IMG/VR virus record: IMGVR_UViG_3300024999_000018
Span: 1 to 50,113 of that record
Length of the DNA: 50,113 nt
DNA from: a virus
Direction: 5' to 3' (one strand)
Shown here: positions 1-50,113 of the stretch, in pieces
How the letters are laid out: each line of letters begins with the position of its first letter
Numbering within the stretch: position 1 is the first letter of the stretch
The notes under the pieces: generated by a model
What the model saw: only the letters and a program-made list of their open reading frames with translations
Database searches by the model: none
Told to the model about the DNA's origin: nothing
Translations under genes and position numbers: made by a program

Positions 1-127
1 AGTTCAAGATTGCTATGAACCTCGGTAGTGACCAAGAGACTATGGACTTCATAAGAGATTGCATCAAGATCTCCCATCAAATCCATAGTTTGTCTTCGGG
101 CAGTAAGTATAGAGTGGACTTCATTAA
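1..127. repeat. Terminal direct repeat, left copy (circular-assembly overlap)
   Basis: These 127 bases are identical to positions 49987-50113. A reading frame entering at 49815 continues through the repeat and stops at 144-146, so the two ends join into a circle. The length of 127 equals a common maximum assembler k-mer, so an assembly overlap is more likely than a true packaging repeat. Confidence 0.95.
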
Positions 128-146
128 GTCCCTACTAAATCTCTAA
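1..146 (+). CDS. 3' part of the 105-aa hypothetical protein that spans the circular junction
   Basis: Bases 1-2 are the last two bases of a Lys codon, and the frame runs open to the TAA at 144-146. It is the continuation of the gene starting at 49815; because of the 127-bp overlap only 128-146 are new sequence. The C-terminal residues are KYRVDFIKSLLNL. The gene ends 8 bp before the stop codon of the converging late gene on the other strand. The function is unknown. Confidence 0.75.
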   Translation, partial: FKIAMNLGSDQETMDFIRDCIKISHQIHSLSSGSKYRVDFIKSLLNL

Positions 147-154
147 TGAGTGGA

Positions 155-3100
155 TTAAAAGGAGGAGGGCAATCCCCTCCTTCCACTTCTCCCCTTCGGT
201 GCCTCCTTATAAACTCCCATGATAACCTCGTAGGGATTCCCACCATTGTAAGCCGTGTTGATAGATTTCATTATCTGATTTGTCATAGGCACTCCGTACG
301 AATAACCTATTGCCTTAGCAATCAACTGAATATTCTTCCTTTTCTCACGAGGTGTGAGCTGATCCCAATCAAGGGATTCTGAGAACTTCATTGCTGCCTC
401 AGGAACAAGTGATGCCCACTCACCCATCACTCCTCCAAGTGAGGATCCGTACTTAGCACTTCCACCGATCATGGGCAACTTCTCCAGGAGTTCTCCGGCC
501 GCGGATGCTACTGCATGAACATCACTACCATCATCATCCTTCACCTTAAGGTACTCACCAATCGGATCAGGGACAACATTCTCATAGCCCATCATCTTGT
601 AGAGTTGCCCAGCTAGGACTGTGGCCACTACATACTTAGTAGCTCTCATCAATGCCTGCTTGTTGGATACGTCGGCATTCTTAATCCCTAGCACATCCCT
701 GATAATAAAATTGAAGTCAGCAATCCCGAATGTCTGCAACAGTGTAAGCCACTTAGTAACCTTCCCCGTCTGTATATCCGAAACTGCCCCCTTAATCCCC
801 ATGCCCTGAGTCTTCTCCACAACATCATCTGCGAAGTGAACCAGATCATCTCCCTTTAACTTGAGTGTATTCTTCCCATAATGGTAGCCGGCATTCCAAC
901 TAGCCTCAGCCACAACTCCATCCACCCACTTCATAGGGGCCATACTCTTATTGCCAAGCCAGTCCTTTGTCCCAGTAGCAAGACCACGCTGAACATAGTC
1001 AGTCCACTCGGAATACGCCAGATCAAATTCTCTGATGGACAACACTGAGGATTTCTGCTTAGCTAAGGATGCCTTCCTACTGAAGGTCCTATCTGCAACC
1101 ATCCTACCTAATCCATAGAAGGTACTCTTCATATCGAGAAGGGTTGGTACTGCAATCACATATGAGGAGGGCTGCACGAATATAGTCCTCAGTGATCCAC
1201 CAATCGTAGCAAGCACTAGATTCTTACTCAATGACTCAAGTCCCTTATGGATCAAAGGATTAGTGTTGGCCATCGCAGTAGCAGTCGGATCCTTACCCAC
1301 AATAGCATCACTCCACTTACTCAGCATTACACTCAGAGCAGGGTTCCACTCACGAAGGGTGACCTTCCCAGTACCTGATGGGCGGGGCAACTTAACATAA
1401 GCTAACTCCTTTGCTAGTGCTGCCACTGGACTAATGTGGATTTCATCTAGACCATAATTAGAATACTTTTCTATGGCCTTGAATGGGTCTAGTTCAATCG
1501 GTATATCTGAAATATCCCTCTTCTTAGCATGAGGATTAAACATTCCATTAAATGTTTTACTCAACTGCCCTAGTTTGGCACTAGTCGAGTTAATCATTCC
1601 CTCTCCAAGTCCCAACTCTCGGAGGACATTCAGATCACGGAAGAGTGGCAAGTAATTCTCACGGCCCTTCATATCCAGTAACTTAGGTATAGCCTTCTGC
1701 CCTGTATGAGTCCTCACGTAATTGGATCTCTCACGGAACTTCCTAGTGTAATTCAACAGTTGCTCTTTCACGAGTTCTTCATGAGGTAGGAGGGAAGGAA
1801 TATCAGTAATCCCCATCTTCTCATACGCCTCCTTAACACTCTTCATATCTGCATAACATGCGATAGCGAAGTCCTTCATTCTCTCAGGAGCTATCTTAGA
1901 CTTGAGCCCATCCAGCCATACCTTAACCTCTGCTTTCTCCGCCTTAGACTCTGCGAGTGAATCTCTCCATGTTCTATAAAGATCCTTAATAGGTCCTCGG
2001 AAAGCATTAATCTTAGTCTCCGTGGCTGTCATAAATCTATCCACCACATTAGTGGTATGCTCCACCATGACCCTTCCAGTCTTCGGATCTGTCCTATCTA
2101 TATCCTTGCCAAAGTTACTCTTCCTATCCATCCCAACTATACCCTCAGCTAGGTCCTTAGGAACTGCTGGCTTGGTCCACACAACCTTCCCATTCCTATC
2201 TTTCTTAATCGTCTGGTGGACAATAGGACCTTCAGGGTCCAGGATCTTAGTCCCCAACTTATCCCCATCCCTAATCTCCTGCTTCATCTGGCCCACGTTA
2301 GCCAAGGAGGCCTTGAACAAGTCTATGGAAGCCTGATCTACACCCATACTAGAGAGATAATCATCCACTGTCTTCCCAACTTTCTTAGCCATCTTCACTA
2401 CATTCTCTATCTGATCTACAGCCACTCTGAGGCCAGTCACATCTACTGACCCCCTCTCATTATTCATTATACTCCACAAATCCCTACCTGCCCCATCTCC
2501 CCTCTCACCATAATCCAAGATCTCATCCCCAAGTCCACCTTCCCTCCCATAGGATTCCTCAAGGTATTCCTTCTCTCCAAGATCCCACATATCGGCCTTA
2601 TCTAGAAGGTCAAGTTCAGGTTCCAGGAAGTACTTGCCAGTGGCAGGATCTCTAATGATCTCCCTATCTGTACCCTTCGCATCTCTGAAGGCCTCAGCAT
2701 CTTCCAACTTGTCGAAGATTGCAAACTTGTCATCGACGAGAGGGAGGGCTTCCTTAGTAATTGGAGTCTTGCCTCCCCCGGAGGCGGGGGTTGCTACGTT
2801 CCGTTTTGTAACATAGGAATCTCTCCACTCTAAGAACTTCTCAGCTGCGGAGGCAGAGTCTACAGTTCTAGACTTAGGGACTTCAGGTGAAAGGGATTCC
2901 TTAGCAACCTTAACCTCAGCCACCACTTCCTCACCCAACCTAATCTCTTCCAGATTAACTCCCTGAGTAATCTCCTCCAGTACTTTCCAATCCTCTGCAG
3001 TCACCCCATCAGAGTACAACTCATCTATCTCGGACCCACTCTCAGCCTTCTTCCTAGCTTCTTCCTCCTTAGCCAATTCATAAACTCTGCGAGCCTCCCC

Positions 3101-5143
3101 AGTCTCTTTAACTTCTGGAACATACTTACCCCTGGGAGTATCTTCAGCATACTTTCCCACCCTGTACTTCTCTCCGATCTTAACAACCTCAAAGTTATCT
3201 CCCCTGGAGGTGGCATCGGCTTGGGCATCCTCAAAGGAGGAATATCTCTTCTTTCCTGGAAATTCATATCCTTCCTCCTTAGCGATTCCTACTGAATCAA
3301 ACTCTGGTGTGATGATCTCAGGGGCAGGATCAGTCACTGGAGCAGGAGCTGCCTCTCCCACCTTAGGCTCAAACCCCTCCTTAACCTTCTCATATCTAGC
3401 CCTAACCTCCTCAGGTTCTAGACTCAATGAGGAGAAGTTCCTTCCCTCACCCGTGAAGAATTGGTGAACCTCAAATTCTCCAACCTTTGAGGATCCTTGA
3501 TAGGTAATTCCGGGCTCAAGAGAATCCAATACTTCTTGGATGGGGGCTGCTTCAGTGGGAGGAGTAGAAGACTTTCTAACTGGAACTTCTGCCCTAGTAC
3601 TGACAGGTGCTACAGAGGGTTCTATAACAGGAGAAGTTTGTGGCTCAGGGGGAATGAACTCAGGAACTTCTCCAGTTCCTTCAGCTAACTTCCTCTCCTC
3701 AATAATTCTACCTATAGCTTTCCCCGTACTACCAGTAGGATTAATCCCCTTAATACTCTTCAGATCAACCGTACTTATATCCCCCTCGTGTTCAGCCACT
3801 ATCTTAGCAGCCTTTCTCATGGCAGTCTTAGCTCGGCCCTCCCTCATCTCGGCCTCAACCAAGAGTCCCTTTACCACGTCAGCATTATCTTCGAACTTAA
3901 CTGTAGGCCTCGAGGTCTTATCTACCCTAGCTGTAGCTTGTCCCTTGTTAATCTGCTCTGCAATTTTATCCAACGGGGTGACTGCAGCCTGAGCCTTAAC
4001 ACTATCAGGAATTTTAGGATCAGCCAATACTTTAGCTTTGGCAGACTCAAGGACTTCTGGAGTAACCTCCACCTTACCTTTCCTCACAGCCCTAGCTGCT
4101 CTACGTGATCCAGCCACAGCCATTGGAGCTCCGAGTAGGGCCGTATTAGCAATGTACTGCCATGCCTTAGACCTAGTCTCAAGATCCTCCTCACTGGCAC
4201 CCTCAGGTGCTGAGGCTCTGGCTACCTTATCCACTGTACCTAAGAAGGTACCAAACGCTGTCTCAATTGGCTTCAGCAAGAGCTGTCCAGTATTAGTAAC
4301 TGGCTTATACATTCCAGTCTCGTTGACCTTCTCAGCAATATCAAATGCCTTGGCAAGACTCTTCTCATCCCTAGGGATAGCAGCCAATCCACCCATCTGA
4401 CCCAATGGAAAGGATGCAGCCCCAGATGCAAGTGCAACTCCTGCCTCAGGAACTCCGTAGGCTACATCCAGCATCCCCTGTACTAACTTATTTTGAGAAC
4501 TGGGAATCCCCAGGGGTAACTTCCCCGTGGGTACCACAGGAGTAGTACTCTCCACCGCAGACTGCCCCATCATTTGGGCACCAGTCTTAGCCATCTCCAG
4601 GATATTTCCTGCCCCTCCCTGACTATGAGCCTCACCATCAAAGCTATCCCATGTCATCGAGGGTTGAGACTTTGGGACTTGCCCCTCCACAGGACTAGTG
4701 GCTGGTGCCACTCCGGCCATCACCTTAGTGATATAGTCTCTAGTCTCCTGGGGATACTCCAATCCATTAGCCACATTCCCCATCCCGAAGTTATACGCAG
4801 CGAGTGCCTTCTCCTGATCTCCTCCATACATATCCATTAACTTCTTGATGTACCTCACTCCACCATCCAAGTTCTGGCGAGGATTAAACGAATCCACCAC
4901 ACCCAGCTCCTTGGCAGTAGGGTCCATCAACTGAAGAAGTCCCTTAGCCCCTGCCTTAGAGGTGGCCTGAGGATTAAAGTTACTCTCAGTCTTTACCATA
5001 GACCTAACTAGGCGAGGATCTACGCCGTGAGTGGTAGAGATCTCATCAATGAGGGGATAATAATCCTCAGGCCCCAAGACCTTAGGGGTGGTAGGAACAA
5101 TAGGAGGAGGGACGGAATCGAAGGAATCCCAAGAGAGTGCCAT
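155..5143 (-). CDS. Giant virion protein with N-terminal lytic transglycosylase domain (probable ejection protein)
   Basis: This 1662-aa protein starts with a soluble lytic transglycosylase (SLT) domain at residues 28-135. Glu53 in the KTESNFNP motif is the likely catalytic acid, followed by GAKGLLQLMDPTA and AAYNFGMGN. The pentapeptide WDSFD occurs near residue 5 and again near 165, flanking the domain. The middle (about 350-900) is rich in Glu, Lys and Pro and looks like a linker; the last 700 residues are more globular. Size, position as the last late gene and the muralytic domain match the internal virion/ejection proteins of podoviruses (T7 gp16 type), which open peptidoglycan during DNA entry. 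That role is inferred from architecture. A copy of the dispersed 30-bp palindrome is translated in frame in the linker at 2791-2820. Confidence 0.85.
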   Translation of the reverse strand: MALSWDSFDSVPPPIVPTTPKVLGPEDYYPLIDEISTTHGVDPRLVRSMVKTESNFNPQATSKAGAKGLLQLMDPTAKELGVVDSFNPRQNLDGGVRYIKKLMDMYGGDQEKALAAYNFGMGNVANGLEYPQETRDYITKVMAGVAPATSPVEGQVPKSQPSMTWDSFDGEAHSQGGAGNILEMAKTGAQMMGQSAVESTTPVVPTGKLPLGIPSSQNKLVQGMLDVAYGVPEAGVALASGAASFPLGQMGGLAAIPRDEKSLAKAFDIAEKVNETGMYKPVTNTGQLLLKPIETAFGTFLGTVDKVARASAPEGASEEDLETRSKAWQYIANTALLGAPMAVAGSRRAARAVRKGKVEVTPEVLESAKAKVLADPKIPDSVKAQAAVTPLDKIAEQINKGQATARVDKTSRPTVKFEDNADVVKGLLVEAEMREGRAKTAMRKAAKIVAEHEGDISTVDLKSIKGINPTGSTGKAIGRIIEERKLAEGTGEVPEFIPPEPQTSPVIEPSVAPVSTRAEVPVRKSSTPPTEAAPIQEVLDSLEPGITYQGSSKVGEFEVHQFFTGEGRNFSSLSLEPEEVRARYEKVKEGFEPKVGEAAPAPVTDPAPEIITPEFDSVGIAKEEGYEFPGKKRYSSFEDAQADATSRGDNFEVVKIGEKYRVGKYAEDTPRGKYVPEVKETGEARRVYELAKEEEARKKAESGSEIDELYSDGVTAEDWKVLEEITQGVNLEEIRLGEEVVAEVKVAKESLSPEVPKSRTVDSASAAEKFLEWRDSYVTKRNVATPASGGGKTPITKEALPLVDDKFAIFDKLEDAEAFRDAKGTDREIIRDPATGKYFLEPELDLLDKADMWDLGEKEYLEESYGREGGLGDEILDYGERGDGAGRDLWSIMNNERGSVDVTGLRVAVDQIENVVKMAKKVGKTVDDYLSSMGVDQASIDLFKASLANVGQMKQEIRDGDKLGTKILDPEGPIVHQTIKKDRNGKVVWTKPAVPKDLAEGIVGMDRKSNFGKDIDRTDPKTGRVMVEHTTNVVDRFMTATETKINAFRGPIKDLYRTWRDSLAESKAEKAEVKVWLDGLKSKIAPERMKDFAIACYADMKSVKEAYEKMGITDIPSLLPHEELVKEQLLNYTRKFRERSNYVRTHTGQKAIPKLLDMKGRENYLPLFRDLNVLRELGLGEGMINSTSAKLGQLSKTFNGMFNPHAKKRDISDIPIELDPFKAIEKYSNYGLDEIHISPVAALAKELAYVKLPRPSGTGKVTLREWNPALSVMLSKWSDAIVGKDPTATAMANTNPLIHKGLESLSKNLVLATIGGSLRTIFVQPSSYVIAVPTLLDMKSTFYGLGRMVADRTFSRKASLAKQKSSVLSIREFDLAYSEWTDYVQRGLATGTKDWLGNKSMAPMKWVDGVVAEASWNAGYHYGKNTLKLKGDDLVHFADDVVEKTQGMGIKGAVSDIQTGKVTKWLTLLQTFGIADFNFIIRDVLGIKNADVSNKQALMRATKYVVATVLAGQLYKMMGYENVVPDPIGEYLKVKDDDGSDVHAVASAAGELLEKLPMIGGSAKYGSSLGGVMGEWASLVPEAAMKFSESLDWDQLTPREKRKNIQLIAKAIGYSYGVPMTNQIMKSINTAYNGGNPYEVIMGVYKEAPKGRSGRRGLPSSF
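159..182 (-). terminator. Rho-independent terminator inside the 3' end of the last late gene
   Basis: On the minus strand the arm AAGGAGGGG (182-174) pairs with CCCTCCTCCTT (169-159), followed by TTTTAA. The hairpin overlaps the last codons of the 1662-aa gene, and its stop codon lies in the T-tract. It would end late transcription at the point where the two arms converge. On the plus strand the hairpin is not followed by a good T-run, so it is best read as a minus-strand terminator. Confidence 0.7.
2791..2820 (-). repeat. Dispersed 30-bp palindrome, copy 1 (inside a coding sequence)
   Basis: Minus-strand arms TTCCTATGTTACA and GGAACGTAGCAA. It is translated in frame as SYVTKRNVAT within the linker of the giant virion protein and is followed by a GC-rich hairpin (CCCCCGCCTCCGGGGG). 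It is one of only two copies inside an open reading frame. Confidence 0.8.
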
Positions 5144-5149
5144 GTCTAA

Positions 5150-5926
5150 TTACCTCGCCAGACCTAATTCTTTAAGAGCTTGTTCAGGACTCACACCCAA
5201 TTCCTGAGCCTTCGCTACTATCATCTCCAAGGTAATCTTCTTACCTGAAGGACTTCGTCCCACCAGTGTATCAGGGGGCATCTTGACAATCTCCGCCGAA
5301 TCCTTTGGAAGCTTAGTCCACTTAGCATCACTTCCGAATAGTCCACCAGTTCCAGGAACTTTAATCCACTGATGAGTGGGATGCTGCTGGTTATAGATCT
5401 CAGCATATCCATCCAGCATGTCTGGATTCTCCACGTCTTGGGCCACCATAGATGCATCAATCTCTGCAAGCTTCCCAGCCTGAGAGAATTTCTGAGCCTC
5501 AGTAAGACCTCCACTTCCTTCACCAGTCCCTAGAATAGAAGTCCCCGCGGGAAATGTCTGGCCTACCTGAGGATCTATAGTCTGCACAGTACCATCAGGC
5601 ATCCTGAGAAGTTTGGCAGCTTGGGAATCCCTCGTGGCCTTTCCTACTTCTTCCCTCTTCACTACATTCCCTTGAGCATCAGTCCAATCTATCATCATCT
5701 TCCCTTCAACTTCAAAGGGAGCACTGCGATTCAACTTACTCTTCTTAGTCTCGAACTCTTCAGTCTCTCTCCTATTCTTCAGATCCTTATAGTAATTCTC
5801 TATAAGATTCTGGGCCTCAGTAATAGCATGACCCTCCTGAGAATTGGCCTGATTTCCCAACACCTGTTTGTAATTAATCAGATTACCCATGAGGTTCTGA
5901 ATGTCCTCAGCACTTAGGCCCCTCAA
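5150..5926 (-). CDS. Hypothetical virion protein (258 aa)
   Basis: No family is recognised. The N-terminal third is helix-forming and highly charged (ENYYKDLKNRRETEEFETKKSKLNR), probably coiled coil; the rest is mixed. The start used is TTG at 5926, preceded by a G-rich GGAGGAGGG tract about 14 nt upstream, so the true start is uncertain. Only 6 bp separate its stop from the giant transglycosylase protein, so it is co-transcribed. A position between small virion proteins and the ejection protein suggests an internal or tail component. Confidence 0.65.
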   Translation of the reverse strand: MRGLSAEDIQNLMGNLINYKQVLGNQANSQEGHAITEAQNLIENYYKDLKNRRETEEFETKKSKLNRSAPFEVEGKMMIDWTDAQGNVVKREEVGKATRDSQAAKLLRMPDGTVQTIDPQVGQTFPAGTSILGTGEGSGGLTEAQKFSQAGKLAEIDASMVAQDVENPDMLDGYAEIYNQQHPTHQWIKVPGTGGLFGSDAKWTKLPKDSAEIVKMPPDTLVGRSPSGKKITLEMIVAKAQELGVSPEQALKELGLAR

Positions 5927-5955
5927 ATCTAAGGGCTGCCCTCCTCCACCCCCAC

Positions 5956-6381
5956 TTACTTCTGGAGATTGAGAAGGGCCTGCCAGAAAGGGGACTGATC
6001 AGACACTCCCCCACTGTTTGAGGCCACAGACTCCGGTGGAACACTTGTGCCAAATGTACTCAAATTTTGTGCTGAAGGGATTTTACTAGTCCTCGTCATT
6101 GTTTGCCCATCCGCAGTCTCCTTGATCGTAGTAACATTCTCATCAGGCCCTGCTGTACCCTGAGGAGTTGGGGATTGCATCAGTTGAGGGAACACCTGTC
6201 CACCCACTCCTTGCATAGCCTGTGCTCTCAGCGCAGCTGAGGTGGCATCCCCTATCGCAGCCCCAGCACCTTTACCACTCCCAAACCCCGCTCCCATCTG
6301 GGCCAACATCTGAAGGAAATTAGGATTGGCCTGCCAGTTACCTTGTGCATTAGTACCACCCATAAAACTAAAGTCCATCAC
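5956..6381 (-). CDS. Small Gly/Ala-rich virion protein (141 aa)
   Basis: The N-terminal half is low-complexity and rich in Gly, Ala, Gln and Met (QMLAQMGAGFGSGKGAGAAIG). The second half is polar and probably disordered. No family is recognised. It sits between the 281-aa Gly-rich protein and the 258-aa protein, with short gaps, in the late operon. A small internal or ejected virion protein is a reasonable inference from composition and place only. Confidence 0.65.
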   Translation of the reverse strand: MMDFSFMGGTNAQGNWQANPNFLQMLAQMGAGFGSGKGAGAAIGDATSAALRAQAMQGVGGQVFPQLMQSPTPQGTAGPDENVTTIKETADGQTMTRTSKIPSAQNLSTFGTSVPPESVASNSGGVSDQSPFWQALLNLQK

Positions 6382-6394
6382 TCACCTCTATAAG

Positions 6395-7240
6395 TTAAAG
6401 TAATCCTGACAACCCACCTAACAATCCACCAGCTAACATGCCTAGGGGATTACCTCCAGACATCATTCCACCAGCAGCCATTCCACTCAGAGCTCCACCA
6501 AGAATCCCACTCCCAGTATCCTCCGAAGTCTTAGTCGAGGTCTTAATAGCCCCCTGCAATGCACCAAGATTAGCCCTCTCATAATCAAGGACATCCAGAT
6601 CCCACAGTGCAGCCTTGGCATCTATCTCCACATTAGTACTACCAATAGCTTGCTTGATGGTGAAGAAATGCTTCATTACATTCATGTAGGTATCTATCAC
6701 CGAGGTGTTCCAAGCCAAGTGAGTCTTATATCTATCCTGGGCCACCGGGATCAGCCTATACCTAAGCTCCGCACTATACTTGGCAATCTGTTTCTGCTTA
6801 GTATCCATCAAGAGAGCTTTGCCAATCACAAAGGAAGAACTCATCACTGCATTAATATCTCTCATCCCTGCCATGAACTTGGGCAACACCTGAGAATCTA
6901 ACTCATCCTGGAGGATGGCACTCTCAGTAGCCACAAGATTCCCCACTTGAGGACCATTTACTGTATCTTCAAAGAGCTCAGTCCACACAGCCTCAATATT
7001 CAACCCGGCCATGAACTTCCCGTACATATCATACAGGGAGGGAAAGGATGCTATGGTGTACCCAGCTCCAAAGAACGCCACGTCTACTGGGATAGAGGAG
7101 AATCCCGAGTAAGGATTGTTGTCTAGGGCAGCATCCCTCAACTCAACTGTCTTATCCAAGAACTCTGAGTGCTTAACCTCAATGTATTCAGCATACCTAA
7201 TGGTACTCTCACCACCAGCACTACTGCTCCCACTTCCCAT
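6395..7240 (-). CDS. Virion protein with Gly/Met-rich C-terminal tail (281 aa)
   Basis: Residues 20-230 are mostly helical. The last 40 residues are a Gly/Met/Leu-rich membrane-active-looking tail (GILGGALSGMAAGGMMSGGNPLGMLAGGLLGG). Such tails are seen in podovirus ejection proteins, which insert in membranes during DNA entry. The start ATG at 7240 has a good GGAGG site. It lies 1 bp from the stop of the GNAT-like gene. The order GNAT-like protein, Gly-rich proteins, transglycosylase resembles the T7 gp13-16 block. The exact function is inferred. Confidence 0.7.
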   Translation of the reverse strand: MGSGSSSAGGESTIRYAEYIEVKHSEFLDKTVELRDAALDNNPYSGFSSIPVDVAFFGAGYTIASFPSLYDMYGKFMAGLNIEAVWTELFEDTVNGPQVGNLVATESAILQDELDSQVLPKFMAGMRDINAVMSSSFVIGKALLMDTKQKQIAKYSAELRYRLIPVAQDRYKTHLAWNTSVIDTYMNVMKHFFTIKQAIGSTNVEIDAKAALWDLDVLDYERANLGALQGAIKTSTKTSEDTGSGILGGALSGMAAGGMMSGGNPLGMLAGGLLGGLSGLL

Positions 7241-7241
7241 C

Positions 7242-7679
7242 TCAACCTCCTATTAGAATCTCCATAGTGGTACAAGCTTCCTTAAATCCAACCTCTCTGG
7301 CTACCTGCAACACTCGGGGATTCTTAGAGTCGAAGAACACCCTGGTGCATTTCTCACTGATGGCTAATCCCCGTATTAGTTTGAAGTCTTCTTCCCACTC
7401 TCCCCGCGGAAGTACCTTGTATGCGTAGAGGCATCTGATCTTGACACTCCGCTCCTTGGTAAACCTGTCCTCATGGAGTTCAGTAATCATGACTCCCTGA
7501 ATAGATCCATCTGGACCATCCGAATACTTTAGGAAACATTGGGCTTTATCATTGAGTAGGGCCGCAAACAACTCATTGAACTTAGTAGGAACTTCTGTGA
7601 TGGCCTCCGTCTGCTGGAGAGCATACTTAATAACATCCCAGAACTTAGGAACTTGTACAGAGATTAGTCTAACAATCAT
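7242..7679 (-). CDS. GNAT-fold acetyltransferase-like virion protein (145 aa)
   Basis: The end of the protein (RVLQVAREVGFKEA) matches the last helix-strand unit of GNAT acetyltransferases, and the middle has the strand pattern IQGVMITELHED...VKIRCLYAYKV. Proteins of this type occur next to ejection proteins in podoviruses, where they may be structural rather than enzymatic. I chose the ATG at 7679, which has GAGG 5 nt upstream, over the longer TTG start at 7697. It overlaps no neighbour and lies in the tail block. Confidence 0.6.
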   Translation of the reverse strand: MIVRLISVQVPKFWDVIKYALQQTEAITEVPTKFNELFAALLNDKAQCFLKYSDGPDGSIQGVMITELHEDRFTKERSVKIRCLYAYKVLPRGEWEEDFKLIRGLAISEKCTRVFFDSKNPRVLQVAREVGFKEACTTMEILIGG

Positions 7680-7686
7680 CTTATCC

Positions 7687-8763
7687 TCACACGTCAATGG
7701 GGCTAAAGTTATGGATCACACCCTTCACCCGGATGTAGTCAATCTTAACACTCATGGGGTCTGGACAACGGAGGCTAAACCTAAAGTCCTTACCAAAGCA
7801 AGGTACACTCAGTAGACCATGAGGTCCAAGACTTCTCCATCCAGTCCCAATGAATTCCTGCTTAAGTCCCTTACTGAATTCTACCAACGCTTCGAGCCTC
7901 CCTTCAGTATCTCCACCCACTTCGATCTCATGAATAGTCTTATTCCCCCGGGTCTCGAAGTCCCAAGTGTCAGAAGTAATCTCAAACAGTGGGATTTCCA
8001 TATCTCCACTCGCAATCAGATAACTATACCCATTAGCAAACCCTATGCCAGTCACATTAGCTGGGCCCCTTCCAAGAGATTGTTCCTCCACACTGTAGAC
8101 ATACCCAACTGTGCCATCACAGATGTAGGCCATCTTCTCACTAGGGTCATAACTAAGTACAGGTGAGGTCATTGGGAGAAAGAACTCCTCATACCCTAGG
8201 GGAGTATACTTATCCGTCAACATGATGAGGCACCCCTTCTTATCCACAAACAGCTGCATATTCTCATCTCCACCAACAGCCCACTGACCTTTCACTCCCA
8301 CCCAACTTAGAGTCTTCATCCCATAGAAGTTATTATGCGGCACCAACTGAGTAACTCCACCACTCCCGTAGACCATCACACTAGAGTTCAACTTCATGAT
8401 GTGATAAATGGAGCCTGGCCAATCCAGTGGCATCTCCCCTGCTACATTCTTCCTATCAATAGCAAAGTCAAACTCTCCTATCTCTCCCCACCTGACCCAA
8501 TTAGTCACGGGAGGGGAAATGACTATCTCTGCATCAATGTAAATATTACCTAAGTCCAGGGAAGATCCTTCCCATACTTGGGAGAAGATTACTCTCCCCT
8601 CAATGAGAACATCCCCAAGATCCATAGCCTCAGCTATAACACCAATTCCTAAGAAGGTTCCCTCAATAGAAACATTGGTTCGCAACCACCCTCCACCATA
8701 AACACCAAAGGCATCATAGGCGTTACAGTCAAAGGTCATATCATAATCAGGATTTCTTGCCAT
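7687..8763 (-). CDS. Tail structural protein, possibly the C-terminal part of a split gene (358 aa)
   Basis: Beta-rich throughout. The segment from about residue 88 (WVRWGEIGEFDFAIDRKNVAGEMPL) and the later runs VMVYGSGGVTQLVP, KGQWAVGGDENMQLFVDKKGCLIML and GYEEFF have the order I associate with a podovirus tail protein family in which this section normally follows an N-terminal part ending in NGQII-G. That N-terminal part is here a separate gene at 11281-11772. The ATG at 8763 follows a copy of the dispersed palindrome by about 12 nt, with AGGAAGCGAGG as ribosome site. The family statement is from memory; the split is inferred. Confidence 0.65.
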   Translation of the reverse strand: MARNPDYDMTFDCNAYDAFGVYGGGWLRTNVSIEGTFLGIGVIAEAMDLGDVLIEGRVIFSQVWEGSSLDLGNIYIDAEIVISPPVTNWVRWGEIGEFDFAIDRKNVAGEMPLDWPGSIYHIMKLNSSVMVYGSGGVTQLVPHNNFYGMKTLSWVGVKGQWAVGGDENMQLFVDKKGCLIMLTDKYTPLGYEEFFLPMTSPVLSYDPSEKMAYICDGTVGYVYSVEEQSLGRGPANVTGIGFANGYSYLIASGDMEIPLFEITSDTWDFETRGNKTIHEIEVGGDTEGRLEALVEFSKGLKQEFIGTGWRSLGPHGLLSVPCFGKDFRFSLRCPDPMSVKIDYIRVKGVIHNFSPIDV

Positions 8764-8775
8764 ACTAAACCTCGC

Positions 8776-8805
8776 TTCCTATGTTACATTATGTAACAAA
8801 GCAAT
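8776..8805 (-). repeat. Dispersed 30-bp palindrome, copy 2
   Basis: In sense (minus) the arms are ATTGCTTTGTTACA and TGTAACATAGGAA. It lies in the gap between the 140-aa and 358-aa genes and ends 12 nt before the ATG at 8763. The AGGAA at its end is next to the Shine-Dalgarno region. Confidence 0.9.
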
Positions 8806-8811
8806 CCACCC

Positions 8812-9234
8812 TTAGATAGTTACCTTAATGTTGGCGATTGTGGCTATGCCTCCATCAGGCTCAGTGTAGCTCCCCAGGAAGTCTATAAATCCCACGATGG
8901 GATCATCCGCCACTGTGTCATCATAGATGATAGCCCCACATGCCGGGCCAATATCTCCAGCAGCCGCAGTCCAACTGGTATTATTCCACGTAACATACAC
9001 TCTATCATCAGTGTCATTCTGGGTTACTGCAACCCCTGCCAGAGTATTCCCACCTGTAGTATACCCGAATCCATTAGCCACCTCACTAGCACTTACATTG
9101 GCATACAGATCATGAGCATCCGGGTTGAACACAAATCCTTCTTGCATCAAGATGATCTTGAAGGTATCTGCACTGAAGTCCACTATCTTAGTTGCCAGCA
9201 ACAGCCTGAAATTATTACTCACTCTTGATGCCAT
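8812..9234 (-). CDS. Small beta-rich structural protein, paralogue of 26151-26582 (140 aa)
   Basis: It shares layout with the protein at 26151-26582: a short N-terminus then (D)FSADTFKIIL / DFSAHSFKVAL, a central ANGFGYTTGGNTL / AANGYTPTATTI region, WTAAAGDIGP / FTATSGGIGP, a strand ending in YDDT / YNDT, and a conserved C-terminal strand set. Proteins of this kind are common in phage structural regions; the exact role is unknown. The two copies suggest duplication, each placed beside fibre-like genes. Confidence 0.75.
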   Translation of the reverse strand: MASRVSNNFRLLLATKIVDFSADTFKIILMQEGFVFNPDAHDLYANVSASEVANGFGYTTGGNTLAGVAVTQNDTDDRVYVTWNNTSWTAAAGDIGPACGAIIYDDTVADDPIVGFIDFLGSYTEPDGGIATIANIKVTI

Positions 9235-9244
9235 CCCACTCTCC

Positions 9245-11281
9245 CTATTTAATTTTGATTACAAGGAATCCTTCAATCGGAACTATATATCCATCTTCAC
9301 TTTCTCCATACTTCCCACCCAATATCTGCTCATGGGTTACTGGAAGATTCCCAGTTCTCTTCCTAGTACGAGTATTGTAATCAGCATTAGTCCAAGTCAA
9401 CTTACCTCCTACTACCTCAATTCCATTCTCTCCACTTCCAGTTGCATCATCCACACTTAAATCAAGAAGTGCTACATACTGGTAGTTCTCTGCATCTACA
9501 CTATTATCATATACTGTAAATGCTGTCTGCTCAAAAGCAACTGCGGCACCTGTAGGTAAGTAGAGTTGAGATCTGTGCATAATAGAATTAGCCCCCGTCC
9601 CATAACTCCAATAATCTCCACCCCATGCTACCGGTGTATACCAGTTATCATGTTCAGTATCTGCTCTATGAAACACTCTATGCCAAGTAGTAAGATGCTG
9701 AATAGTATCTATATTAATCAATAGCTGTACATCTGCTATCTCAGGTCTTACTAAATTAGTTACTAAATAATGCTCCTCACACTTAACTCTAAATTCATAT
9801 TCATGACCACTGACTAGATTCCCTACAGGAATTTCTACATCCTTCCTCACCCAACCCTCATCCAATATCCACTCCTGTTCAGATCCTGCTACCATACTAT
9901 TGGTATCAATATCGAACAATGCCACGTAAAGAGGATTAAGTTCATTAGGAGATATTTTGTAATTAAGAGTAACATTCTTTCTTAAATCTGTAGATCCGGG
10001 TACCACTGTCATTACTGCATCTGTGATCATTCTTCCAGGATTCACCGTTACAGTAAACCATTTAGTTCCATGCTGCCAAGGATTACCATCATACTGCCAT
10101 CCCATAAATACATCTACACTACCACTAATTCCACTAAGATCAGGATATACTGTAGTCTCCCAGGGATGGGGTTCTGGCTCAAAGAAGGAATCCGTAACAG
10201 GTGTGAAGATACCCCCAGTACACCCATCTTGCCATACTATATCCCAACCAGTTCCACTAATTCCTGTAGCTCCACTACATGCAGTATCTGCCGTAGTAGT
10301 AGGAGCAGTGTACATTCCCCAGTATGAGTGAATAATCCATGGGAGGTAATTTATAAGTACTATAGTCTTAACAGTATATAAAGGACTGCTAGGACTTCTA
10401 GCCAGTACTGACATAACTACTTTAGATACAGTACTTATTTCATCAGAAGAGTATCTCCATACATTAGTTACTTCATCTGAACTTACCCAGCTTCCACTAG
10501 TACCTGGCCACTTGTTAGTATAATCATTTACATTAGTATATCCAGTTTGATTAAATATTCCAAATCCCACAGGAAGACTTATATGATCTACAGTATCCCC
10601 CTGTGCAATGTATGAGTAATCAGACCCAAACATTGGGATTTGAATTCTAGTCTTGGTAGCTTCATTCTGTGTTACTATAATTCTAGCATTAGATATTACC
10701 ACTTCAAGAGGGTATGAAAGAATTTCTGCAGCCCCATCACTCATATCAAATTTCAGGCCATAATTAGTAGCTCCTACTATTGGAGTAAACTCCTCCCTTA
10801 TCCTAAAGAGTTCATACCCAGTAGTACCTTCTGTATTAGCAGGGATTGTAATCTCATGGCATATAGTATAAGTATCATCTACTAACACCACCTTAAAAGG
10901 TGATGCAGTAGTATTCATAGCTATAACTTCAAACTCAAACTTCACAACTCCATCATAGTCCAGTGGATCAAAACTAATAAAGGTTTCCATTCCATAGAGA
11001 TAATCACATGCTGCAGAGAGTCCTACATGGGAGGTTTCCGCTGGTAACATCTCATGATAAACTTCGAACATAGGAATTACCTCCTCTGGAGGGGCAGTAT
11101 ATGGAAGTCTCGGCCAATACCCACAAGGGTCATGCTTTTCCCTATCCGTGATTCCATCTTGGTCTACAACCCACACTGGATTAAGAACACTAGTAGTCTT
11201 ATCTCCCTCGTCGTAGGTGTTCTTAATCACAGGAATACAGATCCAAGGACTCTGCCCCTTATATGTCAACCAATCTGCCAT
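9245..11281 (-). CDS. Large beta-rich tail protein, AT-rich (678 aa)
   Basis: No catalytic motif seen. The sequence is strand-rich with many aromatic and Thr residues and resembles stacked beta-sandwich modules, as in tail fibres or receptor-binding proteins. Codon use is clearly more AT-rich than in the flanking structural genes. The stop is 10 bp from the 140-aa gene and the start overlaps the stop of the 163-aa gene. With the 140-aa gene it seems to be inserted between two parts of a normally continuous tail gene, which fits an acquired host-range module. The function is inferred. Confidence 0.65.
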   Translation of the reverse strand: MADWLTYKGQSPWICIPVIKNTYDEGDKTTSVLNPVWVVDQDGITDREKHDPCGYWPRLPYTAPPEEVIPMFEVYHEMLPAETSHVGLSAACDYLYGMETFISFDPLDYDGVVKFEFEVIAMNTTASPFKVVLVDDTYTICHEITIPANTEGTTGYELFRIREEFTPIVGATNYGLKFDMSDGAAEILSYPLEVVISNARIIVTQNEATKTRIQIPMFGSDYSYIAQGDTVDHISLPVGFGIFNQTGYTNVNDYTNKWPGTSGSWVSSDEVTNVWRYSSDEISTVSKVVMSVLARSPSSPLYTVKTIVLINYLPWIIHSYWGMYTAPTTTADTACSGATGISGTGWDIVWQDGCTGGIFTPVTDSFFEPEPHPWETTVYPDLSGISGSVDVFMGWQYDGNPWQHGTKWFTVTVNPGRMITDAVMTVVPGSTDLRKNVTLNYKISPNELNPLYVALFDIDTNSMVAGSEQEWILDEGWVRKDVEIPVGNLVSGHEYEFRVKCEEHYLVTNLVRPEIADVQLLINIDTIQHLTTWHRVFHRADTEHDNWYTPVAWGGDYWSYGTGANSIMHRSQLYLPTGAAVAFEQTAFTVYDNSVDAENYQYVALLDLSVDDATGSGENGIEVVGGKLTWTNADYNTRTRKRTGNLPVTHEQILGGKYGESEDGYIVPIEGFLVIKIK

Positions 11282-11772
11282 TAGCGTAAGTATCCTGTAA
11301 TAATCTGACCATTAAAGTTACAGATGGCCCCAACCTTGGGAGCCACACCTGAGACTGCATACACATGAGTTGAGGGATCTCGAACCACACTCACTGTACC
11401 ATTACTCAAGTAAATCCAATCGTGACTTGATGCGATATTCCATTTCCCTCCACCTCCCAATCCAGCTATCACACTCATTAGGGAGCCACTTCTCAACTCA
11501 AGAATAGATGTCTCATTACACACTAGGACATGACGCTCCGTCAAGAATAGTTGAGGGAATGGAAAGTTATCCATCACCACCATAGGATCACTCAGCAATG
11601 CCGAAATCTCCATAGAGTCCAGAGTCCTAAGCACTCCATCCTGCCCCACTGCCCCATCACACTTAGTCAGGTAAGGATTGTTGCGAGGATTCTTCTGATT
11701 ACTTCGCAATCCATGCTTAAGATCCTCCGCTCGCCACTCATGTGAGAAGTAGCCATTAGGTAAAGTTTTCAT
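11281..11772 (-). CDS. Tail protein, N-terminal part of a possibly split gene (163 aa)
   Basis: The segment GLRSNQKNPRNNPYLTKCDGAVGQDGVLRTL is of a type seen near the N-terminus of podovirus tail proteins. The protein stops right after AICNFNGQIITGYLR, a point where such proteins normally continue into the region found here in the 358-aa gene 2.5 kb downstream. Start and stop overlap the neighbouring genes by a few bases. Membership is from memory of the family. A comparison with a relative that has the fused form would settle it. Confidence 0.6.
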   Translation of the reverse strand: MKTLPNGYFSHEWRAEDLKHGLRSNQKNPRNNPYLTKCDGAVGQDGVLRTLDSMEISALLSDPMVVMDNFPFPQLFLTERHVLVCNETSILELRSGSLMSVIAGLGGGGKWNIASSHDWIYLSNGTVSVVRDPSTHVYAVSGVAPKVGAICNFNGQIITGYLR

Positions 11773-12119
11773 AACAGACCATTCACACTAAGATTAAGAG
11801 CACCTATTTCCACCTTATCCATGGAGACTCCACTCTTTAGGGCTATCTGAGATCTAATCTTAGGAATAGCCGCCGTGAGTATATCATCATACTTACTAGT
11901 CGGACTATCACTCTCCAACTTAGCCACCACCTCCCGGACAATAGCCTCATGACCTCTGAAGTCCTTGTTGTCCCCATAGAACTTCTCATTAATCTTAGCA
12001 TATATCGAGTGAGAGGCCATCAGATTCCCCACTACCTCTGGCAGAATCCTTAGCATCCTCTCCACTGCAGCCTCTATCACTTCACTTCGTTCTGAAGGGG
12101 TCATCCGTTCATCTCCCAT
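11769..12119 (-). CDS. Hypothetical late protein (116 aa)
   Basis: A mostly helical, charged protein of unknown family. The start overlaps the end of the upstream connector-type gene by 19 bp and the stop overlaps the downstream tail gene start (TGA/ATG). This tight coupling suggests a stoichiometric head-tail joining component, but nothing in the sequence proves it. Confidence 0.6.
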   Translation of the reverse strand: MGDERMTPSERSEVIEAAVERMLRILPEVVGNLMASHSIYAKINEKFYGDNKDFRGHEAIVREVVAKLESDSPTSKYDDILTAAIPKIRSQIALKSGVSMDKVEIGALNLSVNGLL

Positions 12120-12853
12120 ATCTGTGAAATTTCCTGCTCAATGAAATCCTTCTCGATGTTAACCAACTCTTCCTCAACAAGGGCGCTCCAACTCTGAGCA
12201 CTCTTCGATCCCTTGTAAAGTATCTCTAGGCTCCTCATCGCGCTCATTACTAGAAGCTGGGGATGCTCTATGGACCACCAACCTTCATCCCCATCATCTT
12301 CTAGCTTCGAGTTATAAAAGAGTCCGGAGATCTCCAGAGAATAGGCCCCATCGCATGGAGGAAGGAGTATGAGTCCATTATACGTAGGGTCATAAGGAGA
12401 GACGGTATCCAGATAGGTCTGAAGCGTAGCGGAGTCGGCCGAGGGGACTTCATCATCTGGAGATCGCCGGAGGTTAGTGGCATAGCAACAAGAGGGTCTC
12501 CCCTGAGTAGCACTGCTCAACGGAGTCGTGTACATATTGGCTACAAACTTACTGTGGAGCCCTTTGAGGTACTCCGTGTCTAGGATGGGAAGAGGGATTC
12601 TATTATCACTGTTCATGACCCACACCTCGGTCACCGCTCTGCAATTCTTAAAAGTAACTAGATAATCTCCTTGGATCAAATCCTTGAAGATCTTCCCCCT
12701 ACTCCCCCCTACATTAATCCTACGCTCCAGGGAGCGCTGGCCTTCTTGAATATAGAAGTCCGCTCCATTATTCCCGAAGTCAATAGAGTCCACCACTAAA
12801 TCATAACGCCCTGTGGCTTCGACAAACATCTTGCGAATTTCTTTAAGATTCAT
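12101..12853 (-). CDS. Probable head-tail connector/neck protein (250 aa)
   Basis: The segment MNLKEIRKMFVEATGRYDLVVD followed by ADFYIQEGQRSLERR, and the gene place directly after the capsid gene, are typical of podovirus neck/adaptor proteins. The frame is open further upstream, but that extension translates the dispersed palindrome (YITFCNIGI). The ATG at 12853 is a better start: AGGA at the end of the palindrome lies 6 nt before it. The protein ends with an acidic helical segment. The function is inferred from place and fold pattern. Confidence 0.65.
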   Translation of the reverse strand: MNLKEIRKMFVEATGRYDLVVDSIDFGNNGADFYIQEGQRSLERRINVGGSRGKIFKDLIQGDYLVTFKNCRAVTEVWVMNSDNRIPLPILDTEYLKGLHSKFVANMYTTPLSSATQGRPSCCYATNLRRSPDDEVPSADSATLQTYLDTVSPYDPTYNGLILLPPCDGAYSLEISGLFYNSKLEDDGDEGWWSIEHPQLLVMSAMRSLEILYKGSKSAQSWSALVEEELVNIEKDFIEQEISQIWEMNG

Positions 12854-12858
12854 TTTGA

Positions 12859-12888
12859 TTCCTATGTTACAAAATGTAATATAGCAAT
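12859..12888 (-). repeat. Dispersed 30-bp palindrome, copy 3
   Basis: Sense (minus) arms ATTGCTATATTACA and TGTAACATAGGAA. It ends 5 nt before the ATG at 12853. The only purine-rich ribosome site is the AGGA at the right end of the element itself, so the element contributes directly to translation start. Confidence 0.92.
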
Positions 12889-12931
12889 GGAGGGGCCACT
12901 CAGACCCCTCCACATATTCCCCTACCTCAGA

Positions 12932-14236
12932 TTAGGAGAGGGTATTATCCAGACCGATCCCATTCAAGTAGCCCCAACCATCCGGATGATGATACTCAAG
13001 GCCACCCTCAGTCAGGTACTCTTCCTTGATTCCGTCACGATTGGTCCACCCGCCTTTCTCCATCGTAGTATCATTCTTATACATCGTGTCGTCGATGAAG
13101 CGGAACTTCAGGTCCTTGGGCTCGAAGATTACCAGAGAATTTCTGGTAGTGGGCTCGAACGAGAAGAGAGGATGAGTCATCAGGTTGATCTCCCCAAATG
13201 CCGTGACCCACCGAGTAACTTTGATACCATAGTCAACCGTTGCTGAGGAATAGTCAAAATTCCCTCCAGCCTTGATCAACTTATTAATTCCAAGGATGGC
13301 GCCACTTCCCGCCAGGGCCAACTTCTCCCGTCCACCATACCTGAAGATCTGCTCCAACTGGATATCCAGCCACTCTTCCCCTGAGGTCAACCAGGTGTCC
13401 GCGGTGAAGTCTGTATCCAGTGCATAGTTCTTGACGAGGCCTGCAGTCACTACTCCATTATACCCACCTTTGATGGCAGGAATCAAACCGAGAGTGGTAC
13501 GCTCAGGCTTGCCGTTGTCACCTGTACGCTCAGAGGGTACACCGAAGAGGAAGGCTTTCTCCATCTCAATGGAATGCATCTCGAGGGCCTCACGCTTGGC
13601 TTCCTTATACTGGTCACCAGTCCTCAGACGAGTCTTCATCGCAGTCCGAGTCATCTCCAGAGGAGTGCGGAAGATCTGAGTATAATTATACCACTTGGTC
13701 GGATCGTAGGCAATAGCGTCCGGCATAGCGGCACCCTCAGAATTAATATTCCCCACGATCAGTGCCACATCACAATCACTCAGGTCACCCAAACTGGAGT
13801 TGTTATCCGCTTCCAGAAGGAGGCAGGAGATGTAGGAAGATGCACCATTAACTGTAATAGCCGTAACCTTAGCATTGACATCAACTGTCAGGTCACTGGC
13901 GTCACGAAGGAGGACTTGATGCCCGGCGCGGAAGTGAGCAATGTCTGCTGCACTCATCTTCACATAGACCATGGAGCCTGCGGCCCCACCACTCACATAC
14001 ACTACACTCAACCCTGTGTCCGTGTAGACTCCAGTCACAGTCGCCCTCTGATTGGGAAGAGATTTGGTCCACCAGTTGAACTCCGGATCATCAGTCTTCT
14101 CACTGGCCATCTTACTCAAAATGGCAGTAAGAGGGGCCATACCATTAGGGTAACGATAAAGGATGGTTTCTCTCCAATTCTTCGGACGCTGATCAGCTAC
14201 CCAGTCACCAGTACCACGCATACCTAAAAATGCCAT
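12932..14236 (-). CDS. Major capsid protein
   Basis: This 434-aa protein starts MAFLGMRGTGDWVADQRPKNWRE and contains YNYTQIFRTPLEMTRTAMKTRLRTGD, EKAFLFGVP and INLMTHPLFSF, features of HK97-fold capsid proteins of the large podovirus/DUF5309-like group. Length and position directly downstream of scaffold and decoration-type genes fit. Residues 70-170 are an inserted, strand-rich, Ala/Ser/Val-rich segment, probably an extra surface domain. Codon use is GC-richer and more regular than in its neighbours, as expected for the most abundant virion protein. Confidence 0.88.
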   Translation of the reverse strand: MAFLGMRGTGDWVADQRPKNWRETILYRYPNGMAPLTAILSKMASEKTDDPEFNWWTKSLPNQRATVTGVYTDTGLSVVYVSGGAAGSMVYVKMSAADIAHFRAGHQVLLRDASDLTVDVNAKVTAITVNGASSYISCLLLEADNNSSLGDLSDCDVALIVGNINSEGAAMPDAIAYDPTKWYNYTQIFRTPLEMTRTAMKTRLRTGDQYKEAKREALEMHSIEMEKAFLFGVPSERTGDNGKPERTTLGLIPAIKGGYNGVVTAGLVKNYALDTDFTADTWLTSGEEWLDIQLEQIFRYGGREKLALAGSGAILGINKLIKAGGNFDYSSATVDYGIKVTRWVTAFGEINLMTHPLFSFEPTTRNSLVIFEPKDLKFRFIDDTMYKNDTTMEKGGWTNRDGIKEEYLTEGGLEYHHPDGWGYLNGIGLDNTLS

Positions 14237-14297
14237 AATATTTACCTCATTAGTTATTAAAGAAAGAAGTTGTTAAAATCCTAATGGTCACCTAAGA

Positions 14298-14969
14298 TTA
14301 GGTAGTACCAGTGAACTTAAGAAGAATTGTCCCATAGGTTAAGGTGTTAGCCAAAGTTCCCGAGGCTGCCACATTAATCCTCAACCTATCCCCAGCAGCC
14401 ACATTAAGATCTGCAGCAGTCGCTGTCAGGAAAAGATATCTCTTTCCATTCGCGACCAGGGCCGTACCACCAGTTGCCTTAGTAGTGTTAGTAGCATCTG
14501 CCAGCAACATTACTGTAGATCCAGCACCTGCCTGGGTCAGGTTAGTAATGGAGAATGTAACGTAGTTAGTATCATTAGTTGTCAATGCATCTACGCAACT
14601 AAACAATACTTGAGCCAGAGCTCCTGCCTCTGGTACCGTCACAAATGCATAATTATTACCAGCAGACGTAGCAATTGTGGCAAACGTTGTCTGGATGAAT
14701 TTAGATGCCAAAGGTCCACTGGCCTTAGCTCGAGTCACAGCACCTGAAGCAATCGTAACTGCACCAGTATTAGCCATGGTGACATCACTACTCAAGGCAA
14801 CACTGGTAAGGGTAGTACCGTTACCAACCAGAACTTTAGTGGTATCCTTGGCTACCAATGCTGCAGCCACCCCAGCAGAATTCCCCAACAGAATACTCCC
14901 CTGCGCCAGAGGTATCGTAGTAGACAACATCCTACTAGCTACCATTCCTAACTTTCCTGCAAAACTCAT
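14298..14969 (-). CDS. Head decoration/fibre-like protein (223 aa)
   Basis: Residues 20-80 form a repeat-like tail-fibre pattern (IPLAQGSILLGNSAGVAAALVAKDTTKVLVGNGTTLTSVALSSDVTMANTGAVTI), and the C-terminal half is a compact Ala/Thr-rich beta domain. It sits between the capsid gene and a second small beta protein, so a capsid decoration or head-fibre role is likely. GGAGAG lies 7 nt before the ATG. No specific family is recognised. Confidence 0.65.
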   Translation of the reverse strand: MSFAGKLGMVASRMLSTTIPLAQGSILLGNSAGVAAALVAKDTTKVLVGNGTTLTSVALSSDVTMANTGAVTIASGAVTRAKASGPLASKFIQTTFATIATSAGNNYAFVTVPEAGALAQVLFSCVDALTTNDTNYVTFSITNLTQAGAGSTVMLLADATNTTKATGGTALVANGKRYLFLTATAADLNVAAGDRLRINVAASGTLANTLTYGTILLKFTGTT

Positions 14970-14996
14970 ATATACTCTCCTTTAGGTAGCCCCAGA

Positions 14997-15476
14997 TCAG
15001 TCAGCAGCTGTAAGAGTGATGCCCGCGGCTACAGCAGCAATACCGGAGACATACCAACTAGTACCATCACATACGAGATCCACATAATCTCCAACTACTG
15101 CGGAACTTCCCACGAAGGAAATTGTATCTCCAGCCGTAGCAGAGGTGGTCCCATTCCCATCGGCAATACATACTACATGCCCTATGAGGAGATTCGCAAG
15201 ACCAGGAGTAACAATCGTATAGTTAGCACCTGCCGGAGCAAGTTTACATACGAACCTATAATTGAGACCTGCTGCCACAGGGGGCAGAGTGGTGACAAAC
15301 TCCGTCGCATGAGCCAGAAAGAATGTAGTCCCACTCTCTGAAGCTAGTACTTGACGTGTTGCAGCCAAGGTGACCACAGGTACTTTCCCACCAACTGTCC
15401 CACCTGAACTTACGTTACCAGTTACAGTAACATTTCCTACTGACAGTCCATCTATGAACTTACCTTCACCTGCCAT
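14997..15476 (-). CDS. Small beta-rich head decoration-like protein (159 aa)
   Basis: An all-beta pattern, rich in Val, Thr, Ala and Gly, with few charged residues (VTVTGNVSSGGTVGG near the N-terminus, VGDYVDLVCDGTSWYVSG near the C-terminus). This composition and the place between scaffold and capsid fit a decoration or head-fibre protein. The start has a clear GGAG site 7 nt upstream. Nothing catalytic is visible. Confidence 0.65.
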   Translation of the reverse strand: MAGEGKFIDGLSVGNVTVTGNVSSGGTVGGKVPVVTLAATRQVLASESGTTFFLAHATEFVTTLPPVAAGLNYRFVCKLAPAGANYTIVTPGLANLLIGHVVCIADGNGTTSATAGDTISFVGSSAVVGDYVDLVCDGTSWYVSGIAAVAAGITLTAAD

Positions 15477-15491
15477 AATAATCTCCTTTAA

Positions 15492-16286
15492 TTAGTCCTC
15501 AATAAATTCGTCAATCTCACTCTGAAGTGAGCTCTTACTTGGAGGCGTCCTCCTCGACGTCTGCGTACCACCCGGTAACACTGGAGGAGTTACCTTTGGT
15601 TTGACGGGAGGAATCGCCTGAATATTCAATGCTGCCTTAGAGACCTTTGCTGCCTCAGCAAGCACCTGACCAACCTGCCAGTCAGGATGCTCAGCAGCTA
15701 CGGTATTCGCTACGTTTGCCACGTACTGTTTTACTGCACCAAGTTCAGGATAGGTGTTATAGAACTCCTCCCTTACCTTGGTCATACTAGTCTGCTGGGT
15801 CACCACCTGAGGAACAATCCCTTGGACATGCGTAACGGTGGCCTTACTAGCCGCTTTGATTACACTACCCAAGAAGGACATGAACTTGTCCTTGTGCTCC
15901 ATGATCTCATCGAAATCAGCTCCGTCCATTAACTCCTTGAGGTCTATCTCAGGCTCCGCAGCCACCTCAGTGGCAACCTTCGGGGCCGATAGAGAATCCA
16001 CTAACTGGGTCAAGGAAGAAACTTGCTCCCTAAGAGCAGTAACCTCATCCACAACAGGAGGAATAACCTCCTCTTCCATTCCTTCAACTTTCTCCCCTTC
16101 GGACTCAGCACCTTCAAGTGCATCTCCCTCAACGGGCTTTGTTTCAGGTATGGGCTCTCCATTCCCTTCTACCTCTTCAGTTACTTCAACAACAGGAGTA
16201 TCATCCAAAAAGTTTCCGATCTCATCTTCCAAACTGACAGGGGCCATCGCATCCTCAGCCTGGACATCTTCAATCTCCTCAGCCAT
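15492..16286 (-). CDS. Capsid scaffolding protein
   Basis: This 264-aa protein has a very acidic N-terminal third (Glu/Asp/Pro-rich, residues 1-80), a short coiled coil (VTALREQVSSLTQLVDSL) and a helical basic C-terminal end. This is the standard layout of phage scaffolding proteins, which assemble inside the procapsid and bind the coat protein through a C-terminal helix. The position between portal and capsid genes agrees. The start codon directly abuts the stop of the preceding 94-aa gene. Identification rests on composition and synteny. Confidence 0.75.
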   Translation of the reverse strand: MAEEIEDVQAEDAMAPVSLEDEIGNFLDDTPVVEVTEEVEGNGEPIPETKPVEGDALEGAESEGEKVEGMEEEVIPPVVDEVTALREQVSSLTQLVDSLSAPKVATEVAAEPEIDLKELMDGADFDEIMEHKDKFMSFLGSVIKAASKATVTHVQGIVPQVVTQQTSMTKVREEFYNTYPELGAVKQYVANVANTVAAEHPDWQVGQVLAEAAKVSKAALNIQAIPPVKPKVTPPVLPGGTQTSRRTPPSKSSLQSEIDEFIED

Positions 16287-16571
16287 TTACTTGTCCTCCG
16301 GCTCCTTAAGAGCCTCTTCTGAATTGTTTAATAGATCGGTGAAAATCCCTCCGATCAACCTCAATGCGCTTAGAGCGCCTTTAGTCTCCAGGTACTTATC
16401 CTTAGGACAGACTTCATAGAAGTCTCTCATGTCCTCAATTCTAACTTTAATTTCCTCTAGGAAATCCCTATACAACTGACCTTCCATAAAATCTGAGATC
16501 TGATTAGGGAGAGTCTTTGGAGTATAATCCCTTTTAGGAGCAAGGATCTCTTCCAACAATGAGTTGCTCAC
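16287..16571 (-). CDS. Small helical late protein (94 aa)
   Basis: A charged, mostly helical protein of unknown family (QLYRDFLEEIKVRIEDMRDFYE). The GTG start overlaps the stop of the portal gene and the stop abuts the scaffold start, so the three are translated together. It could be an assembly cofactor of portal or scaffold; this is inference from gene order. Confidence 0.65.
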   Translation of the reverse strand: MSNSLLEEILAPKRDYTPKTLPNQISDFMEGQLYRDFLEEIKVRIEDMRDFYEVCPKDKYLETKGALSALRLIGGIFTDLLNNSEEALKEPEDK

Positions 16572-18520
16572 ATTGCACCTCCCACGGGAACAAGATTCCC
16601 CTGCTGCACCTGATTGGCCACAGCTTCATTGGGCATCACCTTGGGCTGAATATCTCCACCCCTCCTCACAAAGTCATTCACATTCTTGGCCCCAAGATTT
16701 CGAGCTATATGTGTGAAGATACGGACTATGTCAAAGTTCTGGGCAAGCTCCGGAGAGGATGCCAAGGTCTGGAATAACTGTAACCAACTAGAGGAGTAAT
16801 TTCCCCCAGGTACAGACCCATCCCTAACCACCACATCATAATTGATGTTGAGGGTGTCAGGAGATACCTGGATGCGGCCACGATTAATATCCTGCCCATA
16901 TTCCTTAATCAATACTTCTTGCCAATCTCCAGCCAACTTAACATAAGCCGGGATAGTCATCATCTGCTTATTGTGATGTCCGAAGAAGGATCCGATATCT
17001 TGCATCCCCTGCATCCCAACCACCTTAGCTATTCGCTCCAACCTATTGATCCCCCCACCCATAGTTCCTTGGAACTCTGTGGAAGTGAGGCGCTCAGGAC
17101 CGCCTTGACGAAGGGAGCCCTGCATGCTGGCATCGGCTCCAGATATTCGATCCATCCACTGAACGATCCAGGTAGAATCCGCAACATTTCCTCGAGTGAC
17201 ATCAGAGACATTAAGCTGGGCTGCGACATCTTTTACTCCTCTACCCCACGCAGGGCGACGAAGTCTGATGAGTTTACCCTCAGAAGGGTTCTTCAAATCA
17301 TTTGAGTTGACTTGGTAAGGGTCATAGATAATCATATCATGTATGGCCTTCCTTACATTGGCCACATGACTATTAAACATGAAGTCTAGGACTCCTTGCA
17401 TACCATGAAGAATTTCTATCCTAGAGACTGGGGACATCGAGTAGCCATCATAGTCAGGAGCTATCACACTAACAGGAAACTTATTGTGGCTGTTGTTGGC
17501 CGGCTTAGCACAGATGACTATCTCATCAGACCCCAGTTCAAAGTACCATATCTCGGGGTATTCTCCATCACCAAGTCCCCAGTCTTTAGGAATGATCTTG
17601 ATGAACATCTTAATTCGATCCAAGTTATTGGTCACCCCATCTGCTGCATTTGTTCTGGAGGCCAAACCAGACTTTGCCCCACGTCCAGAGTTATCCCCTA
17701 CAAATATGCAGGACCTCTTCCCCGTGAGCTTCTTAAGATACTTCACATTGAACATCGTGGGATCATTCTTCTCAGCAGTCAACAGGTCCATGTAATTAGA
17801 GGGGGCAACCCACCCGTTGAACTCTCCTCTCTGAGGCTCGTGAATCGGGACATTGGGATCTGGAAGATAGAGGTAAGGGTCAATATTCTCCAAAGCATTC
17901 CCCTCAAAGAAGGTTACATCCTCTGTGATTGTCTCTGCCTTAGTACCAAATCCCATGAAACCAGGCTTCTCCACAGTCCGAGTAGTGGTCCCAGTCTCTT
18001 TAACCCATGTAGGAGTGGTGACTCCAAATCCATATGAGAATGCATCTCGTGCCTGGGTGTGAAGATTCAACCCTACCTTATTCTTAGTACACTGAACAGC
18101 AATCAACTTTTCAAGGAGGATAGCACCAATCACATCACTCGGCCCATTTCCTTCGTACCTGAAAATCGGATCCTGAAGGAACGCAGCCACATAGTAAGAG
18201 AGAAGGGTCTCCAGGACTGTGTAAGAATAAGGAAATACAATACTAACTGGCTTCCTAGAATCTTCATCCTTGACCTTTCGCTCCTTATCGTCTGGTGCTA
18301 TGTAGGCAGTAAGTGTGAAGTCAATATTGTTCCAAGTATTATGCCTTACAGACATTACATTGGCACTGGACCTGGCTCTCTCCAAGACTGCATCCCGGAT
18401 CTTAGTATGAAGTTTAGACCCTGGCTTAAGGTCCAACCCATCTGGATATTCATACTGAAAGGACTGCCCGTAGATAGAACTGTCTGAGGCCCTGGAATCT
18501 CCGTGAATTATTGCTGGCAT
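16568..18520 (-). CDS. Portal protein
   Basis: This 650-aa protein lies directly after TerL and before scaffold and capsid, the usual portal place. It has the expected long helical segments, and the stretch VMSVRHNTWNNIDFTLTAYIAPDD at the N-terminus and GMQGVLDFMFNSHVANVRKAIHDM near residues 380-405 match podovirus portals of about this length. It forms the dodecameric ring through which DNA is packaged and ejected. The ATG at 18520 follows a dispersed palindrome by 5 nt, and AGGA at the end of that element is the only ribosome site. Confidence 0.85.
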   Translation of the reverse strand: MPAIIHGDSRASDSSIYGQSFQYEYPDGLDLKPGSKLHTKIRDAVLERARSSANVMSVRHNTWNNIDFTLTAYIAPDDKERKVKDEDSRKPVSIVFPYSYTVLETLLSYYVAAFLQDPIFRYEGNGPSDVIGAILLEKLIAVQCTKNKVGLNLHTQARDAFSYGFGVTTPTWVKETGTTTRTVEKPGFMGFGTKAETITEDVTFFEGNALENIDPYLYLPDPNVPIHEPQRGEFNGWVAPSNYMDLLTAEKNDPTMFNVKYLKKLTGKRSCIFVGDNSGRGAKSGLASRTNAADGVTNNLDRIKMFIKIIPKDWGLGDGEYPEIWYFELGSDEIVICAKPANNSHNKFPVSVIAPDYDGYSMSPVSRIEILHGMQGVLDFMFNSHVANVRKAIHDMIIYDPYQVNSNDLKNPSEGKLIRLRRPAWGRGVKDVAAQLNVSDVTRGNVADSTWIVQWMDRISGADASMQGSLRQGGPERLTSTEFQGTMGGGINRLERIAKVVGMQGMQDIGSFFGHHNKQMMTIPAYVKLAGDWQEVLIKEYGQDINRGRIQVSPDTLNINYDVVVRDGSVPGGNYSSSWLQLFQTLASSPELAQNFDIVRIFTHIARNLGAKNVNDFVRRGGDIQPKVMPNEAVANQVQQGNLVPVGGAM

Positions 18521-18525
18521 ATTAT

Positions 18526-18555
18526 TTCCTATGTTCCATTTTGTAACGTAGCAAT
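18526..18555 (-). repeat. Dispersed 30-bp palindrome, copy 4
   Basis: Sense (minus) arms ATTGCTACGTTACA and TGGAACATAGGAA. It fills most of the 39-bp gap between TerL and portal and ends 5 nt before the portal ATG. AGGA within the element acts as Shine-Dalgarno. Confidence 0.92.
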
Positions 18556-18559
18556 CCCT

Positions 18560-20113
18560 CTACAGGAGGAATCCCATCTCTGCAGGCCCCATCATCGGGT
18601 CATCACTCAACGTGTCAAACTCATCCTCAGGCATCTCACCCTCTCCGTCTCCATCGATGGGATCGAAGTAGACTGCATGCTTCTCCATAATGAAGGTGAT
18701 GTAAGCAGTAGCATCCATCACGTCCCAGAGTTTACTCCGGGGAAAGCCCAAGAGTTGACCCTCAAGTTTGGCACAATTACTCTTGTTATGATACATATAA
18801 CCGAGTCTATAGTTAGGGGCCAAACTGGCAACCCTATCTTCCTTCTTTCCTTTTGCAGGGAGTTCCATCAGGAGGGGATGAATCCCTCGAACTCTACACT
18901 CATTCTCCACTGGCTGAATAATGAACTGATTAATACCAGTCACCTCATATCCAAGGATGAACGATGAGTACTGTCTAACTTGAAGAAACATCTGCTCATA
19001 CAATTCATCAGGGTAGAACTTCCCACTGACTGCATCCCTCACGAAGATTTTCTTACTAGTTCTGTCCACAGCCAAGGTGACTATGGCTGAGTCCGCACTC
19101 TGTAACTTAACAGTTTTGGCAGGATCTACTATAGTTATGTGAAGCATGTTGTACGTACGAATGGAATCTCCCACGGGCCTGCCAAACCTATCAATCGGCT
19201 GCAAATGATCCCCATTATCTTCAAAGTACTTGAAGTATTCCTGCTTGAAGACTGCATCCTCTTTGGCAATAGGAACGTTCATCCTCTCCATGTAGAATGC
19301 GTCAAGGGTCCCTAATCGGCGATGCTCCTCAACCTCCAACATGATCTCATCATCAGTCATGTAGTTAGTGTCGTAGGACTTATAGTTATCGTCACAGATG
19401 GAAAGTTGGACACTGGCCCACTCAGGTGACTCAATCAAATCCACTAGGAGAGAATCCTCATGCTTAATAGTGTCAATGTAAATGAAGATGCACCCCGCGG
19501 AGTATCGATCCTCAGTTTTCATCAGATCAGACCAGAACCATTCCTTTAACTTCTTCCTATTCTCTTCACTCTTGATTTCGTTCTTATCTTCGAGGTCATC
19601 AATAATGACTAACTCCGGACGATGATTGTTCCAGTTCAATCCACGAACCTGCTGGCCAGCGCCACGGGGGAGGATGAAGGTCTCTCCGAAGGCAGTCCAA
19701 CAACTCTTGGAAAAGGACTCATCAATGGAATCCCCTCCACTTATTGCATTCTTAATATTCCCAAAGAGCTTCCTCACCTGTTGATTGGCAATCAGATCCC
19801 TCTTCAAGTTCTCAGTCTGCATTTCGGCTGAAGTAGCACTATTGCTAAGGTATACTATGAACCTTTGCAGACGGAATAAGATACTCCGCATTACAATAGC
19901 CCTAGCAATAGAGGTCTTACCAATACCACGAGGGGCTGCAATAGCTATCTTCCTTGCCCCAGAGTTAATGAGATCAAAGATCTGCTGATGGAGGGTAGAG
20001 AAGGATGCATAGAATATATCTGGGAAGATGATCCCACAAGTATTCTTAATATCTAGGATACAGGAAGCAAGTATGGCATCCAATTCTTCCTGATTCATCG
20101 CGTCTAGGTTCAT
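18560..20113 (-). CDS. terL: Terminase large subunit
   Basis: This 517-aa packaging motor has Walker A APRGIGKTS at residues 60-68, Walker B LVIIDD at 168-173 followed by LEDKNE, and a C-terminal RNase H-like nuclease whose first metal ligand is Asp330 in ITIVDPAKT, with ADSAIV after it. It cuts and pumps DNA into the procapsid through the portal, together with the small terminase. Its start codon follows a dispersed palindrome by 11 nt, with AAGGA as ribosome site. The small terminase lies about 9 kb upstream in the operon, separated by lysis and tail genes, an unusual layout. Confidence 0.95.
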   Translation of the reverse strand: MNLDAMNQEELDAILASCILDIKNTCGIIFPDIFYASFSTLHQQIFDLINSGARKIAIAAPRGIGKTSIARAIVMRSILFRLQRFIVYLSNSATSAEMQTENLKRDLIANQQVRKLFGNIKNAISGGDSIDESFSKSCWTAFGETFILPRGAGQQVRGLNWNNHRPELVIIDDLEDKNEIKSEENRKKLKEWFWSDLMKTEDRYSAGCIFIYIDTIKHEDSLLVDLIESPEWASVQLSICDDNYKSYDTNYMTDDEIMLEVEEHRRLGTLDAFYMERMNVPIAKEDAVFKQEYFKYFEDNGDHLQPIDRFGRPVGDSIRTYNMLHITIVDPAKTVKLQSADSAIVTLAVDRTSKKIFVRDAVSGKFYPDELYEQMFLQVRQYSSFILGYEVTGINQFIIQPVENECRVRGIHPLLMELPAKGKKEDRVASLAPNYRLGYMYHNKSNCAKLEGQLLGFPRSKLWDVMDATAYITFIMEKHAVYFDPIDGDGEGEMPEDEFDTLSDDPMMGPAEMGFLL

Positions 20114-20124
20114 CTAATTCCTTT

Positions 20125-20154
20125 GTGCTATGTTACAATATGTAATATAGGAAT
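20125..20154 (-). repeat. Dispersed 30-bp palindrome, copy 5
   Basis: Sense (minus) arms TTCCTATATTACA and TGTAACATAGCAC around a TAT centre. It is located in the leader of terL, 11 nt from its ATG. Nothing else is seen in the rest of the 112-bp gap. Confidence 0.9.
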
Positions 20155-20225
20155 ACTTTATTACTATGCTCCCATCATTATATCAATCTACACTATCATA
20201 TCCAGAAACGCCCGCTCGTTGTCGG

Positions 20226-21311
20226 TCATCGCATATCTCCGAGCGGCACCGTGCCACGAGATTGAGGTCCACCTGGGATGGTGACAGCCTCTCCGTTTGA
20301 CGCCGCTCCAAAAGAATCAACAACAATCGCGTAAGCCGTTGCGCCTATAGCGAAACTCCCAGAATTAAGGGTCGCGGTAATCCCCGTATCGCTCCATTCA
20401 ACTGACGGCTGTATCTCACAATGAGTCCTATTTGCCCATGTTGCAACATCACATATTTCCACTCTAGCCCTCGAGGTGTCCATGTACACGTCATCCACAT
20501 AAACATCATAATCGAGCGTTCCCCCGGCAATTGATGCAACCCCTTGAACAATACTCACATACCTCCACTCGCTGTTCCCATCGTAATGTGTCGGAACTGT
20601 GGTTTGATTTACCATTGGAGTCGATCTCCCCACGCGATTCCAGTACATTATCCCGTCAGCCGCCAACCCAGTAGACGATCGCTGCATGTAATAATCTACC
20701 CGTTGCCACTCTCCCCACAACCAAGCGTCACTTGGATTTGCTGCGCTTGATAAGGAATCCATGGTTGATCCGTCCCATCCATATACCAAGGCCGCAGTGC
20801 TGTTGTACCACCGGGGCATGTCCTCCCAAAAGTGATTGAATAACACCCATGATGACTCGGCAGTGTAACATGAGTAGTAATCAGAGCACGATGTGGCATA
20901 GACCCCCTTGAGCTGGAAATCTGTAGCAGTGGTTCCAGTTTTGTCCATGTAGACCCACATAGACACAAAAATCTTATCACTACCCCCGGCTCCGATGTCT
21001 ACAACATTACGCTGGAATGATTCAGAGTCTGATGTGTTCCAATTGAATTCCAGTGATTTTGCCCCTCGATAGACATTTGATTCGACCGTGCCGAAACTGG
21101 CAATGTTGGTTGTTTGGTCAGATGGAATCTGCCCTATTGTCTCGCTGTCAAAATCATTATAGTAAGCCGGGGTGTTTGCTCTAGTCCCAAAATCAGCCCC
21201 GGTGATGGATATACTCGTTGGCCCTACCGATACCCCGGATACGCTCGGGGCAGAATCGGCCTGATTTCCTGTCAACAAAATCAGTGATATAACCAGCAAT
21301 AATCTGATCAT
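20226..21311 (-). CDS. Secreted-type TIG/lectin-like tail protein with signal peptide (361 aa)
   Basis: Residues 1-21 are a Sec signal peptide (MIRLLLVISLILLTGNQADSA). Next comes an IPT/TIG-like strand unit (VSGVSVGPTSISITGADFG), then a beta-sandwich of concanavalin-lectin type (residues 50-275, with YNDFDSETIG and VDVYVDDVYMDTS-like edges), and a short TIG-like end. The start overlaps the stop of the upstream gene (ATGA). Base composition is GC-richer than that of TerL next to it. A carbohydrate-binding tail or secreted surface role is inferred. A signal peptide on a gene in the structural block is unusual. Confidence 0.7.
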   Translation of the reverse strand: MIRLLLVISLILLTGNQADSAPSVSGVSVGPTSISITGADFGTRANTPAYYNDFDSETIGQIPSDQTTNIASFGTVESNVYRGAKSLEFNWNTSDSESFQRNVVDIGAGGSDKIFVSMWVYMDKTGTTATDFQLKGVYATSCSDYYSCYTAESSWVLFNHFWEDMPRWYNSTAALVYGWDGSTMDSLSSAANPSDAWLWGEWQRVDYYMQRSSTGLAADGIMYWNRVGRSTPMVNQTTVPTHYDGNSEWRYVSIVQGVASIAGGTLDYDVYVDDVYMDTSRARVEICDVATWANRTHCEIQPSVEWSDTGITATLNSGSFAIGATAYAIVVDSFGAASNGEAVTIPGGPQSRGTVPLGDMR

Positions 21312-22048
21312 CGCTCGTCACCGTCGTAAGCTGCGAAATTGTCAAGCGTGATGTTCGATGGTGTCGGGAATCCCCAGTATGTTTCGGTCGCTCCAAAATC
21401 TATTCGCCCGTTACCCTTCGCGTCGTTTGCAAGGTTGAATGCAGTTGCTGCTTCACCCCACGCGCCAATTTTACATGCAGCCCCACCGGCAGAGGAATCC
21501 GCTTTAAGGTAAAGATACACATTGTATTCAGTGTCTGCTGCTATACCTGTCAGTGTGATATAACCGCTGTATGTAAAACTACCTACGTTATTTACTGCGG
21601 CAGTCCTGTAACGGTAAACATCACCACCAGCATCGGATGATAGTTCAATAAAAGAGACGAGCGCATCGCTATCATTAAGTATTTTGATCGGGATAAAAGT
21701 TTGTGTGGTTGTGTGAACGTCTAATACACTACCAAATTTTATGGTAAATTTAGCAGTAGTTTCAGATTTGTTTGTATGTGTTGTCTCCCTTATTGCTGCC
21801 GCAGTCGCAGAACTGCCTGTGTATAGCAATGTATATGATGATATAGAAAGCCTTCCAGAACCATCTCCCTCGAAATCCCAACTACTGCCGGTCAAAACAT
21901 TAGTGTTGTCGCCTCGGTCGAAACTGTCAGACGCGAATGGAGTCACGCCGCCCTGCACCTTCGCCATCGTCACACCGACACTATGCGACCCGGCAAACGA
22001 CAGACCAGGAAGCAGCGTCAATACCAAAACCAGTATGAGTTTTTTCAT
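21308..22048 (-). CDS. Signal-peptide-bearing beta-sandwich protein (246 aa)
   Basis: The N-terminus MKKLILVLVLTLLPGLSFAGS is a clear Sec signal peptide with an AxA-type end. The body (ASDSFDRGDNTNVLTGSSWDFEGDGSG to ITLDNFAAYDGDE) is a lectin/LamG-like sandwich: the DSFDR opening and DNFAA closing strands are typical. I chose the ATG at 22048, just after the TGA of the upstream gene, over the 4-codon longer start. It is the middle of three consecutive genes with signal peptides; probably a carbohydrate-binding protein. Confidence 0.7.
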   Translation of the reverse strand: MKKLILVLVLTLLPGLSFAGSHSVGVTMAKVQGGVTPFASDSFDRGDNTNVLTGSSWDFEGDGSGRLSISSYTLLYTGSSATAAAIRETTHTNKSETTAKFTIKFGSVLDVHTTTQTFIPIKILNDSDALVSFIELSSDAGGDVYRYRTAAVNNVGSFTYSGYITLTGIAADTEYNVYLYLKADSSAGGAACKIGAWGEAATAFNLANDAKGNGRIDFGATETYWGFPTPSNITLDNFAAYDGDER

Positions 22049-22050
22049 AA

Positions 22051-22884
22051 TCAGTCCCAATCCCCCTCAATCTGCCATGAGCATTCATTCAAAGCGTCGT
22101 CCGGATCGGAAAGTGTCATGAAAACCTTTGTCCCTGCCGGGATGGTTGCATCGTCAATGCCAGAGGTAATGGTTGCCGTGCCGTTGACGGTCAGCACTGC
22201 TTCTATCGTGGTTGGAGTACCATAGCCTACCCCCGCCGCCTTGTGCTGAAAAGTCAAAGTCGTTTCCGTTGTCGGATCAGCATCGCAGGAGACTGATATC
22301 TCGGTAATGGTAAATGCTGCCGGAACATCGTTGATCAATGTTACAGCGTGATTTGTACCGTCTACCACGTAGATTGCTTGCGGGTCGAGCAAGGTGCCGT
22401 AGAAATCGGCCTCGGTGCCGCTGACGTATTTCGCCTTCACATCGCCGGAGTGCATCAGGTCATATTCCGTATCACTCTCAACAACCTTGATCTGTCCCCC
22501 CTCGTTGTAAAATTCCTCGCTACCGTCTGCGAGCGGGGCAATGCTGGTGTTGTTCGGGATGATCGACCTGCGGCTGCCATCTGGTGCGTTTGACGCCAGA
22601 ACCCCCGTAACCGGGTCAATCGTCCACCCGGAAGCCTTAAGCAGTTTGCCGGTTGTGCCATCATAGACCGGGATTGCGTTGTCGGTTGCGCTGACAGGGC
22701 CTACTACATTACCAAACGCAGAAAACGGAACGTTCTTAGTTGCCCAAGAAGCTTCGGAATCTGTAATCAATACCTTATCATTAGCGACAGGTGTAGCCTT
22801 CGTAGCATAACTAGACTGTTGAGCAGCATAGGCTCCTGAGGCCACCAGTAATAAAATTGCAGTAAGTGAGATACGTTTTAGCAT
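22051..22884 (-). CDS. Mosaic fibre protein with signal peptide (277 aa)
   Basis: Residues 1-20 (MLKRISLTAILLLVASGAYA) form a Sec signal peptide. Residues 21-60 (VANDKVLITDSEASWATKNVPFSAF) resemble the start of tail-fibre proteins. The C-terminal half is a beta domain that includes LLDPQAIYVVDGTNHAVTLIN and ends QIEGDWD. The first 50 codons are AT-rich like the phage, while the rest is GC-rich; the change near 22730 marks a likely recombination joint. It follows a dispersed palindrome, with GAGG 7 nt before the ATG. Confidence 0.7.
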   Translation of the reverse strand: MLKRISLTAILLLVASGAYAAQQSSYATKATPVANDKVLITDSEASWATKNVPFSAFGNVVGPVSATDNAIPVYDGTTGKLLKASGWTIDPVTGVLASNAPDGSRRSIIPNNTSIAPLADGSEEFYNEGGQIKVVESDTEYDLMHSGDVKAKYVSGTEADFYGTLLDPQAIYVVDGTNHAVTLINDVPAAFTITEISVSCDADPTTETTLTFQHKAAGVGYGTPTTIEAVLTVNGTATITSGIDDATIPAGTKVFMTLSDPDDALNECSWQIEGDWD

Positions 22885-22906
22885 AATAACCTCAAGAATA
22901 TAAAGG

Positions 22907-22936
22907 TTGCTATGTTACATATTGTAACATAGGAAT
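22907..22936 (-). repeat. Dispersed 30-bp palindrome, copy 6
   Basis: Sense (minus) arms TTCCTATGTTACA and TGTAACATAGCAA, a nearly perfect inverted repeat. It lies between the 109-aa gene and the first signal-peptide gene. The ATG at 22884 is 22 nt downstream. Confidence 0.93.
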
Positions 22937-23265
22937 TAAGGTGTAGGACAAATTTCCAGGAAAGAGATGGTAATCTTATTCCAGGGTATTCCTAAAGGCC
23001 ATCCAGCATCATAGAGAATAACGTAGAAAATATAGGTTCCAGGAGTTATATCAAGAGTTCCTAGATTAAGCCGAAGAACTCCACTTCCAATACTCCAGTC
23101 AAACATTGCTGATTGGGCAGGAACTGCTGAGGATATTGTAAGCCCACAGCCTTCACGAACTAAATCTACCTGAGTTATATTAGTTAAGTCTATAGGACCG
23201 TCAGGCCCTTTTATAGTAATATCTTTAGGATCATTTCTATCAAGATATACAGATATAGCTATCAT
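22936..23265 (-). CDS. Small beta-sandwich tail protein (109 aa)
   Basis: Strand-rich, with a pattern like small phage Ig-like/baseplate upper-protein domains (DRNDPKDITIKGPDGPIDLTN... GTLDITPGTYIFYVILYD). It begins inside the stop region of the 961-aa repeat protein (4-bp overlap), so the two are coupled. AT-rich like the repeat gene. The role is unknown; possibly an accessory protein of the fibre. Confidence 0.65.
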   Translation of the reverse strand: MIAISVYLDRNDPKDITIKGPDGPIDLTNITQVDLVREGCGLTISSAVPAQSAMFDWSIGSGVLRLNLGTLDITPGTYIFYVILYDAGWPLGIPWNKITISFLEICPTP

Positions 23266-26147
23266 AAGAGCTCCAAAATCCTAATAGGTGTTACATTTAT
23301 AATATTCCTCTGAGAATCAACCGCATCGATGAGACGTAAAGAAGATGAGTTCACTAAATATCTCTGATTTACACCTGGAATTGGATTTGCAGAACCATTA
23401 TATGCAGTATAGCCACTGATAGTATAGGGCCCATCTCCTGCCATTAATGCTCTAATAAGGATTGCAAAAGCTTCAACTCCAGTGGAGTTATAATTTCCTA
23501 AGTCTGCACTAAAATCAGTAAATGTTCCAACAACTAATGAACCATCAACTCCAGTAATTCCTAATGCTGCATAAGCAGCTTCAACAGCCCTAGCTACAAT
23601 TACAGAAGCGGATGTTCCAGTTATCGCTATAGATTCATTACTACTATGTAAAGATCTAGCTATTGTTAAAGTTGTATTTTCACCACTAGTTACTACTTCT
23701 CCAGCTTCAGCAATTAGCGCAGTACCTGAGGCTAAAGTTGCACTCTGCCCTGATATACTAAAACTTTCAGGACTGGCAAGAACCGATCTATTAATTACAG
23801 CTGATTCTCCTGATATATATACGATACCAGGATTAGCATAGATAATTTTCTCACCAGTAATTAAATCAAAATCAACTGCATAGCCTTCAACTACATAACT
23901 TTCTGATAGAGCTTCTATAACATGAGATGTTATAATTGTAACAGCATAACCACTAAGTATAACTGTCCCATATGATGCATCAAGTACGCGTCCAGTACTA
24001 GTTATAGCACTAGATCCTACTAAAGTAGTGGTTCCAATCCCTAATGTAAGATTTCTATTTGCAATTACACTAGAAATACTTCCTGATATAGATAATACTC
24101 CTACATCTGGTAGAACTGTTCTTGTAGCAGTTATAGAAGAAATGAAACCTGAAACCTGAACAGCTCCAGAATCTACAGAAAAAACTCTAGATAAAGTCTC
24201 AGTTACACTTACGCCACTGGTAATAATTTCTCCGACTGTGGTAGTAAGTATCTTATCTACAGTCAGAGATGTACTCTGGCCAGAAATACTTAATGTACCG
24301 GAAGATACCTCCCAAGTTCTACTAAATGATACTTCCAGCCCATTTACTACTATGGTATCTGAATTAGCCTGAAGAATCTGTTCAGCAGCAGTTAAGTCGA
24401 ATTCAGTTGCATAACCAGTAATATCATATGCACCGTATAAGGCTTCTATAGCGTAAGTTGTTCTAGACGTTGCTACTTGGCCAGTAACTACTACTATTCC
24501 AGAGACTGCATTAAGATAATTTATCTGTCTACTTAAGGTGGCAATGATTCCTGAAAGACTATATGCAGTAGACTCTGTATAGAGTGTTCGAGTTGCTGTG
24601 GTACTAGCAGTCTTTCCTAAAATCTGTGTTGAGCCTACCTCAGCAATAGATGTAATAGTTTTAGTAAATGTTGCCGGTACTCCAGTAATTGCAATAGTTC
24701 CTGGTAAGGATACAATCTGTCTCGCAATTACACCTATACTATCTGCCCCAGTAATAGCTATTGATGCAGGTAATGCGAATACAGTAGCGTCTGTGAATAT
24801 TAGATTTCCAAGGGAATCTAATATAGGATCCCCTAAATCATCCCGGAGAATATTATCAAACTGAGGAAATCCTGTAACTAAGACTTCTCCAGAAGCAGAA
24901 ATTCCTCCAATAGATATCTCAATTGAAGCATCTAACCCAGAAAGTGTAATTACCCCTGAGTCAAGATTTCCCTTACGAACATTAGTAATTATTGCTGCAT
25001 ATCCAATGCCGCTAATTGCTCCTGGAGCTAGGGATAGATCTCTCTCTGTAACAATACTAACTGAAGACCGCTCAATTAGGACCTCTCCAGCCTCTAAATT
25101 AAATCCAGATACTACTTCAAATGATACTTCCAGCCCAGTAATTACAATACTACCTATCATTATAGGTAGAGTGTATGGGCCATCTGTTAATATCCAGTCT
25201 CCAGTACTATCCAGAATAGCAATGCCATCTGAATCATACAGAATATTGTCAGTAAGTACTGAAGATACATATGTTATTTCAGCATCTACTCCTACAACGA
25301 GGATCTCGCCAGGACTGGTAGAAATTCCCTTAAATCTATCAAACTCTACATCAGTACCAGTTATTTCTATAGACCCTAACTGGGCAATTAGAGGGCCGCC
25401 AGTAAGAATCTGCTCTCCAGTACTATCAGTAATATCCTCCCCAGTTGAGTCGGTAAGGATATTATCTACTTCTTCTGCAATTCCCAGCTCAAATGAAGCA
25501 TCAGTTCCAGTTACAGCATAGCCCTCAATTCCTGCCGAGAGATTTCCATTCTTGGCAAGTATTGAAGCAACACCATTAAGTGCAGTTGCTCCTGGGCTGC
25601 CAGTAACATTGGATAGTTTAATTACCACCCCGACTGCTCCTAAGATGACTTGAGTCGTAGACTCAGCATCCATTACAGGAGACTCGTAGTATACTACCAG
25701 ATAGACATGGTCTACAGAACGGGCATAACTACCAACATTAGAAGGTTTGAGTAATACACCAAAAGTCGAAGCATTGACCTCAGCAGCCGTTAAAGTATTA
25801 CCTAGCAGATCTGCTGATCCACCAACTGTAAATATCTGATCCGTATTGGCCGCTGTTGCAGAGAATGCAGATGCAGTCCCAACTCCTGCTGATCCATCCT
25901 TGGTGAGTTGGACAGTCAGTTCACGCCTACTAGTATTATTCCCCGACCCCTGGTACTCAGTGACAATCTCAATACCTAGTATTGTACTACTAACAGGGAT
26001 TGAGAACCCAAACCCAGTTGCTGCCATGACGGCAGTAGTCAGCGATGCTGTAGCTCTCAGATCATTAGAGCTATAGACATTGGAGACATTGCTCCAGCCA
26101 GTGACTATACTGGCTGAAGCTGATGGATTGCGGGTCGAAGAGGCCAT
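23262..26147 (-). CDS. Long repetitive tail-fibre-like protein (961 aa)
   Basis: The N-terminal 165 residues form a virion-type beta domain (SNVSNVYSSNDLRATASL...YARSVDHVYLVVYYESP). The rest is more than ten degenerate units of roughly 35-40 residues with the core [IV]xISGxxAS[IV]xxxRxLxxxxG. Three inserted copies of DNIL-x-D(S)-G-x-x-I-x-DS-x-G-x-x-I-x-T occur at about 230, 300 and 440. Two longer units (EALYGAYDITGYATEFDL and EALSESYVVEGYAVDFDL) are clear duplicates. The DNA is AT-rich. An elongated fibre or adhesin shaft is the likely role. No catalytic site or chaperone domain is seen. Confidence 0.75.
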   Translation of the reverse strand: MASSTRNPSASASIVTGWSNVSNVYSSNDLRATASLTTAVMAATGFGFSIPVSSTILGIEIVTEYQGSGNNTSRRELTVQLTKDGSAGVGTASAFSATAANTDQIFTVGGSADLLGNTLTAAEVNASTFGVLLKPSNVGSYARSVDHVYLVVYYESPVMDAESTTQVILGAVGVVIKLSNVTGSPGATALNGVASILAKNGNLSAGIEGYAVTGTDASFELGIAEEVDNILTDSTGEDITDSTGEQILTGGPLIAQLGSIEITGTDVEFDRFKGISTSPGEILVVGVDAEITYVSSVLTDNILYDSDGIAILDSTGDWILTDGPYTLPIMIGSIVITGLEVSFEVVSGFNLEAGEVLIERSSVSIVTERDLSLAPGAISGIGYAAIITNVRKGNLDSGVITLSGLDASIEISIGGISASGEVLVTGFPQFDNILRDDLGDPILDSLGNLIFTDATVFALPASIAITGADSIGVIARQIVSLPGTIAITGVPATFTKTITSIAEVGSTQILGKTASTTATRTLYTESTAYSLSGIIATLSRQINYLNAVSGIVVVTGQVATSRTTYAIEALYGAYDITGYATEFDLTAAEQILQANSDTIVVNGLEVSFSRTWEVSSGTLSISGQSTSLTVDKILTTTVGEIITSGVSVTETLSRVFSVDSGAVQVSGFISSITATRTVLPDVGVLSISGSISSVIANRNLTLGIGTTTLVGSSAITSTGRVLDASYGTVILSGYAVTIITSHVIEALSESYVVEGYAVDFDLITGEKIIYANPGIVYISGESAVINRSVLASPESFSISGQSATLASGTALIAEAGEVVTSGENTTLTIARSLHSSNESIAITGTSASVIVARAVEAAYAALGITGVDGSLVVGTFTDFSADLGNYNSTGVEAFAILIRALMAGDGPYTISGYTAYNGSANPIPGVNQRYLVNSSSLRLIDAVDSQRNIINVTPIRILELL

Positions 26148-26150
26148 CTG

Positions 26151-26582
26151 TTACGCAATAGTCATGATCGTGCCAGGAGAGGCATTATTGAACTTGACGG
26201 TGAAAGTCTCAGTGTCGGCCAGAGTAATGGACGACCCGTAGTCCCACCAAGCAATGAGCGCATCAGTCGGAGAAGTTGCAGTATCGTTGTAGAGGACTGC
26301 ATACCTAAACGGGCCAATTCCACCAGAAGTGGCAGTAAATACTACCTGTGTCCCGGAGATGGTCATCGTACCACTAGCTTCAGACGTAGTAATCGTTGTA
26401 GCTGTGGGAGTATAACCATTTGCCGCTGCAGGGGCAGCATGGTTAGTTACTGCATCAAAAGATGTTTGAGTGTTGACTGGGGCAGTATTAGTCAAAGCAA
26501 CCTTGAAAGAGTGTGCTGAGAAGTCATGCTTCCCTTTGGCCAACTGCTCTGCAAAGTCTTGGAATTTGTTATAAGTTGCCAT
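26151..26582 (-). CDS. Small beta-rich structural protein, paralogue of 8812-9234 (143 aa)
   Basis: Begins MATYNKFQDFAEQLAKGKHDFSAHSFKVALTNTAPV, then ANGYTPTATTI, GGIGPFRYAVLYNDTAT and a C-terminal FTVKFNN strand. This parallels the 140-aa protein at 8812-9234 along its full length. It stops 3 bp before the repeat fibre gene and follows a dispersed palindrome. It is probably a virion component linked with fibre attachment; this is inferred from both copies being next to long beta-rich genes. Confidence 0.75.
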   Translation of the reverse strand: MATYNKFQDFAEQLAKGKHDFSAHSFKVALTNTAPVNTQTSFDAVTNHAAPAAANGYTPTATTITTSEASGTMTISGTQVVFTATSGGIGPFRYAVLYNDTATSPTDALIAWWDYGSSITLADTETFTVKFNNASPGTIMTIA

Positions 26583-26601
26583 ATCTCACCTTAGTTGAAT
26601 T

Positions 26602-26631
26602 TTGCTTTGTTACAAAATGTAACATAGAAAC
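26602..26631 (-). repeat. Dispersed 30-bp palindrome, copy 7
   Basis: Sense (minus) arms TTTCTATGTTACA and TGTAACAAAGCAA. It occupies the 54-bp gap between the endolysin and the 143-aa gene, 19 nt before the ATG at 26582. Confidence 0.92.
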
Positions 26632-26636
26632 AATGT

Positions 26637-26951
26637 TTATCTAACACCTCGATACTCAAGGGAGTAATGATTGCCGTCACTAAAGCGACCTCCCCAACTT
26701 CCTCCCAGAGATTCCCAATACTCACCTACCTCACGATGGGATTCAGTGGACTGAAGATACTTCTCCCCTTTGAACAAGTTAATATCTAATGCCAATCTCA
26801 GCTTATGGAGAGAGTTTGGTAGGCCATAAGGGGAGTCAGGGCTACGATAGGCATCACCTAAGGTGAATTCATAACCATTGTCGTGAATGAAGATGAAGAG
26901 TTGGGTTAGGAGGTGGGTGAACTCTTGTTGACGCTTGAGTAAAGGTGACAT
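26637..26951 (-). CDS. M15-family peptidase endolysin (L-Ala-D-Glu peptidase type)
   Basis: A compact 104-aa zinc peptidase. Zinc ligands are His49 and Asp56 in NSLHKLRLALDINLF, and His95 in GNHYSLEY; GDAYRSPDS before them is also typical. This is the VanY/M15 fold of phage T5-type endolysins, which cut the peptide cross-links of the cell wall at lysis. It has no signal peptide, so it needs a holin to reach the wall. It starts 4 bp from the stop of the one-TM protein, a likely holin. Confidence 0.9.
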   Translation of the reverse strand: MSPLLKRQQEFTHLLTQLFIFIHDNGYEFTLGDAYRSPDSPYGLPNSLHKLRLALDINLFKGEKYLQSTESHREVGEYWESLGGSWGGRFSDGNHYSLEYRGVR

Positions 26952-26954
26952 CCC

Positions 26955-27311
26955 TCATCCCCCTGCTACTACTTTCTTAACTGCATCGGTGAACTTAGCC
27001 CAGTATCCGTAGATGGTGGTACCGGCCACACCAGTCAGAATGAGAACCAGGACAAATCTCCTAACCACCGTCCTATTATCATCCATCATAATGGTGAATT
27101 TCTTATGTGCATCCACCATGGCCTTGAGGTCCCCTGGTTGGATGGCAGCGAAGCGACAATTCATGTCAGTGTGCTGCTGCTTGTAGACTACTGCCTCGAC
27201 GATTGCGGTGATTGCCTCAAGATCTTCATTCGTTAGGTTGTAACGGCGTCTAGATCCTGCCCGATCACTATATCCCTGCCCAGCATACACTTCCATCTCC
27301 TCTGTCATCAC
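26955..27311 (-). CDS. Single-TM protein, holin candidate (118 aa)
   Basis: One hydrophobic segment near residues 85-104 (RFVLVLILTGVAGTTIYGYW) is followed by a short charged end with KKVVAGG. The N-terminal 80 residues are soluble and helical. The place directly before the endolysin and the size fit a one-TM holin or pinholin. No family is recognised, and a spanin-like role is a less likely alternative. Confidence 0.6.
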   Translation of the reverse strand: MMTEEMEVYAGQGYSDRAGSRRRYNLTNEDLEAITAIVEAVVYKQQHTDMNCRFAAIQPGDLKAMVDAHKKFTIMMDDNRTVVRRFVLVLILTGVAGTTIYGYWAKFTDAVKKVVAGG

Positions 27312-27316
27312 TTCTC

Positions 27317-27712
27317 CTAGGCTTCATACACCTTACGATTAAACCTCTTCGATCCTTTCTTAAGCATATGCAGCCTAATGACCAAGGTCACCTGACGTGC
27401 TACCCAGGGCCATAGCCCCTTCCTGATTACTGTATCATAGTAGAATTGGTCAGCCTTAGGCTGTTCCACATCTGGCAATCTCTCACTATTTATGAGGTCA
27501 CAGATGATGTCATGACCACAACTCGCCTCTATTGTTGAAGTGAAGTTAGGAAAGGGTCCAGAGTTCCCATCCCACGCATAACCTTGGTAGATCTCGAGTT
27601 TGCCAGAAGGATAGAGATGGAAGAACTTATCTGATATGTCGTAGCCGTAGATTGTTGTCTGGACAAAGAAGTCCTCAGCCACGACTCTATCATACCCAAT
27701 CCAGTATTTCAC
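27317..27712 (-). CDS. DUF1353-like protein (131 aa)
   Basis: The segment YQGYAWDGNSGPFPNF, then EASCGHDIICDLIN and PKADQFYYDTVIRKG, follows the DUF1353 pattern (WDGxSxP, xxHDxLYxL, xADxxF). Proteins of this family are often found in phage lysis regions, where they may act on the cell wall; the biochemical role is not established. The stop overlaps none of the neighbours. The start overlaps the end of the 61-aa gene by 4 bp. Confidence 0.7.
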   Translation of the reverse strand: MKYWIGYDRVVAEDFFVQTTIYGYDISDKFFHLYPSGKLEIYQGYAWDGNSGPFPNFTSTIEASCGHDIICDLINSERLPDVEQPKADQFYYDTVIRKGLWPWVARQVTLVIRLHMLKKGSKRFNRKVYEA

Positions 27713-27894
27713 TTAGTACACACTTTGACACCTGTGGGGAGTTTCTTGAAGTGTTCGCAACCCTCTCCGGAACGACCATTAGAGTCAAAGGAGAAGCAAG
27801 GATTACTCATATCACAGTAGCGGTCCTTAACTTCATGAAGACCATTAGAGTCCTTGTCACTCATGTGTAGGCTGTCATCCGCTATGACTCTCAT
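27709..27894 (-). CDS. Small Cys-containing protein (61 aa)
   Basis: Four cysteines (YCDMSNPCF...GEGCEHFKKLPTGVKVC) suggest a metal-binding or disulfide-bonded mini-protein. It has GGAGAGGG before the ATG and a 4-bp overlap with the DUF1353-like gene. No family is recognised. Confidence 0.6.
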   Translation of the reverse strand: MRVIADDSLHMSDKDSNGLHEVKDRYCDMSNPCFSFDSNGRSGEGCEHFKKLPTGVKVCTK

Positions 27895-27910
27895 GACCCT
27901 CTCCTAAGAA

Positions 27911-28006
27911 TTAATCCTCACAGTCATCATTATCAGAGGGCCAGCCACAAACTGGGCAAAAGGGCCCTATGTACCTGTGACCACACATCTCACACACAAT
28001 GACCAT
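27911..28006 (-). CDS. 31-aa zinc-ribbon mini-protein
   Basis: MVIVCEMCGHRYIGPFCPVC: two CxxC pairs separated by 10 residues, then GWPSDNDDCED. The ATG at 28006 lies 8 bp after the stop of the lipoprotein gene; a longer in-frame start would overlap that gene by about 90 bp and add no similar residues. Single rubredoxin-like ribbons of this size are common in phages but have no assigned role. Confidence 0.55.
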   Translation of the reverse strand: MVIVCEMCGHRYIGPFCPVCGWPSDNDDCED

Positions 28007-28013
28007 CGCTGGA

Positions 28014-28778
28014 CTACTTATTGTAATAGAAAGTTGCAATCTTGGAGGAGTTACCATAAGGGGCATGAAGATAAACTCCACCATGATCAGTGCCAGTGTC
28101 AGCATCTCCTACACCATTCGGTCCGATACCAGGCTTAAATACAAATCCATCCTTCTCACGATAATTATGTGAGGTGTCTTTTACATAGACAGTATGACCG
28201 TTGGCGAAGACTACCTTGATGTTAGAACCAAAAGCTGGCCCCTTCTTATTGATTCGCCAAGCTTGGCGTCCTCCGTTACGAACACCATAAGATGTAAAGG
28301 ATTCCTTGGAGTTGTAATCTAAGGACTCACTCACACCTGGAGTAGGAACACTCACCTCGCCCGCATCTGTGACTGGATCCTCACTAAGAGGAGTGGGAGT
28401 AGGAGGTTTCACCTCTGGAGTAGTAGTTCCAGGGGCTGGAGTAGTAGGAAGATTCACTGGGACCGTGGACGCGGTGGGTGTCGAGGAGACTACTGAGTTA
28501 TCAGTGGTGGATGTAGCTGTGGGGAGGTACTTAGCAACAGAGTCCTTGATTCCCTCTAGAGCGGCCATCGCTCCTTGGGTAGCTGCACTACCAGAGGCAT
28601 CCTGAGTTGGGACCGTGGAATTGGTAAGTCCGGCGGCATCCGTCTTCATGGTCCCAGTCCCACCCTCGTTCACCTTCTGAGAGAACGCTATGTCGGTGAA
28701 ATTGATACTAGCCGAACACCCTCCGAAGAGAAAGGGCACTAATCCCACTGTCACCAGAGTAATAATTCGTAAATCCAT
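28014..28778 (-). CDS. Phage-encoded lipoprotein with Pro/Thr-rich stalk (254 aa)
   Basis: Residues 1-21 form a lipoprotein signal (MDLRIITLVTVGLVPFLFGGC) with Cys21 as lipidation site. Residues 35-155 are a Ser/Thr/Pro-rich stalk. The C-terminal 90 residues are a small domain (RQAWRINKKGPAFGSNIKVVFANGHTVYVKD...TDHGGVYLHAPYGNSSK). It could be a surface lipoprotein that blocks superinfection or a lysis-related outer-membrane component. Its place is between small terminase and the lysis cluster. The sequence does not decide between these roles. Confidence 0.7.
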   Translation of the reverse strand: MDLRIITLVTVGLVPFLFGGCSASINFTDIAFSQKVNEGGTGTMKTDAAGLTNSTVPTQDASGSAATQGAMAALEGIKDSVAKYLPTATSTTDNSVVSSTPTASTVPVNLPTTPAPGTTTPEVKPPTPTPLSEDPVTDAGEVSVPTPGVSESLDYNSKESFTSYGVRNGGRQAWRINKKGPAFGSNIKVVFANGHTVYVKDTSHNYREKDGFVFKPGIGPNGVGDADTGTDHGGVYLHAPYGNSSKIATFYYNK

Positions 28779-28862
28779 GGTAGATCCTCCATTCTGAAAT
28801 GGGGTCCTAATGGAAGCGGCCCTGAAGATTCACTTGCACATGCGTGGCGGTGGGGCCCGCTG

Positions 28863-28881
28863 ACATCACTGTATGTGATGA
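28863..28881. repeat. Inverted repeat after the small terminase stop
   Basis: CATCAC and GTGATG flank TGTAT, a 6-bp stem immediately downstream of the small terminase stop codon. It has no T-run on either side, so it is not a standard terminator; it could attenuate or process the late transcript. Confidence 0.4.
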
Positions 28882-28882
28882 G

Positions 28883-29485
28883 TTACTCGTTGAGTCCAGC
28901 TAGTTCTTGGGCCCTCTGCTTAATGCGATCCAAGTCTTCCATAGAGAGGTGGGCATGGACACCACGGGTGTCAACCCTCTGGATGGCCTTACCCATTTCC
29001 CTATCGAGGAGACCATTAGCCTCTTTGAGGATTACTGAGGCACTGGCTTCCTTACCCATTATAGCACCATTCTCGAGAACTTCCTTAATCCTCTGAATGG
29101 CCAATGGAGCAAGGTCTGCGATCTCCCTTGCAAGATCCACAGTTCCAGCATCACGGGCAGCCCGCATGATGGACAACTTATCCTTGACCACAGGAGAGTT
29201 CTTCACATTAGAGACTGTCTGAGGAGTACAGCCCATCGCCTCAGCGATGTCAGTGTTAGATTGACCCAGAACCAGCCGGCGCGCTATCTCATGATGATTG
29301 TCCCACATCTCGGAGATCTGCCATCCCTGCTTCTTATCTCCCTCAGCCTTCTTTCCACCATTACGACCTCCGTTACGGTGGCGGCCATCAACTCGAGAGG
29401 AATCAGTCCAGCGGGACTTCGGATAGGAGTATGTCTTAATCTCCCCTGAGGGAGTTGTGTATTCTGCTATTTGTAGATCTGTCAT
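28883..29485 (-). CDS. terS: Probable terminase small subunit (200 aa)
   Basis: It has an N-terminal helix-turn-helix (residues 64-95: EIARRLVLGQSNTDIAEAMGCTPQTVSNVKNSP) followed by a helical oligomerisation region (REIADLAPLAIQRIKEVLENGAIMGKEASASVILKEANGLLDR). This is the usual architecture of small terminases, which recognise the packaging site. It is the first gene of the late operon, 43 bp from the likely -10 of the minus promoter. A transcription factor is an alternative, but the C-terminal half favours terminase. Confidence 0.75.
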   Translation of the reverse strand: MTDLQIAEYTTPSGEIKTYSYPKSRWTDSSRVDGRHRNGGRNGGKKAEGDKKQGWQISEMWDNHHEIARRLVLGQSNTDIAEAMGCTPQTVSNVKNSPVVKDKLSIMRAARDAGTVDLAREIADLAPLAIQRIKEVLENGAIMGKEASASVILKEANGLLDREMGKAIQRVDTRGVHAHLSMEDLDRIKQRAQELAGLNE

Positions 29486-29527
29486 AAGGTGCCTCTGAAG
29501 TAAGGTAAAATTCCTGCCTATGTGGGA

Positions 29528-29556
29528 ATTGTACCAGACTGGTCTGGGGTTGTCAA
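29528..29556 (-). promoter_or_regulatory. Strong sigma70-type promoter of the late (minus) arm
   Basis: Minus strand: TTGACA (29556-29551), a 17-nt spacer, TACAAT (29533-29528). The spacer holds the inverted repeat CCAGAC-TG-GTCTGG (29534-29547), a likely repressor or activator site. The small terminase ATG is about 43 nt from the -10 box. It is the best candidate to drive the whole late arm. Confidence 0.75.
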
Positions 29557-29724
29557 TGAAGTAAATGGTATATTAGAGAGGACTAGGATCACCAATCCTA
29601 CCATTCGCAATGCTCATGTGAACCATACTCATGAAAGTGATCGTGGAAAGGATATCTGTCTGCTCGCTGTCGCTCGTTCCGCTCCTAATGAACACCTTAG
29701 TGTTCGGGCCCACCCAAATGATGG

Positions 29725-29754
29725 TTGCTATATTACATTATGGAATGTAGAAGA
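29725..29754 (+). repeat. Dispersed 30-bp palindrome, copy 8
   Basis: Plus arms TTGCTATATTACA and TGGAATGTAGAAG. First of two copies spaced 51 bp apart in the divergent control region; no gene start follows directly. Confidence 0.85.
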
Positions 29755-29775
29755 TTGCCCATAGGGCAAGAGTGA

Positions 29776-29805
29776 TTGCTATGTTACGAAATGGAACGTA
29801 GAAGA
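29776..29805 (+). repeat. Dispersed 30-bp palindrome, copy 9
   Basis: Plus arms TTGCTATGTTACG and TGGAACGTAGAAG. Both control-region copies share the variant right arm TGGAAyGTAGAAGAT. Confidence 0.85.
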
Positions 29806-29812
29806 TCACCAT

Positions 29813-29826
29813 GTACCAATTGGTAC
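29813..29826. promoter_or_regulatory. Perfect 14-bp palindrome, operator candidate
   Basis: GTACCAATTGGTAC is a perfect palindrome between the tandem repeats and the plus-strand promoter. Its half-site ATGTACCA recurs in the inverted arms of the origin-like region (30978-30990 and 31127-31139), so the same protein may bind both. Confidence 0.55.
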
Positions 29827-29929
29827 CATAATGAAATCTCCAACACAATGTAGGTAGGGGGTTCTAATGCGTCGCCCACTAGCTTTCCCCCATCGACCCG
29901 GCCTTCACATGGGATAGGATGCTGGCCGA

Positions 29930-29958
29930 TTGACAACCTGGTGGCAATGGTGTATAAT
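29930..29958 (+). promoter_or_regulatory. Consensus sigma70 promoter of the early (plus) arm
   Basis: TTGACA at 29930-29935, a 17-nt spacer, TATAAT at 29953-29958. The match is perfect to both consensus boxes and stands about 50 nt before the first early start codon. The stretch 29486-30006 otherwise holds no convincing gene. Confidence 0.85.
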
Positions 29959-30006
29959 GGAATCATGTGAAAGGGCCATGTGGCCAATGGACATCGGGAG
30001 AATATT

Positions 30007-30195
30007 ATGAAAGTACGTGAGCTGATCATTGAATTACAAAAGGTTAACCCGGAGCTTGATGTGGTGCTGAATGTGGACATATCGGAGCTGTGCCCGGAAT
30101 ATGATTCCGTAAATTATCGGCTGAAATATATTAGCATGGGATGGGAACCAAGCGGAGTTATCAGCTTGGAATCCGATGAAATTACAGGCTATTGA
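30007..30195 (+). CDS. First early gene, hypothetical protein (62 aa)
   Basis: MKVRELIIELQKVNPELDVVLNVD resembles small phage proteins of unknown role that start with a helix then a strand. The ATG at 30007 is about 49 nt downstream of the consensus -10 box; the leader has GGGAG 9 nt before it. It ends in SDEITGY. As the first gene after the strongest promoter it may be a host-takeover factor; that is inference. Confidence 0.65.
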   Translation: MKVRELIIELQKVNPELDVVLNVDISELCPEYDSVNYRLKYISMGWEPSGVISLESDEITGY

Positions 30196-30260
30196 GGATT
30201 ATTCGGGAATGGTCAATGAAGGCCATTCCCATCTATCAACCAACACCAATGGAGCATATC

Positions 30261-30662
30261 ATGGAAATGAAATTCAAGATTGCAATGAACAACGAGGAGA
30301 AATTGGCCGGTAATGTATTCGACGTCGTGGTCAATGTGGAGAAATGTGATGACGCTACCATGCTCAAATACGCTCTCAAAGCGTATACGGTGGAAATTCA
30401 ATCGCAGATTCGGAACAACTGGAGTGCATTCATCAAAGGGGAATATCCCCGGGAATTGACCATTGGCCAGGCTATGTTCGCTAAACGTGTAGCCAAGGTC
30501 ATGACCATTGAGGAACAGAAGAAAGCCGTGGCGGCCGATATGAATAAGCTGAGTGAGACTGAACGCCTGGATGCTCTGGTCATGGGTGGATTCATCACGC
30601 AAGAAATGTATGATAGTTTGATCGAGGCAGCTGTGGCTAAAGAAGAGGCCGAACAAGGATAA
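30261..30662 (+). CDS. Hypothetical early protein (133 aa)
   Basis: Begins MEMKFKIAMNNEEKLAGNVFDVVVNVEKCDDATMLKYALKAYTVEIQSQIRNNW and has a helical C-terminal half (EEQKKAVAADMNKLSETERLDALVMGGF). The ATG at 30261 has GGAG 6 nt upstream and is preferred over earlier TTG/ATG codons. No family is recognised; the GC-balanced, regular coding pattern supports a real gene. Confidence 0.7.
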   Translation: MEMKFKIAMNNEEKLAGNVFDVVVNVEKCDDATMLKYALKAYTVEIQSQIRNNWSAFIKGEYPRELTIGQAMFAKRVAKVMTIEEQKKAVAADMNKLSETERLDALVMGGFITQEMYDSLIEAAVAKEEAEQG

Positions 30663-30704
30663 CATCGGTCAAGCTCATGATGGGAGTGGCCTCGAAAGGA
30701 GCCA

Positions 30705-30734
30705 TTCCTACATTACATTATGGAACATAGGAAC
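30705..30734 (+). repeat. Dispersed 30-bp palindrome, copy 10
   Basis: Plus arms TTCCTACATTACA and TGGAACATAGGAA. The ATG of a 38-aa gene follows 21 nt later, with AAGGAG between. Confidence 0.9.
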
Positions 30735-30755
30735 CATTCAATAAGGAGAATCATC

Positions 30756-30872
30756 ATGAAACATTGGATAGTGTATAGGATTATGGAAAGGCAGGCATCT
30801 ATTGAGGTCGGCCACTACTATGAATTCTCCAAACGTATCCAATTCCTATATTGGACATATATGGAGTATTAG
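30756..30872 (+). CDS. 38-aa small early protein
   Basis: Starts MKHWIVYRIMERQASIEVGH and is rich in aromatic residues. AAGGAG lies 7 nt before the ATG and a dispersed palindrome precedes it, the same leader layout as at larger genes here. The function is unknown. Confidence 0.5.
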   Translation: MKHWIVYRIMERQASIEVGHYYEFSKRIQFLYWTYMEY

Positions 30873-30884
30873 CAAGGGTCACAC

Positions 30885-31230
30885 AGTGACCATTTGTCAT
30901 GCATGTCATATTGTCATGCAATGCATGGGGTTGATGTATGTCATGCACCGCATGAACCCGGTCTGTGTGCGAAATTGCAATGGTACATTTGTCTTCAGTT
31001 ATATATACATATCTAATTAAAAGATAATATATAAGTAATTAACAATATGTATATATAGAAATTCTATTACATATATAACTAACAATCAATATATACTTAA
31101 CTACTTATATATAAATGAGAGAAGAGAAATGTACCATTGGAATATGGACAATGAGCGTACACACGGGGTCCATGACATGCATGACTTACATGCAAGGCGT
31201 CACAACCATGTCATCCATGACAATGGGCAT
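30885..31230. other. Putative replication origin: AT-rich core in nested inverted repeats
   Basis: This gene-free stretch has a core of about 136 bp (30991-31126) that is almost all A/T. It is flanked by CAATGGTACATTT (30978-30990) and its exact inverse AAATGTACCATTG (31127-31139). Outside these are GTCATGCATGTCAT (30896-30909) and its inverse ATGACATGCATGAC (31172-31185), and an outer pair around CCATTTGTCATG / CATGACAATGG. Additional GTCATGCA-type iterons occur on both sides. Iterons, dyad symmetry and an AT-rich melting region are the standard parts of a replication origin. A partition or recombination site is an alternative. Confidence 0.6.
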
Positions 31231-31272
31231 CTACAATGCCCCCAAGTCAAGATAATATAATATGGTTAGATA

Positions 31273-31301
31273 TTGACAATGCATTATGGGTGTGTTAAAA
31301 T
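31273..31301 (+). promoter_or_regulatory. Sigma70-type promoter downstream of the origin-like region
   Basis: TTGACA at 31273-31278, a 17-nt spacer, TAAAAT at 31296-31301. It lies 42 nt before the ATG at 31343 and would drive the next early gene block. Confidence 0.7.
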
Positions 31302-31342
31302 AATGGGACAATCAGACAGAACCTTAACTTACTGGAGGGCCT

Positions 31343-31588
31343 ATGACTAGGAAGTATGTCAAGAAGGGTTTCATCATGTATGAGTTGTATGAGAAGGGTA
31401 AACTCGTAGCAGAGATTGCTGTAGATCCTCCTGACATCGTATGGTTTCACTACGTACAGGGCCGTAGCACTATGCCCAAAAGCTGGTTTAGAATGGCTAG
31501 TATGGCAGATGCCTTTGAGATGCTGAAGATATTCCAGGGCAAGTGTCCCAAATTATCTCAACCATTAGGAGAATCACATGAAAACTAA
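31343..31588 (+). CDS. Hypothetical early protein (81 aa)
   Basis: MTRKYVKKGFIMYELYEKGKLVAEIAVDPPDIVWFHYVQGRSTMPKSWFRM: a small alpha/beta protein of unknown family. GGAGGG lies 5 nt before the ATG and a clear promoter lies upstream. The stop overlaps the next start by 11 bp. Confidence 0.7.
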   Translation: MTRKYVKKGFIMYELYEKGKLVAEIAVDPPDIVWFHYVQGRSTMPKSWFRMASMADAFEMLKIFQGKCPKLSQPLGESHEN

Positions 31589-31784
31589 TTCTCGTTCCTC
31601 TCAAAAGAATACCTTCACACCCTTATCTACAATGTCCACAGAAGCTGTGTGCCTAGGAGTCTTGTGGAGCCTTGGGGCTGCAGCAGTCGTGTGCCTCCTC
31701 ATTTACTTTGGTAGTCATGCTGCCCACGAAGTATTTGCACCACTCATTGAGGCACTATCACCAGAGTTACCTAAGGATTTGTAG
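31578..31784 (+). CDS. Small single-TM protein (68 aa)
   Basis: One membrane segment at residues 23-44 (AVCLGVLWSLGAAAVVCLLIYFG) follows a polar Ser/Thr-rich N-terminus; the C-terminus is amphipathic. GGAG is 6-7 nt before the ATG, within the end of the preceding gene. It is an early membrane protein; exclusion or host-modifying roles are possible but unproven. Confidence 0.6.
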   Translation: MKTNSRSSQKNTFTPLSTMSTEAVCLGVLWSLGAAAVVCLLIYFGSHAAHEVFAPLIEALSPELPKDL

Positions 31785-31801
31785 GATTGCATATAGCAAT
31801 C
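31785..31801 (+). repeat. Mini-palindrome, possible reduced form of the dispersed element
   Basis: GATTGC and GCAATC around ATATA, directly after a stop codon. The outer arm sequence equals the ends of the full 30-bp element, whose middle would be missing. Confidence 0.5.
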
Positions 31802-31847
31802 ACCTTCATCCTATCCTCCCATTCAACATTACCTAATGGAGATTACC

Positions 31848-32105
31848 ATGAATCCTAAATTGCAACAGTTTGCTAGAGATCAACTCAAGGAAGGTCTTGC
31901 AAAGCTTCCTCCAAGTTATCAGAGAATATTCAAGTTAATGTATGGTAGAGGAAATCCAGATAATTTAACCTCTCTAATTCCTACCATGAGAACTGTGGAA
32001 GAAACTGAAGCAATGGATGTAAATGATGTAGTGGATGAAATACCTGATAACAAACTAAACTGGGCTATGCAGCAAGTTGATAATTCATTGAAGAAATTAT
32101 CGTAG
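31848..32105 (+). CDS. Hypothetical early protein (85 aa)
   Basis: MNPKLQQFARDQLKEGLAKLPPSYQRIFKLMYGRGNPDNL then a C-terminal helical part. It resembles small all-helical phage proteins without a named family. ATG at 31848 has GGAG 7 nt upstream, better than the 4-codon longer start. AT-rich. Confidence 0.65.
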   Translation: MNPKLQQFARDQLKEGLAKLPPSYQRIFKLMYGRGNPDNLTSLIPTMRTVEETEAMDVNDVVDEIPDNKLNWAMQQVDNSLKKLS

Positions 32106-32121
32106 GATTGCTTAAGCAATC
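32106..32121 (+). repeat. Mini-palindrome GATTGC-TTAA-GCAATC
   Basis: A perfect 16-bp palindrome immediately after a stop codon, with the same outer arms as the 30-bp element. It occupies the same place relative to its gene as the mini-palindrome at 31785. Confidence 0.5.
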
Positions 32122-32153
32122 ACCCAAGTGCTGACCTGTTCAGCAATGCTGAT

Positions 32154-32183
32154 TTGCTACATTGCATTATGTAATATAGCAAA
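32154..32183 (+). repeat. Dispersed 30-bp palindrome, copy 11
   Basis: Plus arms TTGCTACATTGCA and TGTAATATAGCAA. The next ATG is 83 nt downstream, so this copy lies further from its gene than most. Confidence 0.88.
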
Positions 32184-32265
32184 TGGCCCAAGGTCCACCG
32201 TCCCACAGGGCAGACCAAAGGTCTGAATCCCTACACTTATCAACCCTTGTTATGGAGCTACTGCT

Positions 32266-32487
32266 ATGAAGTCACAAGAAATCCGTTACATCGAAGCCAC
32301 TACTCGTGCTATTCACTCTCTCAATTCTTACAAGAAGGCTGGGTACATTAAGATGGTCCAATCTTCTCGATCTACTGATCCTGAGGAAATCATTCCAGAG
32401 ATGAAACATTCTCTTGGTATTCGTAAGAATGATGTCTCTCATAATTGGGCACTGAGAGAATTTATCTCCAACTGTATTCAGAGGTAA
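32266..32487 (+). CDS. Hypothetical early protein (73 aa)
   Basis: A small basic helical protein (KSQEIRYIEATTRAIHSLNSYKKAGYIKMV...). Start ATG at 32266 has GGAG about 11 nt upstream. The function is unknown. Confidence 0.55.
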   Translation: MKSQEIRYIEATTRAIHSLNSYKKAGYIKMVQSSRSTDPEEIIPEMKHSLGIRKNDVSHNWALREFISNCIQR

Positions 32488-32489
32488 TT

Positions 32490-33017
32490 ATGTCTAAATT
32501 AGACCAAGTCCACACACGCAAGGCCACCCTTGCCATCTCCACCCGTGCTGACATGAGGCACCTGGCGACATTAGTCGCATTTTGGCGTGGGGCAGGGGAA
32601 TCACCTCGCTCAATCAGTGAGTTAGCCAGGCTCTCCCTCGAATCCTTTGCAGAGATGTTAGTAACTAGCCATATGGTAGACTTCATAGACAGTCAGGAGG
32701 CTGCCTCAGAACTCCTGGCCACAACTGGCCTCATGACCCAAGGTGTCCAGAGGACTAATGTCCTCAAGGCCCTGGCCAAAGAAGGCAAACTTAACCCTAA
32801 TTCTCTCCAGACATTCTTAGATCCTGTAGAGAAGATCAAACTTCACTCAAGGGGGAGAAAGGATGCTGCCGTAGGAAATGATTCACCCGAATTGTTACAG
32901 GCCCAAGCCCTCCTCAATGAACGCCTACTTAAGGAACTCGGAGGGAGGATTGAAGATGAAACAAGTAGGACGCAGGGGATGTTCGAAGCACTTGGAGAAG
33001 TACCTCCTATTGAATAA
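32490..33017 (+). CDS. Hypothetical protein, possible DNA-binding (175 aa)
   Basis: The segment ATLAISTRADMRHLATLVAFWRGAGESPRSISELARLSLESFAEML has a strand-helix-helix look similar to ribbon-helix-helix DNA-binding proteins, followed by helical regions. I use the ATG at 32490 with AGAGG 5 nt upstream; an earlier in-frame start would overlap the previous gene. GC-richer codons than its neighbours. DNA binding is a guess from the N-terminal pattern. Confidence 0.65.
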   Translation: MSKLDQVHTRKATLAISTRADMRHLATLVAFWRGAGESPRSISELARLSLESFAEMLVTSHMVDFIDSQEAASELLATTGLMTQGVQRTNVLKALAKEGKLNPNSLQTFLDPVEKIKLHSRGRKDAAVGNDSPELLQAQALLNERLLKELGGRIEDETSRTQGMFEALGEVPPIE

Positions 33018-33031
33018 CTATAGAGCCTACT

Positions 33032-33367
33032 ATGAACAGAATCCACGTAAAAGATATAGTCATCGGACAAACATACTATGCTGTATGTATTGGTAGTATA
33101 TCAACAATAAGATTTACGGCAATCTATATCCCTAAAGCCTCAATATATAATATTGCTAGGGAATGGATATGGGACTGTTACTTGTCCGATATAGGTATTG
33201 AATATGAGAATGAATCTTACGTAAACAATCTCAATCGGGTATTTGAAACGGAAGAAGAGGCTAGAAATTGGATAAATACTGAAAGATACCAGCAAGAATT
33301 AAGTGACCACTGGGATTCTGTAAATGCATATAACCTCAACAAATGGAGATGGAGAAATGAGCTCTGA
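33032..33367 (+). CDS. Hypothetical early protein (111 aa)
   Basis: MNRIHVKDIVIGQTYYAVCIGSISTIRFTAIYIPK begins like small SH3-like or KOW-like phage proteins of unknown role; the end is helical with many aromatic residues and FETEEEARNWINTER. AT-rich. It overlaps the next gene by 11 bp. Confidence 0.65.
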   Translation: MNRIHVKDIVIGQTYYAVCIGSISTIRFTAIYIPKASIYNIAREWIWDCYLSDIGIEYENESYVNNLNRVFETEEEARNWINTERYQQELSDHWDSVNAYNLNKWRWRNEL

Positions 33368-33575
33368 ACCTCAGCACGTTAGTGCTCCACTGCAGGCCCT
33401 ACAAGAAGATCTCGCCCGCCAACTCTTCGGCATCCCTCTATCCAGGGCTAAGGAAATCGGAGTGTGCATTAATTGTAAGAAGTTAGCAGGGCCTAGGTGC
33501 TACTCTCCTGCCGGCCGAAAAGAGTACTCCATCTCAGGACTGTGTGAACTGTGTTTTGATGAAATAACTGGATAA
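33357..33575 (+). CDS. Zinc-ribbon protein (72 aa)
   Basis: Cysteines in CINCKKLAGPRC and CELCFDE form a CxxC...CxxC zinc ribbon, after a short helix (LQEDLARQLFGIPLSRAKEIGV). The ATG at 33357 has GGAG 4-5 nt upstream and overlaps the previous gene; a longer in-frame start has no ribosome site. It may modulate transcription or bind nucleic acid; this is unproven. Confidence 0.65.
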   Translation: MSSEPQHVSAPLQALQEDLARQLFGIPLSRAKEIGVCINCKKLAGPRCYSPAGRKEYSISGLCELCFDEITG

Positions 33576-33591
33576 CCAGAGGAGACTTACC

Positions 33592-33897
33592 ATGTTTGAG
33601 GATAAAATCATAACTTACATTGCAGCAGATGGAACTAAATACAAGGGTCGTGTAGTAGCTTGTGTCAAAGACATTGGAATAACCATTGTAGATGCTAGCA
33701 ATCCCTCTGAGTATCTTCACTGTCTTAAGATGAAAAACTCTCCTAATTTCATTAAAGGTAAAGGTGAAATCACAGAGACTAGAAGACTCTTCACCTTATA
33801 CCGTAAAGGTATAATTAAGGGAGTTATGGATGCTAGAACAATCTCTAGAAGTTCTGGAGGATATCCTAGTCATAGTACCTGCGCCTTCGGAGTATAA
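33592..33897 (+). CDS. Hypothetical early protein (101 aa)
   Basis: An N-terminal strand-rich part (IITYIAADGTKYKGRVVACVKDIGITIVDASN) resembles an SH3/Sm-like small domain. AGGAG stands about 12 nt before the ATG. No family is recognised. Confidence 0.65.
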   Translation: MFEDKIITYIAADGTKYKGRVVACVKDIGITIVDASNPSEYLHCLKMKNSPNFIKGKGEITETRRLFTLYRKGIIKGVMDARTISRSSGGYPSHSTCAFGV

Positions 33898-33965
33898 CAA
33901 CTGGTAGCCCTAATGGGTTGGAACACTTAAGAACACACGCTGCCAGCGGCAGCACTGGAGATCAA

Positions 33966-34490
33966 ATGATTACTGATAGAGAAGAGAGAACTAGCACCAA
34001 GGAGTATGCACCCCTATCTGAGGCCTGTCCCATATCCCTTCCCCAAGGACCTGACACCTCACCTAGGGAGGATATTGCTACGTTACAAAATGTAACAAAG
34101 CAATCCATTAATAGGATGACCAAACTCTCCACACTCCGTAGTGCCCTGGCCTCAGTGCGAGCCTCCCTCACAGACTCCCTCTGTTGGGAACGCCAACTTG
34201 AGGCCGAACTAGTCGAAGCCAAGGCTGAAAGAAAGAAGTGGTCCGAGCTCCAAACTGCTATCATCATCAGGCAGGCTGAACTCTCAGGCCTCGTAAAGAG
34301 AGTCCCCAAACACACTCCAACCACTCAACCTTCCTACACAAGGAGTTCCATGCCCAAGGCTGATCAAATGAAAGAAGTTTTGGCCTCCCTCAACAAGGAC
34401 GAGAGGGCTGCTTTCATCGAGGAACTCCTGAGTTCCATAACCTGCAAGTGTCAACCATCTGAGCCGGCAGGATTGCCTAAGGGACTATAG
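33966..34490 (+). CDS. Hypothetical coiled-coil protein with embedded palindrome (174 aa)
   Basis: From residue 50 on it is helical (TLRSALASVRASLTDSLCWERQLEAELVEAKAERKKWSELQTAIIIRQAEL), clearly coiled coil, then a Thr/Pro linker and a short helical end. ATG at 33966 has GGAG 6 nt upstream. The dispersed palindrome at 34075-34104 is read in frame as IATLQNVTKQS. Alternatively the gene starts at ATG 34117, just after the palindrome as at other genes, and the first 50 residues are an accident or a separate piece. Confidence 0.6.
   Translation: MITDREERTSTKEYAPLSEACPISLPQGPDTSPREDIATLQNVTKQSINRMTKLSTLRSALASVRASLTDSLCWERQLEAELVEAKAERKKWSELQTAIIIRQAELSGLVKRVPKHTPTTQPSYTRSSMPKADQMKEVLASLNKDERAAFIEELLSSITCKCQPSEPAGLPKGL
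34075..34104 (+). repeat. Dispersed 30-bp palindrome, copy 12 (within an open reading frame)
   Basis: Plus arms TTGCTACGTTACA and TGTAACAAAGCAA. It lies inside the open frame of the 174-aa protein, but an in-frame ATG follows 12 nt after it, the layout seen at intergenic copies. Confidence 0.9.
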
Positions 34491-34491
34491 T

Positions 34492-34689
34492 ATGTACTAC
34501 ACTATCCAAAACAATAGAGTTTCCTTCCACCCTAACCCTATGGAGAACTCAACTCCTGTGCCTAAGGATGCCACTTACTACAGTCTGGCTTACTGTTATC
34601 CTAGCATAGTGGAGGTAATGTGGCACTCTCAACCTTGGCCCAGACTTACTCACTTAATTAAGCCTATACCAATGGAGGAATCCTTATGA
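34492..34689 (+). CDS. Hypothetical protein (65 aa)
   Basis: MYYTIQNNRVSFHPNPMENSTPVPKDATYYSLAYCYPSIVEVMWHSQPWPRL: rich in Pro and aromatic residues, no family recognised. It starts 1 bp after the previous stop. The stop overlaps a possible 22-aa ORF by ATGA. Confidence 0.55.
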   Translation: MYYTIQNNRVSFHPNPMENSTPVPKDATYYSLAYCYPSIVEVMWHSQPWPRLTHLIKPIPMEESL

Positions 34690-34754
34690 CCCTACTATTC
34701 CTCTACGCAACTCTCACCCACGGAGATCTACTATGCCTACTTATCACTTTGTAG
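34686..34754 (+). CDS. Possible 22-aa hydrophobic peptide
   Basis: MTLLFLYATLTHGDLLCLL... with GGAGG 7 nt upstream and an ATGA overlap with the previous stop, which is typical for coupled genes. It overlaps the start of the next gene in another frame. It could only serve to couple translation. Weak evidence. Confidence 0.3.
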   Translation: MTLLFLYATLTHGDLLCLLITL

Positions 34755-34963
34755 CCAAGGTCCCACTCACTGCTTACACCACAGTAGAAGCTAACTCACT
34801 TGAGGAGGCCTTGGAAGAGGCTAACTCAGAAGATAGAGAAATCACTTATGAATTAGACTCTAGTGCAGCCAAGTACTTAATGCAAACTAGATGGGTAATC
34901 CGAGAAGTGGACGAAGGTCCTGAGGATATTGAACTAGACCCTCATAATCCTACCACCCTATAG
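34733..34963 (+). CDS. Hypothetical protein (76 aa)
   Basis: MPTYHFVAKVPLTAYTTVEANSLEEALEEANSED: the pattern strand, 'EANSLEEALEEA' helix, strand is that of small DpnD/PcfM-like or similar phage proteins in which a variant of 'v.A.s.eeA...a' occurs. GGAG lies 7 nt before the ATG. The exact function is unknown. Confidence 0.6.
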   Translation: MPTYHFVAKVPLTAYTTVEANSLEEALEEANSEDREITYELDSSAAKYLMQTRWVIREVDEGPEDIELDPHNPTTL

Positions 34964-34989
34964 GGATGGAAATAAATTTCCATTAGTTG

Positions 34990-35017
34990 TTGACATACCC
35001 AACCAACATGGTATAAT
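34990..35017 (+). promoter_or_regulatory. Sigma70 promoter before tRNA-like gene 1
   Basis: TTGACA at 34990-34995, a 16-nt spacer, TATAAT at 35012-35017: perfect boxes. It would transcribe the tRNA-like gene and the 131-aa gene up to the terminator at 35668-35704. Confidence 0.85.
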
Positions 35018-35083
35018 GGCCATTCAATCGGAACACATCGTGCTCCATTTAATCGTCGTCATAGTGACGGCAAGTAAGAAAAG

Positions 35084-35189
35084 GAAAGAGTGGCGAAATT
35101 GGATAGACGCTAGGTAGCTCCTAGCCCCGTTCGACTCGGGGATGAAATACACTCGGATAGTGATGCAGGTTCGAATCCTGTCTCTTTCC
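35084..35189 (+). tRNA. tRNA-like gene 1, long-variable-arm (Leu/Ser) type with an extra hairpin
   Basis: Acceptor GAAAGAG (35084-35090) pairs with CTCTTTC (35182-35188); an outer G:C pair extends it. TG-GCG...CGC gives a 3-bp D stem with a Leu-like loop AAATTGGATAGA. The T arm GCAGG-TTCGAAT-CCTGT is normal. Between D and T arms are three hairpins rather than two: CTAGG/CCTAG, CCCCG-TTCGACT-CGGGG (a 7-nt loop that would read CGA, a Ser anticodon) and CACT/AGTG as variable arm. The first hairpin has no place in a normal tRNA, and C at position 37 is atypical. The anticodon is therefore uncertain. Confidence 0.6.
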
Positions 35190-35242
35190 TACTTAATCGG
35201 GCATCTAGCCCACAAATAACAAGATCAACTGGAGGTAACATC

Positions 35243-35638
35243 ATGGCAATGGAAGCAATCTCAGCACGGTATCAGGTAAAGGACGAGAATGGCAATGCAG
35301 TACTCGATGGCGAGGGTAAGGCCGTATGGCAGGAATGTCAGGTGGACTACGATCTTGGGGACTCTATCGAAGCTGCCTCCGAGAAATTTGGCGCCGACGT
35401 AGTCTTCTCTCAGTTCAAAGCCAATGCCCGAGTGGTTATTCAGGGCATCATTCGTGCCAAGCTCAAGGCTGGCCTCTCTGCTGAAAAGATCCAGGAATTC
35501 ATCTCCACTTACGTCCTCGGCGTAGCAGTAGAGAAGACTCAGGTCGACCCAGTTCAGGCCGTCAAGGCTGCCTTCGCTACGTGGACCCCCGAGAAGCAGA
35601 AGGAATACTTGAGAGAACTCGGCGTAGCTGTCGACTAA
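35243..35638 (+). CDS. Highly expressed hypothetical protein (131 aa)
   Basis: MAMEAISARYQVKDENGNAVLDGEGKAVWQECQVDYDLGDSIEAASEKFGADVVFSQFKANARVVIQGIIRAKLKAG, then a helical end with WTPEKQKEYLRELGV. Codon use is unusually biased (GC-ending codons), it has its own strong promoter, a GGAGG site 7 nt before the ATG and a strong terminator, so it is likely abundant. A DNA-associated role is possible. No family is recognised with certainty. Confidence 0.75.
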   Translation: MAMEAISARYQVKDENGNAVLDGEGKAVWQECQVDYDLGDSIEAASEKFGADVVFSQFKANARVVIQGIIRAKLKAGLSAEKIQEFISTYVLGVAVEKTQVDPVQAVKAAFATWTPEKQKEYLRELGVAVD

Positions 35639-35667
35639 TAATCCCTAGTATTAACCCTGGAGTAATG

Positions 35668-35704
35668 ATCCTCATCCTTGACTTGTGCAGGGATGGGGAT
35701 TTTT
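35668..35704 (+). terminator. Rho-independent terminator after the 131-aa gene
   Basis: ATCCTCATCC (35668-35677) pairs with GGATGGGGAT (35691-35700) through ten pairs with one G-T, loop 13 nt, then TTTTTCT-type run starting 35700. It ends the promoter-tRNA-like-131-aa transcript. Confidence 0.8.
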
Positions 35705-35771
35705 CTCCCTCAGATTGCCACAAATTAATGTAAATAACACACCTTAGGTCCTTGGCCTACTGGAGCACATT

Positions 35772-36044
35772 ATGACAACTCAACTAGAATTCCTCTCCGA
35801 ACTTACCTCATTATTGAGTGAGGCCCCACCTTCTCACGGAATCCTGGGAGTCTACTTAGTCAACCATCCCAAACAAATTCATATGGAAGAAGGCACCTTT
35901 CTCAGACTCTTTCTAGATTTCAAGGAAGAAGTGTGGGACGCCGGCACTTACTCCTCCAAATTGGTCGCCACTCTCAACGGTGTTGAGATATTCTGCCTAT
36001 CCAACCTCGTTAGGATTTCAGGAGAGTTGAAGGAGGGTCACTAA
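35772..36044 (+). CDS. Hypothetical protein (90 aa)
   Basis: MTTQLEFLSELTSLLSEAPPSHGILGVYLVNHPKQIHMEEGTFLRLFLDF: unknown family. It ends by overlapping the ligase start codon (TAATG), so it is translationally linked with the ligase. GGAG lies 7 nt before the ATG. Confidence 0.6.
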   Translation: MTTQLEFLSELTSLLSEAPPSHGILGVYLVNHPKQIHMEEGTFLRLFLDFKEEVWDAGTYSSKLVATLNGVEIFCLSNLVRISGELKEGH

Positions 36045-36910
36045 TGTCCAATCCACGCTCGGGGATACAGTTAGCTTACCCCTTCGAAGAACGAAGACTC
36101 TTGAATCAAGGAAGATTCAGTCTGCGATGGTCCCCACCTTACATCCTTCAGCCCAAGCTGAACGGGGAGAGATGCCGCCTTATTCACGAGGGAGATAGGT
36201 GCCTCCTCCTCTCCTCAACAGAGGAAATCATATCATCTGTTCCTCACATCAATGAGGCCGGCCTCCTTCTCCCCCAGGGTGAGTTTGATGGTGAACTCTA
36301 TGTCCATGGCTGGACCTGGGCTGAAATCCACAGTGTGGTCTCGACCACCTCCACCATGCATCCTAACTATGGTGCTATGCAACTCCATCTATTCGACATC
36401 ATCACAGAGGGGAGTCAGATCAATAGGTTAATCTCCTTGAATCAGCGCTTCAGGTCAAACGGTCTTCCTCCCTGTTTACAGTTGGTCCAACCTCATATGG
36501 CCAACACCCTAGAAGAGATCTACCAGATTTATGAGAAGTTCATAGGACTTGGTTATGAGGGTTTCATCATTAGGCATGTAGATGCCACCTATCTTCGCAG
36601 AAGATCTCCGGCAATGATGAAGTTCAAGCCTAAGGCTAAGGACGAGTATCTTATCACTGGAGTGTATGAGGCCATTAGTGCCGATGGTAAGCCTAAGGGC
36701 ATGGTCGGTGGCTTCAACTGTATCGACGACATGGGGACGGAGTTCTCAGTAGGGGCAGGTAAGTTAACTCATGAGAAGAGAATTCAGATTTGGGAAATGT
36801 GGCTTGATGCTCCCCACTATATCAAGGACTCATATCTTGAGGTTGAGTACCAAACCATGTCTGATAAGAAACGAGTTCCCTTATTCAGTAGAGCAGTACG
36901 AATTATCTAA
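36044..36910 (+). CDS. ATP-dependent DNA ligase
   Basis: This 288-aa nucleotidyltransferase seals nicks in DNA. Motif I KLNGER has Lys38 as the AMP-accepting residue; motif III region GEFDGELYVHG at 79-89; motif IV GYEGFIIR at 170-177; motif V MKFKPK at 192-197, then a compact OB-fold (GVYEAIS...SVGAGKL...LEVEYQTMSDKKRVPLFSRAVRI). It lacks any N-terminal DNA-binding domain, as is usual in small phage ligases. It works with the phage PolA in replication and repair. GC-rich in 3rd positions at the start, like other replication genes here. Confidence 0.95.
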   Translation: MSNPRSGIQLAYPFEERRLLNQGRFSLRWSPPYILQPKLNGERCRLIHEGDRCLLLSSTEEIISSVPHINEAGLLLPQGEFDGELYVHGWTWAEIHSVVSTTSTMHPNYGAMQLHLFDIITEGSQINRLISLNQRFRSNGLPPCLQLVQPHMANTLEEIYQIYEKFIGLGYEGFIIRHVDATYLRRRSPAMMKFKPKAKDEYLITGVYEAISADGKPKGMVGGFNCIDDMGTEFSVGAGKLTHEKRIQIWEMWLDAPHYIKDSYLEVEYQTMSDKKRVPLFSRAVRII

Positions 36911-36931
36911 CCCTTCCTCAGTAGGAGGCAT

Positions 36932-36961
36932 TTGCTACATTACATTTTGTAACATAGCAAC
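36932..36961 (+). repeat. Dispersed 30-bp palindrome, copy 13
   Basis: Plus arms TTGCTACATTACA and TGTAACATAGCAA. ATG at 36975 follows 13 nt later with AAGGAG between. The left arm differs from the mirror of the right arm at two places that would be mismatches in the sense RNA. Confidence 0.94.
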
Positions 36962-36974
36962 CAAGGAGACCCTT

Positions 36975-37307
36975 ATGAAAACAAAAGAGATAAACAGTAC
37001 TTGGAGTCGTGAGGTAGGAGATTGGGATAAGACCTCCAATAAATATATAAATAAAAGAATTATCGAGATGCCTGATAAAATTCTTACTATGGAAATAATA
37101 GAGAAACCCTCAGGAGATACCATTAAGTTTCATGGAGATCCTACAGGATTTGCTTCTTATTACATCTCTACACTTTTGGAAGATGACTTTCCAGAAAGGA
37201 CTCATCTATGCATTTGTGCAGGTACTATAAACAGTTATCCAATATGTTTAGTACCCTGGTCAGATGTCCTAGACTTCCTCAAATCCCAAGGGTATTCAAA
37301 TGACTAA
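36975..37307 (+). CDS. Hypothetical protein (110 aa)
   Basis: MKTKEINSTWSREVGDWDKTSNKYINKRI; no family recognised. A longer frame exists upstream, but it runs through the palindrome; ATG at 36975 with AAGGAG 7 nt before is the better start. It overlaps the next gene by 8 bp. AT-rich. Confidence 0.65.
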   Translation: MKTKEINSTWSREVGDWDKTSNKYINKRIIEMPDKILTMEIIEKPSGDTIKFHGDPTGFASYYISTLLEDDFPERTHLCICAGTINSYPICLVPWSDVLDFLKSQGYSND

Positions 37308-37656
37308 AGTCTTCATCCCTAACAAAAGTTATCACGACTTCTCAGATGCCACACGCTTCGGGGAGTTGATCTATCTCACCGCGGGCAAGATCAGCATCCT
37401 CTCCATAGGTCGCATGTACAGGACCTTCATGCCAGTTATCCAATCCTCAACAAAAGAGGACTACATCCTGGTCAGTGGCCCTTCGGTGATGACTAGCATT
37501 CTATGTAGTATGTTCTCAATCAAACACGGTGTCCTTAACTTACTGATTTACCAAATCGGAGGAGACAACAAGGGTCACTACAAACAAAGGAGGATCTCTT
37601 TTGAAGAACTCACTCAAGACACCACCCTCACTATCGCAGAGCCGGGCTTGGACTAA
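37300..37656 (+). CDS. Hypothetical protein (118 aa)
   Basis: MTKVFIPNKSYHDFSDATRFGELIYLTAGKISILSIGRMYRTFMPVIQSSTKEDYILVSGPSVMTSILCSMFSIKHGVLNLLIYQ: a small Rossmann-like alternating pattern, similar in style to phage proteins found near replication genes. No motif assigns an activity. Confidence 0.65.
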   Translation: MTKVFIPNKSYHDFSDATRFGELIYLTAGKISILSIGRMYRTFMPVIQSSTKEDYILVSGPSVMTSILCSMFSIKHGVLNLLIYQIGGDNKGHYKQRRISFEELTQDTTLTIAEPGLD

Positions 37657-37837
37657 ATTCTTAATTCATGGAGTGGAGGCTTCCCTTTCCAATCTTAGTA
37701 AAAGGGATTGCATCTCACCTTCTGAGAAGTATAACTTAGATGTGGCCCTAGCCACTGTTCGCAGGATAACTAACAATTGGGCCTTGGCTAAAGAACTTCA
37801 ACTCCTGGAGGCAAGTTATGATACGAGAAAATCCTAA
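37601..37837 (+). CDS. Hypothetical protein with TTG start (78 aa)
   Basis: The TTG at 37601 has a strong AAGGAGG site 7 nt upstream, located inside the previous gene, which supports this long overlap of 56 bp. The helical end (EKYNLDVALATVRRITNNWALAKELQLLEASYD) is compact. Unknown function; overlaps the next gene by 20 bp. Confidence 0.5.
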   Translation: MKNSLKTPPSLSQSRAWTKFLIHGVEASLSNLSKRDCISPSEKYNLDVALATVRRITNNWALAKELQLLEASYDTRKS

Positions 37838-38000
37838 TGATCCAAAATCAGATGTATTACTATCTGCTGAAGAATACGAAGAACTTCTTGATAAGATAGA
37901 TCTTTTAGAGGCTCTTCAAGAAGGTGGGGTAGATAACTGGGAAGGCTTTGAATACGCTATAGATATTTACTATGTAAAAGGACCTGAACGTAGGAGGTAA
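37818..38000 (+). CDS. Small acidic protein (60 aa)
   Basis: MIRENPNDPKSDVLLSAEEYEELLDKIDLLEALQEG resembles the short helical antitoxin-like segment 'LSxEEYExLL' of Phd/YefM proteins, but there is no partner toxin next to it and the N-terminal DNA-binding part is missing. GGAGG precedes the ATG. Function unknown. Confidence 0.55.
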   Translation: MIRENPNDPKSDVLLSAEEYEELLDKIDLLEALQEGGVDNWEGFEYAIDIYYVKGPERRR

Positions 38001-38005
38001 TCTAA

Positions 38006-38161
38006 ATGACAGCCAAACAATATAAGAAAGTACTATCCATGTACAAAGAGGGCATTTCTGAGGAGATCTGCATAGCAGCCATTATCGAACTATGTCCCCT
38101 GATCCCATCCGTGATAGTGGCTCAGTGGATACTTAGATTCATAGAGGAGAAACAGAAATGA
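38006..38161 (+). CDS. Small helical protein (51 aa)
   Basis: Starts MTAKQYKKVLSMYKEGISEE and ends RFIEEKQK. AGGAGG lies 7 nt before the ATG and the stop overlaps the ATG of the nuclease gene (ATGA), a typical coupled arrangement. The helix pattern could be a small HTH-like unit; not proven. Confidence 0.6.
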   Translation: MTAKQYKKVLSMYKEGISEEICIAAIIELCPLIPSVIVAQWILRFIEEKQK

Positions 38162-39111
38162 CCTTACCCATACCCTACCACCCCTCACAAGATGTCCTAG
38201 ACTCAACGAAGGTCCAAGCTTACCAATCATGCCCCCGCATGTTCTTCTATGAGTATATGTTGGGTTGGCGGAGTGCTCGTCCTAACAATCACTTGCATTT
38301 CGGCAAAGCGGTCCACATTGCCCTGGAGCACATCATCCTTCATGGGTACAGAGTGGAAGCTGTGATGGAAGCTTTGGAGATGTTCAATCAGGAGTACCGA
38401 GCATTCTTCCCAGAAGAGACTGATGTGATCTATAGCCCGAAGACCCCCACTAGGTTCTTCGACATGTTAATCCAATACCTCAAAACATACCCCGATGACC
38501 TCACAAGATACGAAGTCTACAAAACTGAATTCGGAGGAACTGTCTCCCTCTCTCCCCGACATGCACTGGCCTTCAAGATGGATACTGTCCTTATTGATAA
38601 GGAAACAGGTCTCTATTGCTCTCTTGAACATAAAACGAAGGGAGGGAACTATATCGGAGACGGATACTACTACGAACACATGATGGGCATCCAGGTCGGG
38701 ACATACACCCACGTACTAAATTGTATGGTACCACCCTCTAAAGTAAGTGGAGTAATCATAAATTGCTTGTGTATGAAGAAGACCAAAAAGCCCGAGTACA
38801 TCCTCCAACGCTTCCCGATCATGCTCTCGAATGTGCAAATGTATAAGTGGCTGGAGAACACTAAAGCCTGGATGGATAAGATTTACAGGGATGTAGAAGA
38901 CCTTGAAGCCTCGTCACCTAGTAACGATATCATGAAGTGTTTCGTAATGAACGGTCGCAGCTGTACTAATTGGGGTCGTACCTGTATCTACCTTGATATG
39001 TGCACTAGTCACGCCAATCCTCTTCAACACATCGAAAGGATGCCTACCGATCTGGAGGTCTCCCACTGGAACCCCTTGGAAGAAGATCTTCGAGAAGTAT
39101 TGACTTTGTAA
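38158..39111 (+). CDS. RecB/Cas4-like PD-(D/E)XK exonuclease with Fe-S cysteines (317 aa)
   Basis: The N-terminal SCPRMFFYEYMLGWR holds Cys25. The nuclease core has Asp142 in FKMDTVLID and E157-H-K159 in CSLEHKTK, then a QVGTYTHVL helix (Q in the QxxxY motif). The C-terminal Cys269, Cys276 and Cys282 (SCTNWGRTCIYLDMC) with Cys25 fit the 4Fe-4S cluster of Cas4/AddB-type nucleases. Such enzymes process DNA ends in phage recombination. It lies just before the Sak4-like ATPase and SSB-like genes, a recombination module. Length is normal for the phage group. Confidence 0.85.
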   Translation: MTLPIPYHPSQDVLDSTKVQAYQSCPRMFFYEYMLGWRSARPNNHLHFGKAVHIALEHIILHGYRVEAVMEALEMFNQEYRAFFPEETDVIYSPKTPTRFFDMLIQYLKTYPDDLTRYEVYKTEFGGTVSLSPRHALAFKMDTVLIDKETGLYCSLEHKTKGGNYIGDGYYYEHMMGIQVGTYTHVLNCMVPPSKVSGVIINCLCMKKTKKPEYILQRFPIMLSNVQMYKWLENTKAWMDKIYRDVEDLEASSPSNDIMKCFVMNGRSCTNWGRTCIYLDMCTSHANPLQHIERMPTDLEVSHWNPLEEDLREVLTL

Positions 39112-39146
39112 GAACACCAAATAACACTAACCTAGTGAGGCCAACT

Positions 39147-39884
39147 ATGTCCGAAATCAATCATCATCTCGACCCTACTGACGCAATCGCCCTATACAAA
39201 GGCCAGAAATCTATGCTCATCCTCATAATAGCCAAGTCTGGTCGAGGCAAGTCCACAGCCATTCGCAACCTCGACCCTAAAGAAACCTTCCTAATAAATA
39301 TCCTAGGCAAACCTCTTCCCTTCCCCAAAGGTGGCCAATACCAGGAGAAGGACAACATGCTAATCTCCACTGACGCTGCCAAGATCCGCAGTACTATGAT
39401 GGAAGTTTCCCGCAACGAGAAGTGGAAGAACCTCGTAATTGACGACGGCCACTACGTCATGGCCACGGAGTTCATGACGAAGGCCCTTGAGAAAGGTTAC
39501 GAGAAGTTTACCATGATGGCTAAGAATATCTTCGAGATCATCCTTCTCACTACAAAGTTAAGACCGGGGTTGAAAGTCTTCTTCCTCACCCACGAAGAGG
39601 ACACTGGCACTGAGAGGAAGATGAAGACCTTGGGCAAACTTCTGGATGATAAGGTGACCTTAGAAGGACTCTCCTCGATAGTCTTATTTGGTGAAGTCTT
39701 CTCAGAAAATGATAAGCAAATGTACTACTTCGCTACCCAAAGTAATGGCTACACCACGGCAAAGTCCCCTTACGATATGTTCCCCAATCGCATCCCAAAT
39801 GATCTGGACATAGTGTCCAGACGTATAGACGAGTACTATTCAGGAGTTGACCTGAAGGACTCAAAATGTGATTTCACCTTATAG
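39147..39884 (+). CDS. Sak4-like RecA-fold ATPase (245 aa)
   Basis: Walker A AKSGRGKST at residues 29-37 and Walker B LVIDD at 96-100, followed by KVFFLTHEED (sensor-like strand). The sequence MLILIIAKSGRGKSTAIRNLDPKETFLINILGKPLPF is characteristic of the AAA_24/Sak4 type phage ATPases that promote single-strand annealing with a phage SSB. ATG at 39147 with GAGG 6 nt upstream is chosen over the GTG four codons earlier. Its neighbours are a RecB-like nuclease and an SSB-like gene, consistent with that role. Confidence 0.78.
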   Translation: MSEINHHLDPTDAIALYKGQKSMLILIIAKSGRGKSTAIRNLDPKETFLINILGKPLPFPKGGQYQEKDNMLISTDAAKIRSTMMEVSRNEKWKNLVIDDGHYVMATEFMTKALEKGYEKFTMMAKNIFEIILLTTKLRPGLKVFFLTHEEDTGTERKMKTLGKLLDDKVTLEGLSSIVLFGEVFSENDKQMYYFATQSNGYTTAKSPYDMFPNRIPNDLDIVSRRIDEYYSGVDLKDSKCDFTL

Positions 39885-39894
39885 GAGAGTAGTT

Positions 39895-40098
39895 ATGTCT
39901 GAAGATCCTTGGAAGCATCGTAGCGCTGGAATGAAATGCTTGACTTGCATGTGGTATGCTGTAAAAATAGGCAGAGAAGATAAGATTACTAGTGCTGTAG
40001 GTCGCTGTCGTAGACATGCTCCCACTATGAATGGCTACCCAGTTGTTTATGAAAAAGACTGGTGTGGAGATCATAAACTTAACGAATTAGCATTATAG
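39895..40098 (+). CDS. Zinc-binding mini-protein (67 aa)
   Basis: Ligand candidates CLTCMWY, GRCRRHAP and DWCGDHKL form a CxxC...C(xx)H...CxxH set. The ending 'YPVVYEKDWCGDHKL' is a frequent end of small phage zinc proteins ('VxxxxWCGxH'). AGGAG lies before the ATG. It probably binds zinc; the target is unknown. Confidence 0.7.
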   Translation: MSEDPWKHRSAGMKCLTCMWYAVKIGREDKITSAVGRCRRHAPTMNGYPVVYEKDWCGDHKLNELAL

Positions 40099-40107
40099 GA
40101 GGTAAGT

Positions 40108-40344
40108 ATGACCTTTAGAGTAACATTGCCAGATGACCCCGATCTTCCCTTGGATGAAGAGGATAAACTTTTAGGTCCTACTGAAGAGGATCTCTGTGCC
40201 ATGGATGTTGAAACGTCCCTTGAATCTATATTTGAGGACTCTATTAACAGTTTAATATCAATCACCGAGGAGGTAAATCCACCTGAGAAAATCAAAGTAA
40301 TTGGCAAGCTCCGTGGAGCCCTTGAACTGTTCAACCAAAAGTAA
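40108..40344 (+). CDS. Small acidic protein (78 aa)
   Basis: Highly acidic in the first 50 residues (DDPDLPLDEEDKLLGPTEEDL), then a helix (EKIKVIGKLRGALELFNQK). It lies between the Sak4-like and SSB-like genes, so it may belong to the recombination module. AGGAGG precedes the ATG. Confidence 0.65.
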   Translation: MTFRVTLPDDPDLPLDEEDKLLGPTEEDLCAMDVETSLESIFEDSINSLISITEEVNPPEKIKVIGKLRGALELFNQK

Positions 40345-40400
40345 ATAACACCTTTGGGCCTTAGCCCTAACTCACCAACCCATTCTAAAGAGGTACTACA

Positions 40401-40838
40401 ATGAGCGAATTCGACGAAGAAATGGCAGCAATGAACGAGACTCTCCTTGACATCGACACCAGTGACTCTCAGGAGCCCACTACTGTGGAACCAGGCGAGT
40501 ACAAAATTCGCATCACGGGATTCAGGAAGGATAACGAAGGCAAGGTGATTCGTACTTCTGAAGCAGGAAATAAGTTCTTCATTACAGTATTCGATATTCC
40601 TGATGAGGAATTCTCTAAGGGCCTGAGCAAAATGTTCATGGTCCCGACTCCTGAGATGGAGCCCAAACGTCTGAATGCAGTGAAGTGGGACCTTGAGTGC
40701 TTCAAGAGAGCTTTCGGCCTTGCCGAAATTAACTTCTCTAATATGGTCGGCAAGGAGGGTTATGCCATCTTGGGAGTCTCCCACTCAGAACAATACGGGA
40801 ATCAGAACGAAGTGAAGAAGTTCGTCACGGGGGCCTAA
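40401..40838 (+). CDS. Probable single-stranded DNA-binding protein, DUF669-like (145 aa)
   Basis: EPGEYKIRITGFRKDNEGKVIRTSEAGNKFFITVFDIPDEEFSKGLSKMFMVP looks like the OB-type core of phage DUF669/SSB-like proteins, followed by KRLNAVKWDLECFKRAFGL and a final KEGYAILGVSHSEQYGNQNEVKKF strand pair. Phages with Sak4 carry an SSB next to it, which supports the call. Assignment rests on pattern and context, without a decisive motif. Confidence 0.6.
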   Translation: MSEFDEEMAAMNETLLDIDTSDSQEPTTVEPGEYKIRITGFRKDNEGKVIRTSEAGNKFFITVFDIPDEEFSKGLSKMFMVPTPEMEPKRLNAVKWDLECFKRAFGLAEINFSNMVGKEGYAILGVSHSEQYGNQNEVKKFVTGA

Positions 40839-40847
40839 GTAGACTGT

Positions 40848-41076
40848 ATGGGAATGGCGAAATTGGTAAACGCTGATATATGGCACAGAGATACGGGAAA
40901 CCTGATAGGCGTGGAGACACGTAGGCCAGTTGATCAGGACGTTGGGGACAAGGCCCCGCTAACGCTGCGCATCGCCCGTGCGAATATGAGAGCTTCCGGT
41001 ATGGTCTAGGTAGTGTATTCTAGGTCGATGGTTCTCAAATGAAATCTCATTGCAGGTTCGAGTCCTGCTTCCCATA
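40848..41076 (+). tRNA. tRNA-like gene 2 (Leu-like ends) with a structured insert of about 140 nt
   Basis: Acceptor ATGGGAA (40848-40854) pairs exactly with TTCCCAT (41069-41075), and pairing extends two bases outwards. TG-GCG-AAATTGGTAAA-CGC is a Leu-type D arm. The T arm GCAGG-TTCGAGT-CCTGC is perfect, and AATGA-AATC-TCATT directly before it fits a long variable arm. Between D and variable arms lie about 160 nt instead of about 20. This insert has nested helices: CCTGAT/ATCAGG, GTG-GAGA-CAC (GNRA loop), GG-GAAA-CC, CGTT-GGGG/CCCC-AACG. An intron in the anticodon arm, possibly a very small group I type, is the best reading; exon ends cannot be fixed by eye. Confidence 0.6.
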
Positions 41077-41151
41077 CTAATAGATTGTAGGGAAGGTAGA
41101 GGTGGTAACCAGTGCCAGTCTAAAGCTCAAACCATTGACTCTTGTCTGCCT

Positions 41152-41181
41152 TTGCTACATTATGTAATGTAACATAGAAAT
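41152..41181 (+). repeat. Dispersed 30-bp palindrome, copy 14
   Basis: Plus arms TTGCTACATTATG and TAATGTAACATAG. ATG of the Tad2 gene is 14 nt downstream, with GGAGG between. Confidence 0.88.
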
Positions 41182-41195
41182 CGGAGGAATCTAAT

Positions 41196-41441
41196 ATGGA
41201 TTTTGGTGAAGCCTTAGATGTACTAAAACACGGAAATAGTGTCCAGAGATCTGGTTGGAATGGTAAGGGACTCTGGCTTACTCTCCAGACTCCTGATGCT
41301 AACAGTAAAATGACTCTCCCTTACATCTACATCAGCTATCCCACAGATGCTATTAACACACCTGGAGCACGAGTTCCCTGGTTAGCATCTCAGACAGACC
41401 TTCTTGCTGAAGATTGGGACGTAGTAAGTGAGAAGGTATAG
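41196..41441 (+). CDS. tad2: Thoeris anti-defence protein Tad2 (DUF2829 family)
   Basis: MDFGEALDVLKHGNSVQRSGWNGKGLWLTLQTP, then LPYIYISYPTDA and VPWLASQTDLLAEDWDVV: this is the full DUF2829 pattern over its usual length (81 aa). The family includes Tad2, which binds cyclic ADP-ribose-type signals (gcADPR) and blocks Thoeris defence. The motif W-NGKG, the PWLASQTDLLAEDW block and size are intact. It has its own leader with a dispersed palindrome, GGAGG 7 nt before the ATG. The ligand of this copy cannot be told from sequence. Confidence 0.92.
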   Translation: MDFGEALDVLKHGNSVQRSGWNGKGLWLTLQTPDANSKMTLPYIYISYPTDAINTPGARVPWLASQTDLLAEDWDVVSEKV

Positions 41442-41446
41442 AATTA

Positions 41447-41476
41447 TTCCTTTGTTACAATATGTAACATAGCATT
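41447..41476 (+). repeat. Dispersed 30-bp palindrome, copy 15
   Basis: Plus arms TTCCTTTGTTACA and TGTAACATAGCAT. It follows the Tad2 stop by 5 nt, so Tad2 is flanked by a copy on each side. Confidence 0.9.
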
Positions 41477-41553
41477 CAACCTTAAGGGTGGGGGACTAAC
41501 TATCCCCTGCCCTACATTTAGTGGAGGACTTATGACAAGTAAGTACCCAAATC

Positions 41554-41802
41554 ATGAGCAGTAATGATTATCGTCCACGTCTATCTGTGGAGGTCCGTCA
41601 GGATCAATTCAACAAGCTCCAAGACATCCTCCCCCATGGCACTCAGAAACTCCTCTTCCAGGCCCTCCTGGATGGAGTCATCGAGCTCCACAATCGTGGA
41701 GGATTCAACGCTGTCGGGGCGATCATCTCAGGCCACGTCAACATAGTCCAATTGGCTAAGGCTGGAGAAGTCTACACCCAAGTTGCTATTCCGAAGGAGT
41801 AG
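41554..41802 (+). CDS. Small RHH-like protein (82 aa)
   Basis: YRPRLSVEVRQDQFNKLQDILPHGTQKLLFQALLDGVIELHNRGG resembles ribbon-helix-helix proteins: a strand followed by two helices. A 10-codon micro-ORF (ATG 41531, after GTGGAGG) overlaps its ATG and may couple translation. DNA binding is likely but the target is unknown. Confidence 0.6.
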   Translation: MSSNDYRPRLSVEVRQDQFNKLQDILPHGTQKLLFQALLDGVIELHNRGGFNAVGAIISGHVNIVQLAKAGEVYTQVAIPKE

Positions 41803-41804
41803 GT

Positions 41805-42059
41805 ATGGCCACAATAGAATCCCTTAATATCTCCATAACCCACATGACGAGGGCAGCACTCTTCGAGCACCTAGGAAGGATTCGAACCCAGAGGAGACTC
41901 CGCCCAGCACCGAGGCAGAAGAGTACCCCTGCCAAGGTAGCCCGAGCACCTAAGAAAGGCAACCTCAAGCAGCAAGATCTCTTCCAATATGCCAATGGCC
42001 TCACCGACGAAGCTAAGGCCAAATTGGCTGCAGAATTGATAAGGGGCTTGATGGGATGA
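41805..42059 (+). CDS. Small basic protein (84 aa)
   Basis: Basic, Ala/Pro/Lys-rich middle (RRLRPAPRQKSTPAKVARAPKKGN) between two short helical parts. Likely nucleic-acid binding. It starts 2 bp after the previous stop, with AAGGAG upstream, and overlaps the next gene start. Confidence 0.6.
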   Translation: MATIESLNISITHMTRAALFEHLGRIRTQRRLRPAPRQKSTPAKVARAPKKGNLKQQDLFQYANGLTDEAKAKLAAELIRGLMG

Positions 42060-42265
42060 TGCCACTGACAAACATCAAAGGGAGAATCTTTGGCGAGTGG
42101 AAAGTTGGAGAGAGGGCTCCTTCTATAGGTGGTCACGTAAGATGGATCGCCACTTGCTCCTGCGGTAACGTGAGAGAAGTTAGAGGAGACAATCTCCTGA
42201 AAGGAAAATCAACTAAGTGCAAACCCTGCGCATTAGCGCAACTATACAAGAGGTACAAATCATGA
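42056..42265 (+). CDS. Zinc-finger protein of homing-nuclease-associated type (69 aa)
   Basis: IKGRIFGEWKVGERAPSIGGHVRWIATCSCGNVREVRGDNLLKGKSTKCKPCA follows the pattern 'G..fG.w.V......R W.C.CdCG......g..L..G....C..C' that forms the N-terminal DNA-binding part of many phage HNH/AP2 proteins. No nuclease domain follows, so it is a stand-alone or degenerate form. It overlaps the MTase gene start by 4 bp. Confidence 0.7.
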   Translation: MMPLTNIKGRIFGEWKVGERAPSIGGHVRWIATCSCGNVREVRGDNLLKGKSTKCKPCALAQLYKRYKS

Positions 42266-43611
42266 CCCAAGATGTTTCACAACTTCTCTACGTTCCCATC
42301 GAGGACATAGACATAGGGGATAGATTCAGGAAAGATTACGGTGACCTAGGCCAGTTGATCTACTCGATCAAGAAAAACGGCCTTATCACTCCTGTAGCCG
42401 TAGGCCTTACTGAGTCCCTCAAAATCGACTGTAAGTCCGATAAGAAGTATACCCTCCTAGCTGGTGGCCGTCGAATGGCTGCCATCCTAGACATGAAATG
42501 GTCTCATGTGCCAGCCAAGATCTATGATCAACCTCTGACCGAACTCGACTTCAGATCCATCGAACTCGCTGAAAACTTGGACCGCAAGGAGATGACCTAT
42601 GTCGAAGAAATCGCCCTCAAAAGAAAGATTAACGATCTGCAGATCAGCATACATGGAGCCAAGCATTCTAAAACACCTGATGCGGCAGGATGGTCTCAAG
42701 CAGACACCTCTAGGCTCCTTAAGGAGAGTCCTGCTAACCTTACGAGGGATCTTAAGTTGGCGCAAGCGATAGAACAGTTCCCGCAGATTGGACTGGATAA
42801 ATGTAAGTCCAAGTCTGACGCACTAAAGTTGCTCAACAGTATTGGTAAGAAACTGAACAATTCCATGCAAAGTGAGAAGTTTACTAAGGACATGGGAACT
42901 GGAGACAAGACCTTCAAGAAACTCCACGACTCCTACATTCTTCGTGACTGCTTCGAAACCTTTGCTCAGATCCCAGCTAAGTCCATAGACTTCATCGAGA
43001 TCGATCCTCCTTATGCCATGGACCTCCATTCGAAGAAGTCTGAAGGCTCCATGCTAGGTTATAATGAAATCGAGATGCTGGCCTATCCTGAGTTCATCAC
43101 CAAAGTCCTAACCGAATCCCGCCGTATCCTCCGAGATGACGGCTGGATGATCTGCTGGTTTGCTATGGACCCTTGGTTCAACTTCATCTCCACCCTCTTG
43201 AAAGAGATTGGCTTCAAACTCAACCTCCTCCCCGGCTTATGGATAAAGCCGACTGGTCAGACTATGCAACCCGAAACTCAATTCGCCAACTGTTATGAAC
43301 CCTTCTTCTACTGTAGGAAGAATGGTAGTGCTAAGTTAAATAAGATGGGTCGGTCCAATATCTTCGAGTTCAACCCGATGCCACCAGCTCAGAAGATCCA
43401 TCCCACTCAACGTCCACTCCCTCTCATGATCGAGGTCTTCAGCACCTTCTGTGCTCCGGGCAAGAGTGCATACATTCCCTTTCTAGGGTCTGGTACCAGT
43501 CTCCTAGCAGCCCATACGTGCAAGGTTGGAGCCTTTGGTAATGACCTTACTAAAGAGTTTAAAGAGGGATTTATAGTTCAACTTCAAGCCTACCTGAAGG
43601 GCTGCGTATGA
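42262..43611 (+). CDS. ParB-like domain / DNA methyltransferase fusion (449 aa)
   Basis: Residues 10-115 are a ParB/Srx-like domain (VPIEDIDIGDRFRKDYGDLGQLIYSIKKNGLITPVAV; LLAGGRRMAAI at 65-75; ENLDRKEM at 104-111) and 116-200 a helical KorB/HTH-like part. Residues 215-445 are a methyltransferase: DPPY at 248-251 and the S-AdoMet motif FLGSGT at 407-412, with HPTQRPLPLM before it, so DPPY comes first (beta-class N6-adenine/N4-cytosine order). All key residues are present. ATG at 42262 overlaps the previous stop. It may protect phage DNA from restriction. Confidence 0.9.
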   Translation: MTQDVSQLLYVPIEDIDIGDRFRKDYGDLGQLIYSIKKNGLITPVAVGLTESLKIDCKSDKKYTLLAGGRRMAAILDMKWSHVPAKIYDQPLTELDFRSIELAENLDRKEMTYVEEIALKRKINDLQISIHGAKHSKTPDAAGWSQADTSRLLKESPANLTRDLKLAQAIEQFPQIGLDKCKSKSDALKLLNSIGKKLNNSMQSEKFTKDMGTGDKTFKKLHDSYILRDCFETFAQIPAKSIDFIEIDPPYAMDLHSKKSEGSMLGYNEIEMLAYPEFITKVLTESRRILRDDGWMICWFAMDPWFNFISTLLKEIGFKLNLLPGLWIKPTGQTMQPETQFANCYEPFFYCRKNGSAKLNKMGRSNIFEFNPMPPAQKIHPTQRPLPLMIEVFSTFCAPGKSAYIPFLGSGTSLLAAHTCKVGAFGNDLTKEFKEGFIVQLQAYLKGCV

Positions 43612-43817
43612 GTAGTGAAACTAAATTCAAATGTGATTTCTGTGGAGGTAATATAGTAACTACCAAATCCTCAGATGGACTTCAAGGCTGGACCAGATCT
43701 GCTAGTACTGATAACTTTACGTGGAATTTAGAATCCAGTCTAAGAGGTCCTCATATATGTACCAGTTGTGTATATGGGATAACTATTCAAGATGAATTCA
43801 AAAGAGGTCTTAAATGA
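43608..43817 (+). CDS. Zinc-ribbon protein (69 aa)
   Basis: KFKCDFCGGNIVTTK and GPHICTSCVYG give a CxxC...CxxC ribbon. It overlaps the stop of the MTase and the start of the exonuclease by 4 bp each, so it is part of that translational unit. More AT-rich than the genes around it. Confidence 0.65.
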   Translation: MSSETKFKCDFCGGNIVTTKSSDGLQGWTRSASTDNFTWNLESSLRGPHICTSCVYGITIQDEFKRGLK

Positions 43818-44425
43818 GTCAAATACTCTTCTTCGACACTGAGACTACTAACTTGCCCCAATTCAAGAAACCCAATCACGATCCCTCTCAGCCTAAGATC
43901 CTCCAACTTGGGGCCATCTTAGCCACTGATGAGGGCGAGGTGGTGAATGAGTACTGCACCTTAGTGCAAATCGGTGACACTCCAATCAACCCTTACGCCC
44001 TCGCAGCACATGGCATATCTGCCAAGCGAGCTAACGAGGAGGGGATTCCTCCAACAGAAATGTTTCTCAAGTTCCATGAGCTGTCCCAGAGTTGTGATGC
44101 ACTGGCCTGTCATAACTTCAATTTCGACATCAAGCTGATACAGATCACCAGTGCCCAAATCCAAGGAACCTTCACTGACCCTGATACTTCAGTCCTCTTG
44201 ATGTCAGACATAGAAGAGTTACCTTATTATTGCACTATGGCCTCAACCATATCATACTGTAACTTGCCCTTCCCCAGTGGTAGAAAGGGTAAGAAGTTTC
44301 CTAAGCTCGAAGAGTTGTATCAGATCCTCTTCGGTGAGGACTTCGAAGGTGCCCATGATGCTATGGCTGATGTGAGGGCGACTATGAGATGCTACTTTAA
44401 ACTCAAAGAGATAGGAGTAATGTAA
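43814..44425 (+). CDS. DnaQ-like DEDDh 3'-5' exonuclease (203 aa)
   Basis: All four acidic ligands and the general base are visible: D8-T-E10 in LFFDTETTNL, Asp105 in ACHNFNFD, and His181 with Asp186 in AHDAMADVRAT. Such proofreading-type exonucleases degrade or trim DNA ends. The phage PolA already has an intact proofreading domain, so this enzyme probably has another substrate (host DNA degradation or recombination). It overlaps both neighbouring genes. Confidence 0.93.
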   Translation: MSQILFFDTETTNLPQFKKPNHDPSQPKILQLGAILATDEGEVVNEYCTLVQIGDTPINPYALAAHGISAKRANEEGIPPTEMFLKFHELSQSCDALACHNFNFDIKLIQITSAQIQGTFTDPDTSVLLMSDIEELPYYCTMASTISYCNLPFPSGRKGKKFPKLEELYQILFGEDFEGAHDAMADVRATMRCYFKLKEIGVM

Positions 44426-44817
44426 TGAGACCTACAGTATATGATGGATATGATGCACCTGAGGATTGTACGAATAAGAATGATCAGACTCTCGTGGATG
44501 AACTCAGATCTATCGCAGATGAGTGTCCCACCCGCTCCCTTGGCAAGTGCCTTGATGAGGCCAAGAATATAATCTGTGGTGAGAGGCAGGATACCTACGG
44601 CAAACCTGAAGACTCCTTTCAGATTATCGCTGAATATTGGTCAACATATCTTCAGCATGAGTACAATAGTGATCATCATCACTTACGAGCTAAGGATGTG
44701 GCCCACATGATGATCCTTTTCAAGATGGCTCGAGTTCAAGGACAACGCCCCTCTCGAGATAACTACGTTGACATCGCCGGCTATGTAAGCATCGCGGCTG
44801 ATCGCCTTAGCGATTAG
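44425..44817 (+). CDS. DUF6378-like phage protein (130 aa)
   Basis: The core GERQDTYGKPEDSFQIIAEYWSTYL... DVAHMMILFKMARVQGQRPSRDNYVDIAGYVSIAADRL is the pattern of DUF6378, all-helical phage proteins that look like distant MazG/NTP-pyrophosphohydrolase relatives. The activity is not established. The ATG overlaps the exonuclease stop. Confidence 0.75.
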   Translation: MRPTVYDGYDAPEDCTNKNDQTLVDELRSIADECPTRSLGKCLDEAKNIICGERQDTYGKPEDSFQIIAEYWSTYLQHEYNSDHHHLRAKDVAHMMILFKMARVQGQRPSRDNYVDIAGYVSIAADRLSD

Positions 44818-44827
44818 GAGGCCCTCC

Positions 44828-45013
44828 ATGTTCGAAGATAGAAAATTTATAGAAGATGATATCGAAGCTTGCTGGCCACACTATAGGACATATCTGATAG
44901 ATATACTCAATGGTGAGTACACGGTTGAGGCGGCAAGAGAGGACTTAAGAAGTTTGATTGGTAGTAAGTATGATCCTAGATATGGAGGGATCTCCCATGC
45001 CACACAAAAATAA
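44828..45013 (+). CDS. Hypothetical protein (61 aa)
   Basis: MFEDRKFIEDDIEACWPHYRTYLIDILNGEYTVEAAREDLRSLIGSKYD: a small helical protein of unknown role. AGGAGG is 7-8 nt before the ATG. It overlaps the next gene by 17 bp. Confidence 0.6.
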   Translation: MFEDRKFIEDDIEACWPHYRTYLIDILNGEYTVEAAREDLRSLIGSKYDPRYGGISHATQK

Positions 45014-45215
45014 ACCTCGCTTTATCACCCCTCTGGAGGTTCAAGACATATTGGATAATTGCCACGGATCAGACTGTCATCTAGCCCTCATGCAATGTAT
45101 TGCCAAGGGAATTAATGACCTTCTTCATGGAAGGGCTAGAGAAAGGACTGTAGTATATGGCCCTAAGAATAAAGCAAAAGATAGTGACTCCTTTATAGGA
45201 GAGTGCAAGACTTGA
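44997..45215 (+). CDS. Hypothetical protein (72 aa)
   Basis: MPHKNKPRFITPLEVQDILDNCHGSDCHLALMQCIAKGINDLLHGRARERTVVYG. Three Cys and several His might bind a metal, but no clear zinc pattern exists. ATG at 44997 has GGAGGG 7 nt upstream; the earlier in-frame start lies deep inside the previous gene. Confidence 0.6.
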   Translation: MPHKNKPRFITPLEVQDILDNCHGSDCHLALMQCIAKGINDLLHGRARERTVVYGPKNKAKDSDSFIGECKT

Positions 45216-45235
45216 TCCGGCTAGAATGTAGGAGT

Positions 45236-45265
45236 TTCCTACGTTACATTATGTAACATAGCAAA
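45236..45265 (+). repeat. Dispersed 30-bp palindrome, copy 16
   Basis: Plus arms TTCCTACGTTACA and TGTAACATAGCAA. ATG at 45280 is 14 nt downstream with GGAGG between. Confidence 0.93.
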
Positions 45266-45279
45266 AACGGAGGATCTAT

Positions 45280-45441
45280 ATGTATGTAGATGATTATAAG
45301 ATAGAGGCTCTGGAAAGAGCTATACAGGAATTCAAGGGTGAAGGTCCCACTGTACAAGATGTTGATGAGAATTACAAGATTGCCAAACATCTGGAAGAAT
45401 TACTCCTGGATATAAAACTAGATCCTGATAATAATTACTAG
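45280..45441 (+). CDS. Small acidic helical protein (53 aa)
   Basis: Starts MYVDDYKIEALERAIQEFKG and ends DIKLDPDNNY. CGGAGG precedes the ATG by 6 nt and a dispersed palindrome forms its leader. Function unknown. Confidence 0.6.
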   Translation: MYVDDYKIEALERAIQEFKGEGPTVQDVDENYKIAKHLEELLLDIKLDPDNNY

Positions 45442-45452
45442 GGAGAAACATT

Positions 45453-45647
45453 ATGGATCGTATGCAAGCATATGCTAGAGATGATGAGGTAGCAGCTAGG
45501 TTAAGAGAGAAGATTGAAAGTATTGAGGGTAATTTAATGGAGGAATTAAAGACATCTTATGGTGCAACTAAGTTTGAATTCTTTGGGACTATGTTTGATG
45601 GGCTAGATCTTATGGGACTTGGAGCTTCAAGTTTTGGAAAACTCTAA
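45453..45647 (+). CDS. Small helical protein (64 aa)
   Basis: MDRMQAYARDDEVAARLREKIESIEGNLMEELKTSYG is an amphipathic helix; the end is rich in Gly, Phe and Leu. GGGAG precedes the ATG. Unknown role, directly upstream of the polymerase. Confidence 0.6.
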   Translation: MDRMQAYARDDEVAARLREKIESIEGNLMEELKTSYGATKFEFFGTMFDGLDLMGLGASSFGKL

Positions 45648-45666
45648 TATTTAATGGTGTAATCTT

Positions 45667-48153
45667 ATGAGAGCAACTTACGTACCCCCATCTGGCTCTA
45701 AATCCTCCCCTTACATAATCGTAGGTGAGCAGCCTGGGAAGACAGAAATCATGCGAGGGAGGCCCTTCTGTGGACCCTCCGGCGTGGAGCTTGAAGATAA
45801 CCTCCGCATCGCGGGGATTAATCGTGCGGACTGTTACTTTACTAATGTCATCAAGGACGCCGATAGACCCCTCGGTCACTACATTGAATTCAATCCGAGG
45901 AAGGGTACTGTAATCCATCCTCCTGGACAGGAGTACATCAATGAACTCGCAAGAGAACTTACAGAATGCTCAGGTAAAGTTATTATCGCTCTTGGTAACA
46001 CTGCGCTCTTTGCTCTGTGCGATAGAGTGGGTGTCACGAAGTGGAGGGGTTCAGTACTTTCCCCAACGCTCATCTCGGATAAGACGCTTATCCCGTCGAT
46101 CCACCCGTCGACGATCATCTTCCCGAAGAATCAATACACCAACAAAAGACTCCTCATCTACGATTTACTGAGGGCTCGCCAAGTAAAAGAGGGGAAGTGG
46201 AAAACCCTAGATCGCCATATAGCCATCCGTCCCACCTTCTCCCAGGCCCTAAACTTCCTCAACGTCTGCTCTATGTGGGGCAAACTTGGGAACCCCGTCG
46301 CTTACGACATCGAAGTGGATGTGTTCAACGGAGAGATGACCTGCATCTCTTTTGCTTACACCCCTACAGATGTTATGTCCATCCCTTTTACTTGTGAGAG
46401 GGGGGACTACTTCACTCTCCCACAAGAATCGGAGATTCTTAAGAAAATTGCCTCCATTCTCGAGGACCCTACTATCCCCATCCTAGGCCAGAACCTAGTG
46501 TTCGATTGCCACTACATGCTGAGGAAATATGGAATCCACACATCCAATATACACGATACAATGGTTGCGCAGAAGACTCTACTACCTGACTATCCTGTCG
46601 GCCTCCACTTCATTTGCTCTCAGTATACTGACATTCCTTACTACAAGGATGACGGAAAGTACTGGCTTAAAGGTATTGGTAATTGGGAATCTGGTTGGCG
46701 TTACAATGCTCTTGATTCTGTGGTCTGTGCTGATGCATACCCTAAGCAAATGGAAGCACTTTTCAAACAACACAACTACTTCGCCTACGAAAGAAAGCGG
46801 AAGTCCATCCTCCCCTACGTCTTCATAATGGAGCATGGAATTAGAATTAACCTCGGTTCTATGCAACAAGCCTACAATGATGCTGAGCGTGAAGAGCAGG
46901 ATCTACTGAGACAGTTACATGCAAAGTGTGGCTTTGAGCTGAACCCTAACTCTCCCAAGCAAGTAGCCACTTACTTCTATGTCACCAAGAAGTTACCTGC
47001 GTATAAGAACAAGACTGGAGGTAACACCACTGATGAAAAAGCCCTTAAACGAATCGCCCGTAAAGGCTACCCCGAGGCCTCAATCATCCTTAAAATTCGT
47101 GGACTTAACAAAGAACGAGCAACTTTTCTCGACACTTCTAAAGTTGACTCTGATGGAAGAATGCGATGCTCTTACAACCCAGTTGGAACTCGATTCTCTA
47201 GGGCTTCAAGCTCTGAGAATATATTCGGGACAGGTAACAATCTTCAGAACCAACCCCATAGGGTGCTTACACACTTCCTTGCCGATCCCTATCACGTATT
47301 CTATGGGATGGACCTAGGACAGGCAGAGAATAGGATCGTGGCCTACGTGGGACGCATCACTCAGATGATCGAATGCTTCGAAACCAAACAAGACGTACAT
47401 AGTCTAGTAGCATTAATCATGGCTAACATGTACTACGGAGGCAAGCTTCCTCCAGGATTTGATCCTCGTCACACACTTGCTCCAATTGGTGACGGAAAGA
47501 AACCCTGGCGTGACTGGGGCAAGAAGACTGGCCACGCAGCAAACTATGACATCACCTATAAGACCCTTGCTCTCTACAATGAGATACCAGAACGCGATGG
47601 TAAGATGATTCTGGATATCTACCACAAAGGATTTCCCGGTGTGAGGAATGGATTCCACGCCTATGTCCAAGGATGTATAAACCGAAACAGGACACTGACT
47701 AACTTGATGGACCGTAAGACAGTGTTCACAGATAAAATAGATGACCAGTTATATAGGGAAGCTTATGCCTGCATACCTCAAGGAACAGTTGGAGATATCA
47801 TCGATGAACGAGGTCTTAACTTCGTCTACTACTACAGAGATCCCATCTTCAGAAGTGTCAAACTTCTTATCCAAGTTCACGATCAAATTGGATTCCAAAT
47901 CCCGACGCCTATGCATCCAACCGACCCCGTCCCTTGGGCAGCCCACTCCAAAATCCTTGGAATGATTAAGGCCTCTCTTGAGACTCCCCTCTACACCCAC
48001 TATGGCCTCAAGTTTGTAATCCCTGCAGATACGACAATGGGAGTCTCATTGAATAAGGAATTGGGTCAGGACTTAGACTCCTTCGACCCAGAGTATCTGG
48101 AAAAGACTTACTACAAGTGTACTGATAAATGGTTACCTGAAGTTAGAATGTAG
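45667..48153 (+). CDS. Uracil-DNA glycosylase / family A DNA polymerase fusion (828 aa)
   Basis: Residues 1-175 are a family 4/5-like uracil-DNA glycosylase: GEQPG at 20-24, GRPFCGPSG at 31-39 and SIHPS at 144-148. Residues 208-360 are a 3'-5' exonuclease with DIE (214-216), NLVFD (276-280) and YNALD (346-350) intact. The polymerase part has TRFSRASS, motif A with Asp549 (GMDLGQAENR), motif B region KKTGHAANYDITY and motif C VHDQ (737-740), where the usual HDE is HDQ. It is the replicative polymerase of the phage. A UDG-polymerase fusion is known from SPO1-type phages. Confidence 0.92.
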   Translation: MRATYVPPSGSKSSPYIIVGEQPGKTEIMRGRPFCGPSGVELEDNLRIAGINRADCYFTNVIKDADRPLGHYIEFNPRKGTVIHPPGQEYINELARELTECSGKVIIALGNTALFALCDRVGVTKWRGSVLSPTLISDKTLIPSIHPSTIIFPKNQYTNKRLLIYDLLRARQVKEGKWKTLDRHIAIRPTFSQALNFLNVCSMWGKLGNPVAYDIEVDVFNGEMTCISFAYTPTDVMSIPFTCERGDYFTLPQESEILKKIASILEDPTIPILGQNLVFDCHYMLRKYGIHTSNIHDTMVAQKTLLPDYPVGLHFICSQYTDIPYYKDDGKYWLKGIGNWESGWRYNALDSVVCADAYPKQMEALFKQHNYFAYERKRKSILPYVFIMEHGIRINLGSMQQAYNDAEREEQDLLRQLHAKCGFELNPNSPKQVATYFYVTKKLPAYKNKTGGNTTDEKALKRIARKGYPEASIILKIRGLNKERATFLDTSKVDSDGRMRCSYNPVGTRFSRASSSENIFGTGNNLQNQPHRVLTHFLADPYHVFYGMDLGQAENRIVAYVGRITQMIECFETKQDVHSLVALIMANMYYGGKLPPGFDPRHTLAPIGDGKKPWRDWGKKTGHAANYDITYKTLALYNEIPERDGKMILDIYHKGFPGVRNGFHAYVQGCINRNRTLTNLMDRKTVFTDKIDDQLYREAYACIPQGTVGDIIDERGLNFVYYYRDPIFRSVKLLIQVHDQIGFQIPTPMHPTDPVPWAAHSKILGMIKASLETPLYTHYGLKFVIPADTTMGVSLNKELGQDLDSFDPEYLEKTYYKCTDKWLPEVRM

Positions 48154-48169
48154 AATAATATAAGGAGTA

Positions 48170-48364
48170 ATGATGAATATAATTTTGTGGATACTTATTG
48201 GATGGGTAGTATGGTTTTTTATAGGATGTCTAGTTTTAGCATTTATTGATACAGATGATGGTCAATTACTCAAATGGGCTACTGCTTGTCCTGTCCCATT
48301 AGGATATGGTATTGTAGTATCTCTCTGGCCCGTAATTTTATATTTCTGGTGGAAACATAAGTAA
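48170..48364 (+). CDS. Two-TM small membrane protein (64 aa)
   Basis: Membrane segments at residues 4-26 (IILWILIGWVVWFFIGCLVLAFI) and 43-60 (PLGYGIVVSLWPVILYFWW), short charged ends. AGGAG precedes the ATG. AT-rich, unlike the polymerase gene before it. Unknown role, perhaps exclusion or lysis timing. Confidence 0.65.
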   Translation: MMNIILWILIGWVVWFFIGCLVLAFIDTDDGQLLKWATACPVPLGYGIVVSLWPVILYFWWKHK

Positions 48365-48406
48365 TTAAGAAGATATGATGGCTCCCTACTGTAATAGGAG
48401 AATAGT

Positions 48407-48565
48407 ATGACTACAAAACTTGTCTTAACATGGTTTTTAATTACTATTATAATACTTATAGGTGGATTTTATGAGGTAGAATACGGAAGAACATCCATAA
48501 GATGGCATATATTTACAGGATGGATATTTATAGGTATTATAGTTGCACTATATAGAATATGGTAA
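48407..48565 (+). CDS. Two-TM small membrane protein (52 aa)
   Basis: Starts MTTKLVLTWFLITIIILIGG and has a second segment HIFTGWIFIGIIVALYRIW. AGGAG lies 7 nt before the ATG. It is a neighbour of another two-TM protein, forming a small membrane pair. No family is recognised. Confidence 0.6.
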   Translation: MTTKLVLTWFLITIIILIGGFYEVEYGRTSIRWHIFTGWIFIGIIVALYRIW

Positions 48566-48570
48566 TGGAA

Positions 48571-48600
48571 TCCCTACATTACATAATGTAACATAGAAGA
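48571..48600 (+). repeat. Dispersed 30-bp palindrome, copy 17
   Basis: Plus arms TCCCTACATTACA and TGTAACATAGAAG. ATG at 48613 is 12 nt downstream, with AAGGA between. Confidence 0.9.
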
Positions 48601-48612
48601 TAAGGATTAGTG

Positions 48613-49818
48613 ATGGGACGAAAACTAGCAGACTGGCTCGACTCTTACATGATCTATACGAATAATTCGGAACCTCCAAAGTTATATCACACTTGGACCG
48701 CAATCAGTACTGTGGCCGCAGCCCTCCAGCGAAAGTGCGTGATGAATTGGGGACCTATTCAATTCTATCCTAATATGTATGTCGTACTTTGTGGGCCTGC
48801 TGGACGTGCCCGGAAGGGTACTGCCATGTCCTATGGGAAGAATTTCTTGTCTCGCCTAGGAATCAAGATGGCTGCTGAGTCCATAACTCGTGAGGCCCTA
48901 GTCCGTGAGATTATGAACGCTCAGACCACTGAGATTGATACTGAGACAGGTGAGATGACATTCCATTCATCACTCACAGTCTACGCACCCGAGCTTGTAG
49001 TATTCTTAGGATATAACCAGCAACAACTAATGATGGATCTAACCGACTGGTTCGACTGTGGCTCTGGCCCTGATGGCAAGTGGACCTACCGCACCAAGCA
49101 TCAAGGCACTGATGAGATTGTAGGTATCTGGATCAATCTGATTGGCGCCACTACTCCAGATCTCCTCAGGTCCTGCTTAAGTATGGATGCCATAGGCGGA
49201 GGACTTACCTCAAGGATCATCTTCGTCTATGAACCAGATAAGTTCCAATCATGTCCTGCTCCCTTCCTATCCCAAGCTGAGAAGGACTTGAGTGAATCCC
49301 TCTACTATGATCTGGAGCAGATTCACATGATGAAAGGAGTCTTCAAACCCTCCAAGGATTTCATTGACTTATGGGTCGAGTGGTACATAAAGAGTGACCA
49401 GCAACATCCCTTCGACGATCCACACCTGGCCCCCTACTGTGAACGTCGTCCAGTACATGTAATGAAACTGGCCCTTATCCTTAGTGCTTGCCACACTGAC
49501 TCCATGATTGTCACGGCTGACGACCTTAGTCGTTCCATCCGCACAATAGAACAGACTGAAAGAAACATGCCTAAGACCTTCTCAGGCATTGGTAAATCTC
49601 CTCATGCTGAAGTCCTATCTAAAGTGATGAATGAAATAGGGTTAGCGGGGGAAATCTCTATGAGAGAGTTACAGCAGAAGTTTTATCATGATGCGGATGC
49701 CAGAGTCTTGGAACTCATTGTGCAGACCCTTTCCGGCATGGGCTTCATCACCAGAGTAGAACGGGGTAACGAAACAATACTTAGGTATCACAAGGTTAGG
49801 CCAGGAGGTGAAGTATGA
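48613..49818 (+). CDS. DUF3987-like P-loop ATPase, probable replicative helicase/primase-related (401 aa)
   Basis: The N-terminal part KLADWLDSYMIYTNNSEPPKLYHTWTAISTVAAALQRKCVMNWGP precedes a P-loop-like GPAGRARKGTA at residues 61-71. Further on, LTVYAPELVVFLG at about 120 is a Walker B region, with RIIFVYEPDK near 200. The C-terminus is a winged-helix-like domain (GEISMRELQQKFYHDADARVLELIVQTLSGMGFITRVERGNETILRYHK). This layout is that of DUF3987-type phage ATPases linked to replication. The phage has no other DnaB-like helicase in the window, so this is the best candidate. It overlaps the next gene by ATGA. Confidence 0.75.
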   Translation: MGRKLADWLDSYMIYTNNSEPPKLYHTWTAISTVAAALQRKCVMNWGPIQFYPNMYVVLCGPAGRARKGTAMSYGKNFLSRLGIKMAAESITREALVREIMNAQTTEIDTETGEMTFHSSLTVYAPELVVFLGYNQQQLMMDLTDWFDCGSGPDGKWTYRTKHQGTDEIVGIWINLIGATTPDLLRSCLSMDAIGGGLTSRIIFVYEPDKFQSCPAPFLSQAEKDLSESLYYDLEQIHMMKGVFKPSKDFIDLWVEWYIKSDQQHPFDDPHLAPYCERRPVHVMKLALILSACHTDSMIVTADDLSRSIRTIEQTERNMPKTFSGIGKSPHAEVLSKVMNEIGLAGEISMRELQQKFYHDADARVLELIVQTLSGMGFITRVERGNETILRYHKVRPGGEV

Positions 49819-50113
49819 AACAACTAATCGACCTCTTACATATCCTCCAATGTAGGAAGAATCACGAGAGTGACATGGCCCGAGCCTTCAGTAAGGCAGA
49901 GGGAGTCTGCTACTATTACCTTGAGAATGACATCGCTGGCGGAGAGTCCATGGAAGATCATACTATCTGGACTCAGAATGTGGAGAAGTTCAAGATTGCT
50001 ATGAACCTCGGTAGTGACCAAGAGACTATGGACTTCATAAGAGATTGCATCAAGATCTCCCATCAAATCCATAGTTTGTCTTCGGGCAGTAAGTATAGAG
50101 TGGACTTCATTAA
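49815..50113 (+). CDS. Hypothetical protein spanning the circular junction, 5' part (105 aa in total)
   Basis: MKQLIDLLHILQCRKNHESDM... and further FKIAMNLGSDQETMDFIRDCIKISHQIHS. The start overlaps the stop of the ATPase gene and AGGAGG lies 6 nt before it. The frame is open to the end of the window and continues at positions 128-146 to a TAA, giving 105 residues. It is the last gene of the early arm. Function unknown. Confidence 0.75.
   Translation, partial: MKQLIDLLHILQCRKNHESDMARAFSKAEGVCYYYLENDIAGGESMEDHTIWTQNVEKFKIAMNLGSDQETMDFIRDCIKISHQIHSLSSGSKYRVDFI
49987..50113. repeat. Terminal direct repeat, right copy
   Basis: Identical to positions 1-127. See the left copy. Confidence 0.95.

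Follow-up and report, generated by a model that had tools for sequence, protein, structure and literature searches.

The window, the whole 50,113-nucleotide stretch of viral DNA analysed here, comes from a tailed phage that encodes a terminase, a portal protein, Sak4, a DNA polymerase and a primase. Two of its genes combine domains: one (45667-48153) encodes a family A DNA polymerase that has a uracil-DNA glycosylase domain at its N-terminus, and the other (42217-43611) a DNA methyltransferase fused to a ParB N-terminal domain, a fusion also found in L021 (2213-3556). Between the conserved gene ORF145 and a Tad2-like gene lies RNA1, a tRNA-shaped RNA preceded by no recognisable promoter and followed by no recognisable terminator. 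The features of RNA1 and its surroundings are as follows, with the evidence for each in brackets.

35084-35188, + strand: RNA2, a second member of the same class, 105 nt, with a Leu-type D-arm, a T-arm and a 7-bp acceptor plus outer pairs (sequence comparison)
40401-40838, + strand: ORF145, the conserved gene directly upstream of RNA1, which marks an accessory site (comparison with relatives)
40848-41076, + strand: RNA1, tRNA-shaped RNA, from acceptor nucleotide 1 to A73 (sequence, folding, identical copies in L001 and L002)
40848-40854, + strand: acceptor stem 5' strand AUGGGAA, partner 41069-41075 (pair probabilities 0.73-1.0)
40855-40873, + strand: U8-G9 and Leu-type D-arm GGCGAAAUUGGUAAACGC (sequence pattern; D-stem not formed in the unconstrained ensemble)
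40874-41051, + strand: 178-nt core replacing the anticodon and variable arms (no restorable anticodon arm; hypervariable across the class)
40876-40883, + strand: candidate helix a 5' strand, partner 40996-41002, one bulged G, tentative (analogy with L052 and L613)
40901-40938, + strand: candidate domain CCUGAU/AUCAGG with the inner GNRA hairpin CGUG-GAGA-CACG at 40910-40921 (shell-constrained fold)
40940-40964, + strand: hairpin CGUU-GGGG..CCCC-GCU-AACG (shell-constrained fold)
40968-40982, + strand: hairpin CGCA..UGCG (folding)
40986-40991, + strand: candidate helix b 5' strand AUGAGA, partner UCUCAU at 41045-41050 beside the T-stem, tentative (same position as the covarying helix b of two subfamilies)
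41005-41024, + strand: hairpin UCUAG..CUAGG (folding)
41052-41068, + strand: T-arm GCAGG-UUCGAGU-CCUGC (folding)
41069-41076, + strand: acceptor 3' strand and A73, with the encoded tail CUA (sequence)
41196-41441, + strand: Tad2-like (Thoeris anti-defence) gene, gained and lost jointly with RNA1 (PF11195, E 6e-23)

Several smaller elements accompany these features. Directly 3' of RNA1 (41085-41160) there is a long stem, GUAG.AAGGUAGAG / CUUGUCUGCCUU.GCUAC, and a comparable long stem occupies the same place after ORF145 in L016 and L602. Short elements of the TTACATTATGTAACATAG type are found at 41158-41177, at 41452-41475 and in relatives, where they recur in intergenic positions and at the borders of accessory segments. 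Within RNA2, the internal hairpin CCCCG-UUCGACU-CGGGG (35125-35141) resembles a T-arm, and similar internal T-loop hairpins are present in other members of the class (e.g., L286).

RNA1 displays the shell of a leucine tRNA. Its 7-bp acceptor stem (AUGGGAA/UUCCCAU) is perfect in sequence and in folding, and two outer pairs extend it (40846-40847 with 41076-41077). U8 corresponds to 40855, the D-stem to 40857-40859/40871-40873 with a Leu-type D-loop containing GG, and A73 to 41076, which is followed by CUA, CCA not being encoded. An earlier note, made from the sequence, had described a Leu-like tRNA with good acceptor, D and T arms and about 140 extra nt. In line with this description, the folding ensemble gives the acceptor and the perfect T-stem pair probabilities of 0.73-1.0, and 178 nt separate the D-arm from the T-stem, compared with ~35 in an ordinary tRNA-Leu. 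The 3-bp D-stem has a probability of 0 in the unconstrained ensemble and is supported by its sequence pattern. The helices with GNRA-type loops that the note saw in the insert were borne out as far as a GAGA-loop hairpin and other hairpins are concerned, but the stability of the fold is unremarkable (z -1.34, with equal stability in 21 of 200 shuffles). RNA1 exceeds chance in its tRNA shell and not in how stably it folds. Since the fold energy is ordinary and the D-stem is absent from the unconstrained ensemble, the case for RNA1 rests on its shell and on comparison with other RNAs. L001 and L002 carry identical copies, blastn against phage and plasmid records gave no credible homologue but only short T-arm matches with high E-values, and sequence searches found no divergent homologue of its core.

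The same note had located the extra sequence within the anticodon arm and proposed a small self-splicing intron, neither of which held. In a single-excision test covering every insertion point at positions 27-43 and variable-region lengths of 3-24 nt, RNA1 yielded 0 candidates for an anticodon arm with a 5-bp stem and a 7-nt loop, with or without U33. It is RNA1 that fails and not the test, because the latter recovers the group I-like tRNA-Leu of L121 and the anticodon-loop insert of L039, and a test of the same kind, applied to 69 phage tRNAs that carry small inserts, restores a perfect anticodon stem in 30 of them (0.1 in shuffles). Two separate inserts could be imagined, without support. 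Rfam returned no group I match at E<=5 for RNA1, L613 or L052, and none at gathering level at the class RNAs of nine loci; a group I match elsewhere in L130 indicates that the model is functional. Inspection by eye gave no convincing assignment of a P7 guanosine site, a U.G at the 5' splice site or a terminal G in RNA1. Lacking both an Rfam match and a restorable anticodon arm, RNA1 was rejected as a minimal group I intron.

Annotation programs did not yield another identity. Rfam at gathering thresholds and ARAGORN at default settings report nothing at RNA1, and a permissive Rfam scan gave three chance-level matches only, none of them to group I, tRNA or tmRNA models. If ARAGORN is allowed introns, it suggests an Ala(GGC) arm whose stem is mismatched and which contradicts the Leu-type D-arm; its tmRNA fits appear at a lowered threshold only, with the remark 'tag not identified'. 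A tmRNA was rejected for want of a match at normal thresholds in either program and of a recognisable tag reading frame, and a decoding tRNA was rejected as neither the covariance model nor ARAGORN at default detects one with an anticodon.

The small inserts just mentioned interrupt ordinary phage tRNAs (Asn, Lys and others) at L424 (4649-5197), L408, L449 and other loci. They measure ~40-60 nt and split the anticodon stem on its 5' side, in most cases behind nucleotide 28 or 29, and many contain a hairpin followed by ACAGCA. These inserts have the appearance of very small tRNA introns that form a class of their own.

RNA1 is one of many such RNAs. Viral contigs were searched for Leu-type D-arms whose distance from a T-arm is 2-5 times the normal one; once filtered for a matching acceptor stem, the hits gave at least 105 nonredundant long Leu-type members with quite different cores, a count that includes a few artefacts (the automatic filter let some tandem or duplicated tRNAs through) and whose length distribution is set by the chosen search windows. 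Reading of the sequences showed L151, L205, L210 and L082 to be tandem-tRNA or duplication artefacts, with either another full tRNA-Leu gene or an additional T-arm. RNA1 has the combination that defines the class: a 7-bp acceptor, a D-arm and a T-arm at least 55 nt apart, no second T-arm and no anticodon arm. Compared with ordinary tRNA-Leu genes at the same loci, long members rarely encode CCA (5/105 vs 54/98) and often begin with A1-U72 (48/105 vs 3/98), the latter excess being partly due to one large subfamily with the acceptor AGTCAGG; RNA1 shows both traits. A73 is present in 76 of the 105 members and in 97 of the 98 ordinary genes. The 9-bp acceptor of RNA1 was considered as a hallmark and dropped, as it shows no general enrichment (12/105 vs 8/98).

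Members also occur in cultured Enterococcus and Listeria phages, and cores are exchanged within a kept shell. The shell ends of the isolate-derived prophage L063 and of Enterococcus phage EH-TP1 are 100% identical, although the cores between them are unrelated and differ in length, and a near-identical shell recurs in Listeria phages of several genera, including PSA, LP-101, LP-114 and B025, where the core measures 42 nt in PSA and about 130 nt in B025. In the temperate Listeria phages examined, the RNA occupies an unannotated stretch that follows the late regulator and precedes HNH or terminase genes; in the scanned Listeria loci (L497, L503) it stands between Rfam rli62 upstream and the mcrA RNA downstream, ahead of HNH or other genes near the end of the record. 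The Listeria shells carry the T-loop UGCAAAU, in which the universal U55 is lost, which argues against decoding. An identity with the L. monocytogenes sRNA rliG was not supported, A118 itself being without a shell. Another member, L613 (3311-3595), has an extra ~60-nt hairpin inside its D-loop. No Rfam family covers RNA1, L052, L613 or the scanned Listeria and Enterococcus members, and no earlier description was found in the open-access literature, although one may exist elsewhere; the class thus appears to be undescribed and unlisted in Rfam. Its members, widespread and unannotated, enclose a hypervariable core in a tRNA shell that is conserved.

Despite this variability, a common architecture emerges in two subfamilies. 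The alignable one comprises EH-TP1 and Listeria phages LP-101, vB_LmoS_188, LM 4-11-1, B054 and P70. Here, helix a begins 4-5 nt past the D-arm and helix b stops 2 nt before the T-stem, the two being interlocked; 95.7% of cells are paired and 16 pairs show double-sided changes (0/500 shuffles), and sliding the alignment by one column reduces pairing to <46%. L052 and L613, reached by independent routes, form a second, longer subfamily in which a and b are again interlocked with b beside the T-stem. All 44 pairs are kept (100%), with 13 double changes and 5 of the 7 pairs of helix b among those changed (0/500 shuffles), and sliding collapses the pairing. Because both structures were drawn from the scored sequences, the cells-paired figure is biased in their favour, and more weight goes to the double changes. 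At the level of covariation, a pseudoknot whose last strand abuts the T-stem is established as the core of these two subfamilies; the earlier note had listed the lack of a conserved fold among what would count against its reading, and for the class such a fold does exist, in these two subfamilies. Interlocked stems are also enriched at the corresponding positions of the shorter members, with 23 among 87 nonredundant ones compared with 7.1 +- 3.3 in shuffles (score >=26).

By analogy with these subfamilies, the core of RNA1 may possibly contain such a pseudoknot. A model can be drawn from helix a (40876-40883/40996-41002) and helix b (40986-40991/41045-41050), but randomised sequences of equal composition score just as well (p about 0.8), and the pseudoknot of RNA1 is retained as an analogy only. 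Candidate helix a is the best-scoring pair, with 40891-40899/40994-41002 as an alternative, and candidate helix b, not significant alone, competes with a local hairpin (41038-41042/41047-41051). In L528, a helix similar to the 40901-40938 domain, with a GUAA hairpin, appears once helix a is imposed. RNA2 has no a/b pseudoknot, and thus the pseudoknotted core is not universal in the class.

RNA1 and the downstream Tad2 gene form one segment that is missing in near relatives, in which homology ends at the ORF145 stop codon and restarts past Tad2; RNA2 is likewise missing in these relatives. A distant relative (Sak4 68%, ORF145 58%) has a class RNA at the orthologous site, and the sisters L529 and L530 do not. 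The class RNA directly follows ORF145 in the window phage and in L528/L536, L613 carries one beside an ORF145 homologue of only 27% identity, and L608 and L609 have a Tad2-like gene alone at this site. The position behind ORF145 thus serves as an accessory site that class RNAs and Tad2 both make use of. In the L310 prophage, the gene order is sigma factor-Tad2-Acb2-RNA-terminase.

RNA1 therefore possesses a tRNA shell without an anticodon arm, belongs to a large class and is gained and lost as an accessory gene, and the evidence favours the fallback offered by the earlier note, a non-decoding tRNA-like RNA. The reading that we put forward, with a probability of about 0.45, takes RNA1 for a phage RNA of tRNA shape that stands on its own and does not decode; its shell would bind host factors, and the RNA would work as a decoy or inhibitor through its core. 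RNase P and RNase Z would trim the shell and CCA would be added, as for a tRNA, since both enzymes read the acceptor/T-arm half. The shell could then bind host factors that read the tRNA elbow and acceptor, such as LeuRS, EF-Tu or tRNA-targeting immune nucleases, and the fast-changing core would block or titrate the bound partner, so that the RNA, as a decoy or inhibitor, may counter defences or aid host take-over. Counter-defence is the preferred version because of the neighbours, RNA1-Tad2 in the window and Tad2-Acb2 in L310, an association based on few neighbourhoods; it is also consistent with phage tRNAs being known to counteract tRNA-cleaving immunity (PMC13096335). More broadly, and rather doubtfully, the widespread undescribed class might constitute RNA anti-defence modules passed between phages like Tad2 and Acb2, in which the shell enters the host tRNA machinery and the pseudoknotted core is exchangeable.

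Some features of RNA1 would also suit a translation-related RNA, i.e., one that is leucylated, bound by EF-Tu, tmRNA-like or ribosome-targeting instead of an immune decoy. RNA1 keeps a Leu-type D-arm and A73, bacterial LeuRS has no need of the anticodon (as established for the E. coli enzyme, which ignores it), and tmRNA exemplifies a tRNA half joined to pseudoknots that acts on ribosomes. This is nevertheless unlikely given the failure of the tmRNA searches, the loss of A73 in over a quarter of the class but in almost no normal gene, and the Listeria T-loop without U55. A conserved shell around a hypervariable, exchangeable core is also what would be expected if the shell were only a scaffold that ensures the processing and stability of a regulatory antisense RNA in the core, but the cores are structured and covarying, not open, and the longest complementarity of the RNA1 core is 14 nt in its own phage and 14 nt in relatives, which shuffled cores match. 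An antisense target in these genomes was consequently rejected, and the scaffold explanation is rather improbable.

The absence of RNA1 from near relatives, the unencoded CCA and the unremarkable folding z-score would be compatible with a pseudogene, a phage or host tRNA-Leu broken by random insertion. That all three arms of the shell are intact, that more than 100 similar loci exist with covariation in two subfamilies, and that one genome holds two such genes, with one at the orthologous site of a distant relative, leaves this little chance. Least credible is a tRNA gene carrying a self-splicing intron of minimal group I or new type, a reading that is largely refuted, even though tRNA-Leu is a classic group I site, a group I-like tRNA-Leu is present in L121, and the helix order of the long subfamily (a5, domain, b5, a3, hairpin, b3) recalls group I P3, P4-P6, P7, P3', P8, P7'. 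No excision gives RNA1 an anticodon arm, Rfam gives no group I match at either threshold used, and the Enterococcus/Listeria subfamily places its hairpin differently.

Among known systems, the tRNA-Leu with a group I intron (e.g., L121) shares with RNA1 a Leu-type shell and a long insert, but there excision restores the anticodon stem and the insert, on inspection, resembles group I, neither of which applies to RNA1. The tmRNA resembles the class in joining a tRNA acceptor/T-arm half to pseudoknots, whereas RNA1 has an intact Leu-type D-arm, about 230 nt and no recognisable tag reading frame. Bacterial Y RNAs (YrlA) are noncoding RNAs that mimic tRNA; for RNA1, the Rfam scan gave only the three chance matches, from a library that may not include a YrlA model. 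Phage tRNAs such as those of T5 and T6, acting against Septu and other systems, counter tRNA-cleaving immunity and have been discussed as decoy or supplement (PMC13096335). Like RNA1, they are phage-encoded, tRNA-shaped and accessory; however, they decode, whereas RNA1 has no anticodon arm. If the class RNAs are decoys or inhibitors, they would represent an RNA arm of phage counter-defence alongside proteins such as Tad2 and Acb2. The class itself seems to have been overlooked, even in well-studied Listeria and Enterococcus phages, as annotation programs make no call or report an odd intron-bearing tRNA.

The nearest precedent is provided by T4 RNA C (species 1 RNA) and RNA D, stable phage RNAs of about 120-140 nt whose function is unknown (PMC3014915, PMC9697503). 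They are encoded in a tRNA cluster, whereas RNA1 lies outside one. T4 rnaC resembles RNA1 in its tRNA-like 3' half, with a perfect terminal T-arm (CCGGGTTCGAATCCCGG), but by inspection its acceptor ends pair imperfectly and it has no canonical D-arm; no sequence homology between RNA1 and T4 RNA C was found, the matches of RNA1 in the phage collection being short T-arm ones with high E-values, and RNA C is at most a candidate member of the class. Should RNA1 and its relatives act as decoys or inhibitors, this would suggest a testable role for RNAs such as T4 RNA C and RNA D.
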